Below are positions 1 to 64,000 of a DNA stretch of 64,000 nt, piece by piece. Position 1 is the first letter of the stretch. The number at the start of each line of letters is the position of its first letter. A program made the position numbers and the translations under genes. Below the pieces are notes generated by a model, which saw only the letters and a program-made list of their open reading frames with translations, made no database searches and was not told where the DNA came from. The DNA is taken from the NCBI GenBank assembly GCA_963669155.1, contig OZ022593.1, forward strand, positions 15,952,258 to 16,016,257. Reading direction: 5' to 3'. The stretch is from Arbacia lixula (lineage: Eukaryota; Echinodermata; Echinoidea; Arbacioida; Arbaciidae).

Positions 1-166
1 TCACCAGTCTTTTGGCGAAAAATCTGTCAGAACTAGCAATACTGTTACTTGGGCATACTCCCTCATATGCCTCATAGCTTTTCTCTGAACACATTCTAGC
101 AAATTTTGAGCAAAGTTGAAATCAAAATTCCTTCCCCTTAAGTTTAAGCCATAGCTTCCCTTTAAA
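1..166 (-). CDS. Gene A, candidate exon cut by or ending at the window edge
   Basis: On the minus strand a pyrimidine-containing acceptor ending in TTACAG precedes an open frame of about 53 codons that includes the peptides GRNFDFNFAQNLLECVQRKA and REYAQVTVLLVLTDFSPKD. The frame either ends at TGG-TGA at base 1, or, more likely, those bases are a GTGA donor at positions 4 to 1, giving an exon of 5-166. It enters with one base, which matches the two bases left over by the candidate exon at 3054-3144. Mixed charged and hydrophobic composition with little low complexity argues for real coding sequence. No family recognised. Confidence 0.55.
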
Positions 167-1781
167 CTGTAATGCAGTGAGACTCGCAGGAAAGGTGTTT
201 GAATCACTCAGTATGCAGGATGCACAACACCAGACTATCAGCTTGCTCTTACAATAACAAATGATCACACGGTGTAGAGTGTGTCCTCACATACTCAATC
301 ACTCCCTTGATGTAGACTATGAAGGTCATTTAATACTATTGTATTTAAACAATAATGATGCCTACCTAATTGAGCTAGAAAAATGCGAAATCTCTGATTT
401 AGCAAAATGAGATTATGTGAAAATGAGAGTTTGGGGTTTGCTCATAATAATATATACCATAAGCTATGTCTAGTTTTATCATCTTTAAAAAGCTCACATC
501 AGCTTGAGGGAAAAACGCAAATCCTCTATTTGTGTCAAATGCTATCCACAACAGAACATGAATATTCTTCTAGCATTTCCACTGTCTGAGCAAATGGTCT
601 GTATACCAAGACTAGGCCATTAGGCCATGCTAAGGAATGAGATAGCATGAGCAGACCAAGGAGGAGAGAGTCCATCAAGCTCCAGAGTCCTCGCAAACAT
701 TCCTCCATCATTCCTTCATCGTTCCCTCCATCGTTATCATCACCGCTCCACGGCCCAGCTGCGAGGCTGTGCGTTTTGACAGCTTGCTATACGATAGCAC
801 ATTACAGACTCATTACAAACACAGATTGGTGCACACGTTTCCATCGCTCTATTGATACAGCATGCACTAATCCAGTCTACACACCTCATCTTAAGAAACC
901 TACTATCATCTTGGTTGACAGCCATGACTTAGATTTAACCATCCTGACTTTGAGCGAGAAATAGAACCTTGAAAAAAAATAACATGCACTAATCCAGTCT
1001 ATACACCTCTTTACACCTATAAACCTCATCTTTAGAATTCTGTCACTAAAATTGTGCTTTTGAGCAAGAAGTAGACCTTTTTTTAAATGGCATTAATTTA
1101 CATAAAGTAATGGTAACCAGCTTCTGCCATGAGTCCCGGTGGTAGTTTGTATATCACCCTCCACTGCTTAGCGATGTGGTTGTGTATTTCAGCAGCTTGA
1201 TGTAATTTACATCACAGAAACACATTTCAGACTCATAACAAATACATATATTGGTATAAATGCTTACTACAATCTATTGATACAGCATGTACTACCAGAA
1301 ATCCAATTTTAAGTCTCATAAAAAATATTCCGATGAAATAATCTAGTAGAAATCCACCATACTGCATCATCAAACTTCTATGAAAAACAATAAAAACAAC
1401 AAAAAGATGACATACACAATCTAAAAGAAAAAAACATGTCGCAATGCATTCATACTAATGTATCGACATGTAGCATTTGCTCATCAAGATCCAACACAAT
1501 CAAACTACTTCTGTAAACAAAATAAAGTTAGCAAATCTAGAAGATACTCATTATATGCCAACTGACAAACTAAAGGAACTGAATAATAGCTTTAGGTAAC
1601 CGTCAAAGAAATCGACTTCATCAGAATCAAGTACACTTTAGTACTCTTCAGTGAGCAATGCAGAAATAAACATGAGATTTCGCTTCACACTCAGGAACAA
1701 TGCATATTCTTATTGTTCAAACAAATCTCTTTCATAATAATACCAACAATCTGTAAATCATGCAAAGGTCCTTAGAATCAT

Positions 1782-1786
<5 letters not shown>

Positions 1787-1821
<35 letters not shown>

Positions 1822-1840
1822 TTATCTCTCTTTCTCTGCA
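1787..1840 (+). repeat. (CT)n microsatellite
   Basis: Interrupted CT/TTTCT repeat within AT-rich sequence. Confidence 0.9.
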
Positions 1841-2597
1841 AGTCAAAAATGGAACATAAGATGTAAATCTTGCATCAGAAAGTTATCCAAATATCCTCAA
1901 ATAATCTGAACCTAGATGAAGTCACCAAGAACAAGATAAGTAGAAGCCAAGAAATGCTAACAGAATATCCAGTGTAAATCTTGCATCAACAAGTTACATT
2001 TGTACCATCCCGAAAGAAGTATTTCATAATTAGTCAGGCATACTATGAAACACAAGATTGTGCACTTTCAATTTGTCAGCATGACACTGAATACACTGCA
2101 CATCTGTCAGATACTTTCAGTACAAGTAAGAATCAATATGTCAACTGATATCCCAAACCTGAGAGCAAGTTTTCATATTCATGTCAGAAGTACAGGCCAG
2201 GCATAGCTACCATCTCAATGAAATTCAATCCTGTTCCTTGGCAAATAAAATGATGTCACATTCATCGTCAAAATGTTCCTTTTTAAGAGAGTAGAATCAA
2301 TTCATTATAAATCCGCAGTGCACGATCATAGATGCAATGGCTACATATTGGATACACCCGGTATACATGTAGTTCAGCTAATGTATGTTACATTCTGTGT
2401 AGTCCTTCAAGGAAATAATTCTTCCTTCTCGGTGTATTTTTAAAGAAAATAAGGTGCATTCCCATCACTATTTCTGTATCTACACAGTGGTTATTTTACC
2501 AGGGGTCTGCCAGGTCCACAGTCCGTTATCTGAACCCTATTTGTATTCACAGCGTGGTATCTGAGGGCAACCGCTGTGAAGACAATTGTCACAACTA

Positions 2598-2663
2598 TCT
2601 CTCCCTCTCTCTCCCTCTCTCTTCCTCTCTCTCTCTCTCCCCCCCCCCCCCTCTCTCTCTCTT
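2598..2663 (+). repeat. (CT)n with C run
   Basis: CT repeat interrupted by a 10-12 base C run; source of the Arg/Glu-rich minus ORF 2491-2865. Confidence 0.9.
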
Positions 2664-3053
2664 TGTAAGCGCTAGCCTTCGCATGTGAAAACGTAAACGT
2701 TGAGGGGTCAACTAAGAGTCTGGTAGAGTGACTTCTTTTATACTTTTCAACTTGGAAATTGACTTTGAACTCACTTATGCGAGAATAATTCATGAGAGCC
2801 ACTTCTGTGCACAAGCAAAAACTAAGCACTGCAAATCTTTTCTTCATAACTAAAAAACAAAACAAAAAGGACTTAACACATATTGAGGGTCATTTAAGGG
2901 TAATTCAACAAAAATCTATTCCACCTATTTTAAATCTGTGACTAACATGTTGTAAAGTTAGCTCCAGAGTGCATACCATTACAACTAAATTTGCAGATGC
3001 AATGTCAGTTCTTTACTCCTATAAGCCTATATTCCTTGCCTGGATTTGCTCAC

Positions 3054-3144
3054 GTTTTCTCTGAAATCTGAACTGTTGCTGTAATATTTCTGCTTTTATC
3101 AAAGCAACGTTTCCTTTCAACCGGAACCACAGTAATTATCAGGA
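3054..3144 (-). CDS. Gene A, candidate internal exon (91 bp)
   Basis: Minus strand: acceptor ending GCCACAG, then 91 bases open in one frame, then AAAAC followed by GTGAGC as donor. The product includes LIITVVPVERKRCFDKSRNI and ends ..TVQISEK. It needs one carried-in base and leaves two, which fits the exon at 5-166 exactly. The pyrimidine tract of the acceptor lies rather far upstream, so the call rests on phase agreement and composition. Function unknown. Confidence 0.4.
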
Positions 3145-3817
3145 CTGTGGCACAGTATTAGATTCTTTTTGGTTGTGACAAAGGGGCAAATGGGCCTTTG
3201 TAATCATATTTTCAAGTAGCTTCCATATTATATCAACATCTAGCACGAACCTACAGACTGACAATTACAGGAATCACTTCCTAAAATCATCTGATTTCCT
3301 CTTGAAAATCTTGGTGGACGTTGCCTTTATCCACTCACTAGTTGACAAATGCTTTTATGTACTGACAAATCCATTCATAATTTTTCAATATACTGTGATC
3401 AATAATTTCTCCCTATATGTTAATCAGGTCATCATTCACAGAATACCTTGAACTACATCTTGCATTTAAGCATATTATCTTTGCATTATAAGATCCAGTT
3501 GCTCATATAATTTAAGGAGCCATTTTCTTTTTAATTGGTTGAATTTAAAGACCAATTAAATTTAAGTCATCAAAAATATGATATCACACAGCGGAACGAT
3601 TCCCTTGGCATAGCAAAATTGTGCACTACCAGCAGAGTTTGCTGAAGCAAGGTCGCATTCTCAAGGAAATAGTTAGGAAAGAAATTAAACAGTAATGATG
3701 AGAGCCACACATATCACATGTAATTTGACACATTTATTATAAAGATGAAGGAGTTTTGACATTCTCCATATGTCATATAGCAGAAATGTGTCCCATAATG
3801 CACTATGCACCATTCTC

Positions 3818-4210
3818 TTAAAGGGAGTATACTGCTTTGGGAAGACAAAAAGCCTTCAAAAGGTGATCGTGAGCAATGTTCTTGCCAATGGTCTTAAATT
3901 CATGTATTGTCCATATCATTGTCCATATCATAGCATTAGAAACTTGCTGAAAGTTATGTGCCCCAAAATTATCCACATTTGGACTAATTAGTGATTAAAT
4001 CACAAACCCTCAAATTGTTTGGGCCGAACATTTCGAGGAATTGTGATTTAATCACTAGTTATTCCACACGTGGATCATATGAGGGCAAATAACTTTCAGC
4101 AAGTTCGTAAAATTGACAATACGTGAATTTAAGACCATTGGCAAGAACATTCTTACGATCACCTTTTGAAGGCCTTTTTTTGTCTTCCCAGTACGGTATA
4201 TTCCCTTTAA
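3818..4210. mobile_element. Hairpin-type miniature element with TTAA ends
   Basis: A 385-bp near-complete inverted repeat (3822-4206) begins AGGGAGTATACTG and ends CGGTATATTCCCT, flanked by TTAA on both sides. The arms share segments such as AGACCATTGGCAAGAACAT in opposite orientation, around a loop near 3990-4035. No coding capacity. TTAA duplication is the piggyBac signature, although TTAA is itself a palindrome and could be part of the terminus. Confidence 0.75.
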
Positions 4211-4328
4211 TAATGGTTATAATTGATCATCTATGTTGAACCAGAGAGGTGGCAGAGACCCACCTCTTTGGTCTAACTGATAATATACAGTGGTCAGTGA
4301 CAGGTACATCATGCCCAGAAAATAGAGT

Positions 4329-4605
4329 CAAACCTGTCTACAAAGACCACTTTTTATAAAGACTACTGTTTACAAAGACCACTGTCTAAAAATAACACTG
4401 TCCATAAGGACCACTGTTTACAAAAACTACCGCCAAAAAAGACCACTGTTTATAAGGACCACTGTTTACATGGACCCCCTGTCTATAAAGACCCCTTACC
4501 TTGATTCCCTTTGAAGCAGTTAGCATGCACCAGTACCTGTATATAAAGACTACTTGCCCATAAACACCACCGCTTTCTTTGGGGTAGTCTTTATAAACAG
4601 GTTCA
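4329..4605. mobile_element. Miniature element built of AAAGACCAC repeats
   Basis: The termini are inverted (TCAAACCTGTCTACAAAGAC and the complement of GTCTTTATAAACAGGTTCAA), and the left half is a tandem of degenerate 18-20 bp units containing ACCACTGTTTAYAARG. The unit is an extension of the terminal repeat sequence, so the array may have grown from the terminus. Confidence 0.6.
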
Positions 4606-4620
4606 ACTGCCAAACTAAAG

Positions 4621-5089
4621 GGGCGTCTTCATTAGCTCGAGCTGGGCAAAATAGCGAGCTTGTTCTGATCGGGCTAGCTAGCCAGATCACGAAATAGCTA
4701 GCTATTTGCGTCTTCATTAGCCAGATCAGGCAAAATAGCTCGCTATTTGGTCGAGAAAATTTCCCAAGAAATCTTGGGCTAGATGGAGCTAGCTCGGAGT
4801 GTCTTCATTCGCCTGAAAATTTCTCGATCCCGGCATGCATCTGCCAACACGAGGCATTGTTTACGTATTAGGTTTTTACACGTGCGTGAATGCAAGCTCA
4901 CAAACGAAGCCATGCTGCCGTAGCCTATTCCCGTCGCACACTGCTGCTATGTGCGAACTCGGGATAATTTATGCAACCCGAGTATCCCGAGTTTCGAGCT
5001 AATGAAGACGCTATTGTAACTTCAGGCTAGTTCCCCGGATCAGGAAAATAGCTCGCTATTTCGTCTGATCGGGCTAATGAAGACGCACC
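4621..5089. mobile_element. GTCTTCATT miniature element, copy 1 (full length)
   Basis: About 470 bp, from GGGCGTCTTCATTAGC to GCTAATGAAGACGCACC. The terminal motif GTCTTCATT recurs internally at about 4709 and 4801 and, inverted, near 5003. AAATAGCTCGCTATTT half-palindromes are scattered inside. Target duplication not resolved. Confidence 0.7.
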
Positions 5090-5929
5090 TACAGAGGCTC
5101 TCCTTGTGTTCAGCACCAGACGTGACCTTTGGAAGTATAACAACACACCCACCATCATGTGTCATGTGTCAAACATTACATTGGCTCTCCAAACACAGAT
5201 GGGATATTGGCACAGGTTGGATTTAAGATACTTTGACACTTGATACATGTCACATGACGGTCATGTGACCGTGAGAATGCAAAGGCAATTCCATACCCCA
5301 TCATCAACCATCAGCTTTTTTTTTTCTTTTTCTATTATGCATATGCCATTAACAGTTCATTAACTGAAACTGCAAAATCATTCTGTATCATGTCAATGCC
5401 ATTAACAGTTCATCAAGAACGGACTGCAAAACTAACCAGAGAAAAGAATCGTAATCCAATATCTAATATCCAAGTACTTTCCCAGGGTTATTTTCAAGTT
5501 GAATTCATGTACCAAGCACACACACATACACGCTGAAGTCCATCCGCTTGCCCGTCTTAGTTGTCAATCACGCTGTGGTCCCACATATACATCATCGGTG
5601 TAATCATAATCAATCAGATGGTTTTTCATTGTGGCGTCGTTTTGTCAGACTGGCACCTCTGACACATCTCAAAATTAAAAAAAAAACAGTCAACAAAAAC
5701 AGCCGATAAAGCCTATGAAAAATACACTTACACAGAACACAGCTGCAAAATCATGCATAACTCCTCGTGTTTATGCAATGCTTGGTTTTAATGTTAGCAG
5801 AAGTGATCATTTATCACCATATACTCCAAGACATTCCAATATATACCAGTTAAAGGAAAACGCAGGTGTTATCAAAAGCTTCCAAGGAAATCCAACATTG
5901 CTGCAAAAACACACAATATCACATATCAC

Positions 5930-6042
5930 CTGGCAAGGACAACTATGGAAGTGTCCGTTAACAGTTGACATGTACATCAAACTGTCAGTCCATAATCTTG
6001 ATATCACTTTGAACTCAAATTCAAAATTGACGTTCTTAACAA
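5930..6042 (-). CDS. Gene A, internal exon (113 bp)
   Basis: Minus strand: a pyrimidine-rich acceptor (..TCCTTGACTACTCCAG), 37 open codons, and the strong donor context CCAG followed by GTGATATG. The peptide contains NVNFEFEFKVISRLWTDSLM and ends in HFHSCPCQ, with two cysteines close together. It takes in two bases and ends in phase 0. The opposite strand is also open here (5715-6098), but that frame has no matching splice signals. The join to the exon at 3054-3144 is not in phase, so at least one exon between them is missing from this annotation. Confidence 0.55.
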
Positions 6043-6385
6043 CTGGAGTAGTCAAGGACACATTGAAATATATGTGCAGCAGATGCAAATACAGGTAATA
6101 ACACGCTCAGAGGCAGGGGTACAATAAGTATTATCCCAGTGACAGTGCTTGCAGGTATGCGACAGCGGGTTGGAGTGTGGAAGTGGAGCGTAGCGGCAAT
6201 AGGATGAGCAGAGATAGGATGGGACTGGATGCTACCAGCATGACTAGATATCAGTGATGTTTTGGTCCTGGGTTGGTTATGCGTGACGGTGATGGGATGG
6301 GGGAGGGTGGAGGGTGGGAGGGGAGGGGATGAGTTGGCTCTGTCTATCACGAGGATTGCTTGGCCCTGGGTGCTGAATTTGATCA

Positions 6386-6416
6386 GCCTTTCTCTCTCTT
6401 TCTCTCTCTCTCTATC

Positions 6417-6475
<59 letters not shown>

Positions 6476-6857
6476 GTCTCTCTCTCTCTATCTCTCTCTC
6501 CCTCTCTCTCTCTCTTTCTATCTCTCTCTCTCTCTCTCTCTCTCCCCCTTCTCTCTTTCTGTCTTCCTCTCTCTCTGTCTCTCTTTGTCTCTCTGTTTCT
6601 CTCTGCCTCTATGCCTCTCTCCGTCTCTCTGTCTCTCTATGTCTCTCTCTCTCTCTGTCTCTCTCTGCCTCTCTGCTCTCTATGTCTCTCTGTCTCTCTT
6701 TCTCTTTGTGTGTTTCTGTCTTTCTCAATGGTGTCATCTTCCTCTGGCACTCAATCTTGCTGTCCCTCCGCATTTCCCTCTGTCTATTTTTCTTGATTCA
6801 CTTTCATATGTACTGTATCTATTTTTCCTCTCTTTCTTCCATTGTCTTTATTCCCTT

Positions 6858-6920
<63 letters not shown>

Positions 6921-7405
6921 TGTCTATCTCTCTCTCTCTCTCCTTTTCTGCTGTTCCTCACTCTTGCTTTTTTCCCTCTAACATACATCTCTTTCTTTCC
7001 TTTTCTCTCTGTATCTTGCCTCCTCCTCCTTCTCCTCTTCCTCAATTACCCCAGCCTCCTTACATATACCATCTCTCATCGCCCATTGGTAGGTAATCAT
7101 TTCCTCTTTCTGGTCCTCTCCCTCTCTTTAATCCTCAGAGAACTAAGGAACTCCCCATCTCTCCCTTCCTCTCCCCTCCCTCACCCCTCCCCCCTCCCCA
7201 CCCTCCCTTCTCTCTCTCTCATCCTCCCTCCATCTCCCTCTGCCTTCTTGCCTTCTCTCTCCCTCTCTCAGCTCTTTCTTTCCCTATCTTCCTCTTTCTG
7301 TTCTCACTCATTGTATTTCTCTCTCCCTCCCTCCCTCCCTCACCCCTTCTTCCCCTCCTCACCCCTTCTTCCCCTCCTCACCCTTCTCTCCCTCCTCTCT
7401 GACTG
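6386..7405 (+). repeat. One-kilobase CT-rich (homopyrimidine) tract
   Basis: (CT)n, (CTCTGT)n and CCTCCC blocks, with short unique patches near 6720-6850. It includes an almost pure (CT)n at 6860-6907. Overlapping poly-Ser/Leu ORFs (6262-7511) are artefacts. It is GA-rich on the sense strand of gene A and lies between candidate exons. Confidence 0.9.
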
Positions 7406-7432
7406 GGTCAGATTTCTCTCAGCCCCTGACAC

Positions 7433-7538
7433 TGCATGCCACAGGGGACAATCATCAATCTGTAGTCTATTCCCCGGGCACTTGCTATTTTCTTTTCCAT
7501 GTCACTGGTGACCGAAAGCATGACCAGGGTGCGATACC
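7433..7538 (-). CDS. Gene A, candidate internal exon with uncertain 3' end
   Basis: Minus strand: acceptor AAATTACAG, then an open frame containing YRTLVMLSVTSDMEKKIASA and RGIDYRLMIVPCGMQ before a stop at about 7408. The donor is uncertain: GCA followed by GTGTCAG gives the coordinates used here, while GCAA followed by GTGCCC would end the exon at 7482. The second choice leaves one base and would join in phase to the exon at 5930-6042. The exon abuts a long CT-rich tract, so the intron after it begins in simple repeat. Confidence 0.45.
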
Positions 7539-7539
7539 C

Positions 7540-9460
7540 TGTAATTTCATACATGCTAGCTCAACATAAATCAAACCATGTCTTCCTTTCACCAGAGCTT
7601 CATGGTATTGCAAGCAGAAAATTGAACCCATGCTGGAGTTTCATATCTAAACATGATTTATTCATACAATAAAGTTTCAATATTGTTTCTCTTCTTGCTG
7701 AGCTCAAGTATGTGTTGATCAAAATTGTTATTGAGAACCTTCATGCTTTCTGCTGAGACAGCATTTCGTTCAGCGATGAAAAACTCAAAATCAAAGGAAT
7801 AACAGGAAAATTTGGTTTGAAGGGCAAATCATTGAAAGTGATGTGCATTCATCACACTCAAACCAATAAAAATATTTCTTGCATGCAAAATGTAATTATG
7901 GCAATGAAAAGATTTCCTTTATCATGCATGCACAATAAGCATGACATATTTATCATGGTTTTCTAGCGTGACATGATAATACAATGGACGGATAATTTCC
8001 CATCTTCCATGAAATATGTTGCATAATCAAATCAAGTCATAGAATCTTGCGAAAATCTGAATTTCACACACTCCTTGCACTGCACTTGTGACATTAGATC
8101 TTCTACTATATTTGCACAGAGAAAAGTGGAATATGTCAAGAACCTTGAAAATGAAAGAGGCATTCAAATACAACCAAACTGGCAGCCATTCACTTCACCT
8201 ATTATCTATTCTCCACATGTGAGCATCTGTATCTAGTGTAGTAGTCACTGCGTACAGCTTGATCAATTACCCTTTACCAGAGAATCAAACGGAAGCAAAC
8301 TGATGGTGAATGAATTCATTTGAAGTAGAGAGTAATTGAGTTTTCTTGGCTTGGTGTGTGCGTGTGAGGAATGAAGTTATAAGTACCCTTCCCATGTTTT
8401 AAAGGTTGGTAGCAATGCGTGGGTGCAAATTAAAGGCATCCTTTGCTTCTTGTTGGTCATAGCTTCATCTAAATTCTTCTCCTGCTCGGAGTAATTTAAT
8501 AAAGATATTTCTTTAATCATTCGTCACAGTATGGAGAAATTCAAGTTTCCAAAATGAGTCATTAATTGAGGTTTGCGTGCATTTCTGTTCAGTAGCAATA
8601 ACCACCAAATCCCTCTATCATAAAGTGTTATTTCAGTAATATCACAGGCTCTTTTAAAGTAAGTATCATATCAACCTATCAAAAATGTAATACATGATAT
8701 TTCAGGTGAGTTTTTCACAATAGAATCTAACCTCTTCACGAAGTTCAAGTTCTAGTTCTTAATGAAGGATGCCCAAGCAAAAGGTCTTTCAACTCAGGTT
8801 CTTAGCTTGTTACCTATGTGGGAATTAGGCCGCGCTGATGCTCGATGCCACTCCCAAAGATTAAAGAAGAATCAAAGACACAATAGGATTATCACAAATG
8901 GTGCTAACCTCCATACCAATGCTACCTCAAGCATTTGTCATAATGGATGGTTTCTGTTCCTGTTTAGTCCTTTAATCTCTCTTATCAGCTAGGATTATAG
9001 CTTCTTTCCAGGCATAAAATCTCATTACCGCAACCCCCCTGGTTTCCACGGTAACACTACCACTGCTGACTTCATCATCGCATATGGTATATTACCATAG
9101 CAACCATGTCTGTGATATTTTCTGCCTCTGTCTTTCTCATTCTCTCACTCTGTCTCACCCCTCTCTCTGTCTGTATCTATTTTCTCTCTTATTCCCCCCT
9201 CATCTCTCTTTTGGTTTCTCTCTCTGTATATGAATGTCTCTCTAATTTCCATCTCCTTTACGTACCTGTTTCTGTTTCTCTTTGTCAATTTTGCCGTCTC
9301 TTTTTCTGTTGGTCTCTGTTTTGGTCTTTGTCTGTCTATCAGCAGGTCTGTCACTCTCCCTCTTTTCCCCCCTCTCTGTCTCCTTTCTCTTAATTACTGT
9401 TCATTACATTCCCACTACTGTCGGGTGCTGTTCTGTCTATCAACGTGGAACATGAATGTT
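7540..9460. other. Presumed intron, unique AT-rich sequence
   Basis: No convincing exon. A CT-rich, T-rich patch (9106-9400) generates overlapping ORFs on both strands. A 37-bp segment near 8830-8870 has splice-like ends on the minus strand but is too short to claim. Confidence 0.4.
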
Positions 9461-9462
9461 AA

Positions 9463-9544
9463 ATAACTCCCTCAGTACCAAAGCCAGGAAAAGCCCATTC
9501 ACTATTCACACATTTCAGGGATCCTTTGTACAGAGAGGATTAAT
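9463..9544. repeat. TTAA-bounded short palindromic unit
   Basis: About 80 bp from AACTCCCTCAGTACCAAAGCC to CAGAGAGGATTAA. Member of the dispersed family described under findings. Confidence 0.55.
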
Positions 9545-9667
9545 GTGGATATATTATTAGTACAGCACAGTAATGTGGTGCATCAAACTTTGTCAATTGT
9601 ATATGACATTCGCCTTTAGTCACCAAAATCATGGCTCCTTCATCATCATGTTTGTTCCATGGTTCAC

Positions 9668-9765
9668 CTGGAATTATCTGTTGAAGACAAGGTTGCACGC
9701 CAACCTTCGCAATCTCTTGGGCACACATACTTTAAACACACCAATGTGGTTTCCATAGATTGGGA
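9668..9765 (-). CDS. Gene A, ambiguous candidate exon
   Basis: Minus strand: acceptor AACACTTTAG and donor CCAG followed by GTGAACC enclose 98 bases open in phase 0 (SQSMETTLVCLKYVCPRDCE..), compatible with the phase 0 end of the exon at 9928-10166. An overlapping alternative uses an acceptor in CTTCAACAG (first exon base about 9677) and reads PGEPWNKHDDEGAMILVTKG to a TAA at about 9540. Both readings are free of stops over their length and both have protein-like composition, so the segment is probably exonic but the frame is unresolved. Confidence 0.35.
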
Positions 9766-9927
9766 CTAAAGTGTTTAAAGAACCCTACTTGAAATTTAGC
9801 AATCCATATCATACCACTCAAAATAACTTTTCAGTTCTTTTCTTGGGAGGGAAGTTTTAACACACTTTTCTCTTCCATTCTCCATGTTTTGGTGGTTTTT
9901 TTTTCTTCAAAATTGTTTTTTTTTTAC

Positions 9928-10166
9928 CTGAAAAAGGGCTCCCATGAATAAAGAAGAATTAGATGCAATGTGAACACACGGCCTATACTCCTGAGTTGAG
10001 GTCCAATGTATTTTCCCTCCAACCTTCATGTGGGCTTGGGAAATGATTATCGCTTCTCCATGCTGCTCAACCATCTGTTTTTTGCTGACTGAATCAGGAT
10101 TTTCCTCCTCAAAAATCCTCCTTCTGCTCCTTGGCTGAAGTTTGATATCCTTCACAGCAGTCCTAC
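9928..10166 (-). CDS. Gene A, internal exon (239 bp)
   Basis: Minus strand: acceptor ending ATGTCAG, 79 open codons, donor TTTCAG followed by GTAAAA. The peptide starts with a basic stretch (KLQPRSRRRIFEEENPDS), then KKQMVEQHGEAIIISQAHMK, and ends SNSSLFMGALFQ. It enters with two bases, which complete the single base left by the exon at 10511-10697 as an AGT serine codon, and it ends in phase 0. Matched splice signals and a phase match with its neighbour make this one of the firmest exons in the window. No domain recognised; the basic cluster could be a surface loop or a localisation signal. Confidence 0.75.
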
Positions 10167-10329
10167 CTGACATTAAATGACTTGTTCATTATAATCTCAT
10201 TTGATGTTACATGTCATTATTCTCTCTCAACTTGTCAAGATGTATTAAACATGAAGAGGGTCAAGGAATCACATTCTTTGTTGTTCTAGGCCACATTGCA
10301 CATACTTTTTTTTTTAGATGTGTGTAATC

Positions 10330-10380
10330 TTTTACTGATTCTCTCTCTTCTCCCTCCTTCTTTCTCTCTCCTCTCTCCCT

Positions 10381-10424
<44 letters not shown>

Positions 10425-10505
10425 CTTTTTTTTTCTCCCTCTCTCCCTCCCTCCCTCCCTCTCTCCTTCTCCCCCCTCTCCCCCTCTCTCCCTCTCTCTC
10501 AATCC
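10330..10505 (+). repeat. CT-rich tract
   Basis: CT, CCCT and CCCTC repeats directly adjoining the donor of the exon at 10511-10697. Confidence 0.9.
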
Positions 10506-10510
10506 CTCAC

Positions 10511-10697
10511 TGTTCTTCCATGACCACAAGTCCCATGCCCATAGTTTGACACTTTCTACTAATATATCCTTTAAAGCACTACTACAACATCCAGAATATA
10601 AGCACTCCCGTATCACAGTCACTGCTTCATCATCAATGAAAACCCAATCATCTGCTTTTTGGAGCGTATATCCTCTCTCAAAGTGCAAGCGAATAAC
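10511..10697 (-). CDS. Gene A, internal exon (187 bp)
   Basis: Minus strand: acceptor ACATGCAG, 62 codons plus one base, donor AAGAACA followed by GTGAGG. The peptide begins VIRLHFERGYTLQKADDWVF, continues IDDEAVTVIRECLYSGCCSS and ends in a tryptophan-rich LWAWDLWSWKN. It starts in phase 0, which is how the exon at 27335-27391 ends, so direct joining across a 16.6-kb intron is possible. A CT-rich tract begins immediately after the donor; on the sense strand that is a GA-rich intron start. Family not recognised; the aromatic, acidic composition looks like a folded globular domain. Confidence 0.7.
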
Positions 10698-10914
10698 CTG
10701 CATGTTATACCAATAGACTTGTTTTGATTATCACGCACACAGTTTGATGGAAGCCTCCTGATTATAAGCGACAAATTCATCGTAATTCTTGGAGATTTGA
10801 AATAGCCATCAGCCGCTTAATGAGAAGCACATGGTGTGGCTTTCTGTGAATTCTTGGTCTTAAAGAAAGCCAGCCTACTTAGAAGCTCTGCTCTTCGTGG
10901 GGGTAATTACTTGT

Positions 10915-11905
10915 GATGTCTTGGTCCCTCTTCATTGGATGCCCAGCTGAGGAAGGGAAACATACAACCCCGTTCACACCCAGTCCATTATGTTTTCTTT
11001 AATCCTTTGGGTTCCTTTGGTCCCTCTTCATTAGATGCCCAGCTGAGGATATGAAACATACAACCCTGTTCACATTCAGTGCATTATGTTTTCTTTCATC
11101 CTTTCTATGCTATGGGTTCCTTTGGTCCCTCTTCATTAGATGCCCAGCTGAGGATGTGAAACATACAACCCCGTTCACACCCAGTCCATTATGTTTTCTT
11201 TCATCCTTTCTATGCTATGGGTTCCTTTGGTTCCTCTTCATTAGATGCCCAGCTGAGGATGTGAAACATACAACCCCCGTTCACACCCAGTCCATTTTGT
11301 TTTCTTTAATCCTTTCTATACTATGGGTTCCTTTGGTCCCTCTTCATTAGATGCCCAACTGAGCATGGGAAACATACAACCCCGTTCACACTCAGTTCAT
11401 TATGTTTTCTTTCATCCTTTCCATGCTATGGGTTCCTGTGGTCTCTCTCTCTTCATTAGATGCCCAGCTGAGGATAGAAAACATACAACCCCGTTCACAC
11501 TCAGTCCATTATGTTTCCTTTAATCCTTTCCATGCTATGGGTTCCTTTGGTCCCTCTTCATTAGATACCCAGCTAAGGATGGGAAACATACAACCCCATT
11601 CATTCACACTCAGTCTATTATGTTTTCTTTAATCCTTTCCATGCTATGGGTTCCTGTGGTCTGTCTCTTCATTAGATACCCAGCTGGGAATGGGAAACAT
11701 ACAACCCTGTTCACACTCAGTCTATTATGTTCTTTAATCCTTTCCATGCTACGGGTTCCTGTGGTCTGTCTCTTCATTAGATACCCAGCTGGGAATGACA
11801 AACATGAATCCTGTTCACACTCGTTCAGCACACTCTGGAAAAGAACATTTTACAATCTTCTCCATGCCATGGGCTCCCTTGGTCTGTCTTCATTGACAAT
11901 TCTTC
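10915..11905 (+). repeat. Tandem array, about nine 104-111 bp units
   Basis: Unit contains GGTCCCTCTTCATTAGATGC, CCAGCTGAGGATGGGAAACA, TACAACCCCGTTCACAC and TCAGTCCATTATGTTTTCTT. Conserved CCAGCTGAG cores near 10943, 11038, 11143, 11248, 11352, 11463, 11567, 11678 and 11787, then a decayed tail. It spans several ORFs (11051-11985) that are array artefacts. Confidence 0.9.
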
Positions 11906-12487
11906 TCATAATTTTATGTTTTCAAAATTACACTACAAAGCATTGTTTTCAAGCTTTAGCTGTACTTATTCCATCCTCAGGCTAATGATGTCAATAATAC
12001 TTGTTATCAAGTAATTTTTTATATATACGTTCTTCATGGAAAATTAATAGAATTAAGGGCCTAGCTGAGGATCATACATTTTCATGTCAATTTGTCATAA
12101 TACAAATTTAACATATAATTATTATTTTAGCAAAATATAATACCTATCATTTTGAAACAAGAAAAAGTCATGGTATACTAACAAAGCCCTTGCATTAGCT
12201 GACACTAAATCAGCTGTATAAACACAGCCAACTCATGTAGCCTTCTTCCAGCAAAAGCAGGTTTTATATTCCAGGAATTCACAAGAGCAAACAACTCGAT
12301 CAGATAACGAAGAAATGCAGAGACTGCGCCCTCACCGAGCAGCCTTTTATGGTGTGGTCTGGCATGAGGCTAATTAATCTCGGAAGATGCTGAAGTAGAT
12401 TCCAGTCTTGAAGAAACAAACAAGACACTCAGCCCTACCTCACTTGATGACAACAACTAAACATACATATTAAAAAATGCTCTTACA

Positions 12488-12944
12488 GTGCGTCTTCATT
12501 AGCCCGATGTGGCGAAATAGCTAGCTAGTTCTAATCGGGATAGCAAAGCCAGGTCACGAAATAGCTAGCTGTTTATGTCTTCAATTAGCCAATTCAGGCG
12601 AAATAGGTATTTGGTCAGTGTTTGGTCGTATTTGGTCGAGCAAATTTCCCAAGAAATCTTGGGCTAGATGGAGCTAGCTTGAGCCAGCTGGCGAACTAGC
12701 TCAAGCTAGCTCATGGCGTCTTCATTAGCCTGAAAATTTCTCGACCCCAGCATGCATCAGCGCGCACGAGACAGAAGCCATGCGGTTGTGGCGTATTTTT
12801 GTCGCACACTGCATATGTGTGAACATCAGGATAATTTCTGCATCCCGGGTTTTGAGCTAACATATCCCGAGTTTTGGGCTAATGAAGACACGATTACAAC
12901 TGCAGGCTACTTCCCCGGATCAGCAAACTAGCTGGCTATTTCAT
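12488..12944. mobile_element. GTCTTCATT miniature element, copy 2 (right end lost)
   Basis: Begins GTGCGTCTTCATTAGCCCG and follows copy 1 throughout (shared AAATTTCCCAAGAAATCTTG and TTCCCCGGATCAG), but stops at GGCTATTTCATC and lacks the last 25-30 bp including the terminal GAAGACGCAC. Confidence 0.65.
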
Positions 12945-13674
12945 CATATGCTGGAAAATAATGCCAGCTAAACCCTGTCAGTCCCACAGGCAATAAACTG
13001 TGCAGTAATTGTCATTTACCTGTACCGAATGGGTGGAATTAACAGCTGTAACACTTTCTAAAATCAAACATGTCATATCACTGTTGCATAATTTCTGCAC
13101 ATGTGTATAAGTTACAAGGGTCTAATTGCCAAAAAAATCAAATATTGACCCAATGAAACTTGTTTGTGTGCTAATGTTACCATCAAACATTTCAGTTAGT
13201 ACAAGGATGTAAACAATCATAAGTTTCTATATGTTTCTCAGTATCTATACAGTTTTAAGTTAGCTTTCCCAGAAATCAACCAATCAACATTCTTGAGATT
13301 GGGTAGGCACCATACCATCAGCTAAAAGTCTACTTCCAAGAATGCATTAGGGTGCCTTCTTGGGTTTACAATATCAAATTGCAATATGAAAACATAAAAG
13401 GGGTGCACCCCCCCCCCCCTATCAGAGAGTGCCCTTGCCATGGCCAATAGCCTATGACATTTGACTGGATCTAATATCAAACATCAAGTGGGAGATTAGC
13501 CCGAAGTTGAAAATTGCATCTTCATGACACCGGACAAGTATATATTGCACTGTTTTGCCCTTCCCATTGGTGCTAACCTCCCTGTAACCTGTGTGTGTGT
13601 TAGCTGATACAAGATACACCACACTGTGCAGTCTAGCCCAAGATTAGGCAAGAGAATTCCGGACCAAATAGCAC

Positions 13675-13905
13675 GATGTTTTGCCACTTTAGTTTGATGA
13701 AGACTCAAAATGTGTAATATATTTCCTGATTGGGCGAGCTGACCTAATCAATCCTGATCATGATATCGAAAGTCATTTTGCCACTTCAGTCTGATAAAGA
13801 CTGAAGAATGTAATACTTTTGGATAGGATGAGCTGACCTGAATATATGCTGATCATGAAAAAGCGGATTACTTTTGCAACTTTGGACTGATGGAGACCAC
13901 CCCGA
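13675..13905 (+). repeat. Degenerate tandem array, three ~96-bp units
   Basis: TTTTGCCACTTTAGTTTGAT recurs as TTTTGCCACTTCAGTCTGAT and TTTTGCAACTTTGGACTGAT, each followed by GAGCTGACCT and CTGATCATGA. Confidence 0.7.
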
Positions 13906-15748
13906 TTGGTTCCCAGCCGAACAGCAATGATCATGGCCTCATCCCTATCATCCCTGAGATGACATTAAGAGAATGTTGATGAAGTCAGCTGGTCTTACTT
14001 ACTGAGGGGTCAAAGAGTGATGGGGGGGGGGCAGAAAAGGGAGCTGGGGGGGGGGCTTTAATGTGATTTCATGACAGACATTCATCCTTTATCATTAGTG
14101 ACACACAGCAAAGGAAAGTGTTGAAGTGGGATTTTGTCAAAAAAAATTAAAATATCAAGATTTTTTTTTGGAAAAAGTAACACCTAAATGTGTTTTTTCA
14201 GCTCCTGATGACAAAGCAATGTGATGAAGGGACGTGACATACTCACTTGTTTAATATAAAATTCATCATGATAGCACAAATATTTTATAAGACACAGTAA
14301 GTGTTATGACGTTTGGCAAGTGTCAACTTTTCTTTGAAGTTCCTGGGTGTATGTAAACTTCTGGCCTCAACTGTACATCCATCCTGTATTATTACTGGCA
14401 CACTGAAGGAAAGAACAAGATTTTGTTTAAATTTAAAGATGGTTCTTTCTTTTTACATAGATAGCAGCATTCATATGGACATAACATAACTACCAATAAA
14501 ATTTGAACTATTTCCAAATTCCAAATTGCAGATGCTATTGTCATAATTTGCGAATGGAGCCCTTTGAATTATATAATACTGGAAAAAAATGTAGACAAGA
14601 CAGAAAAGGTTTGTGAATATAAAGCAAATGGCTATCTCCCCTGAGTTGAAAAGCTAGACTTATATGTAGCAATTATGCCAATACAACATTGACTCTGCTT
14701 TGCTACAAATAATTTATTTGTAATCAATTTGCCACAAATAATCTTCTGTTTTTATGACTGATATGGACGAAAATATTATAACTTCATCACCGAGTCGCTC
14801 AACCTTTTACTGCATTTTCCACCAAAAAAAAATGTTCCTGACTCAGAGATTCGGTTAGGGTCATGTTACTTTATGTCCCAGTCTTTAATGGAAGAAGACA
14901 CTGAGACAGTGGGAAAGATAACGATGAGCAGCTGATTCACTGGATGTTTCATCAACCTCACCTCCCAATGACATTCAAAGAGCTAGCCTGGCTCCAAGGC
15001 TATTAAACATTTATTAATCCAAACCCTACAATAAACAGGTCTGACTACAGTAGACTAGTCACTGTATAGTTCGTCTCTGGCTTGGATTGGGTAGCCTGGC
15101 TTGGCCTTGGAGGAGAGGGGAAATAGTCTTGTCAATCAATACTAGACCCAACTGTATACTTGTGATAGTTTGAAGTAAAAATGTCCACTGGCCTTGAGAC
15201 GAGGCCAGCAGGGAACATGCTGTTCAAAGTCATGCAGTCCCTATGGGCTAATAGCTAGCTTGCCATGCTTCCACAGTTCACACCATCAAATATTTACGGT
15301 TGTTTTCTCCAGGTTTCTTGCATCCTACACCTGCGACTCCAGCGAGTATTTTCTATCATCTTCCCTTCCACTTAATTCTGATCTTAAAATTTATAAAATA
15401 TTTTGCAGGACAAACTTAATAATTATATCTATTTCAAAACATTCAACCTGCATTCTCAATTTTATATTGAAAAAGTTATTATTTGTCATCATTATTGAGG
15501 TAATTCTCACATTTGTGATAGTGAGAATTTTTCTAGTTTGAAGCACAAACCCTTATCAAACTGTCAAAGAGTATGCAATTCCAAATCAATGGGTCTGAAA
15601 TGCAAAGACTAGCTGTAATATGTTTATACATGCCACCAAGGAATGGACACTGCCAGCAAGTTTGGCTGTAGCCTTACCACAAGACACATATTTATGGGAT
15701 GATGGTGTCACAATAAAGTCTGTGGAAGCAGACTAATGTGAATGTCTA

Positions 15749-16239
15749 TTAAAGGGGAAGTTCACCCTGAAATTATTTTGTTTTCAATAAGAAGAGACAA
15801 ATTAAAGAAACATATTAGTGAAGGTTTGACGAAAATCGGTCAAAGGAAAAGAAAGTTATTTGATTTTAAAATTTTGATTTTGTGACGTCACGTGCGAGGT
15901 GCTCTCCCATATGTTGTGTACAAAATAAGTCGATAAATTGCCTTTTTTCTGTTTTTGACAACGGAATGATTTTTTTTTTGTGCAGGTATGTTTGTGAAAA
16001 TGTATTTCTAATAATGTATCAAATGCACAAGTAAAAGGATGCCTATCTTTGTGAGAAAATGCACATTTTCGAAAAAAATGGTACACAACATATGGGAGAG
16101 CACCTCGCATGTGACGTCACAAAATCAAATAACTTTCTTTTCCTTTAACCAATTTTCGTCAAACCTTCACTCATATGTTTCTTTCATTTGTCTCTTTTTA
16201 TTGAAACCAAAATAATATTAGGGTGAACTTCCCCTTGAA
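15749..16239. mobile_element. Long-hairpin miniature element with TTAA/TGAA ends
   Basis: 483 bp (15753-16235): AGGGGAAGTTCACCCT at the left, its complement AGGGTGAACTTCCCCT at the right. Arms of about 160 bp include TTTTGTGACGTCACGTGCGA and GTACACAACATATGGGAGAG in opposite orientation. Left flank TTAA, right flank TGAA (one change). The ORF at 15856-16110 on the minus strand is a by-product of the arms. Confidence 0.8.
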
Positions 16240-16563
16240 CTCTTAATAAAGCTTAGCCTGGCATCAAGGCTGATGGGCATTCGCAATTCAAACTAGAATA
16301 TTCACTTCAAGGGTCTGGCTGCATAGACTAATCATACTCCATTCTTTGGCTGACCCATTGAGACGGAGGAAAGAAAAGAGAAAAAAGAGCGAGCGACTAG
16401 TCGTGTGAGTACCAGACTTTAATTCTAAATTTGAATTAACCATGTCCAAAAGCCTGAAAACTAAGCTATATAAAGCTAGACGGTCTGTCTCTCTCCAAGA
16501 TGTGAGTTATCAATGTGTCAGTGACCACAACCTCCCATGAGTTTAGTTGAAAATGTGAAGCAT

Positions 16564-16652
16564 TTAACCACTCTAGTACAGAGCCATCAACCCCTCAGTG
16601 ATGTACTGCATGTTCCCATGCATGGCATGACCTTGATAATGAAAGGGTTAAA
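16564..16652. repeat. TTAA-bounded short palindromic unit
   Basis: TTAACCACTCTAGTACAGAGCC to AATGAAAGGGTTAA, 89 bp, with an internal CCCATGCATGGCATGACC. Confidence 0.45.
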
Positions 16653-18455
16653 CTTGGGAGTTAATCTTTCTATCCTTGATCTATGCGTAATCAGAAGGAA
16701 CATAATTTACAAAGTAACAGAGAACTCCTCAAAGATCACTTTGTAAGGGAATAAAGATACTGCAAATGTGACCTTTATATGTACCACATGTAAATAAATT
16801 CCCCACTAGTAATACACAGAAATCCCATTGAGCTACATTTATCAGTTTTAATACTTATGAAATGTATCATGTAAATAAATAAATGCTTTAATTGTTTATA
16901 TCTGTTTACTAGTCAAACACTCAGTTTAAACCACAATTTTCACTTTTTTGATGAATTTTCTAAGGATCACAAGGAGAGTCTAATGTCTGTATCAAGATGG
17001 GATATGTTGAAGTATATTTAATAACTCATTATCGCTAAATTTCACTAATTTGATTGAATAAATGAAATCATTCCAGATCATTCCAGATTCATCATTTCAG
17101 ATGAGCCAGTGACACAAAGCAATGGACTCACATTTCAGACTGTCCATTATGCACCAAGAGAGGGCGCTAACCTCCAAACTGGCATGAATGGGGACAGTAA
17201 ATGAAAAGTCATATTTGCCAGACTTTGTATTCCTGTCAACAAAGTACACTAGCACTAAACAGCCAGCCAGATTGAGTGTAAAATCTGACCTTTTAGAATT
17301 CTGTGGTAATCCACTTTAGAAATGTCAAAAATCATATCAGTCTTGACCTGTAATACTACAAATAAAATAATATGTTCTAGATATTGAGTAACAATTTGTT
17401 TTGTTTACTTCATCAAGGTGTATGAGGATTTTTTTTTTTTACACGGGGGCACTTTTGCTTCACATAGGGGGCACTTTTTTGTATTGCGGAGGTTTCATCA
17501 CCCTGAGCCCCCATGTAATTTTGTTCACTGCCCCCCCCCCCCCCCGCCCCCTCCGATGATTATGACATAAAGGCCGGAGAGGATATAAAACCGCTCATCG
17601 CCCATAATCCTCGACAAAAATGTGTGCCCCACATGGTAAAGCTGACATTACGAAAACCCTCCAAACATTATTTAGTCATCTCTCTCAGAGGTCCCATCAT
17701 AAATATGACGCTCCGTTCACATAAAGTACACCACATGACTTAACATTACTGTGAATCAGGACTGAAATCCTGTGGTTATTTCCGAGCTCTGGAGTTGACA
17801 CTTTGGAATAGATATTATATACAAAAAGATGATATACATCTGGAAATGTAATCACTCTCACATGGAAATTTAATCTCATATCTCAATTTCATCAGGTATT
17901 TTAGATTTTGCACGATTAAAATGGGAAACATGAAATGTGACTGTTAGTCAGGTGACACGGTTGGAGGAGAAAGAGAAATGTTTCCCTGGTAGTATGACTC
18001 TCAGGCCAAAGGCTTGAGCTTCCGTAACTATTATATGGATCGTAAATGGATTCTTGTATAATGGTAGTCTCGCTACCAGGCTTGATGGATATATCAAATC
18101 CAAACTATCAAGTATCATTTTGGGTCTAGTACAGACAAGATAGAAGAAGAAGAAGTCCTGGTAGCTTCCTTTCTGATTCAAGAACACTCTATCCTCTCTG
18201 TCCACTGGTTACATGACTCCCGGTCAAATTCTTACTTCCTCCGTGAATCACACAACGTACTTCCTGCCCAGTCACAATCCAGTTGTCATGGTAACAAGTA
18301 TCACACATAATTTTGTGGTTAATCCCATTTTGTTGTTAGTATTCAACACCATGAGACATGGGTGTCATTCATTCATTATCAAGGAGGAACATTTACTTTG
18401 TTAATGTCACAAGTTGTCTTTCACCCCACTCCAAGAATACCTCTCACCCATAAAC

Positions 18456-18536
18456 TAACCCCCCTCAGTACCAAGCACTAAAAATTGCATTGACTTTACA
18501 AAATGCTATCAAGCCAGTAATAATTAAAGGGTTAAA
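18456..18536. repeat. TTAA-bounded short palindromic unit
   Basis: CTAACCCCCCTCAGTACCAAG to AATTAAAGGGTTAA, 81 bp, carrying the family's middle motif ATTGACTT. Confidence 0.55.
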
Positions 18537-20780
18537 ATAAGGATCAATTGTTTAAGCTAGCCAATGTTTTATTATAGCTCCAGAACATACCAGAAAGGAT
18601 CTACAGATAACCAGGAAAGGTGAACATCTCCCCTTACCCAATTTGCAGACATAAACATACATAAAAGAAAATCTTGGGTTTTTTTTCTTCTTAATTGCAC
18701 TCCCGTTATCCTATGCACTCACCATATACCTGTTCCATCATACAAATGTACGTTCCTTTTGTCTTTAAATCTCTCCCATGTCCACCCACTTCTTCAACCT
18801 TTATTCTCCTCTCTCTCCTTCCTCCTAACAAAGGTCTCTCTTATTCATATTTTAATGTTCTACTAGATCAATAGGTCTCTTGACATTAGCCACAAACAAT
18901 AAATGATGTCAATGATGTGAATAAATCACAGCCCCTTTGGGTCTTACTCTAGACAAGTTAAACTTTCAGATCTCCCATGAGATATTAATTTACATAAGTC
19001 AAAAGACTGAGTGGTCACGAAGGAAGAGATGTCATCTGAGTTTGATCAATCTCTCAGCTTTATAAAGTGCCCCCTCTATTGCCTAAACACCAGATAAAGT
19101 GTACACTTGAACTTATTGGGACAAATTGTCAAGAGCTCCCCCTCTAGGTAAAAAACAGGACAGCTAACAAACAAAAAATATGTCTGCTGTGTTTACAAAA
19201 CTAAGGCTAGGTTTTGGTTACAAGAACAGAATCAAGAATAGATTCTTTAATTTGAATCATGTGATGCTATGTTGTGATGTTGATGCATTCATTGATTCTG
19301 CAAATTATGAATTCTTTGATGAATATTCATCAAGTCCAAAGAAATAAGGTGCAGAATTACATCAAAAAGAAGAATACTCCACATTCCAGAGTTGATGCTA
19401 CAAAGAGGGGGAGGGAGGGGGGAATTTTTATCAAATTTTATACCATTTTAGTGCTTCTTTCCTGATGACATGTTTTGATCTTTTTTTTTGCTAAAAATTA
19501 GTATTCATCATTAATTGCCACTCCTTTCTTCTGAGAATATCCTACCCCCCCCCCCCCCCAGATGGTGAGGAGGAGAAGGCGATCATGCATCAAGAAAACT
19601 AACCTTAATAAATAGTCATCACGTAAAAGAAAAAGAGGAGCAGCATGTATCAGAGAGGAACTTAAGTTAGAATTGAGGCTGAGAAGAGGGAGCAAAATGT
19701 CATCAATTCTTTTTTGCCTTTTCCCCTGATAACATGTTTTGAACTTTTTTTTTAAATATTTGTTTAAAGAATTCTAGTTATCAATAATTCTACCCCACTG
19801 TTCTTGGAATATCCCCCCCCCCCCTCCTCCCCTGACTGTGGTTGAGGTGAGAGGGTGATTCTGCATCGAAACCAAAACCGTCTTGGGCGGTTTACCGATA
19901 TATCCTAGAGTTACATTATCTTACAAAAATATACAGCTGTAAATCAAATTCTGCATGAATCACGCAATCTGGCAGGTACGAAACTTATATTTGACACATT
20001 CTCTGGGTCGTTTCTAAAAACCCAACTAGCCGTCATGCTCAAACTTTATCTATATTTGATTATGAATCACGTAGGAATGTCAAACAAAATAGCTTAAGGG
20101 ACCAACTACATAGCATTGGAAATATATGTTTTCACTTGAAGTTTGGTATATCTATCATCTTTTTTAACCATTTCGTCACCCTTTTCATTATCCTTTAATT
20201 CTATTTGAAAAGTCAATCTTAACGTGTACATTTTGGGATGCAAATACTAGCTTGAAAATACATTTTTATTTGAGTTTTTTATTCTGGAATTATCAATATT
20301 TATTCCATCATCTGTTTTATATTTCTTTCTATTTCATATTGTTTACATCTATTGGGAAGGACAATCTAACAATGTACATTTTTGTATGTTGAGTCTCTTA
20401 CAGTACACTTTCACTACAACTGTATACAAAGATCACTCAAACAGAATTTAATGAGGTTTTTAAACAGGTGTAGCTACAGCAAGTTTCACTGTACCCCTAC
20501 TTGACACAGTGAAGCCTGTAAATAAAGACCAGGCATACACTTTTCAATGAGAAACACTTGAAGGGAAGCAACAAATATGGTCTATACAGACAGGTGGTCC
20601 GTGGTCATGACAGCAAGTTTCACTGTATTACAGGGCTTGACACTAGCATGCTGCCAATACATACATGCTGCCAAATTAGAAATCTCAAAATATTCAAAAT
20701 GAAATGGGGGCTGTTCCATAAAAAACCTATAAAAAGGATGTCTGGACTCCCATTGAAAATAGATACTATGGAGGTATGGG

Positions 20781-20875
20781 GCCATATTCATGAAAGTTGA
20801 GTTGGTCACTAAAATGCATTCAGCTACATGTGTTATTAGTAACTAACTAGACTAGTAAAGTTTTGTGAACATGGC
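20781..20875. mobile_element. Short inverted-repeat element
   Basis: Inverted termini GCCATATTCATGAAAGTT and AGTTTTGTGAACATGGC enclose inverted subterminal TTGGTCACTAAAAT / TTAGTAACTAACTAG. 95 bp, AT-rich, non-coding. Confidence 0.5.
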
Positions 20876-21175
20876 TCGTGCTGTATCATATTGCTGAGAA
20901 ACATGTCCCTTATCCTGCCGCAGTATTACTCAAACAGCTAAAACAAGCGAGAATAGTAATTGACAAGAGGGGGGAAGTAATACCCATAACTGTCTATTAT
21001 ACGCCTCTCTAGCACCCAATTAAACTCCCCTCAATGTCACCGCGGTAATACCAAAGGCAAACAGGTTTAATAAGCATGTAGGATGAGTGGCGAGGATTAC
21101 TCAACGACTGGTGAGAACCAATCAGAGGGGCTGTGAACAACTTCATTTAAAGTGCCGAGTTATTTTCGGAGCCGT

Positions 21176-21455
21176 TCAGACGTGATGACAAGATAGTGTA
21201 TAGTCACGTACTGTAGCTCATCGGCATTCCACTTGTGATTCAACATGTGGGTTTGTTCATACTAGGGGACCTCCCCATGCTTTTTAAGTACTGCAGGAAC
21301 CTTACATGTACGGTGATCTATCATTGGCTCCTTTCAGACGTGATAACACAAATAGTATATAGCCACATAGGGTTTCTCAGCATCTTTTTTTTTATTCCAC
21401 TTGTCATTTCACATGTGGATTTTCAAAACCATGGGACCTTTCTCTATGCTATGTT
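21176..21455 (+). repeat. Two-unit degenerate tandem, ~150 bp
   Basis: TCAGACGTGATGACAAGATAGT.. ATTCCACTTGTGATTCAACATGTGG recurs as TCAGACGTGATAACACAAATAGT.. ATTCCACTTGTCATTTCACATGTGG. Confidence 0.6.
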
Positions 21456-21726
21456 CTTAGAAGACATTACATATTTTGTGCACAAGCTACCCAAATTCAC
21501 AAGTTAATAACATTGCTATAATTTACTTTTTGTTCAGTTCTATCACAAATGTTCCTCCAAATATCCCAGATGTATACACATATCAGACATATTTTCAAAA
21601 TTACTCCAACATAGAACCCTTCAGATCTTCTATGGAAAAGGGCTCAACAAAACCCATACAAGTTCTGCAAAAGATTATGAACAATTCTTCTCTACTTTTG
21701 ATAAAAACCTCAATTCCTTATACGGT

Positions 21727-21882
21727 TTTACCCTCCCAGTACTATAGGTGCATGAAGTGTGTTTTTAGTCAATGGGCTTTTCCTGGCTTGGTACTGAGAG
21801 GGTTAACCCCATCAGTATTATAGGTGTATGAAATGTGTTATAAGTCAATGGGCTTTTCCTGGCTTGGTATCGAGAGAGTTAG
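21727..21882. repeat. Two abutting TTAA-bounded palindromic units
   Basis: Two copies share the TTAA at about 21803-21806: TTACCCTCCCAGTACTATAG.. GGTACTGAGAGGGTTAA and then TTAACCCCATCAGTATTATAG.. ending TCGAGAGAGTTAG. Both contain GTCAATGGGCTTTTCCTGGC. Confidence 0.7.
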
Positions 21883-21907
21883 CATCTGAGCGAGTGATGA
21901 ATTGTTT

Positions 21908-22955
21908 GACAAGTAAGGGATGAAGTTCTGGGTGAAACCTAAACTAGCCAGCAGGCTGTGATCAAGATATTCGTCAGCGAGGCTAATTGAACCATGGGGA
22001 CACCAGGGTAACCACCCTGGCTTCAGAGGGGATCAGAGGTGCTGACATGGGGGGCAACCATGCGCCCCTCTGTTTGGTACCCCAAGAGAGGGGAGATCAT
22101 TGGTGCAAGGTGTTGAGGTGAGGTGTCTGTGACCTGCAGTGGCATTTACTAGAGGGGAGGGGGCATTTAGATGGAGGGGGGGGGGGGGTTACCTGGCTTC
22201 AGAGGGGATCATCTGATCTGACATGGTGGGGGGGGGCAGCTATGGGCCCCTCTGTTTTCCTTCTAGAGAGGGGAAATCATTGGTGCAAAAGTGTTCAGGT
22301 GAGGTGTCTGTGACCTGCGGTGGTGGCATTTACAAGAGGGGAGGGGGAATTGGCTACAGGGGGGGGGGGGGGGGGTTACCTGGCTTCAGAGGGGATCAGA
22401 GGATCTGACATGGTGGGAGGGGGGCAGCTATATGCCCCTCTGTTTTCCTTCTAGAGAAGGGAAATCATTGGTGCAAAGTGTTCAGGTGAGGTGTCTGTAA
22501 CCTACGGTGGCATTTACGAGAGGGGAGGGGGTAATTGGTTACAGGGGGGGGGGGAACCTGGCTTCAGAGGGGATCAGATGATCTGACATGATGGGGGGGG
22601 GGGCAGCCACTGGTATGCGCCCCTCTGTTTTCCTTCTAGAGAGGGGAAATCATTGGTGCAAAGTGTTTAGGTGAGGTGTCTGTGACCTACGGTGGCATTT
22701 ACGAGAGGGGAGGGGGGCAAGTGGTTAGAGGAGAGTCCAGTGGGGCAAAATGAGGGGGGAGGGGTAGCAGGTAGGGGTGCGAGGGTGGCAAACTTTAAAC
22801 TTTTTACATGTAACAGGTGGTGTAAATATCTTATTTATTGCAGACATGTAAGTTACCTCATGCCCCAGAGGTTCAATTAGCCTTGCTGAAGAACATCTTG
22901 GTCACATCTTGATGGCTAGTTTAGGTTTCACCTAGAACTTTATCCCTCACTTGTC
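21908..22955. mobile_element. 1.05-kb terminal-inverted-repeat element carrying a minisatellite
   Basis: 86-bp inverted termini (21908-21993 and 22870-22955) match at about 75 of 86 positions; both contain GGTGAAACCTAAACTAGCCA. The interior is a four-unit 180-bp G-rich tandem array and a short unique tail. No transposase is present. Confidence 0.75.
22016..22735 (+). repeat. Tandem array, four units of 177-187 bp, G-rich
   Basis: Each unit starts TGGCTTCAGAGGGGATCA, then GCCCCTCTGTTT, GGGGAAATCATTGGTGCAAA and GAGGTGTCTGTGACCT, and ends in a run of 9-16 G. Unit starts near 22016, 22193, 22380 and 22558. The G runs could form quadruplexes. Confidence 0.85.
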
Positions 22956-23121
22956 TTGTCAGGGATGAAATGATGATCTATAATCATTTTCTTGTCAGGT
23001 GTATCCCTCAGAAATCAGAGCAGGTATCATTTACTTCCAGAGTAGATGGTACATACATGCATGAAAGAATACCAGATATCTAAACTCTCTAAATAACTGG
23101 ACCACGATGAGAAAAAGATTC

Positions 23122-23530
23122 CTTTTATACCATGGGTTTTCTTAGCCCTCTAATATTGTCAGTCCCTTACTTTCGTTAACTTTGTACTATACTTAGCCCA
23201 AGATTATTTGTTATGCTTTTTACATTGGTATTCTTAGCCCTGAACAATTTGCCAAATCCCTGTCTCAGAAAATCTGTGATGTTCACATTCAAAATTGCTA
23301 ACACCAGACTTTCCTGATGGTCTTAAATATTGTACTCTTCAATCTCCTCTCTGATTTTCACTTTTTGAGGTTGGTACTTCTCCTTAGCCAAGAACAATTT
23401 TAATTTCTGGTCAGATTGGAACTCTTAGCACTGTATAGGATTGATCTTTCATTTTTGCAGGGCCAAATAATCTGGTAATTTTGGTTGGGGGTAGCCCGGG
23501 TTAGTAAAAAACTAGTCTGAACAAGAAATG
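23122..23530. mobile_element. TTAGCCCCG-type element, degenerate copy
   Basis: Starts TTCTTAGCCCT, repeats CTTAGCC motifs several times and ends with GGGTAGCCCGGGTTAGTAA.. then GTGGAGGGGGC. It shares TTTTTGCAGGGCCAAATAAT with the copy at 58.4 kb. Older and shorter than the other two. Confidence 0.5.
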
Positions 23531-23984
23531 TGGAGGGGGCAGGAGGACAAAGACATTTCTTTGCAGTGTATGTATTTAATAATAAGTATACTTGCAAGGG
23601 AAATCTTTTCAAGAGTCCGGAAGCATCATTTTCTCATACATAAAATATAATTTCACACTGTCGCCAGTATCATATGGGTCAAGCAGCATCATCACTCATG
23701 TTGGTGTTCAATGTGCAAAATATACAGCAGAGAAAAATAATTTCAGGGAAAAATACATCAAACATGAGGTGTACACTCGTAAATCTCACTTAATTTAAAG
23801 CAGAGAGGCCCAATACGGTAATGGGGTATATGATATCAGGATATGTAGCTATCGAGCTGGAGAGAGTATCACACATTAACATAGCTTCCAGACTGTTGGG
23901 TATTTGTAAACCAAAACTATTCGATCAACTATTCTGGCTGCAATAGACGTATCTTTCTCGATTTCCTCTAAGAAAAGACGAGAG

Positions 23985-24340
23985 TGATACACTGACTAGT
24001 CTTAGAATATTACACTTTTTTCAGTGAATAGTCTTAGAATATTACACTCTATATTTCAGTGACTAGTCGTAGAATATCACACTATAATCAAGTGACTAAC
24101 CATAGAATGTCACGCTCTACATTTAAGTGACTAACTTTAGAATGTCACACTCTATATTTCAGTGACTAACCTTAGAATGTCATACTATAATTAAGTGACT
24201 AACCTGAGAATGTCACACTCTATATTTAAGTGACTAACCTTAGAATGTCATACTATAATTAAGTGACTAACCTTAGAATGTCACACTCTATATCTAAGTG
24301 ACTAACCTTTGAATGTCACACTCTATTTTTCAGTTTGGAT
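23985..24340 (+). repeat. Tandem array, ten 32-37 bp units
   Basis: Unit AGTGACTAACCTTAGAATGT followed by CACACTCTATATTTA. In the right half two unit types alternate (CACACTCTATATTTA and CATACTATAATTA), indicating growth by a two-unit block. Confidence 0.9.
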
Positions 24341-24771
24341 CAGAAATATCCCTCAGCCTGAAAGCCAGGCTAATTGAACATAGGAGCACAATTCTGAGTA
24401 GGTGCAAAGAGAGCAAATGGCTAGCATGGGCCATTGGGGCAGTTTTGAATTTCATATCCTCTTGCTTCATCTCTTTAGGGAAATGATATCAGATAGAATA
24501 TCTTTAGCATAAAAAGCTTTAAGAGGAATTGTACACAAAACTACATCAGGCATACAATGCAGCAGTTTATCAAATAAAAGCACTACTACATTGTACAATC
24601 TAGGAAACTGATAATGGATAGATTGTCATTACTGAACAAGCATTGAAGAGGAATTTTGTTTAATAGTACATACCGTGTTGGGCAAAAACAAAACAAGCAT
24701 TAAATGAAACACACTTTTAAACCTATGAGAAAGTGATCTTATAGAGAAAAAAAGCTTGAAGAGTTTACCCC

Positions 24772-24864
24772 CCCCCCCACCCACCCACACACCTCAGTAC
24801 CAAAGGTGAATGAAATGTGTACTATGTCAATGAGCTTTTCCTGGATTAGTACCAAGAGGGTTAA
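24772..24864. repeat. TTAA-bounded short palindromic unit
   Basis: Left end expanded by a C run, then CCTCAGTACCAAAGGTGAAT.. GTCAATGAGCTTTTCCTGG and TACCAAGAGGGTTAA. Confidence 0.6.
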
Positions 24865-25017
24865 CAGAATGTTACATGCTGTGAGGGACATTAACACAGC
24901 ATGCCTCTAAGAAATGCAATGGCACATTTCAACATCTGGGTCCTTTATCGGGTAGCTATCTTTCCCAAAAAGACAGTTGAAAAGGAATTTAACATCCCGA
25001 TACAATCAGCAAAGGGC

Positions 25018-25109
25018 ATTAACTCTTTGTGTCCTACTTAGGACTTACTTCATGAGTAATACATCCATATCCCATAGGTAGCAGTTCATCTGGTACCCAG
25101 AGGGTTAAA
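25018..25109. repeat. TTAA-bounded unit, variant type
   Basis: ATTAACTCTTTGTGTCCTAC to GGTACCCAGAGGGTTAA, with CCATATCCCATAGGTAGCAG inside; the 35.3- and 62.46-kb relics share this CCCATAGAG/AGC core. Confidence 0.5.
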
Positions 25110-25119
25110 TAAAAGCATT

Positions 25120-26170
25120 GCAACATTATGATATAAGAAGCATAAAAGGTCTGAAGAGAGGGGAGGGCAGGTAGACAGAGCATACCTCTAAGGCCTCGGG
25201 TATTGCAAACATGACTCATACATATGATGTAAATAAAGTTGGTATCAGGAAGGCAATGTACCAATCTGCAAGGACCTGGTAAAAAAAAAGGTAATCAGGT
25301 ACACATGATGGTACCTCACAGGCCTCAGTGTTGCAAATATGAATATATCGTGTAAATGAAGTTGTTATTAGGAATGTAGTATGACATTTTGCAAGGAATG
25401 GCTGAAAAAGTTTGTAAGGTAGACACGATACACCTTTTAAGGCCTCGGTATTGCGAACATGATTCATACATGAGCATATGATACAAATAATGTTGATATC
25501 AGGAATGCAAAATGCCATTCTACTAGGACCAGATGAAGGAGGTAGACATGATGTACCTACAAGGCCTCCGTGTTGCATACATGGTTATATTGTGTAAATA
25601 CAGTTTATATTGGGAATACAATATTACATTCTGCAAAGGGCTCGATGAAAACCATGATCAGATAGATATAATATACATGTAAGGCCCCGGTATTACAAAC
25701 ATGACTCATAAATGAGTATATGATGTAAATAAAGTTAGGAATGTAATATGACATTGAACAAGGACCTGATGAAAAAGTTCGTCAGGTAGACATAATATAC
25801 CTCTAAGGCCTCAGTCTCGCACACAAGAATTGATTGTGTAAAAAAAGTTGATATCAGAAATGTAATATGACATTTTGCAAGGACCAGGTGAAAAACGTAA
25901 TCAGGTAGACATCATACACCTAAAAGGCCTCAGTATTACAAACATGAGTGTATTGTGTAAATAGAGTTTGTATCTGGCACACCATATGACATTCTTCAAA
26001 TGAAGAATGTTGACATGATATTTCTCAAGGGGCCTGGTATTGCAAACATGACTAAAAACATGAGTGCATGATGTAAATAAAGATGATACCAGGGATACAA
26101 AATGACATTCTGCAAAGACCAGATGAAAAAAAAGTAGACATAGTATGCTCAAATTGCCTCTGAAAAGTCT
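25120..26170 (+). repeat. Degenerate tandem array, about eight 121-128 bp units
   Basis: Each unit has AAGGCCTCGGTATTGCAAAC, ATGACTCATACATGAGTATA, TGATGTAAATAAAGTTG and AATATGACATTCTGCAAGGA. AGGCCT cores near 25191, 25319, 25440, 25561, 25682, 25805 and 25926. Overlapping minus ORFs (25034-26290) come from the array. Confidence 0.85.
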
Positions 26171-26265
26171 TGCAATCCAGTATGACATTCTGCATTTCAG
26201 AATCCCAAGTTTGTGCCACTTGGGCAAGGAGAGAAGGAGAGAGAGAGTGCTTGGTACTGAGAGGG

Positions 26266-26344
26266 TTAACCCACTCAATCCCAGAGGCATGAAACTGAAC
26301 TGTATTGATATGGAGTTGTCAGTGAACGGAACTGAGAGGATTAA
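26266..26344. repeat. TTAA-bounded short palindromic unit
   Basis: TTAACCCACTCAATCCCAGAG to GGAACTGAGAGGATTAA, 79 bp. A half unit GCTTGGTACTGAGAGGGTTAA directly precedes it. Confidence 0.55.
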
Positions 26345-26469
26345 GAGGAGGTGGGGCTTTTCAGTAAGATATTCTGAGTGACTCTTTCTCCTGAGGGAAG
26401 CTCAAGGCAAAGTCTCTACTTGGAGAGTACTTACGATGTCATCCCAGAACAAGGCTCTTGCATCCTGAC

Positions 26470-26790
26470 ATCATGGGAAGGGGTTGGGAGGGGGGCAGGG
26501 AGGTTGAGTGGAGGGGTGTGGCAAGGGGCAGGGAGGGGGGCAGGGAGGTTGAGTGGAGGGGTGTGGCAAGGAGCAGGGAGGGGGTCAGGGACGTGGCATG
26601 GAGGGGTGTGGCAAGGGGCAGGGAGGGGGGCAGGGAGGTTGCGTGGAGGGGTGTGGCAAGGGGCAGGGGAGGGGGTCAGGGAGGTTGTGTGGAGGGGTGA
26701 GGCAAGGGGCAGGGAGGGGGTCAGGGAGGGAGGGGCATGGTGGGGTACTCTGCGGAGATGCGCGGAGGAGGGGGGGGGGGGAACCCACTA
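26470..26790 (+). repeat. G-rich minisatellite, ~52-bp units
   Basis: About five copies of GGGAGGTTGAGTGGAGGGGT followed by GTGGCAAGGGGCAGGGAGG, ending in a G run. The sequence is strongly purine-biased with closely spaced GGG runs. ORFs 26378-26839 in several frames are artefacts. Confidence 0.9.
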
Positions 26791-27334
26791 GGTTGGCCAA
26801 AAGAGGCACATAGTCAGACAGGTCAAATATTACTGACATTTATTCTTCATATTCCTTTTTTTTTTTAATCCATGAGCTGTGTGGTCACAGGACTGTCAAT
26901 ACAACTGTTAGAAGTGCGTCCTCCAGGCGACAAAAAGTAGCGGTGTGGGGATCAAGGGGTCAAAAACTTGGAAGTTGATTTCTGAGTGCAGTCAGACTAC
27001 CCAATATTTCAGGTATATTTGCAGGTAATGAAATATTCCCAATTTGACTTAGAAATTGATGTTGATGATAATTTTTGTGTTCAGACTACCACAAGTACAC
27101 AACTAGAAGGACACTTGTGCCCAATTAGTGAATAGTTTGCCAATGAAGTATATGTTGTAAATCTCTACTCAATATTTACAACACAAACAGAACAAAGGGC
27201 TTCACTCTTTTGTGCTTTCCAATTGAAGAAAAAAAACAAAATATAGTCAACTTAGCAACACGGTGGTTGTATTTAATTTTCATCAAAGCACTACAAAAAG
27301 CACAATGAGTATAGGATATGAAGAATCTTCTTAC

Positions 27335-27391
27335 CTTTGGGCTCCCATCATGCTGTGGTTTATCCTTGGCAAGTGTCCCAAAGATGGTGGG
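27335..27391 (-). CDS. Gene A, exon 2 (57 bp)
   Basis: Minus strand: acceptor TATCTTACAG, exactly 19 codons (PTIFGTLAKDKPQHDGSPK), donor CCAAAG followed by GTAAGAAG. Both ends are in phase 0 and match the end of exon 1 (28521) and the start of the exon at 10511-10697. Near-consensus splice sites on both sides of a symmetric open 57-mer in AT-rich intron make this convincing despite its length. The joined reading across exons 1 and 2 runs ..FRFGVALT then PTIFGTLAK... Confidence 0.7.
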
Positions 27392-28144
27392 CTGTAAGAT
27401 ATAACATTACAAATAAAAATAGATCAACCTCAAAATCATTAACCCGCTGTTGACTTCTTTCTGGACATTAAACTATTTTAACACAGATGTCATCTGGATA
27501 ATGTAGGCAATGGAGTCAATTACACACCTGAAATGAGAAAACAACATGCAAAACATTTTGGAGCATCCCTCTCAACAAATATACAACACAGGAAAAACAT
27601 CTACTTGGTAAGCTTGTGATCTGGAGTATGGCAGAGGATCTAAAAACCTGTGAGATTTAAGTTTGATAACAAAGAAACACTAAATTCTTTAAACTTTATT
27701 TTCTCTGTCATTTGAAGGAGATGAAGTAGGAGAATAATTGCAATCTCTGCATGCATACCTGTGGTCAATCAGAAGGAAAAAAAATATAAATTAGATCATT
27801 ATTGACTTGACAAGTATCCTCAATGGAATTCTACTTCCTCTGAAAAAGGAGATGGTGTATACAATTTACATATCTAAAAATGGAGTAAAACTAACAAATT
27901 AGTTGTTTGCTTACATACATTGTCTGAGAATGCTCCAATCACTAATGTGGAGATGTTGCACATAAATTTTACATGATGTACAAATCCAATATTGTCTGGT
28001 CAATATAAATGAGGCTACTGCACTTTCTTGGATTGAATCATCTCCAAAAGTCAAGCGTTCTCGCCTTTGGACAGGAGTTTCAAATTACGGGCTGACTCCA
28101 CATCTTCACTAGATTTCAGAAAGTAGAGAATTATTCTGTGTGAA

Positions 28145-28300
28145 TACATGCCTGTGGGGTGTGTGTATGTTTATATGTATTTGTGTAAATGTATATGTGT
28201 GGATGTTTGTCTATGTGATGTGTGTACATGTTTGTGTATTTGTACATGTGTGAGTGTGCGTATGTGTGACTGTGTGTGTGTGTGTTTATATTTGTGTGAG
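28145..28300 (+). repeat. TG-rich tract
   Basis: TGTATGTG, GTGTGTGTGT and related repeats, about 150 bp. Confidence 0.8.
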
Positions 28301-28520
28301 AGTTCATGAACACAAAAGTATATGCAAAGCATGTCTGTCCTATCTGTTCTTCTGTCTGTCAAATATTGAATTATATGTACACGAATCGCACCTGAACTGT
28401 CTGAGAGCACAAGTACATTTGTCCATCTGTCTATCTGCAACACTTTTAACATAGCAGTACACAAATTACACTTTGAGCCGCACATAATTCAGAGGGAGAG
28501 TTCACACCAGCCCGACTTAC

Positions 28521-28718
28521 AGTGAGAGCAACTCCAAACCGGAAGAGATCGGCTCTGACGAGAGACTGGTGGAGGTGCAGTCCGTCTTGCTTGGGTGCGA
28601 ACGATCCATCCGTCCCGATATTAAACGCCACCGAGCTGCAATGACACACCTTGTCCCAAATGAACGTCGCCAACACCGCGGGCTTCTGGGATGCTTCGGT
28701 CCCGTTCTCATCATGCAT
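28521..28718 (-). CDS. Gene A, probable first coding exon (66 codons)
   Basis: Minus strand ATG at 28718 opens a 66-codon frame ending exactly at a consensus donor (CTCACT followed by GTAAGT). The peptide reads MHDENGTEASQKPAVLATFI, then WDKVCHCSSVAFNIGTDGSF, and ends LVRADLFRFGVALT. The segment is clearly more CpG-rich than its surroundings, as expected near a transcription start. A second ATG at 28714 in another frame is also open, but the chosen frame is the one that continues through exon 2 in phase. No signal peptide is evident at the N-terminus. The family is not recognised. Length and start are tentative because an upstream non-coding exon cannot be excluded. Confidence 0.65.
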
Positions 28719-30250
28719 AGTTCCGCTCAATTTTCGGGGTTGTAATTAACGCTTCGGGACATGAATTCGCAGAACGAAACGTCCACTTTTCTTTCTTTAT
28801 TTCACGCAGAGTACCTCCACATGATCTCACCCATTATAGAGTACACGTGCCATTGTGAATGATATATATAGTCTTGCACTTGGAGTTATATTAAGTCCTT
28901 CTTTATCAGGCAAAAGGTTGCTCTACAGAATTTGCATGTATAAAAACATACAGGGTTAACCTGTGGGGTTTTTCTGCAAGATACCTGCGATTTGTCTTCC
29001 CAACATGCACTTGGGCCTCATGTTCCATAGGGTAAGTCCGGAGCTAAAATGACGCAAACAGCATTAACATAATATGCGATAGCCACGATACGCCTGTGGC
29101 ATAGGAGCTTTCCTGACGGTGGAGACTGTTCCAGCAAGTTCATGCATCATATATTCTTTATTCCAATATGTTTTTCCACACCTTGCTATTTACTTGAGAA
29201 CAAAGCTTTAACCATCTCAGTACCAAGCCATGGAAATCACACTGAGTTATTACACACTTTATCCTCCCGGGGGATTGAGAGTCTTAGAGGGTAATAATTA
29301 TGAGATGGTGTCCTATGTTATGATGAAATCACCACCACTGGTATCTGTTTGCTGCTCACCCGACAACACGCGATCAAAGAAAGAAGATTATTTGGTTATC
29401 TGGTGACGATGACCTCCAGGTACTGCATCACTACAGATGCTTTTTAGGCTCCTCATAGAAACCACATGGATGCGTTGCTAGGTGGATACCACATGCGGGT
29501 ACGGTGGTGGTAATGATGATGCACTTCAGCTCTCATCTACCGGAGTGACTCAATCAAACACATCCCTGATGAGAATACAACATGTGGTCCTCTTTCTCCC
29601 CCTCTGTGATAACCACATGGCAGTTTACTACAACAGTTTGTTACCTGTGGGACTGAGAGGGTTAATTGCTATGAGTCACTGAGAGTCAGGCCTCATTCAG
29701 CAGAGAGTTGGGAAGATGGCTCTTGACTGTGAAGGTTGATGAGATGTAAATTCACAGCTGACCATCAATGACTGTAAAATAAGTTCCATAGAAATGAATA
29801 AGACATTCAAGCGATGGTGTTAGGCGGCTACACAAACACAGCAGACAGCTTGAAGAGTTGTACGAGCATCCACGCTCAGTTCATACCACGGAGTAAACCC
29901 TGGTTATTTAAATTGATGCGGAACTATTTTGAGAGCATACTCAAAAACAAAACCCGGCCCGCCAGTCCCACCATCAATCCACAATACAACTTGTATGCGA
30001 TTACCGCTGCTCCTGTCGCAATTCGAGTGCATTTGCCAAACCTCATTCACTATCTCGCTCGAAACCCAACCAGACGAGATGGCACGGGACAGCGGACAAA
30101 ATTCGGGAATTAAGAATCAATTGGCAACGCTCTCGTAAACAACCCCCCAGTGCAGCGCCGTGAAATTCGGTCAAACTGTCGTGTAAGGGCACTCGCATGC
30201 ACATCTTCAGTGTCTCTCGTTTGCTGACATTCACTGAGGAGAGGGAGTGT
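28719..30250 (-). promoter_or_regulatory. CpG-enriched 5' flank of gene A
   Basis: Two CpG-enriched patches (about 28,500-28,780 and 29,860-30,190) lie just upstream of the presumed first exon in otherwise CpG-poor sequence. They contain no convincing ORF with splice signals on either strand. The positions suit a promoter or non-coding first exon of the minus-strand gene. No TATA box can be defended. The interval also contains one copy of the TTAA-bounded short repeat (29209-29296) and a fragment near 29650. Confidence 0.3.
29209..29296. repeat. TTAA-bounded short palindromic unit
   Basis: TTAACCATCTCAGTACCAAGCC to GAGTCTTAGAGGGTAATAA. A right-half fragment (GGGACTGAGAGGGTTAA) lies near 29650. 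Confidence 0.55.
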
Positions 30251-30284
30251 GAGTGTGTGTGTGTAAATTAATGGTCGTTCTCTC

Positions 30285-30297
30285 TCCCACTCTCCCC

Positions 30298-30354
<57 letters not shown>

Positions 30355-30980
30355 TCTCTCTCTCTCTCTCTGTGTCACCATGCCTGGTAGCGCTTCCATC
30401 ATCCATCCAGGCCTACCTCAATTCTCCCTCCCTCCTTCCTCCAACCCCCTTGTCCTCCCACCAAGATAAGTATCTCTGTCATTTTTCCTCTCTCTCTCTC
30501 TCTCTCTCCTTTTTCGCTTACTCTCTTCATCTCATATCCTCCCTGATATCTCCACTTTTCCAATTCTCCTTCTCTTAACCTAACATTTATTTATCCTATC
30601 TAGCTTTCTCTCTCACCATTCTCTCTCTCTCTCTCTCTCTTCATCCCTCTCTGTCCTCCCTCTCCCTCTCCCCCTCCCCTCCCTCTCCCCCCCCCCTCCC
30701 TCTCCCTCTCCCCCTCCCTCTCCCTTCCCTCTCCCCCCTCCCTCTCCCTATCCCCTCCCTCTCCCTCTCCATCTTTTTCCTTTCTTTTTCTTTTTCTTTC
30801 TTTTTCCTTCCCTTCTTTCTTTCTCTCTCCCCTTCTTCCTCCTCCTCCTCCCTCATCCCTCTTCCTCCCCCTTTCCCTCCCCATCTCCCTCTACCTCTCT
30901 CCCCTCCTCTCCCTCTCCCTCCCTACCCCCCTCTCTCTCTCTTTCTTTCCCCTCTCCTTTCTCTAGTTCTTTCCAACCCT
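30285..30980 (+). repeat. CT-rich tract, ~700 bp with unique insert
   Basis: Pure (CT)n at 30298-30371, a partly unique stretch to 30480, then CT, CCCTCTCC and TTTCTTTTT blocks to about 30980. Confidence 0.9.
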
Positions 30981-31119
30981 CTCTCCCCCCTCTCCCTCTG
31001 TAACAAACCCACTCCTCTGAGTCACCCTCATTACAATATGGCAGGCAGTGAAGTGCAAAGAGCCCACTCCAGGCCATCAGCTATTCTTCTATCCCATCCA
31101 TTTTCTTCTGCCACCTGCA

Positions 31120-31580
31120 TACATGAGCATTGCTCAAGACCACTATCCTGTGCACCCCGTTCACACCCACAAAGTAAACATCCCACTCTGCAACATCACA
31201 GAGCTATGCTTACAAAAGCATTACTCAAGACCACAAACAAAGTAACTTATTCATACTCAGTAGATAAAACAATGTATGCTTTTGTACACTGCAACATCGC
31301 AGGTAGAGACCATAATACTATGCGCCCCATTCATACTTGGTTTACAACAGCATTAATCAAGACAACTTATGTATGTGCCCCATTCACACTCATACGATGA
31401 AGACACATGATATCATAGACAATGTAACATTACAGAACTAGGTATATAGCAGCATCACCCAAGACCACTAACCTATGCACCCATTCACATCTAGAAGATG
31501 ATATTATAAATAATCTCACAATGCTGTTACATAAACAAAGCTATTGAAACATGAGCATTACACAAGACTGCTTAGCATAT
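31120..31580 (+). repeat. Degenerate tandem array, ~90-105 bp units
   Basis: GAGCATTGCTCAAGACCACT, GCACCCCGTTCACACCCAC and TAACATTACAGAACTA motifs recur five or six times with heavy divergence. Confidence 0.6.
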
Positions 31581-32499
31581 CTAACCCATTCACACCAAGA
31601 AGTACTCCAAAAAGTACATATCACCATACCATCCTGCTATTCAACTTCATAAACCTATGCACACATGATCATCAAAATAAACAAGACCACCGATATATCC
31701 AACCAAATCCCTTATCACAAAGGAGAATATACTGTTATACCACCCTTACTTGCTTCACCACATATTAACACACGATACATAAGCATACCTAAAACGTGCT
31801 CACCTATGTTCCAATGCATGGATCCCAATCACAACAAGGTTAATGTGTTTCCCAGCATCCTTCGATGCAACATGGCAGCTGCGTATTGCAACTTGTACTC
31901 ACCCTTCCTGACTTTCAAAGAATAATCATGAAGACTAACATAAAGCACATAGAAATCAGGCATAAAAATAGGTTTATCAAACTAAACCACTCATGAATCA
32001 GGATTTTTTTTTTTTTTTTTGGGGGGGGGGGGGAGGGAGGCAGATTATGGAATATGCATCAATAATCTTAATGAAATAATAACTATCAATGGATGTTTGG
32101 CAATCAATGCTACCATATTGTTTTTGCTGCATAGCAGGTGAGATCAACCTGGGTAGAGTTTGTGCATAAGTATGTGCTTCATTGCATCTTGAGAAACACC
32201 TCAAGACATTCGCCTTGTCATTGAACTTTATATTAAGTCACCTGCCAATCACAGCAAGAGGCACACTAATAAGAAACAACTGTGAAAAGGACTAGACTAT
32301 AATTTGTGCATGTGACACTATCTGATATAAAATTGCCATCCAAATCAAATTAATTTGACTGTGAATCACAGCTAGTCCCAAATTGACAGTAACCAAGAAA
32401 TAAATCTCATGACAATATTTAGAAATGCAATATGTTGAAGCATAGTACTTTTTTTCCTGATTATCTTTAGATGACAGCGAGAGAGGGAGGGTACAGGAG

Positions 32500-33240
32500 T
32501 GATGATAGGAAAGAGGAGCACAGGTAGGGGAGGGGTAAGAGAAGGATCTGGAACTGGTAGTGGAGGGGTAGGGTGGGGTAGAGTAAGGGAGTGGGAAAGG
32601 GGGGTTAATTAATGAGGATTAAAGGTAAAGAGAAGGCTTAACAGTAAGTGTGGGTTGAGAGTGGGGAGGGGACTGATAAGTGGTAACGGATAGGAAGAAA
32701 AGGGAGTGGAAAAGGGGGGTTAATTCATGAGGATTAAAGGGTAAGGGAAGGCTTAACGGTAAGTGTGGGTTGAGAGTGGGGAAGGGACTGGTAAGTGGTA
32801 AGGGATAGGAAGAAAAGGGAGTGGTGAGAGAGGGGTATGCTTGGGTAAGGGAGTGGAAAGTGGGTTAGGTAGGGAGTGTTACTGGTAGGAAAAGGGATAA
32901 GGAAGGGGGGAAGGGAGGGTAAATGAGGGTTGATGGTGGGGAAGGGACTGGTTAATAGTAAGGGGTAGGAAAGGGAGTGGTGAGAGAGGGGTATGGTTGT
33001 GTAAGGGAGTAGGGGGGGGGGTAAAGGTAGGAAAAGGGATAAAGACGGGAGGGAAAGATGAAAGGTAAAAGAGGTTTGATGGCGGGGAAGGGACTAGTAA
33101 GTGGTAAGGGATAGGAAAGAAAAGGGAGGGGAGTAGGAAGGGGTAAGAGTTTTTAAATGGGGGAAAGGGGGGAGGGGGTAAATAGGGAGGGTTAAAGAGA
33201 CAGGGTAGGAAGGGGAAGGGGAAGCCTAGGGGAAAGGTAA
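32500..33240 (+). repeat. Purine-rich minisatellite, ~116-bp units with partial copies
   Basis: Two nearly full units (about 32589-32705 and 32706-32820) share GGGGGGTTAATTAATGAGGA, GGCTTAACAGTAAGTGTGGG and GGTAAGGGATAGGAAGAAAA; partial copies continue to about 33130. The minus ORF 32879-33304 is an artefact. Confidence 0.8.
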
Positions 33241-34696
33241 GGGGATAGACCAGGCAAGGGTTGACATACACGCCAAGCTCCAGTAATACACAGTCGCACA
33301 CCACTCCACATCACGCTCCCGATATAATCATCCCTGTCAAGCTACGGTAAAGACTCAAGCATGGATGAATCTCCAAGATGCGCTCCACTGCGCCCTGAGA
33401 AAACATCTTAAAGGTCTGTTAGAGGTGCGTGGCCTGTGCGACGGAAGGACCCTGCCGAAACTAACCTCTTGAGGAATGCCATGTTCATTGGATGTCGGGC
33501 AAATAAATGCTAGTTCATTCGACTGCCATGCTGCCAACTGTATCATGAAAATAGTTCTTCATACTTGATCTATTTCTCTCTCTTTTTTTTCTCTCTCTCT
33601 CTCTCTTTCTCTCCTTTTCATGTCCCTGTTGGTATGCACTTTACAATATACATTACATCAAGTAATTTTCCCAACTGACATTTACTAAATGCACTTAAGT
33701 GTGATTTTCTCCAAAGAGACATAGACATGTTTCATCCAGTATTTCCAAATGTATCCATTTTCACTTTTCTTGTCAATTGTTGCTTTGTCTGACAAGCATT
33801 TTTTTGTCTGAAAGATAAGTGCAAAAGAATGCATATATACATGATTAAATCTAGCCTGGCAAATCAATCAATTAATAATTAAAGTGGGTAGCTTGGTTGT
33901 GCATTTAATGGTGAGACGATGAAGCAAAAGGATAATTTGTCCACCCCTATGCATGAATACAATACACTTGATGCCTTCGGTCAAGAATCCTGTTCAAGAG
34001 TTAATTAATATCAAACAATACTATACAACGCACAATGCAAGCCATAGACCAAGCCCAATATACCAGACTATGAGAATCAAAGACCACACTAAAATACTGG
34101 AGAGCACAAACGCTGATTGAAATCCATACAGAGAATCAACACAATATCCAGTAGGGGTGCATGGCCAGTTATCCAGATCACGAACAAAAGCTTGAAAACC
34201 TGATCCAACTTGTAGGCTCCCACCAACGACTTCACAATGATTCCTTAGCACACTTGCCCTCCACTCATACCACAATCTCCACGGCGACTGGTATAGAATT
34301 CCCAATCACTCCTCTACCTCCGTTGTCGTCCGACGACCAACAATTGATGAAACAGGGGGCTCTCAAAAGCAATCACTCTCCCCGCTACGAATCTCCGATC
34401 CCAAAGTGACGCCTCTCTCCCAGTCTCTCCCCTTTCTTCTCCAATCTGAGCGCGAGCTGGACGCTGCAACCGCGTTCGTTCATCCCATCCCATCACAACC
34501 CCCTCGCAGGTGAAATCCCGAAATGAGAATGCAAATTGCCGAAATATGACATGCTCTGAGGTGTTTTCATGTGCGGCCCGCTGCGATGGATGGATGGATG
34601 GATGCATACACGCTTGGCTGACGAGGGCCCGAGATTACAAATAGCAAATTTTCTCTTCTCTCCTCTCCAATTCATCACTCCCAGTGATATGCTGCC

Positions 34697-34777
34697 TAAA
34701 CCCTCTCAGTACTAAGCCATGGAAAACCCTATTGACTTATCATACATGTCATGCACCTATAATACTGGGAGGGTTAA
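34697..34777. repeat. TTAA-bounded short palindromic unit
   Basis: TAAACCCTCTCAGTACTAAGCC to AATACTGGGAGGGTTAA, 81 bp, the cleanest copy: termini AACCCTCTCAGTA and TACTGGGAGGGTT. Confidence 0.7.
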
Positions 34778-35138
34778 CCCAATGAATGCCACACAAAGTG
34801 ATGTGCATACATGTTTTTATGTACTTCTACATATTCAAACTGCCCCTGGCATTGCTAGACTTAAGACACAACCAGATAATGAATAGGATGTTTTTGCAGA
34901 TGTGCTTTCAGTGTATCTCATGCCAACTAAAATCAATACTACCTTTTTTTCTTTCTGGAAGAAGATTCCTTTTTTAATACTGAGAGTAGAGGGTTGCAAG
35001 AGAAGGAGAAAGGGTTTGTGCCATAGGTGATTATCCATCAGAAAACAAAATCTTTGCAAGGAATTTTTTAAAAGATGTTTTTTTCTTATTATTCTGCTGT
35101 TTGTGAAATAGGACTTCCTTCCATACAAAACTACACCT

Positions 35139-35229
35139 TTAACCCATTGTGTGCTGGATAAAATGGCCTCTCTACAGCGTTTATATGCAAAAGTTGTGCA
35201 AAAATGCCCAATCCCGCATAAAGAGTTAA
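35139..35229. repeat. TTAA-bounded unit, variant type
   Basis: TTTAACCCATTGTGTGCTGG to GCATAAAGAGTTAA, about 90 bp. Confidence 0.4.
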
Positions 35230-35303
35230 TCCTTGGCATGCCAAATGAAGTACCATTCTATGCATTTTGTGTAGTTATACCACTTAAATGCAGAAGCAAT
35301 ACA

Positions 35304-35399
35304 TTAACCCTTAACGCACCACTTGTGACCAATCACACCATCAATACACAAATCCCATAGAGCGTCATTTAGTCTGGCACACAGTGTGTTACGGGTTAA
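35304..35399. repeat. TTAA-bounded unit, variant type
   Basis: TTAACCCTTAACGCACCACT to ACAGTGTGTTACGGGTTAA, 96 bp, with AAATCCCATAGAGCGTCATT inside. Confidence 0.5.
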
Positions 35400-37614
35400 T
35401 GCATCCTCTACTAGGATGCTTGAGAACACAACATAATGTTAGGAGGTTGAGACGTTACTACTATTGCATTCCAAGCCAAATCCCCTCTATAGGATTACTT
35501 CCTGCAGTCTGACTGGCTCCAAACCCTACTGGGTCTTAAAGACAGGGTAGCAATATTGCAGGCCAAAAAAAAAATGTGTGAAAAACATGGAAAATGGTAA
35601 AAAAATATTGCATAAAAAACTTCCCTCTAAATGATGAAAGTGGAAATCGACTTTGAGCAAAATTATATTGATTGGTAGGTTTTGCGTAGGTTTTGAATGG
35701 GTTATCCAAAAACCAATTAGTTCCTATATAGCCTAAAGACCCCAATCAGCACACATCAGGATTCTCCGCTCTAGACTGTCAGCACAGAGGTCAGTGGTTG
35801 TCTGCTGTCATGCGAGCAGTGCATGCAATGCGAGATTTGCACCACTGGCCGCTGCAATACAGTACATGAATGTAGATAATGGTCACTACATTTCAAACAT
35901 AAGCAGGATAGTTTTTCACTCCTTCTGAATATGTTTGTGAAGCTATGACTGTAAAATTGCATAAACATTATTGCTGAGTTTCATGACTTTTGTAAATGGG
36001 CCACCTTTTTTTTAATTCCCTGCTTTTATTATGGTTTTGAAGTGAATACTCCCCTGAAGTTTAACAAAATCATACAATTTATTTTAAAATGACCACCAAT
36101 TGCCCTATGGTTAAGATGCCATGAATAGAATTACTCCACTGGGGGGAACATATGAGGCAGAGGAAAGTAATCGATTCCCTCAAAATAGAATTGTGAGTCT
36201 ACATATTTCATCAATAAGAACAATTAACAGCTTATCCTTACATTTCACACATCGTTACTTGACTCAGTGGGGAACTGACAATCCTGTAATAACTTAGAGA
36301 ATGGTAAAAGCACAAAACATAGCAAATTGATCGTTTATGTGTCAGATAAACTTTTGTTCTATGGGAATTTTGTGAAAAAAAGCCATGAGTGGCATTAAAA
36401 GAGTTAAATAAGTGATTAAACCAGCAGATAGATTCTAACAACATCTTGCTTGGACATCCTTAAACTTGCTGAGTTTTGAGAAGTATGAGACCAAACTGTC
36501 TTCCAGTGATCTTAAAGACAGCCCGTCCCATTTTCAGATCACCACAAAACCATCAAAACCTTGGCAAAACATTTGGAGAAGCTTTAGCAAGCTGTATATT
36601 CATACTCTGAAACTGAAACGTAGTATAAAATTCAAATAACGCACGTAAACAACGTCTGATTAATAGCCTTTACTGCAGGCTCCTAGCAGTTTGTGTTGAA
36701 ATATCTGCTTTATTGATTCATCTGCTTATTAAATTATAAAACCCATTATGAAAAAAAAATTGTTCTATAGAAGGAATCATCTTCAAAGTTTGGTAATTAC
36801 TCATAAAATTATGATTTCACACATGCATAATAACCACATAGATACTGTAACAAAGACTAATAATTTTTTTCGTAGTACGAAAAAAGTCGGCTTGAAATTT
36901 AACGGCTGAAATTTTAACATATACAGAAAGCTTCAACATGCTATATTCTTAGAAATGGTCTTGAATCACACTTTCTTCAATTAACGATCGTGATAGACGA
37001 TTTCAAATTTTAAGCTTGCAAAAGGGACGGACAATCTGTAAGCTAGAAATGTTCTTTAAACGGGACCCCTCCTCTTACAAGCAACGTACTACTTTATTGG
37101 ATCCTGTATCTTACTGGTGTTAAGTAAGATTAATAATAACAATAATAAGCCTTTTGATATGTTATTCATAGCAGAATTAACTAAAAAGAGGGAAATCCTT
37201 CAGACCACTACAATCATCCAAACGTGACCAAATATAGCTCTCATATCCTTATATAGCTATTTCTTTGATATGACGGTAACTATGAGGAAATCTCCCAAGT
37301 TTGAAACAATTGCTATCTATCAGAAATGTTCTAAAAGAAAGAAAGCCAAGCAAGCAGTCCGTTTGTTTTTAAAGTACATCACAGGTTTCCTCTTCCTCAA
37401 TGCAGTTTGCATAGCCCAGATTTCCGACCGTCAACAAACCTCAAATGCATGACAAAAACAGCCTGTTTGGGCTGGAATTCCTAGGAGTATTCCCCCGTCC
37501 CTATGAAACTTGACACCAAATTCAATTTCAGAACCACTGCCCCTTTTCCATAATTTGCTAGCAAACAGAGACCCATAAATGCAGGGTATGTTCGTGTGCA
37601 CTACACTTCCCTTT

Positions 37615-38055
37615 TACGTATATCGGTCATGTCTATAATCCCTCGGGCATAATTTTATCCGGTTTCTTTCTAGGGCATCGTTCACATCGCTCATATCTTG
37701 AGACATAGAGAGAAGAAAAAAAATATCATACATATGTGTATAATCCTCCGGGCACAATTGTTTCCCCGCCTGTATGCAAGTGCTCATTCACATTGCTTAT
37801 CTTAAGACACAGAATGAAGATAAGGTATATCATATTTACGTCTATTATGCTTCAAATATAATTTTTTTGTCCTGTTTCTTTCTAATGTTGCATTCACATT
37901 GAGACATAGAGAGAAGGAAAAATATCATAAGTACGTCTATAACACTTCCGGGATAATTTTGTCTGTTTTCTTTATAGCGGTTCAATCACATTGCTCATAT
38001 CTCAAGACATCCAAGAAGAAAAAGTATTATATGCATGTACCTATTATTTTAATCA
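37615..38055 (+). repeat. Degenerate tandem array, four ~105-bp units
   Basis: TCTATAATCCCTCGGGCATA, TTTTATCCGGTTTCTTTCTA, TTCACATCGCTCATATCTTG and AGACATAGAGAGAAGAAAAA recur at about 37630, 37737, 37845 and 37938. Confidence 0.75.
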
Positions 38056-38094
38056 TCATGAGGAAGTGAGATGCAGATGAAGAGAGATATTAAG

Positions 38095-38467
38095 TCTTGG
38101 GGGGGGGGGGGGGGGTAGGAGACAGTGAATTAGAAATATACAGGGGGATATGCGGTAGAAAGGAAGAGAATGAGTGGTAAAGGAAGAACAAGGGAGAGAG
38201 AGAGATGGGGAGGGGCAAAGAGAGAAAGAGATAAGGCATAAGAGAGAAAAAAAGAGAAGCAGAGAAAGAAAAAAGAGAGACAGAGAAAAACAGAGACAGA
38301 GACAGAGACAGATATAGAGAAAGGGACAAAAAAGAGAGAGGGAGAGAGAGTGGTATGATAGAAAGAAAAAGAATGAGAGTGGTCAAGTAAGAAATACGGA
38401 GAGAGAGAGAGAGAGGGGGGGGGGTAGACAGAGGGTCACGGGGGGGGGGGCAGTGAGAGAGGGGAGG

Positions 38468-38516
<49 letters not shown>

Positions 38517-38520
38517 GAGA
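38095..38520 (+). repeat. GA-rich tract
   Basis: A G run, GAGA/GACAGA blocks and a pure (GA)n at 38470-38515. Confidence 0.9.
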
Positions 38521-39054
38521 GAGGTTCATATGTGATACTTATGATTCAAAGCATGTAAGCCTTTTGCACTACGTTTTCTGTCAAGTAATGCATTATACGC
38601 ATCACACATCACAGTGATATTACAAGCAGGAAGAGAACTTGAACTGCAGTACTATGAATGTGACATGGTCTGACTAATTCCAGTACATACTGTTCTCTGA
38701 ACTCATGCAAGACAGAGTGGGAGGAAGATTAGGGTGGGTTTAAATTGGCAAACCAGAGAGGTGAAAAAATACTATGAAGAGGGTCCATGCTGTTAAATGA
38801 GGTCTCTCGATAACCATTCAAATCACATTAGGGGGAGGGAGGTAACCAACTTTTTGTACTACTGCAATACATAGACCAATATCCAAATAAATATCTAATG
38901 GAATGCAATGTTACCCTTGAATTACAGAGCTATACCAACATAAAAGTTTACTTTGCCTTCATTAAATATTATTAATCATTTCAGTTTATACTCGTGATTC
39001 TAGGTTGTAATGTCTAGAGTATTATACTTGATATTGAATTGCTGAGTACCTCTG

Positions 39055-39288
39055 TACCCCCCCCCCCCCACACACACACACACATATACCTTTCCCCATG
39101 AAACTTATGTATAAATCATTATGTAGAGCTAAGAATACTTTACTTTTACCCAGTAGGAAAACAATCACTCAGGAGCTCCCACCAATAGCTCCCCCCCCCC
39201 CCCCAAGAGTCCCAGTAAAAAAAAGTATATATATTTCAGGGTCATTGTTATGAAAACATGCTTGAAATGTACAGCCCTCCCCCCCCCC

Positions 39289-39319
<31 letters not shown>

Positions 39320-39325
39320 TTCTAT
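39055..39325 (+). repeat. C runs with (CA)n tracts
   Basis: C11-13 runs followed by CACACA, at 39058-39082, 39191-39204 and 39280-39319. Confidence 0.85.
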
Positions 39326-39789
39326 CCCACCTCCTTCCCCAACCAGTTCCCTAGAATTGCACATAGTACACAAACAACTTCACATTCCTGACCAGCTACA
39401 CAACAAAGTGTCAGTGACCTCCCTCTCAACACCACTGGCCCATATCATAAACAGTAGATGAATATAATCATAAATGGTTGTGGCCTTGTCTCCCACGTTT
39501 CCAATCATCAAGAACTCAAAGTAAGCTGTTAGCTTTCACAACCATAATTTCTTCCAGTAATGGGAATTTGGGGATTAAAATACCAGGAACAAATATCTCA
39601 TTCCCTCGGCCAATTATGTCCACAGCGAACAAACACCGTCAAGAATGCGCCATTAAACTTCACAAACATTTGTCACCAATACAAGGATAACCCATGCTAA
39701 TGCATTGGGAATTATCCACAAACGTCAAAGACCTATAGTAATGTATACCTCAGAAATAGCAGGTTATTACACAGAATGTTAGATTTTTC

Positions 39790-40775
39790 ATTATGATGTA
39801 GACAGCAATGGTAAATCCAAGCAGGATGGCATATATCCATGTATACATAAATCCATTCTTAGAGCTGAAAACTTGAGGGTAGGCTCTGTCTGTATATATC
39901 TAGAAAATCCAATGTCAATGGCCAGATATTCCACCATAGATCCATTTTGAAAACTGAAACTAGAGCCCCTGGAAACACTCAAGATTGTCCGCAGCATGTA
40001 CCACTATATAGATACACAGATCACAAAACGCAGTGCAACAATGTTAGACTCTTACAACATACACAGCGGCAGCAAGTGACAGATATTCCACATCGATCCA
40101 TGTTCAAAACTGAAACTAGCTTCACCAGAGACAATAGCACACTATCCCAGTCAAGCTGCTACAAGGATTATTGCTTCAAGTATCACATATCCTGTTCAAG
40201 GCATTACATCCCACCAGATATATAAAACACAGACCTTGAGCAAAACATAAGGTACAGCATTAGAATCTCAATGACAATGTACACAGTCACGGTATCTATT
40301 GTAGATGATGGGTTTTCCACATAAATCCATGCTCAAAAGTGAAAGTACATGCTCCACCAACAGGACACAACACTGCTATCCTGTCATAATATCCCACATT
40401 ATACATACATATAAAACACAGGTTCCGATCATGACAATGTGTATGATGTCAGATTTTTAATTGCATTGTACACATCAGCGGTATCCAATCTAAACAATAG
40501 GTCTTCCACATAAATTCATTTTCAAAACAGAAACTGCACAGGTACTCCAGGACCAATAGCTTACAACACTCCTAAACGAAGTGCAACATAAGCACAAGTC
40601 ACAATCATAACATAAGGTAAGGGGTTAATTACAATGTACACAGCGTCAGTATCCAATGTAAACAACGGGTATTCCACATAAATCCATTTTCAAAACCGAA
40701 ACTATGTTCTCCAGAACCAATAGCTATTACAATATGCCTGTACGAGGCGCAATATCCCACTTTATACAAAGACAC
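39790..40775 (+). repeat. Degenerate tandem array, five ~150-230 bp units
   Basis: Each unit has ATTCCACATAAATCCATTTT, CAAAACTGAAACTA, ACCAATAGC and AATGTACACAG. Cores near 39935, 40085, 40315, 40510 and 40672. Confidence 0.7.
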
Positions 40776-41007
40776 ACAGCTGACAATCTCAAGATGCTGT
40801 CTAACGTCTCAATTCACACATTCATGTTCCAGTTGAGAAAGTGTGTAATCACTTCACTTCAGTTCATCTGTAATCTCTGATCAAATTCCACTAGAGATAC
40901 ACAACAATCCTTTCATAATCTTTGGTGTTCAAATTAACACACGCATGTGTGCAGAAGAAAGTGGGTAACCCGTAACCATACAACAGTATCGCGGATAACG
41001 GCTAGTA

Positions 41008-41271
41008 TTAATCAACATTCCAAAAGGAAGACCAGTTAGGAAAGAGGAATTTTTGAATGATATCCTGTGGTATTTCTACCAAGCTATAACCAGCCTGTTC
41101 TCTCCTTCCTCTCTGCCTAAATCCAGCTATCATATCAGAAAGGTATAAGTACCCAGATGAGAGAGAGATCTCCCTCGATCTTCCTAACGGAAGCGTTTCC
41201 ACCGAGCGTTTCCTGACCCAAAGATAGACCGGCCCATCTCCTTTTTTCTCATTGTCGTTGTCATTATTTCC
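41008..41271 (-). CDS. Gene B, candidate terminal exon
   Basis: Minus strand: an acceptor AATATCCAG with a weak pyrimidine tract leads into 87 codons ending in TAA at 41008. The peptide is charged (GNNDNDNEKKGDGPVYLWVR, then SVETLPLGRSREISLSSG) and the segment is CpG-richer than its surroundings. It begins in phase 0, matching the end of the large exon at 52351-53181. An internal donor (TCTGG followed by GTACTT) could shorten it. If it belongs to gene B the intron exceeds 11 kb and contains the LTR element; it could also be unrelated or a chance ORF. Confidence 0.35.
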   Translation of the reverse strand, partial: GNNDNDNEKKGDGPVYLWVRKRSVETLPLGRSREISLSSGYLYLSDMIAGFRQRGRREQAGYSLVEIPQDIIQKFLFPNWSSFWNVD

Positions 41272-42199
41272 CTGGATATTACTTTTCTTGGTCAGGTTGG
41301 TCAAGTTTCACTTCTTTGTGAATGGAACAGACATAACGGAGGGCTGAGAGACTGACAGAGACGCATAGAGATCAAAAGCATCATAAATCTGAACAGATAA
41401 CCCGGTTTCCGAAACTAATCAAAACTCAGTCACTTCATGCCACCCACAATGCACGTCTGGAAAGCTATTTCCTCTCTGACTGTGACGAATCTCTTTCAGA
41501 ACCTTTTCCCTCAATTCTTCACTTTATAGACATAAGTTTTGATTGATGTACAACAATTGTGCAGTATAAATGCCTTTCCGATAACAAAGGGGATATAGGC
41601 ATATATAAGGAATATAAGTTTGAATATTTACTATTGAAATCTGCATGAATATCTCACACATTTAGGTGAAGGATTTTGAATCTTTATCTTTATCTGCCAT
41701 GTGTGCATTTTGTAACAAAGAATGTACATCAATTCCATGACAGGAAGGGTTTAATGGGCAAATTAGTGAGACAGAGAGAGAATCGTCCTCACAGAATCAT
41801 AATTTGTACAGATACCAAATCTCACTTCTAGTTGGTGAAGTACACATTAAAAGTGGTCTATTCCTTTGCAGACAAAATCAAATGTTACATTAATAAGTAC
41901 AGCATACCATTCCAGTTTTTTAAAATAAAGAAACTTGATAGTTGCACAGAAATATAGCATGAGAAACATGCTTCTTCACTAGCTTTCCTTTCAAACTCAG
42001 CTCCCTTTTCAAAAGCAATGTGGAGAAATCATCAATTTTTAATATATAATTTTTGATAAATAACCCTAACTTATCATGAAGCATACAAGAAATATTCCTA
42101 ACAAAGCATTGGTCAGATTCAGTCACTTGAAAGATTAATTGTGAAACAAAGCAAAGACATGTATGTCACATCTGCTTTTCTGATCAATAAATTACAGCA

Positions 42200-42459
42200 G
42201 AATTCTGTCCTACTCTGAAAGAAGGAAGCAACTAACAAAAGACACTTTTCTTGTAACTGAGCAAAATGTGTCTGTCACTTGCATTGGCATCAGTACAACA
42301 CCACATCATCTTAGATTGAATATCTTGCAGCAAGATGAATATTTTCTTGTCCTGATTTTGACCATATGTAGGGAATGCTGGGTACAATCTCAGAATACCA
42401 ATAACCCAGATTTGAGTGATTTGTCACTTGCTTCCTTTTGTCAGAGTAGGGCAGAATTG
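42200..42459. mobile_element. TGCCCTACTCTG miniature element, copy 1
   Basis: 248 bp (42206-42453) with inverted termini T(G)TCCTACTCTG and CAGAGTAGGGCA, extending into GGAAGCAA / TTGCTTCC. Flanked by GAATTC and GAATTG, a 6-bp duplication with one change. Paralogue at 62205-62450. Confidence 0.8.
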
Positions 42460-42689
42460 GGATTACTACTTCCAATCTCACTATATAGATACACAAAAGA
42501 CATTAGCTCTGTAAGGGTTAACTCATGACATTGACTCTCCAGGTATGTCAGCCATTGAATGGTTGCCAGGCAACCACAAAACAGCTCTCACCCTCACAGC
42601 CCCAAAGGACTCATTAGCCTCTGCATGCCTCTGCCATTACCACCTCCATGAGAGTCAATTAGTGGGACTGAAACAAATGACTGGCTTCA

Positions 42690-42760
42690 TACAAACATAC
42701 ATACACACATACATACATACATACATACATACATACATACATACATACATTCATACATAA
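42690..42760 (+). repeat. (CATA)n microsatellite
   Basis: About 17 repeats of CATA/ATAC. Followed by ACAGACAGACATACATGAAC and ACAACCCACACTCTGCA, which recur after the second tract. Confidence 0.95.
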
Positions 42761-42848
42761 TGACAAACAGACAGACAGACATACATGAACATGCACACAT
42801 AATGACAACCCACACTCTGCAGTGAAACATTCATGAGACTGGCTACAC

Positions 42849-42999
42849 ACAAACATACATACATACATACATACATACATACATACATACATAAATACAT
42901 TCATACATACATACATACATACGTACGTACATACGTACATACATACATACATACATACATACATACATACATACATACACACATACGTACAAACATACA
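42849..42999 (+). repeat. (CATA)n microsatellite, longer tract with (CGTA) variants
   Basis: About 150 bp of CATA with a few CGTA and CACA units. The flank after it duplicates the flank after the first tract, so the pair is one segmental duplication of about 170 bp. Confidence 0.95.
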
Positions 43000-43224
43000 T
43001 AATGACAGACAGACAGCCAGACATACATGCCCACATAATGACAACCCACACTCTGCAATGAGATATGTAACAATTCACACTCCGGTAACACATTTGTGGG
43101 ACTAAAATAAGATAGCTGGTCCAAGGCTGATGGGACAAACAGACAAACATACATACAGTCCATACACTGAATGACAACTCATTCATACATGTATGCTAGA
43201 TTAGGAGAAAACATTGACTAATGG

Positions 43225-43565
43225 ATTTAGTTGGCTCTAGAAAGTGTGCTGTATGTATGAAGTGATGTATGCAGTGCTGTAAGTCGCATGGACAGACAGA
43301 CACACACACATACACAGATTGACAATCCTCATTCATGTGTGCCGTAATATGAGGTGATGTGCTGTAAGTTGCATGGACAGACAGACAGACGGACACACAC
43401 AAACACACACACAGCGATTGACAAGCCTCATTCATGTGTGCTGTATGAGATGAGTTGATGTATGCCGTGCTGCAAGTTGCATGGACAGACAGACAGACAG
43501 CACACACAAACACACACAGCGATTGACAAGCCTCATTCATACGTGCTGTATGAGATGGGAGGGGG
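43225..43565 (+). repeat. Tandem array, three ~110-bp units
   Basis: TGTGCTGTATGAGATGAGTTG, TGCAAGTTGCATGGACAGAC, a CACACA run, then GATTGACAAGCCTCATTCAT. The minus ORF 43196-43540 reads through it. Confidence 0.85.
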
Positions 43566-44560
43566 GAAACACGTTCCTGCTGACAAGCTGCCGGAATTGA
43601 AATCTCAATGACGATTGATCGCCAGGGTGACGGCTTGTAAGCCGCTCAAATTCCGCACATACCTAAAGTCGGCATTCTTAGAATGTTGCCTGTGCAGAAC
43701 GCTACGAAGCGCCTTGTTCAAAAATAAGATGGAGACAGCAGGCATATAGCTCTTGCTATAACAGGATTTCTACCTACCTACCCCTATTACCCCCTTTTTT
43801 TCCACGAACCAGTTCCTTAATACTCATTTAACTTCCAACAGAATTACTTCCTACTTAAAACGAATCAGCTGGAATGATTTAGGTCTACTTCTGACTGGTT
43901 ACACGAAACCAAGATGAGCTTGGCAGACTTGCAGAGCAGGGGGAGGGGGAGTCACAATTATTTGTGGGGGCTACATTTCACTGACGTAATGAAACAAACG
44001 CACCAAAAACATGGCATGCATTACACCCTATAATGAGAGTAAAATTTGCAGTTAAGGGGTTACTTTGATTTCTATAAAGGCTTGTTCTTTTGCATTTTGG
44101 GACGTTAATCACCCTATATTTTTTTCTCCTCTTGAAATCATTTTCTTGCAGCTGCTTATTCTCTCAGCATTTAAATCTGTATACTATGGTACGATCATGA
44201 TTCTCTGCACCTGATACTGTCTCAAAACAACTTGAAATGTTGGACTACATAACAAAATGGGACTCAATGGGGTATAGTAAGCCCTACATCAATTTTACCC
44301 CTCGTTTCCTATCATTTCTGAGATTGTCTAAACTGACAATCAAAAGCATACAAAGTAATCTACATAAATGTTTGATTTCCTGCCGTAACAACATGGTTAC
44401 TCTTTTCACCTTACACAGCATCTGTTGAAATAAACAATTCACATTCCCTTGTGATCTTTCCCCCCCCCCCCCAAAAAAAAAAAAAACAATCAAGTTCATC
44501 CATTAAATTCCAACCTGAACCACTCATGATGTGTCATGTCTTCACCCAGTAGTGCACGTG

Positions 44561-44580
44561 AATTATAAATATTTATAATT
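44561..44580. other. Perfect 20-bp AT palindrome
   Basis: AATTATAAATATTTATAATT is its own complement. Function unknown; could be chance in AT-rich DNA. Confidence 0.9.
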
Positions 44581-44689
44581 TCCCATACATTGCCTGGATA
44601 CCCCATGCATGTTGATCTGGGTCAGTGATATCATTTTTCCACTTGACACTTTAACTTGGTATCAAGGGACCACTTTCCCACCACAGAGA

Positions 44690-44853
44690 GAAGGGGAGAG
44701 AGGGAAAATGAGGAGGGGCAGAGAGGGAGAGGGAGAGAGAGATAGGGGGGGGGGGGGAGGGAGAGACAGAGAGAGGGAGAGTCAGAGAGAGAGAGAGAGA
44801 CAGAGATGGACAGAGAGGGACAGAGAAAGGGAGGGAGAGAGAGGGAGAGAGAG

Positions 44854-44923
<70 letters not shown>

Positions 44924-45060
44924 GTGAGATAGAGGGGGAGCAAGATTTAGAAAGGGGGAAAGGTAGATGAGGAGAAAGGTATAGGAGAGAGGTACAGAGA
45001 AGATAAAGACAGACAGACAGACAGACAGACAAACAAATAAACAGACAAACAAAGAGACAA
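44690..45060 (+). repeat. GA-rich tract with (GA)n and (ACAG)n
   Basis: GAGAGG and GACAGAGA blocks, pure (GA)n at about 44855-44920, then (ACAG)n near 45007-45032. Poly-Ser/Leu minus ORFs here are artefacts. Confidence 0.9.
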
Positions 45061-47318
45061 ATAGAGTGAGAAAGTGTAATGGAGATGTCTTGGGGCAAGA
45101 AAGAGAGAAAGGGAAATGAAAAATTGTAACAGGATACAATAAAAAAAGACATAGCCATAAAAAGTGGCATGGACATTAATGATTTAGCGTTTTCATGAGC
45201 CTAGAAATGACCATCAATTCAAACTGCGGTTTTAACCTTCCCTGCTAATAAAATCCATCTTTCCTTTATCAGTGAATAAATGTGACATTCAAGAAACCGA
45301 TTTACATCAATTACTGTCTCTGTATACATTATAAATGAGACACATATGTAGGATAAATCAAATTATTGAAAATTAGTTTCAGCAGCATGTATAATGAATC
45401 TTCAACTACACTGATTTATATCATTTAGTTTAGGCCCTACGGACTACCTTTTTCCAAAAGCTTATTTTACTTTATGAATGCAATGGTACTACGGTTAATT
45501 CGTGGATTGATGGAAATAAAGTTGCAATTGTTTTCAAAATTGACAGAATAAATGTCCATCAACCTGACATAAAATCAAGCATAATTACTTCCTTCTCAGA
45601 AACAATTAACACAAAAATTAAGTAACTTCCCAACTAGCAAAACAGGCTGTGGATCTAATAAAGACCAATTAGCTGATTGAAAAGGCTGGCCATATTCAAA
45701 GATTTTCATGAATCCATCTGGCTACTAAACCCAATATTAGGACTCCATCAAAGACTATGACTAGTCGGAGTGAAATCCATATTTATTTTGATATCAATGT
45801 ATAAATAACCTCACCTATATAACTGAAGTAAACAAAAAGAGAATAATTTACATTGGATTGAAACAATACATTAAATCATGGATATGAACATGATACTAAT
45901 AACTTACTCAAGAACAAATCTAGAACATCATAGCAATCCAGGCCATGGGGATATGAGTACAAGAAAATATAATTAGATCAATTTATGATATATAAAAAAA
46001 AAACAGTACAATTTTCTTCATAAATAGTAGCAAAACAGAAAAATGTTACCAAAAGAAGCATGATACAGGTTGTAGTTGAAAGAAGAAGGCACAGGGTAAT
46101 AAGTCAGGAATAGAGTGACATGACCAAATTAAACAATATAAGACGAGAGATAAAGTTGAGGTGGGTTGGTTGTCAGGGAAACAATTCCACAGGGCTCAAG
46201 GGGGCTTAGCGTCCTCCGCAAAGCAGAAAAAGAAGAGCCCACATGATCATCAGAAGGGTATGATGCTCAGGGAATTTATTTTAAGACGTGAGACTCAAAA
46301 CATGGTTGAACAATTATTGAAGAATTATTTCCTGGAGGAAAGGTGGCAGTTGGACCAAGAAATAAACAAACATGAAACCTAGGGCATACATTAATCGACA
46401 GACAAAGACATAAACAAACCTGAAACCTAGGGCATACATTTGATGAAGAGGCAGACAGTGCAAAAAGGTGGAATATTGGTGAAGGGCCTTCAGTAGAGCT
46501 AGAGATAAATAGATAGCAAAGTGAAGTCTCCCCACTGGCTGATCATGGCGGGGGGGGGGGGGGGGGGGCGCAAGGGCCGTGCACCCTCTCTAGTATTTTG
46601 AGAATCACACACTGAATATACATGTAAATACAACAATATTCAAAAAGATTTTAAACTGTGTCCCCTGTATTTTAAAATTTGCTGTCAGTGCCCTCTTTTT
46701 TTCTAAATCCTGGAATCGCGGCTGCTCCCTTTAAGAAGTATAAGCAAAGTCACAGGAGCTCTCCTGTACTTTCTCAGCGACTCAATTTCTCTCTCACGCC
46801 GTGTCCCGCTGACATTAAGCGTAGGGTGGCGGAGAGAGTATTCCTGTCAATGCGGCGGAAAAGAAGAAGAGCGTTTCCTACGATGATAATTATCCCATCC
46901 TCCCACACTAATTGCGAGTATCTGTTACCGGGTCGGCGGGCCAGGGGATGTGTGCTTGCTTGCATGACGGAATAGTTTGGAGACAGAAATCATTGGGGTT
47001 AATAGTTTTGAAGTAAATCTTGTTCATGTGTGCATTCTGGATTATGTGGATCAACCTATTTAGAATTATGTGTGAGATATAGCAACCTACACAAGGTAAA
47101 GACAAACAGAGAGGCAGATAGAAAGAGATAGAGAGGGAGGGAGGAGGAAGCTATGGTTCAAAGAGGTAAAATATTACTAATAAATACATTCATCACTTAC
47201 AAGTTAACATTATACAAAACTAAAGTTAAAATGATTCTGAAGATCTCTACATTTATAAGGGGGAAAAGAGAATGTGATGATTAAAGATTGATAAACCATA
47301 ATATTATATGCATCATAT

Positions 47319-47728
47319 TGTTACAGAAATAATAGGGTCTGCGGGGTAAGACTAGCCCCATGACCATGTGCTTGGTCAGCACAAAGTTTTGGTCCGGGGG
47401 AAGGGGATTTTTGAGGTGAGAAGAGATGCTGCTGACTCTGTGTGCAGGGTGGACGCGTTTGCGATGGAGCTGAGTGCCTGGAGTTGTGGGGTATGTTGGT
47501 AGCATGTGTGTTCTGTAACTATTTGGTGTGGCGTAGTGTAGTTTTGAGAAGGCAAATGTCTAACCTGTAACGGTGACTATGTAAATATCAGTAAATAAAC
47601 GCGAATTAATTGTTTGTAGATTAATTTAATATCACATATATCCCAGTTGTCTATGTTTCTGCGTCTAAATATCTCTCTTCTATTCCTCTATTAATTTTCC
47701 TATTTAAAGAATCGGCAGTTTTGCAACA
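47319..47728 (+). repeat. 5' LTR
   Basis: 410 bp, TG...CA ends with a short imperfect inverted terminus (TGTTACA / TGCAACA). AATAAA lies at 47594-47599. It matches the 3' LTR except TTTAAAGAAT versus TTCAAAGGAT near the end, implying recent insertion. Confidence 0.95.
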
Positions 47729-47729
47729 T

Positions 47730-47745
47730 TGGTGTCAGGAGTGGG
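47730..47745 (+). other. Primer binding site, tRNA-Leu type
   Basis: TGGTGTCAGGAGTGGG begins one base after the 5' LTR. It is the complement of CCCACTCCTGACACCA, the 3' acceptor/T-arm end typical of metazoan tRNA-Leu including the added CCA. Confidence 0.85.
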
Positions 47746-48092
47746 GTAGGAAATTTGGTTATGTTAGCGGGATATTTGGTTTAGAATCATGACAAACCGT
47801 TGTTACAGTGCCTTTGTCAGATCAGTGCAAGGCAGGAGGAGGGTCAGTACATGTACTTGTATTACGTGTAATGTCCATGCAGCATGCATGCACAACCCTT
47901 TGTACGTGTAGTGTGTTGCGAACTAGTGTTATGCACATGATGTGTGTGTAGAAAATGGGATGCTCAGTGTGTGTATGGGCAGAGAGTGTGACCAGAGAAC
48001 CAGGGGGAAGATGATAGGGGACTGCATGCACCTGAGAGAAAGTTTTGGGGCATTGTGTTAGTCTCAGTTTACAGACCCTGTTTAGAGTTGTC

Positions 48093-49115
48093 ATGGGGTC
48101 AGCTCGAGGAAAGAGGCGCGGGCGCGCTGCACAAAAAGGCTTCGGGGCCTTGGTGGAAGCATTCTTTTCTTTTGCTCAAAGGACAGAGCAAAATCAGGCG
48201 GAGATTATGGGTAGGCTGGATCGCTTAATGCCACCACCAACGGCGCTCGCCCCGCCCATCCCAGCGCCTCGTTTAAAACCTGTGGCGTCTCCCCGACAAC
48301 TCCATCCTGTATCCCATAGGGCAGGAAGAGAGAGGGAGGATCCATTGTTTGAGTTGCAAGAGGCAGCAAGAGAGACGATGGATCCATTGCTTGAGTTGCA
48401 AGAGGCAGCAAGAGAGACGGTAGGTCCCGTAGTTGAGTCGAAAGAGGCAGCAAGAGAGACGGTAGATCCCGTAGTTGAGTTGCAAGAGGCAGCGAGAGAG
48501 ACGGTAGATCCATTGCTTGAGTTGCAAGAGGCAGCAAGAGAGACGGTAGATCCATTGCTTGAGTTGCAAGAGGCAGCAAGAGAGACGATGGATCCATTGC
48601 TTGAGTTGCAAGAGGCAGCAAGAGAGACGGTAGGTCCCGTAGTTGAGTCGAAAGAGGCAGCAAGAGAGACGGTAGATCCCGTAGTTGAGTTGCAAGAGGC
48701 AACGAGAGAGACGGTAGATCCATTGCTTGAGTTGCAAGAGGCAACAAGAGAGACGGTAGATCCAGTGCTTGAGTTGCAAGAGGCAACAAGAGAGACGGTA
48801 GATCCCATAGTTGAGTGGAAAGAGGAGGCGGCAAGAGAGACGGTGGATCCATTGCTTGAGTTGCAAGAGGCAACAAGAGAGACGGTAGATCCATTGCTTG
48901 AGTTGCAAGAGGCAACAAGAGAGACGGTAGATCCATTGCTTGAGTTGCAAGAGGCGGCAAGAGAGACAGTAGATCCCGTAGTTGAGTGGAAAGAGGCAGT
49001 AAGAGAGACGGTAGACCCCGTAGTTGAGTGGAAAGATGCAGCAAGAGAGGCGGTAGATTCCGTAGTTGAGTTGAAAGAGGAAACACGGACAGAGAGAAAG
49101 CCTCCAGAGAGGTAG
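48093..49115 (+). CDS. Retroelement ORF: basic leader plus 18 x 14-residue acidic repeat
   Basis: 340 codons from the first ATG (MGSARGKRRGRAAQKG..) to TAG. Residues 1 to about 80 are basic, then helical-looking (FGALVEAFFSFAQRTEQNQA), then proline-rich. From about residue 83 to the end lie 18 units on the pattern DPLLELQEAARETV, with variants GPVVESK.. and DPVVEWK... Unit 12 is one residue longer. Position and leader suggest a Gag-derived protein, but no capsid homology or zinc knuckle is visible, so Gag identity is inference. The in-frame segment upstream starts only with TTG. Heptad-like Leu/Val spacing allows an amphipathic helix or coiled coil. Confidence 0.7.
   Translation: MGSARGKRRGRAAQKGFGALVEAFFSFAQRTEQNQAEIMGRLDRLMPPPTALAPPIPAPRLKPVASPRQLHPVSHRAGREREDPLFELQEAARETMDPLLELQEAARETVGPVVESKEAARETVDPVVELQEAARETVDPLLELQEAARETVDPLLELQEAARETMDPLLELQEAARETVGPVVESKEAARETVDPVVELQEATRETVDPLLELQEATRETVDPVLELQEATRETVDPIVEWKEEAARETVDPLLELQEATRETVDPLLELQEATRETVDPLLELQEAARETVDPVVEWKEAVRETVDPVVEWKDAAREAVDSVVELKEETRTERKPPER
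48337..49085 (+). repeat. 42-bp coding minisatellite, about 18 units
   Basis: Unit AGAGAGACGGTAGATCCATT.. of 42 bp. Units 1-5 and 6-10 form a duplicated 210-bp block (same order of the two DPLLELQ, GPVVESK, DPVVELQ and DPLLELQ types), so the array grew by block duplication as well as unit slippage. One unit has a 3-bp insertion that keeps frame. The unit has no stop in several frames, which creates long antisense ORFs without meaning. Confidence 0.9.
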
Positions 49116-51337
49116 GGTTGGAACTAGGTGGGAAGCTCGTTTCCTTGTAGTGTTGGTCCTGAACGGCGTAGAGATGAATTAAGTAGGGTGATAGCTCATT
49201 TATTTTTGTTTTGGTTACATCCTGAACTTTACTGGTTTTCCTACCTAGCAGAGCTAGAGTGCTTGAGAGTACATACCTGCTTAGGCAGGGATACAGCACG
49301 GTTTTGTTGGGAAATATCAGTGGAGGGACGAGGTAGCTAATCTGTGAAATAAGTAGTTTGGTTGGTAAGGTTTATCAGTTAAGGTGCCACAACCAATGTA
49401 GTTGCATGAATGCCATGTTTTAACAACCTCCTTGCTCCTCCGTAGTTCACCTTTATATGCTACAGCTTGGCATAGACGGCACAGCGTGGTAAAACAGCCA
49501 GAAGATACTACTCAGATACTCCATCACCTGAGGATCCTGCGAGACGCGCTGATTCAAGCACACGAGGCAGACTAACGGACGAGCGCAGCAATGTCGTCAT
49601 ATCCGGCTATCTAGAAAGGTACATTGTGTAACATTTGGTGGCTTGCTGAGCACGAATAATGAGCAAGTACTCGACATGAAAGTACATTCCGGTAAGAAAG
49701 CTTTCGCTGAATAAGTGCTGGATGGTTTTCTTATTATTTTCGATGGTGCGTCCCTCGTTTTGCTCGGGATCGGGAGCCCGGACAGTTGCACTCATTGACA
49801 CTTCGTCGTCTTGGAGGTGAGCGGACCGTCTTCACGTACCAGAGCGTCCTGAAGTCGTGAACACGAAGCAGGAGAGCGAAACGTCTTAGCGTGCAGTAGG
49901 GAACTAAGTTACCGAGCAGAAGGTTATTAAATGTGCTTTGTCGGCGTATTGGACGCTCCGTGCAGCAAGTCAGGCCCATTTTCGTCCTTCATAACTGAGG
50001 TAGCTACATCGCCCAGTCGCCGATGATTTAAAAGTAACGTGTCTGTTTGAAAGCAACGCAATGAAGTGAGAGGACTCCCGTTTGGAATTGTGTATAATCT
50101 AGATTCACTCGGATATCGATTACAGACTGCCCATGGACGTTAGATAGCAAATCGCGATTGGACTAACGATAATCTACTATATGTAGTAGCATCCTGGAGA
50201 AATTTAGTGCTAGAGCATTATTAAGCAGCATGATACGATATTTGGTTGGTGTAACAACATAGGCTTGGACTCTCTTAGTTGGTTCATTGATTTTGATTAA
50301 CTTCAAATTTGTGTCTCATTCGCTTTGATGTAATGCATTTTGTTTGTTTTGATTCTAGCTGTTTTGCGATCAGCTGGAATGTTTCACGCTGTCACGCGAG
50401 ATTCAATAATGTTTATCACTCAGGAAAGAAATGCAGTTTTGATTCCTTTGGTATGGGTCGTATTGGCAACTCAAAATTAATGTGTCGCTGTGTGGAAAGC
50501 TACACATGTATGTGGTCCAAGGATTTTGTATCTCAGACATTGTTACCAGGGGTAGCAATTATGACGAGAAGAATTTCATTTGTTGTGAATTTTGGCAATT
50601 AACACTGGCGTTTTTGTGTTGTTGTTCTGAAGGATAAGAAATATGTTGTACAGATTGTGAAATTAAGTAACGTGCCTCATAACGATATGTTATTGCATTT
50701 AACCTTATTATACATGTAATTGCTTTTTGTTTTGTTTATATCTGATCAATTAGGGTCATTGTTTGTTACGGTATATGAATTTGTAAAGCAGGTTCATGAA
50801 GACATAACAGAATATAAAAGATTGTACGGATGTAGGGGCATTGAACGGCTGTGTGGAGGTCAAAAAGGAGTATCTGTTACCTCGTGACGATTCGGAACTG
50901 GTTGTAATAAGTGTATGATCGTGTTTACTCTTATGGTATTTCCAGTCGTGTACGTACAATACCAGAATAAGTGACACTTACCTTAAAAATTGTAGCGCTA
51001 TTGTTTTGTTGTAAATTCTGTTGGATTTTTTTACAGGCGATATATGCCATGACCGTATATGCTCGATACGTGTGGTAAAGTCAACCACATATTTCGAAGG
51101 TGTAACCGTCAGTTTGTAAATGGTAATGACAGTGTAAATGGCTGTTAGCAGATAAAACTAGTGATTAATACGTTCTAATTCTGTGTTCAGAAACCTTATA
51201 ATTTGTTATATGTTGTTTTAGGTTAATAATTCGTTAGTAACCATGTTTACTCAACTGCTTATCTAAATGTACTAGTTACGAAGCCTTACGTAGTACACCT
51301 GAGTTAAAGATTAGTGTTGAACGGGACGTTCAAATTT
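49116..51337 (+). other. Retroelement interior without recognisable coding sequence
   Basis: About 2.2 kb between the ORF stop and the purine tract. Short ORFs (for example 49128-49340, 50309-50602) show no reverse transcriptase, integrase or zinc-finger motifs. It may hold packaging or 3' UTR sequence. Confidence 0.6.
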
Positions 51338-51350
51338 AAGGAGGGGGCAA
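51338..51350 (+). other. Polypurine tract
   Basis: AAGGAGGGGGCAA directly precedes the TG of the 3' LTR, the expected position for plus-strand priming. Confidence 0.85.
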
Positions 51351-51760
51351 TGTTACAGAAATAATAGGGTCTGCGGGGTAAGACTAGCCCCATGACCATG
51401 TGCTTGGTCAGCACAAAGTTTTGGTCCGGGGGAAGGGGATTTTTGAGGTGAGAAGAGATGCTGCTGACTCTGTGTGCAGGGTGGACGCGTTTGCGATGGA
51501 GCTGAGTGCCTGGAGTTGTGGGGTATGTTGGTAGCATGTGTGTTCTGTAACTATTTGGTGTGGCGTAGTGTAGTTTTGAGAAGGCAAATGTCTAACCTGT
51601 AACGGTGACTATGTAAATATCAGTAAATAAACGCGAATTAATTGTTTGTAGATTAATTTAATATCACATATATCCCAGTTGTCTATGTTTCTGCGTCTAA
51701 ATATCTCTCTTCTATTCCTCTATTAATTTTCCTATTCAAAGGATCGGCAGTTTTGCAACA
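51351..51760 (+). repeat. 3' LTR
   Basis: 410 bp, identical to the 5' LTR except two substitutions near the 3' end. AATAAA at 51626-51631. Followed by ATAT, the same four bases that precede the 5' LTR. Confidence 0.95.
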
Positions 51761-52126
51761 ATATAATGTTGAACATCCAGTCCATCAATATTGGCCATGG
51801 TACATAGTACATCAAAGGAATTTCATAAAAGAGAAAGCAAAAAGCATAACAATTCAACAGTATACAACATTATATGTATATATAAAACAGCAGGAATAAC
51901 AAATCATCAAGTGATGACAATTCATTGTAAAATACAATGAGTCATTGTTTTCATTAAAACATTCTTCCACATAGCATAGAAAAAGCCGACACACTCACAC
52001 AACTTACCATTGCACAAACAATTCAATTTTGGTCAATTATCATAATTCATACAAAAATACAACTACCCAACATTTTTCATCAAACAAAACATTAAAAGGC
52101 AAAGTAACACAGAGAGAAGACAAATT

Positions 52127-52149
52127 ATCATCATCATCATCATCATCAT
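52127..52149 (+). repeat. (ATC)n microsatellite
   Basis: Eight ATC units just 3' of the large gene B exon. Confidence 0.9.
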
Positions 52150-52350
52150 GTTTGTTTGTCTGATAACAGTATACATTACGCAGAATAAAGCCTGGACTTG
52201 TAACATTAATAACAATGACACAAAACAAAACATTATTTTCCAGACAAAAGTTTATATCATAAACAGTCACATACACAAAAACATAATACGCAAGCACAAA
52301 TGCCAACAATCACACAAACAAAAATCACATAAATTGGAAGTTGGCCTCAC

Positions 52351-53181
52351 CTGTCCTTCAGCTCTCTCTGGCTCCATGAGCTCAATACCAGAGTCACACC
52401 TGCTCACTGGCTCCTCCTCAACCTCTTCTGAGGCATCCCCATTGTCCTGGAAACCATTATCCTGGACCGCATCACCACCACCACCACCACCATTTCTAAA
52501 AGCGAGTTTCTTCCTGCATTTTGGTCGAACCTTGACGTTGCGATTAACATCCAGCAGTTCTTCGCTGCTTGAGTTCTGATCGCTTATTCCTTCTGGTTGC
52601 CAGTTGCTGGAACCACCATCACCACCACCTCTACCAATTCCATCTTTTGTATCATCTGTCTTTGCAACATTTCCATTACTACATTCTTCCACTATCTCAT
52701 CTCCTCCTTCCATCTTCCTTCCACACTGCTTTACCACCACATGTGGTTGATTTGGTCCTAAATCAAACGTCTCCTTACGGTCATCATCTCCACCTGCTAT
52801 CTCTTTACCCCCTCCTCTTTTATCCTCCGTAACCCCAGCTTTGTTTTTAGCTGGTACGAGAGCTATCCTCATCTTCCTGAGAGTCGGTGTTGCCATGGTG
52901 AAGACAGTTTGGGAGGAGTGGAGGAGGAAGATGCCGCATGTCGAGAGGAGGAACCAGAGGATACCTAGGATGAAGATGAGCATCTCTCCCGCTCCCTCCA
53001 CCAACGACATCACCATCGATGGTGCAGAGGAGGAGGATGAAGAGCCTTTGGTCTTGATAGGGGAGGGAGGAGGGGTCGCCATGGCAATAGTTACTGATGA
53101 AGTTAGAGACTCCGGTGGTGTGAGGTATGGAGGGGTGGGTGGAATGGTTAAAGCGAGACTGGGCGTCGTCATGGGAAGATG
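52351..53181 (-). CDS. Gene B, large internal exon encoding a single-span-like membrane segment
   Basis: Minus strand, 277 codons in phase 0 at both ends. The donor is near consensus (GGACAG followed by GTGAGG). The acceptor is weaker (GCCGTAAG), and an in-frame TGA lies just upstream. Order of features: a Pro/Thr/Ser-rich leader (about 60 residues, with a serine run), a strongly hydrophobic stretch MLIFILGILWFLLSTCGIFL, then a long polar tail with Gly- and Glu-rich low complexity and short conserved-looking motifs (SSSEELLDVNRN, RCDSGIELMEPE). This suggests a membrane protein with a disordered cytoplasmic region. If transcription starts nearby, ATG at 53172 or the better-context ATG near 53080 could initiate. 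No family recognised. Confidence 0.65.
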
Positions 53182-53938
53182 CTTACGGCTCAAGGTGGGT
53201 CATATGAAGTACACTGTTGGAGTGTGAAGTCCGCCGAGATTCTCCAGTATCTCCAAGCCTGAGGCTTATAATTGTCAACAAGTTATATTTAAATCCTGAT
53301 GCTTCTATCAACAAACACATGACACATCCTTTACATGAGAACTTACTTCTTCCAGTGTTCATGAAATGTTGTTTACTAGTCTGTCCGGTCAAAGTTTCAC
53401 ATCAGCAGGCAAGGTCATTTCTTTCACATAGGAAATACAGCTGGTTTTGAATTCATTCACCGGTTTCAGTTCACTTGCATTAGACTATAATAAGAAAAGA
53501 GAGTAGCAGAAATGAGTCCAAGTTATCCACAAATGAAAATATGAGAGCAGTATCAGAGCCTTGCAGAATATGTGAAAAACTTCAGGCATGTGTACGGTTT
53601 ATATTCTATGGGCTTTCAAATTAATGGGATTCTACCTTGCACGAAACTATAGTGACTCTGCACGAGTTACACACGGTCACACGGAAAAGATCAACCTGCA
53701 CAAAACATCTTACTCATTAATTTTAACAACTAGACGTCCTTTCCTGGTTTATATATGTCGTGCACTTCAAATATGCTAATCACTTTTTATATGGTCTATA
53801 AATTGAATGAGTAATTTATCATCTCCGTACATTAAACCACTATAGCTGGTTTGAATATTCCGTGCAGTACAGATATGCTAATCATCTTTTATTTATATGG
53901 TCTATGAGGAGGGCTTACAATATATCAGTTTAGTCACG

Positions 53939-54468
53939 AAAGCCCTTTTCTCACTGTCGAAAATTTTGCTTAGCCCCAGCAATTGCAGTGCTAAGGCCCC
54001 CCCCCCCCCTCCCTGTAGCCCCACCAATTTCCCGGGGTTAAGCTTAGCCCCGCTTCTGTTCTCACTGTGTTTTTGAAAAGTGGGCTAGCCCCACCGATAG
54101 TCCGGGACTATCTAGCATCACAATTTGGTAGGGTTAACAACGCAATTGCGGTACTAAGAAAGCCAGTGAGAATACAAAAAAATAGTCTGGGATTAAGGAA
54201 GGTGACGTACATAATTACATTTCGCGAGCCTTCTCGAGCCCCGTGCGTGAAATACGAGCATGGAGAATCATGAAAATTCATTACCTAGAAAGCCCGGGGT
54301 TAACAAAAGCAAGTGAGAACAGGAGTGATTTTTCTTAGCCCCGCTTTCGTTGATAGTACGGGACTAAAATTGCCAGTGAGAAAAGGGGCTAAGGCTAGTC
54401 CGGGGTTAGGGATAGTACGGGACTAACAATAGTATGGGGTTAAGAAATCATGGTGAGAAAAGGGCTTA
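53939..54468. mobile_element. TTAGCCCCG miniature element, copy 1
   Basis: 530 bp bounded by AAGCCCTTTTCTCACTG and its complement TGGTGAGAAAAGGGCTTA. The interior repeats CTTAGCCCCG and GATAGTACGGGACTAA in both orientations, making multiple nested hairpins. Confidence 0.75.
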
Positions 54469-54547
54469 TGGGAGTATGGAAGATAGTCAAAGTGAAAAAT
54501 CCATCCAACACACAACTAGCCTATGTTCATACAGACAAGTTCATGTG

Positions 54548-54698
54548 CCTGTTGCATAAAACTTAATATCAATGGCAACGTAGTCATCAATGGTAACTGC
54601 CATGGCAACATAGCTTGACAGCTAATCAAATCAAAGGTTTCCATAGAAGTTGCCATTGGTAGCAAAGTTACCATCAATGGTACATTTTATACAACAGG
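54548..54698. mobile_element. TGTTGCATAAAACTTA element, copy 1
   Basis: 151 bp: CCTGTTGCATAAAACTTA left, TACATTTTATACAACAGG right, with inner inverted ATCAATGGTAAC / TTACCATCAATGG. Non-coding. Confidence 0.65.
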
Positions 54699-54874
54699 AA
54701 CCGGATGCACCGTTATGACCACAACTAAAAGTTGACATTTAGGCTGAATTTGTTCCTCTTCTGCCATTATGTAAATGGAAGTAGTGGCATATAGCTATCA
54801 AACCTGCAATCAATATTGTGCTATTCTGCAGTGAACAATGCTCTAATTCTTGTTTAATTTCAGTATACCAGGAT

Positions 54875-55024
54875 CTTGTTGCATAAAACTTACACATTGA
54901 TGGTAAATTCCTTCTAATGGCAACATCTATGAGAAATCTTGAAATTGATTGGCTGCTGAGCAATGTTAGCAGAATTACTACAGATGATTGCAGAGTTACC
55001 ATTAATAGTAAGTTTTATGGAGGG
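54875..55024. mobile_element. TGTTGCATAAAACTTA element, copy 2
   Basis: About 150 bp with CTTGTTGCATAAAACTTA left and AGTAAGTTTTATGGAG right, and inner TTGATGGTAA / TTACCATTAATAG. Only 176 bp from copy 1, same orientation. Confidence 0.6.
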
Positions 55025-55141
55025 GATCATCTCAAAATGATCCTAAAATTGTTGAAATTAAAAATTCTGAATGGCTGTAATAACAGCACACCAGTTCCAC
55101 CATGATTACAGCTCGTTTTCAGTTTTCCTACTATCCCTTAC

Positions 55142-55294
55142 CGTTGAGAGTAAGAATGAAAGTGTCCACTTAGTTGTGTGAAAACAGTGCTCAGCAATGT
55201 GTCCATGCACGAAGCGTGTCCGGGTAAGCACTCCAAAACCTAGAATCAAGACTAACAGACCATCCATCAAAGACTCCTCAAAATCCACAGACTT
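55142..55294 (-). CDS. Gene B, internal exon (153 bp, hydrophobic)
   Basis: Minus strand: a good pyrimidine-rich acceptor (CTGCCCCTTTGTTCAAACTT then TGGCCAG), 51 codons open in phase 0, donor CTCAACG followed by GTAAGG. The peptide contains FEESLMDGLLVLILGFGVLT and TKWTLSFLLST, so it likely carries one membrane-spanning or membrane-associated segment, with a His/Cys-containing loop between. Both ends are phase 0, so it joins the 52351-53181 exon without a frame change, giving two hydrophobic segments in the joined product. Confidence 0.6.
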
Positions 55295-56576
55295 CTGGCC
55301 AAAGTTTGAACAAAGGGGCAGAGATAAAGAGAGTCACCAAGTCCATCTGGGACAAACAATCCAATTGTTCTCACTTTCAAATGTTCCTCAGTAACATGAA
55401 AAGAAATCACACATTGTTGCCTGTGACTACTGGTCCCACCTGTTGTAAATCTTGGAGCACATTCTCAAACAATCACATAAATGACCTTTCCAGAGACTTA
55501 AACAGCTGAAGCACAAGGTACAAAACTTTGTGCTGCTGTAGTTGTGCTACATTTCCCCTCTGAAAATCAGACAAAAATGAGCAATAATATGGAGACAGTA
55601 ACAAGCTTAAAATATGGTTGAATGCACAAGAAAGGCTATTTTGACAAAATTGTGCCATTCTGCTTGGTCCTTGTGAAATGGACAATTCTTCGGAACATGG
55701 CAATAAAATCTAGATTCCTAGCATGACCAATAGAGCATAACAGCTAATCGTTTGCCTTGTTAACTTGAGAACAATTCTTCAAACAAAATATATTCAAATG
55801 AAATAGACCATCTCTCTTCTAAACAAAAAAAATTGAGGAAAAAGAATATCCTTGGTATGATATAAATAGCAAATATGACATACAAATGATGTGCACAGAT
55901 TAAAGCACTGCCAAAAAATTGATACCATAAATGATCTAGCTATGATAATAAGATAATCGGGCTCTACAGGTCAAACCTAGTAACATTTGCAGAAACGAAG
56001 GACAGCAAATGTATGATGGAAACAGAATAAGAACAAGCAGGACAAAATTAACCACAATCATATGTATTGTATTCATAGATGCATGTAAAACTTTGCACCA
56101 CTTTTCATACACAAGGCAACATCAATCTCTACCTTTGAATGATACATATACAGGCTCTCATCCAAATCTAAATACGTTTGTGGCAACAAACATATGAGGA
56201 AAATAAAGTTAGTTCTAGAAGTGTAAACTGATCCACATTAGATCCAAACATACATTCAAGACCTATGCAACAGCCAACACTTTTCATGAACAATGTCACA
56301 GGAATCACCAATAACATAAATTGCAGGCAAATGCCCAAACTATCAAAATTCACCAAAACTATCCAAAAAATATACCACTTTTCACATACAAGGTGAAAGA
56401 AATCAGCAATAAAAATAAATTGCAGTTGATACCAGACCTCCAAACTTGTCCAAACTCTACAAAAATTGTCTGATAAACCTGGCAATATGAAGAGTTTCAA
56501 AGCTCCAACAATAGATCTTGAGATTCTGACGAGGCACCCACGACTCCTGGAGGGTGTTAGTCATACACCCTGGCAA

Positions 56577-56889
56577 CTACAGCGGTGAGACTTGAGGACA
56601 CGAATGAATAGATATGGACTGGAGGACACCAAATGTTCCGACTGTTTTTCTCTTCTCTGACCACCAAACGTGCCAAGTCACCATGCTGATCAGCAGGATA
56701 GCTCGCTTGGACACATGTTCTCCCTTGATACGGTGATGAGGGAGGGCTCGGTCAGTCTGGTCATTCTGGTCACTCCGTGAAAGGACAGACATGGACTCGC
56801 CTCGGTTAACACCAGAGGGACAGGTCAAACCGACTAGCCAAACATCAGCCAGGTTCATTAACAGTTTCTCTGCCAAACTCCACACTGCC
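56577..56889 (-). CDS. Gene B, candidate exon with uncertain 3' end
   Basis: Minus strand: acceptor CCCTTCTAATAG followed by a frame open for about 103 codons to a TAG at 56577. Peptides include VWSLAEKLLMNLADVWLVGL, TCPSGVNRGESMSVLSRSDQ and EHVSKRAILLISMVTWHVWW. The exon may instead end at AGCATG followed by GTGACT (about 56680), in phase 0 and compatible with the exon at 55142-55294. Composition is clearly protein-like and the segment is more GC-rich than its flanks. It enters with one base, which does not fit the phase of the candidate at 59102-59203, so an intervening exon is probably missing. Confidence 0.55.
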
Positions 56890-58032
56890 CTATTAGAAGG
56901 GTGTGTATTACAAGTGCAAAATGCTTCAATTATGCATAAAGACTTAAAAAACATTCATTAAAACTAACTATATCTCCAGGAAATGATACAATCACTTCAA
57001 ACTTAATACACAATTTCCATTTGATGGAAAATATTTCAAGCACATTTCCGTCAATCATGTGTATAAAAACTAATTTGCCACAATAGACATCCTCCAAAAA
57101 TGTATTGTTTCTTACAAACCCTAAACAATGTTTCTTTGTATAAACATATCTGAACTATTTCAGTTGTCAGGAATCTATCTTAAACTCTGTTACAACTTTC
57201 CCTCATAATTAGTTCAAGTATCCAGTCCAATCTCTCCCATACACCATAATAAACCATCATAATGAATCATTCTGTACCCATGGAATGTGAAACCGAATGA
57301 CACCAGTGTGATATATGAGTGGATTAAAGGGAATGAACAGTAGTGGTAATAATTACAAGCCGTAATCATGTCAAAACCATTTTGCTGTTACCATTTCAAC
57401 AATTTTATCATTATGAGCTGATTTCTCCCTGGTATTAATACGATATTCATTCAGATAAAATCCATAATGGCAGTCCAAAGACTTCTTAGCTTTGGTTTAG
57501 ACATTTTAGAAGTATTTTAGAAAGTTAAGAAACAATTTTTTAAAGAAAGATTTAGAAAGAAATATAAGATGATATAACTTGAAATTAAACAAGAATGGTA
57601 CCCATGGTCATGCCAGAATTTCACTCCATTGATTACAGCTCCTGTAGTTTTAACTACTTCCCCCTCTTACCACATGTAGAACATGGGTTGTTCATTAGCT
57701 AATTTCAGGGTCTCTCTACACATTAACACTATTGCACCACTGTCAAAGTGGTTTAACTTTAACCATTGAAACCTCCTGAAAGAGCTCTTCAATTATCACT
57801 TGTCAGGCTGTTAACATTTATACAGAGCTGTTGAGACAGGCAGTCAATACCTTTTGAAACTATTGTGTTTTCATAGTAGTTGTTTACTTCAGATGTCAAT
57901 GTGATTGATGGAACATTGATTTACTATTCAGCTGCTGTATACTAAAGACTCATTATTCCCCCTTCTGACATTGTGAGCATGTTGTATGATGCATTCTACT
58001 AACACCAAAGTGATAATTTTCTCCTAATCTTA

Positions 58033-58562
58033 TACCCTTTGCTCATTGGGTTTTCTTAGCCCCGTACTATCCTTAGCCCCAGACTTTTTTTTAAGCTTTT
58101 CACACTGACATTTCTTAGCCCCGTACTATTTCTTAAACTCGACTAAGGAAATCCATGCTGTTCCCACTCGAAATCGTTAGCCCCGGACTTTCTTGACAGC
58201 TTATGAATATCTATGAGTGTACGGCCTGCACATGTGCTCTTTACCACTCCCATCAAGGTCGCTCGCCGTTGGGCATTATCTGATTGGTCTCAGCGTTTCG
58301 GCCTCGCATTTCCTTGGCCCCGGACTATTTTTCGTTTCTGTTCTCACTGGTGCTCTTAGCCCCGAACTATTTGGCTTGGCCCTGCAATTGCAGGGGTTAG
58401 CCCTGCTTTTTTGCAGGGCCAAATAATAATCCCGGATTATTGGTGGGGCTAGCCCAATTTGGTAAAAACCAATGTGAACAGAAAGTGGTTTAAGGGAGAG
58501 GGGAGGGGGCTTAGCCCCACCTATAGCACAGGGCTAAGGAAATTTTTGCCAGTGTAAAAAGC
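58033..58562. mobile_element. TTAGCCCCG miniature element, copy 2
   Basis: Also about 530 bp, with repeated TCTTAGCCCCGTACTAT near the left and GGGCTAAGGAAATTTTTGCC then AGTGTAAAAAGC at the right end. Diverged from copy 1 but with the same layout. Confidence 0.65.
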
Positions 58563-59101
58563 ATATTACAACGTTTATCCAAAGGGTGAAATACACAAGT
58601 CTGTTAACAAACATTAACATCCTCTTAGATAGCCAAAGAGACTGTTCCAAAATAATTCAGCAAACACATTGTAACAATTCGCTCCCTTTTCTTCAACTTA
58701 CACATACCATTTAAACACTTAAACATCCTTTTTCACAGGAACATAAAGTGAACTTATTCAGACAGCCAATGAAACATTCCACAAACAGTTCAGCACATAT
58801 GTAGTAATATTCATGATATCCAGCCAGCCATAATTATTAATGTTTGCCCAAGGACAATATATACACACCTTTTAACACATCCATTGCACAGGAACAGAGA
58901 TAAAACTTCTTCAGATAGCCAAAGAAACTCCACTAAAAAACAGTTCACTTCACTTGCAGTAATGTCTGTTATATCCAGAATTGATACCCTTAACACAAAG
59001 TCACCATTGCTGTGGCCGCGCAACTATGAAGTCATCTTTTGTTCACAGCAAGTAATCTTAAAAGTCTGCTCATCATAACTGGACAACGCATGGTAGGTCA
59101 C

Positions 59102-59203
59102 CTGGTCCGCAACTTTCAAGTGGGCGGACGTCCTTAAGATGACGTCCTTACTGCCTGGCTTAAAGCACCAGGCCAGGGCCAGCTGGTTAGTATGTAGATC
59201 TTG
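59102..59203 (-). CDS. Gene B, candidate exon (102 bp or longer)
   Basis: Minus strand: a strong acceptor (TTGTCTTTCTCGCTCAG) leads into QDLHTNQLALAWCFKPGSKD and VILRTSAHLKVADQ, then a possible donor CCAG followed by GTGACC. The frame stays open past that point (VTYHALSSYDEQTFKITCCE) to a TAG at 59024, so the exon may be longer or terminal. Another donor (AGGCA followed by GTAAGG) lies inside. The residue pattern suggests a beta-rich extracellular-type domain, but that is impression, not a family match. No ATG occurs until near the end of the frame. Confidence 0.5.
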
Positions 59204-59369
59204 CTGAGCGAGAAAGACAAGGCTACAGCACTGTCATGTGCCATCTTCTAATAATCGTTTCCTCTTATGCAATGTCCTTTGGTCCTTTTTTTTTTCGCCC
59301 AGGCTGGTTGGACGATGACCAGCTTTTCGGTTGGAGTGAGTGACCACATCAGAGCTTTGGGGAACAGAA

Positions 59370-59450
59370 TTAACCCCCCAGCACTACCAAGCCATAAGAA
59401 TACTATTCGGTTCATATAAGTTTATGTGCCAACAGTAATGAAAGGGTTCA
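59370..59450. repeat. TTAA-bounded short palindromic unit
   Basis: TTAACCCCCCAGCACTACCAAG to AACAGTAATGAAAGGGTTC; right TTAA mutated. Confidence 0.45.
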
Positions 59451-60363
59451 GCAGAGCTTGTAGTGTGGGACTTTTTATGAATGTTGCAGAGGCACTTAGG
59501 TTTTTTTTTTTAAATCAATCATGATGAGATTGGTGGGAGGTGAGTGGGCTTGGGGGAATTCCTGACTGATTGAATGTAATTAATTGAACAAAAAACAGAC
59601 ATGACCAGACATTACTATGAGTTATCCCTTTGTGTGTCAGAGAGATTCTTGCTCTATGGTAATTGTGTGAATTACTTTTGAAAGAGTCACACATGGCATT
59701 TTAAGAGTTCAGCAAAAGTTAACAAAGGAGGAGGAAGGAGGAGGAGGAAGTGGTTAACTGAAGGATGGAGAAAAGTATCAATGTAACCAAAAATACATTT
59801 CATGATCTAGCTCCTCAGACCACTGCTGGTTTGCACTCACTTCATTGTTAAAAGTTTCTCTTGCTCTTTTCTGTCCTTCGTAGCAATTGCTCAAGAACAG
59901 GTGTCATTTTTCCTTGGAAAAAATAGATCAATGTTCTTTACATACAATTTGTTTACCAAACTAGCAGAACCGATGTGATTTTATCAGTCCAATGAGTTAA
60001 TCGAATGAGTAAAGCAGTTCCTTTATACATATGTGTATGTTCATACATTCACTCCAGAAAGCAGTGAACAACTTCTTTTAAATAAATTGCCAAGAAAAAT
60101 ATCTTCTAATTTCTTCTAATTGTGCACAATTCTAATGATTTCTTACCAAATCAAGCTGCAGAATTACCTTTTAACCACCTCCTCAAAACTAGAGCCCTTC
60201 TAGTCAAATGCAATGAATGGTTCTTCAGTCCCAAGTATTCAATAATGGGTCATGAACGACAATGTTCCTCCAGGAATAAAACATGAAATGTCACCTACGG
60301 TAATTTTAGGTAACCGCAGGAAAAATGACTCACTCTAGTGGCATATATTACACTTAATATGAG

Positions 60364-60681
60364 CTCGTTCAGAGAGAGGGGTATGGAGGGACTGGGAGAG
60401 GGGAGGGGGTATAGGGGGAGAGGGGGGAGGGGTATAGAGAGAGAGGAGGAGAGGTGATGTAGAGGGAGAGGGAGAGGGGAGGGAGTGGAGAGGAGAGGAG
60501 AGGGAATGGGGGTAGGCAGAGGAGATGAAGGGGGGGGGGGGCAGGGAGTGAAGTGGGTAGGGTGTGAGGGGATGCAGGGAGGAAAGGGCAGAGGGGAGGG
60601 AGGGATACAGGACAGGGAGTGACGAGGAGGAAGGGGAGAGAGACAAAGAAAGAGACAAAGAGACAGAGAAAGAGAGAAATA

Positions 60682-60736
<55 letters not shown>

Positions 60737-60785
60737 AGGGAGAAAGGGGGAGGGAGGGAGGGAGGGAGGGAGGGAGGGAGCTGCG
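60364..60785 (+). repeat. GA-rich homopurine tract
   Basis: GGGAGAGGGGAGG blocks, (GA)n at about 60690-60725 and (GGGA)n to 60780. Strongly one-stranded purine over 420 bp. Confidence 0.9.
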
Positions 60786-61418
60786 GTGTGGTAAAAACAC
60801 AACACTGCTGACATTTTGCAGTATTCTATTACTGACAATATCATATTGAATTCCTCTGGTTATTGGGACTCAAATTCTGACAGATTCTGCAATTTGTTAC
60901 TGCTAGTGAGAAAATGCATTCCTTTCTCATGAAATCAGGCCACATATGGGTACAACATCCAGAACACGAACCCCATGGAAGAACAGCGGTAATTTTGTAT
61001 ATCACCGTCGAAATGGGCTATTTGCCATATCCTGTGAATTTTTGTGTTGATCATTTGTATATCAATTTACGGAAATAAAAACAAACAAAATTCTTTGTAG
61101 GTCTGCACAGTACCAAATTCATAAAACATTATTAATCACATGTTTATAAACTACCAAAGGGTTTCACACCCAACTACAATTCCTGTGCAGATACCCAATG
61201 CGATGCATCATACCTCATTCCGAGACTTCTTCTTCCCAGAACTGTGCCATCATTACACCCATTTCAATCCCAAGTTTCACTTTGCACTGGCAGGAATATC
61301 AGTAATAAACCGATATAATAATGTCTGGTTTGCATCAAACTGACAGTAAGTACCCACTTGAAAAGAAAGGTTACTGGTGCTTAGCATATCCTGAATAGTT
61401 GGAGAGATCTGAAATGAT

Positions 61419-61470
61419 TTGGTGGTGGTGGTGGTGGTGGTGGTGGAGGAGAAGAGGAGGAGGGGGGGGG
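61419..61470 (+). repeat. (GGT)n then G-rich tract
   Basis: Nine or so GGT repeats followed by GGAGGAGAAGAGGAGGAGG and a G run. The minus frame across it reads a Thr run and then QISPTIQDMLSTSNLSFQ; I saw no good acceptor, so I do not call an exon. Confidence 0.8.
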
Positions 61471-62198
61471 GGCGACTGCTTGAGGTTGCTTCCAATTTAA
61501 CCAGATTTATACCGCACTGTAACCAATCACAACTAGGGTGCCTACTCTCAACTTAAAAATATTTCTTGGCTTCCATCGAAACCTGCCAAATCAGCAGTTC
61601 GAAGAAGCAATTAGAAAAACCTCAAAAAAGTCTTTCCAACAATGCATAGAGTAACAAAGAATAACAACTATTTCTTCACTATATGGGTAGAGCAAACATT
61701 GATCATATCACAAACTCTCATTGGGAGTGACACCTGCTGACACTAGCCGGCTAGACGATGTCGGACAATGTTGTTTAGAACAGGAAGCAGCACAACAATG
61801 GATATGACAACATCAATTTGGAACCCTGTTGTCCAATCATTTTACTGAATCACCCATACAAAACTAAAAGATGCAGACAAAATGATGAACTTCCTTGGTT
61901 CAGTGGAAATATAGGCCACAACAATATGGTCCACCACTGACACTTCTAGTAGACCAGCTGATTCTACTGCTACTTCTCCACTTTCTTTTATGAAATATAA
62001 AGTATCATCACAGCATCATCATAGCACAGTGCAATCAGCTTTAGCTACCACCTGCAGAGAAAGACCACTTCTCTACAAAGGTCGCATTTACATTTTTAGT
62101 TCTCCAAAGCAATGTTTCTTATTGACCAGAAAATTCCCCAGATAGTGTCACAAAACAATGTTTCTCTTGAAAGTCTTTGTTTGCCACATGTGCCTGTA

Positions 62199-62456
62199 CT
62201 ATACTACCCTACTCTGATAAAAGGAAGCAATTAACAAAAGAGACTTTTTTGTACATGAGCAAAATGTGTCTCTCACTTGCATTGGCATCAGTGCAACATC
62301 ACATCGTGTTAGATTGAATATCTCGCAGCAAGATGAATATTTCCTGTCCAGATTTTGGCCGTATGTAGGGAATGCTGGGTCCAATCTAAGAATACCAATA
62401 ACCCAGATTTGAGTGATTTGTCACTTGCTTCCTTTTGTCAGAGTAGGGCACTATAC
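62199..62456. mobile_element. TGCCCTACTCTG miniature element, copy 2
   Basis: 246 bp (62205-62450), same orientation and clearly homologous end to end with 42206-42453 (shared TTGCATTGGCATCAGT, GCAGCAAGATGAATATTT, AACCCAGATTTGAGTGATTT). Flanked by a perfect 6-bp duplication CTATAC. Also borders a relic of the TTAA-bounded unit on its right. Confidence 0.85.
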
Positions 62457-63608
62457 CAGTACGCAAATCCCATAGAGCAGCAGTTTATCTGGCACACAGA
62501 GGGTTACAGCTTATTCAGTCTTGATAGATTAAAGATGGTAAATTTCCTAAATACATGCTCCTGTATATACACAGACATACGCACGTACATACGTACACAT
62601 ACAACGAAGAAAGAACATATCTTCACATAATGTTACCTTTCTGTTGCGAAATTGACAACAATTTCACTACTATGAGATATTCAGGTGCATACAGCGTCAA
62701 TAAGAGATAACGATGAGCAGATTCCTTTGTAAGACAGGTGGTATGTTAGTCCCGATGATCCATTTCATTGCGTCAGTCAATAAGAACCAAGTGGATGATG
62801 GACAGAAAGACAGACAAGACATATACAGAACATCTTCGCATCCAAACCACGACTGTCGCTCATCACCGGACCTCCTCCGAATGAATCACCCTCTAACCAC
62901 GTCAAACACTAAAAACCGTCTGCTTCTATTTTTGTTTTGGTGCTTATAATTACATTAATAGTATTCACGGAGGAAGGGATTATGTATGGGGTGAAGATAC
63001 GCTCTGAGTGTTATATTTAGAACACCAGTGTCAAAGACAACTACGAAGAAAAATCAAAATACACCATTAGTGGAGATAATAATAAATACTTCAAAAGGCC
63101 TTCAAGAGTAAATAGCAGTTGGTAATGATTATGTGTCCTATAATCACGGTACACTTGATCTGCCTTGACCGAAGATCTAATTCTTGTTTGGTGTCAGGAT
63201 CTTGTGAAGAAATCATCTTAAAAAGATATATATGTTGAAATTAAATGAGACTGGGTCCTGTACGCAAGGCAAACTTGTTCTGCCTTGATTATGGCTCCTG
63301 TATTCTTTCCAATTTCTATCCCTTACCTGCACTTTTTATCCATCAGCATGCATTTAATTTTTGGACCTGATTTGATTCGATCTGCAACAAAAACTCTCAA
63401 CCAACAATCCTTACAGCACAATGTTTTTTAATACTTCAATCTTCTAAATGAAATCCTGCTTATTAGCAAGGGCATTATCATACAGGCAAGATCAAATTTG
63501 ACAGTTGAGTAAATGTTATGTATAATCAGCATCCTGAAAGACGCGTCCACACAGAAATGATTTGTTGCTACCGCTTGCGATAATGACAAACTTATTGTTT
63601 TTTTTCAG
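62457..63608. other. Unassigned right-edge region
   Basis: Starts with a relic of the TTAA-bounded variant unit (AATCCCATAGAGCAGCAGTT.. CAGAGGGTTA) and a short CATA/CGTA tract near 62575-62602. A CpG-containing stretch at 62740-62900 is open on the plus strand (62713-62949) without splice support. Confidence 0.35.
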
Positions 63609-63719
63609 AGGGTTTCTTTACTCTGGTGAAGCAGCAGACCATCTTGGTATTCAGAGATCGCAGCATGACGCAATGTTCATGCTTTGTCGTGATGGAACAA
63701 CATTAGGAACAAAGTTTAG
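63609..63719 (+). CDS. Candidate plus-strand exon at the right edge
   Basis: A T-run acceptor (TTGTTTTTTTTCAG) is followed by 111 bases open in one frame and then GTTTAG followed by GTGCTGG as a possible donor. The product contains GFLYSGEAADHLGIQRSQHD and MLCRDGTTLGTKF. A second frame is open for 34 codons before a stop, so the frame is not certain. It is the only splice-flanked plus-strand candidate I found, and the surrounding 63.6-64.0 kb is CpG-richer than average. Confidence 0.3.
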
Positions 63720-64000
63720 GTGCTGGGCGGCAGCGGCATATGCTTCCTTGTGATCGGAGCATTATTGTGAGGTGTCCGTACTTCAAGCATGGCTGCCATT
63801 TGGGTGGTGCCAAGTTTATGGTTCAGTCGAACCGAATAAATCATCATCTCTCGCCCGTGTCTCAGAACCGTTACAACGAACCTTGATCTGCTTCCTTTAG
63901 TCAATCCTTCTTCTCATAATCTCCACCTTACTTCTTCCCCCTGACCCTTCCTCCTTCCGCTTTTCCTCGCCCTCTTCCGCCCCCCTTCAATCTCATCAGT

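Follow-up and report, generated by a model that had tools for sequence, protein, structure and literature searches.

Plants and mouse supply the best-known non-autonomous LTR families with interiors of several kilobases. LARDs, for instance, combine LTRs of several kilobases with a multi-kilobase interior devoid of pol. They are named among the plant non-autonomous LTR groups in PMC10025401, as are TR-GAGs, non-autonomous terminal-repeat elements carrying a GAG domain. TRIMs, known from plants, bivalves and ants, measure less than 1000 bp in total, and the account of biv-TRIM in PMC6934838 reports no autonomous partner found. In the mouse ETn/MusD system, as described in PMC6466679, a non-autonomous LTR family without coding capacity is moved by coding-competent relatives, and in the VL30/MLV system of the same source a non-autonomous group is co-packaged with the helper of another group.

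Here we describe a complete LTR element of 4442 bp, with an interior of 3622 bp, in a 64,000-nucleotide stretch of the Arbacia lixula genome (the window). Like ETn, it belongs to a non-autonomous LTR family with traces of retroviral homology (PMC6466679); however, ETn has an identified autonomous progenitor, whereas no sibling of the Arbacia family was found by LTR ends, primer binding site (PBS) context or polypurine tract (PPT). Co-packaging with a helper of another group, as for VL30, would be a shared trait, but the Arbacia interior carries a minisatellite open reading frame (ORF). The 3.6-kb interior without pol recalls LARDs, from which the element is set apart by its animal host, its short 410-bp LTRs and its interior ORF. 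It is also too long to be a TRIM, although the TRIMs described in PMC6934838 demonstrate that non-autonomous LTR elements exist in animals and, in biv-TRIM, that a partner may likewise not be found. Our literature search, covering the titles and abstract openings listed, found no description of this family.

Element architecture and genomic copies

The element has the features that define an LTR retrotransposon, namely paired TG...CA LTRs, a target site duplication, a PBS and a PPT (Table 1). The two 410-bp LTRs with two differences (both substitutions, with no gaps), the ATAT duplication and the purine tract of the preliminary description were all borne out on re-measurement, and its tRNA-Leu-type primer site, one base past the LTR, pairs with the 3' end, including CCA, of two tRNA-Leu(CAG) genes of the same genome. 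Where the window copy has GGGGT, other copies have GGGAT, and their tRNA match is, by eye, two bases longer. The predicted leader fold lacked covariation support, with two-sided change in 1 of 102 predicted pairs across eight copies, and scanning the window against Rfam at gathering scores returned no match.

Table 1. Features of the element in the window copy
Feature	Position	Strand	Remarks
Left target site duplication	47315-47318	.	ATAT
5' LTR	47319-47728	+	410 bp, TGTTACAG...TTGCAACA
5' leader	47729-48092	+	
Primer binding site	47730-47745	+	16 contiguous bases complementary to tRNA-Leu(CAG) 3' end and CCA
ORF	48093-49115	+	340 codons; unique N-terminal part 48093-48308, then 14-residue repeats; stop TAG overlaps predicted splice donor
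42-bp tandem array	48320-49080	+	About 18 units; Tandem Repeats Finder, 42 bp x 18 copies
Predicted intron 1	49112-49445	+	334 nt, GT-AG, at ORF stop codon; AGAGAG/GTAGGG ... TCCTCCGTAG/T (slashes mark splice sites)
Predicted exon 2	49446-49618	+	
149-nt block	49619-49767	+	Possible lost intron, acceptor now mutated
Remaining interior	49768-51337	+	Frequent between-copy indels; no protein family match
Polypurine tract	51338-51350	+	AAGGAGGGGGCAA, immediately 5' of 3' LTR
3' LTR	51351-51760	+	2 substitutions relative to 5' LTR
Right target site duplication	51761-51764	.	ATAT

Among at least 49 LTR matches in the 607-Mb genome, ten copies have the interior described here, as the preliminary description had predicted, and lie on ten contigs with different flanks. 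Full LTR pairs differ by 2/410 substitutions in copy C18, 1/411 in C5 (plus one gap), 1/410 in C16, and none in C10 and C3 (0/410 each), C17 (0/414) and C4 (0/425); partial pairs differ by 0/283 in C6, 1/315 in C8 and 2/168 in C22. At 0-2 substitutions within a copy, the pairs support the recent insertion proposed earlier. Perfect 4-bp target duplications flank all nine testable copies (ATAT four times, GTAA, AACT, AGAC, GGTC and TGTC; C6 was not testable), and the solo LTRs L054, L055 and L056 are likewise flanked by 4-bp duplications. The copies are multiple independent genomic insertions, and it is highly probable that they represent a non-autonomous LTR family that is young and propagating, with repeated transposition in the recent past.

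Two copies are mosaics of others, a pattern that fits retroviral-type recombination. The outer parts of C10 differ from C16 at 2/393 and 5/743 sites, whereas the segments of its middle are each 5-32% divergent from C16 and stay close to C18 and C22; C22 switches from C4/C10-like to C5-like sequence. Gene conversion between loci could also produce mosaic copies, and the copies might in principle have spread as DNA, by segmental duplication or gene conversion, rather than by retrotransposition. Such spread is extremely improbable: it is contradicted by the separate target duplications of the nine testable copies, and the ten different contigs and flanks, together with LTRs near-identical inside each copy and 0-11% different between copies, also speak against it.

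The open reading frame and its probable Gag origin

The first ~70 codons of the ORF are homologous to a frame at L066, a decayed locus in which a Gag-like frame adjoins Gypsy integrase sequence (pairwise E 3e-16; E 2.9e-5 to 3.8e-4 in the genome search for all nine copies that have the N-terminus). This homology makes the ORF a probable truncated Gag N-terminus that a minisatellite has lengthened. We take the L066 frame to be Gag from a motif, PPLYDG..W..Y..QF, which lies in a reading frame other than that of the start, and from its position; Pfam found no domain in the Gag-like frames of L066, and the Gag-core-like piece had no further match in the genome. The L066 integrase belongs to the lineage of the element at C1:664224 (96% identical), whose own Gag differs, so L066 may combine pieces of two different elements. 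The ORF itself has ten Pfam matches, every one under the cut-off, and no Gag family; with N-terminal homology to L066 only, it offers a probable Gag N-terminus where a TR-GAG, defined by a Gag domain without pol, has a recognisable domain. Its predicted structure shows helical tendency only (mean pLDDT 43). What had been presented as an unusual ORF is accordingly less special, resembling a truncated Gag and not a novel gene.

The ORF owes its length to the 42-bp unit. The unit length is divisible by three, and four of the six frames through it contain no stop; we therefore rejected ORF length as a sign of selection. The array spans 456-1002 nt among the nine copies measured, with stops in 4 of 165 units, a count in which units had to begin AGAGAG or be filled by spacing, so that units altered there are under-counted.

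The preliminary description suggested that the intact 340-codon ORF may be retained since it aids packaging or expression of the element. The frame is indeed open from start to common end in seven of the nine copies that have the start codon, and the N-terminal 216 nt are free of indels in nine copies, against 9 gap blocks in 348 scored columns of the leader and 57 across the 2021 columns that follow exon 3. Relative to L066, dN/dS is 0.28-0.34 over 67 codons, a constraint that includes L066's own history. Within the family, however, 47 synonymous and 62 nonsynonymous differences, summed over 15 non-independent pairs of six copies, give a pN/pS of ~0.5. Exon 2 is near neutral with four gap blocks (16, 12, 5 and 1 nt), and the non-coding intron 1 also has only 4 in 340 columns; the frame is broken in two of the nine copies, some array units contain stops, and the N-terminus could instead be conserved as an RNA (packaging) sequence. 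Substitutions indicate no more than mild constraint, and the signals of selection are weak. Since the unit is stop-free in most frames, the copies are too young for much decay and constraint is mild, the intactness argument carries little weight, and retention for such a role is, in our view, unlikely.

The predicted intron 1 has its splice sites in all ten copies; the frame joined across it is open in several copies, but in the window copy a stop soon closes it. Downstream, a block of 149-155 nt is present in four copies (C18, C10, C22 and C4) and absent from six. The junction in the six block-less copies is the expected remnant of removing a GT...AG intron from the inferred ancestral site, which, with the conserved intron 1 sites, argues for splicing. 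However, a 2-bp microhomology is also compatible with that junction, the acceptor needed to produce it is not retained in any of the four block-bearing copies, and 5-8% of shuffled sequences leave exon 2 open regardless. A plain deletion of the block, with intron 1 a chance pair of splice sites, stands only somewhat short of an even chance.

Absence of pol and the search for a helper

We scanned against Pfam all 38 stop-to-stop frames of at least 40 codons in the window-copy interior, together with one C16 peptide. The interior had been said to lack reverse transcriptase, protease and integrase, with a reverse transcriptase domain recovered by profile search named beforehand as the contrary outcome; no family of these three was found in the 38 window-copy frames or the C16 peptide. 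The nearest match by name, gag_pre-integrs, lies on the minus strand at E 0.097 and was read as chance. The sole match above its curated cut-off, DUF6799 (27.1 versus 26.8 bits), falls in the repeat array, in a frame of the minus strand, and was read as low complexity, its single stretches being individually non-significant. The window copy is thus without the pol, in the order PR-RT-RH-IN, that characterises Ty3/Gypsy, and we infer that superfamily from the 4-bp duplications and the Gag-like homology only.

Lacking pol, the window copy would move in trans, as the preliminary description had proposed and as a family of ten copies supports. The absence of an identified helper is the one point in favour of an element that is autonomous in an unrecognised way, through a divergent polymerase. 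This reading is nearly excluded: besides the polymerase-free Pfam scans, the longest plus-strand frame 3' of the ORF in the window copy has 101 codons, the three longest frames listed for each of the other copies include none of at least 100 codons at that place, and the region 3' of the array is full of indels.

Movement in trans calls for a helper, and the full-length, pol-carrying relative predicted to share LTR and primer site was not found in our genome searches; nor did they find any other element that has the LTR ends, PBS context or PPT of the family. With up to three mismatches, the PPT-LTR junction matched 11 places, the ten copies and one relic only. LTR starts with 0-1 mismatch gave 32 matches, each at relic L050 or at a site that the family search had already returned, and two mismatches gave 11 more, versus 14 in a backwards control. 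The LTR-PBS junction had nine exact matches, all in the family, and six others too weak to be accepted as helpers. A broader tRNA-Leu pattern matched 16 sites, nine in the family; short pieces from six of the seven others (C15:8548167 was left out) and from C5:10701614, a site of the LTR-PBS junction search, showed no LTR similarity by eye, and one of these sites, L060, is low-copy (22 matches, mostly partial). Ten further LTR-like loci from the LTR search had no partner LTR match on the same strand at a distance of 2-20 kb. The C1:664224 element (frame of 1666 codons) was discounted as a sibling: its two end pieces, the parts compared, showed a different Gag, no LTR pair between them and only chance-level short matches to the family.

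A local tblastn search of 59 sources (L001-L058 and the window) with two queries, the integrase of L066 and the Gag of C1:664224, gave one match, the integrase of L058. If an autonomous sibling exists, L058 might be its decayed 3' end, integrase followed by family LTR. Order and distance are right: an LTR fragment, 84% identical and with a complete 3' end, lies ~820 bp behind an intact integrase frame of 289 codons (rve E 8.9e-14). However, the first 45 bp of the LTR are missing from the fragment, the unit that contains the LTR is tandemly duplicated with an edge between integrase and LTR, no PPT was seen, the interior match of only 32 bases is chance-level, and the 2.5 kb upstream hold no LTR match, interior match or long frame. 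We consider this origin very unlikely and L058 a weak lead; an autonomous relative with shared LTR and leader, as in ETn/MusD, was otherwise not found in the junction and LTR searches. Gypsy elements with long open frames, integrases included, are abundant in the genome and could serve as helpers.

We propose that the Gag of another, probably Ty3/Gypsy, element would package RNA from the 5' LTR. With tRNA-Leu as primer, this RNA would be reverse transcribed, with the template switching between RNAs packaged together, and the helper's integrase would insert the product. The ancestor's gag was probably cut after its N-terminal ~70 codons, and there the 42-bp minisatellite would then have expanded without breaking the frame. 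Splicing may occur at the ORF end of the transcript, the unspliced RNA being the copied form, and the ORF may be translated, any functional role being putative. It is possible, though quite unlikely, that its product is a working Gag fragment: a basic N-terminus and predicted helix would enter the helper particle, and a helical repeat of 14 residues, evolving fast, would lengthen the fragment. If so, the parasite would itself supply the adaptor with which it hijacks Gypsy particles unrelated to it, which would explain why no sibling helper was found. The family raises the questions of which Gypsy lineage moves it and whether the Gag fragment helps; with no established sibling helper, a probable truncated Gag, visible recombination and ten datable copies, it forms a compact natural experiment.

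Architecture, copies and age of the family

The preliminary description reported a young LTR element without pol genes in the window, and its placement and architecture proved exact, the LTR pair, ATAT duplication, purine tract and primer site all being verified. The LTRs differ by 2 substitutions over 410 bp with no gaps, ATAT flanks the element at both ends, and the purine tract AAGGAGGGGGCAA lies immediately 5' of the 3' LTR. The expected tRNA 3' end has 11 exact and 5 one-mismatch matches in the genome. Of three pieces run through ARAGORN, two of the exact matches were called as tRNA-Leu(CAG), and a one-mismatch piece gave no tRNA call. The 3' end of these two genes, with CCA, pairs over 16 contiguous bases starting one position past the LTR, bearing out the proposed tRNA-Leu-type primer site from the genome's own tRNAs. 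The interior, described as free of reverse transcriptase, protease and integrase, yielded no polymerase, protease or integrase family in a Pfam profile scan of all 38 stop-to-stop frames of at least 40 codons in the window copy. Elsewhere in the window, tandem repeats occupy 10921-11822 and 22016-22716, with units of ~105/211 bp and 185 bp.

Features of the window copy
Feature	Position in window	Length
5' LTR	47319-47728	410 bp
3' LTR	51351-51760	410 bp
ORF	48093-49115	

We searched the 607-Mb assembly (590 contigs, at least 22 of them, C1-C22, chromosome-sized, 18 judged by listed length and C7, C11, C13 and C14 by matches past 22 Mb), which contains at least 49 matches to the LTR and 36 to the interior. 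Other copies with the same interior, which the preliminary description proposed seeking, do occur: ten share it, named here by contig as C18 (the window copy), C5, C16, C10, C3, C17, C6, C4, C8 and C22. C22 has no 5' part left, the 3' LTR of C6 is cut short, and C8 is interrupted within the 5' LTR and leader. At the C8 locus, L047, ~3.4 kb of foreign sequence (474-3842) splits the LTR, and a ~400-bp leader insert (about 4245-4640) with inverted termini AGTGAGCTTTCGTTAT...ATAACGAAAGCTC looks like a MITE. Interiors measure 2950-3947 bp, leaving no room for pol on top of the existing content. Among the seven full LTR pairs, C10, C3, C17 and C4 have no substitutions, C5 and C16 one each (C5 with an additional gap) and C18 two; the three partial pairs show 0/283, 1/315 and 2/168. 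A perfect 4-bp duplication flanks all nine testable copies. Older remnants and solo LTRs also represent the family, three solo LTRs carrying 4-bp duplications of their own. On C1, two LTR starts lie inverted to each other 236 bp apart (43750255 and 43750491). At another locus, L050, the degraded 3' portion of a related element (2211-3856), ending in a purine tract and LTR start, directly follows an exon that encodes a Methyltransf_FA domain (PF12248, E 2e-9).

Although LTR pairs within copies are near-identical, LTRs diverge by 0-11% between copies, which points to several recently active lineages. In the alignment beyond the array, C10 is a mosaic. Its outer parts follow C16, with 2/393 differing sites over columns 0-400 and 5/743 over columns 2000-2810; successive middle segments give 10/183, 5/45, 22/170, 11/171, 38/117, 18/135 and 16/193, before the difference falls back to 6/186 over columns 1800-2000. 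In the middle segments C10 is close to C18/C22, one segment having only 11 comparable sites. C22 likewise changes from C4/C10-like to C5-like. Mosaic LTR elements usually result from template switching between co-packaged RNAs, and both mosaics would have arisen this way during copying; alternatively, gene conversion may have produced them.

Coding potential of the ORF and predicted splicing

The length of the ORF is cheap, because the 42-bp unit of its array is a multiple of three and four of the six frames of its consensus contain no stop. Array length ranges from 456 to 1002 nt in nine copies measured, and the frame is open in seven of the nine copies with a start codon, C5 and C6 being broken. 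The unique start of the ORF (216 nt) has 18 variable sites and no indels across nine copies, with 47 synonymous and 62 nonsynonymous differences over ~56 and ~160 sites, respectively (15 pairs, six representative copies). Gap blocks number 9 in 348 scored leader columns (C8 insert removed), 57 in 2021 columns past exon 3, only 4 in 340 columns of intron 1, and 4 in 194 columns of exon 2, some not multiples of three. Counted by copy, changes in the 165 array units, 78 of them distinct, comprise 417 that are nonsynonymous, 259 synonymous and 4 that create stops. Taken together, these sequence comparisons give weak to moderate evidence that selection has acted on a protein, and none as to its function. 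That the ORF is retained because it helps packaging or expression, as the preliminary description suggested, is rather unlikely. AlphaFold gave no usable model of the ORF (mean pLDDT 43).

A predicted donor, AGAGAG/GTAGGG, overlaps the ORF stop, and a predicted pyrimidine-rich acceptor follows after a 334-338-nt intron; both are present in all ten copies. The joined frame reaches a common stop in C16, C10, C3 and C17, runs beyond it in C4 and is cut short by an early stop in C8 and the window copy; C5 and C6 have a broken ORF to begin with, and C22 has no start. Shuffled exon 2 sequences stay open in 5-8% of cases (four copies tested). A second block of 149-155 nt occurs in C18, C10, C22 and C4 and is missing from the other six. 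Loss of an intron is possible, the six-copy junction being the one expected from GT-AG removal at the inferred ancestral site; however, none of the four block-bearing copies keeps the exact acceptor, and a deletion via 2-bp microhomology could account for the absence.

Origin of the ORF start

A DNA query of leader and ORF start retrieved nine family copies and two weak extra matches, at C2:22158493 within a decayed relative (L051) and at C8:7044158-7044318 (L066). A 118-codon frame in L066 is homologous to the ORF start over 67 codons, interrupted by a single long gap of ~35 residues (pairwise BLASTP E 3e-16; dN/dS 0.28-0.34 at dS ~1). Used to query the genome, this frame recovers, besides its own locus, another fragment at 1.4 kb distance and each of the nine copies keeping the start (E 2.9e-5 to 3.8e-4). 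An overlapping frame, one shift off, reads RPPLYDGKVPWEAYASQFVML, which we take to be the motif that typically opens the Gag core in Ty3/Gypsy elements; this piece has no Pfam domain and no further match in the genome. A Gypsy integrase adjoins the Gag-like frame (Pfam Integrase_H2C2 1.1e-19, rve 1.8e-9; PDB matches Ty3 Gag-Pol 2.7e-12, PFV integrase 2.8e-14). It is 96% identical to the integrase at C1:664224, in an element with another type of Gag (Retrotrans_gag plus zinc knuckles), so the L066 Gag-like frame and integrase may stem from two elements. The ORF start is probably a true Gag N-terminus. Near L066, another frame (L067:4582-4884, minus strand) is PNMA/Gag-like (PF14893, E 1.7e-4, below cut-off).

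Candidate helpers and standing of the family

A pol-carrying relative sharing LTR and primer site, the other expectation of the preliminary description, was not established. The 11 genome matches to the purine tract-LTR junction are the ten copies and one relic, and all 32 LTR-start matches at 0-1 mismatch are known family places or relics; at two mismatches there were 11 matches versus 14 for the control. No other element in the genome has the LTR-primer site junction, other tRNA-Leu-primed sites are few, and among 41 of the 49 LTR-match places no second same-strand match lies 2-20 kb away beyond the ten copies. The negative is not clean because at one locus, L058, a family-type LTR fragment lies ~820 bp behind an integrase frame of 289 codons (rve E 8.9e-14), a weak lead to an integrase-bearing sibling. 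Against this, the fragment is missing 45 bp at the start of the LTR and forms part of a tandem duplication starting between integrase and LTR, and the 2.5 kb upstream has no long frame; the lead leaves the odds of the main reading unaltered. L058 (C8:23676000-23683000) also contains a tandem array of family LTR fragments (unit near 244 bp), an LTR turned satellite beside the larger duplication.

Integrase-bearing elements with frames exceeding 1000 codons are plentiful in the genome; the L066 integrase query gave 856 candidates, the best 150 of which were displayed. Gypsy-type integrases lie in stop-free frames of 1666-1720 codons at C1:664224-664928 and on C17, C21, C71, C4, C5, C13 and C12, several with near-identical scores; these elements are apparently young autonomous families. 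With such integrases abundant and no shared junctions found, either an unrelated lineage serves the family, or it had a helper of its own that has been lost, escaped recognition or is absent from the assembly. An unrelated lineage would serve it in the way that MLV serves VL30 (PMC6466679). The family fits the classes LARD, TR-GAG and TRIM poorly.

The family is ordinary in kind and well documented. Its unusual points are that it has no established sibling helper and that a Gag-like N-terminus is joined to a minisatellite ORF.
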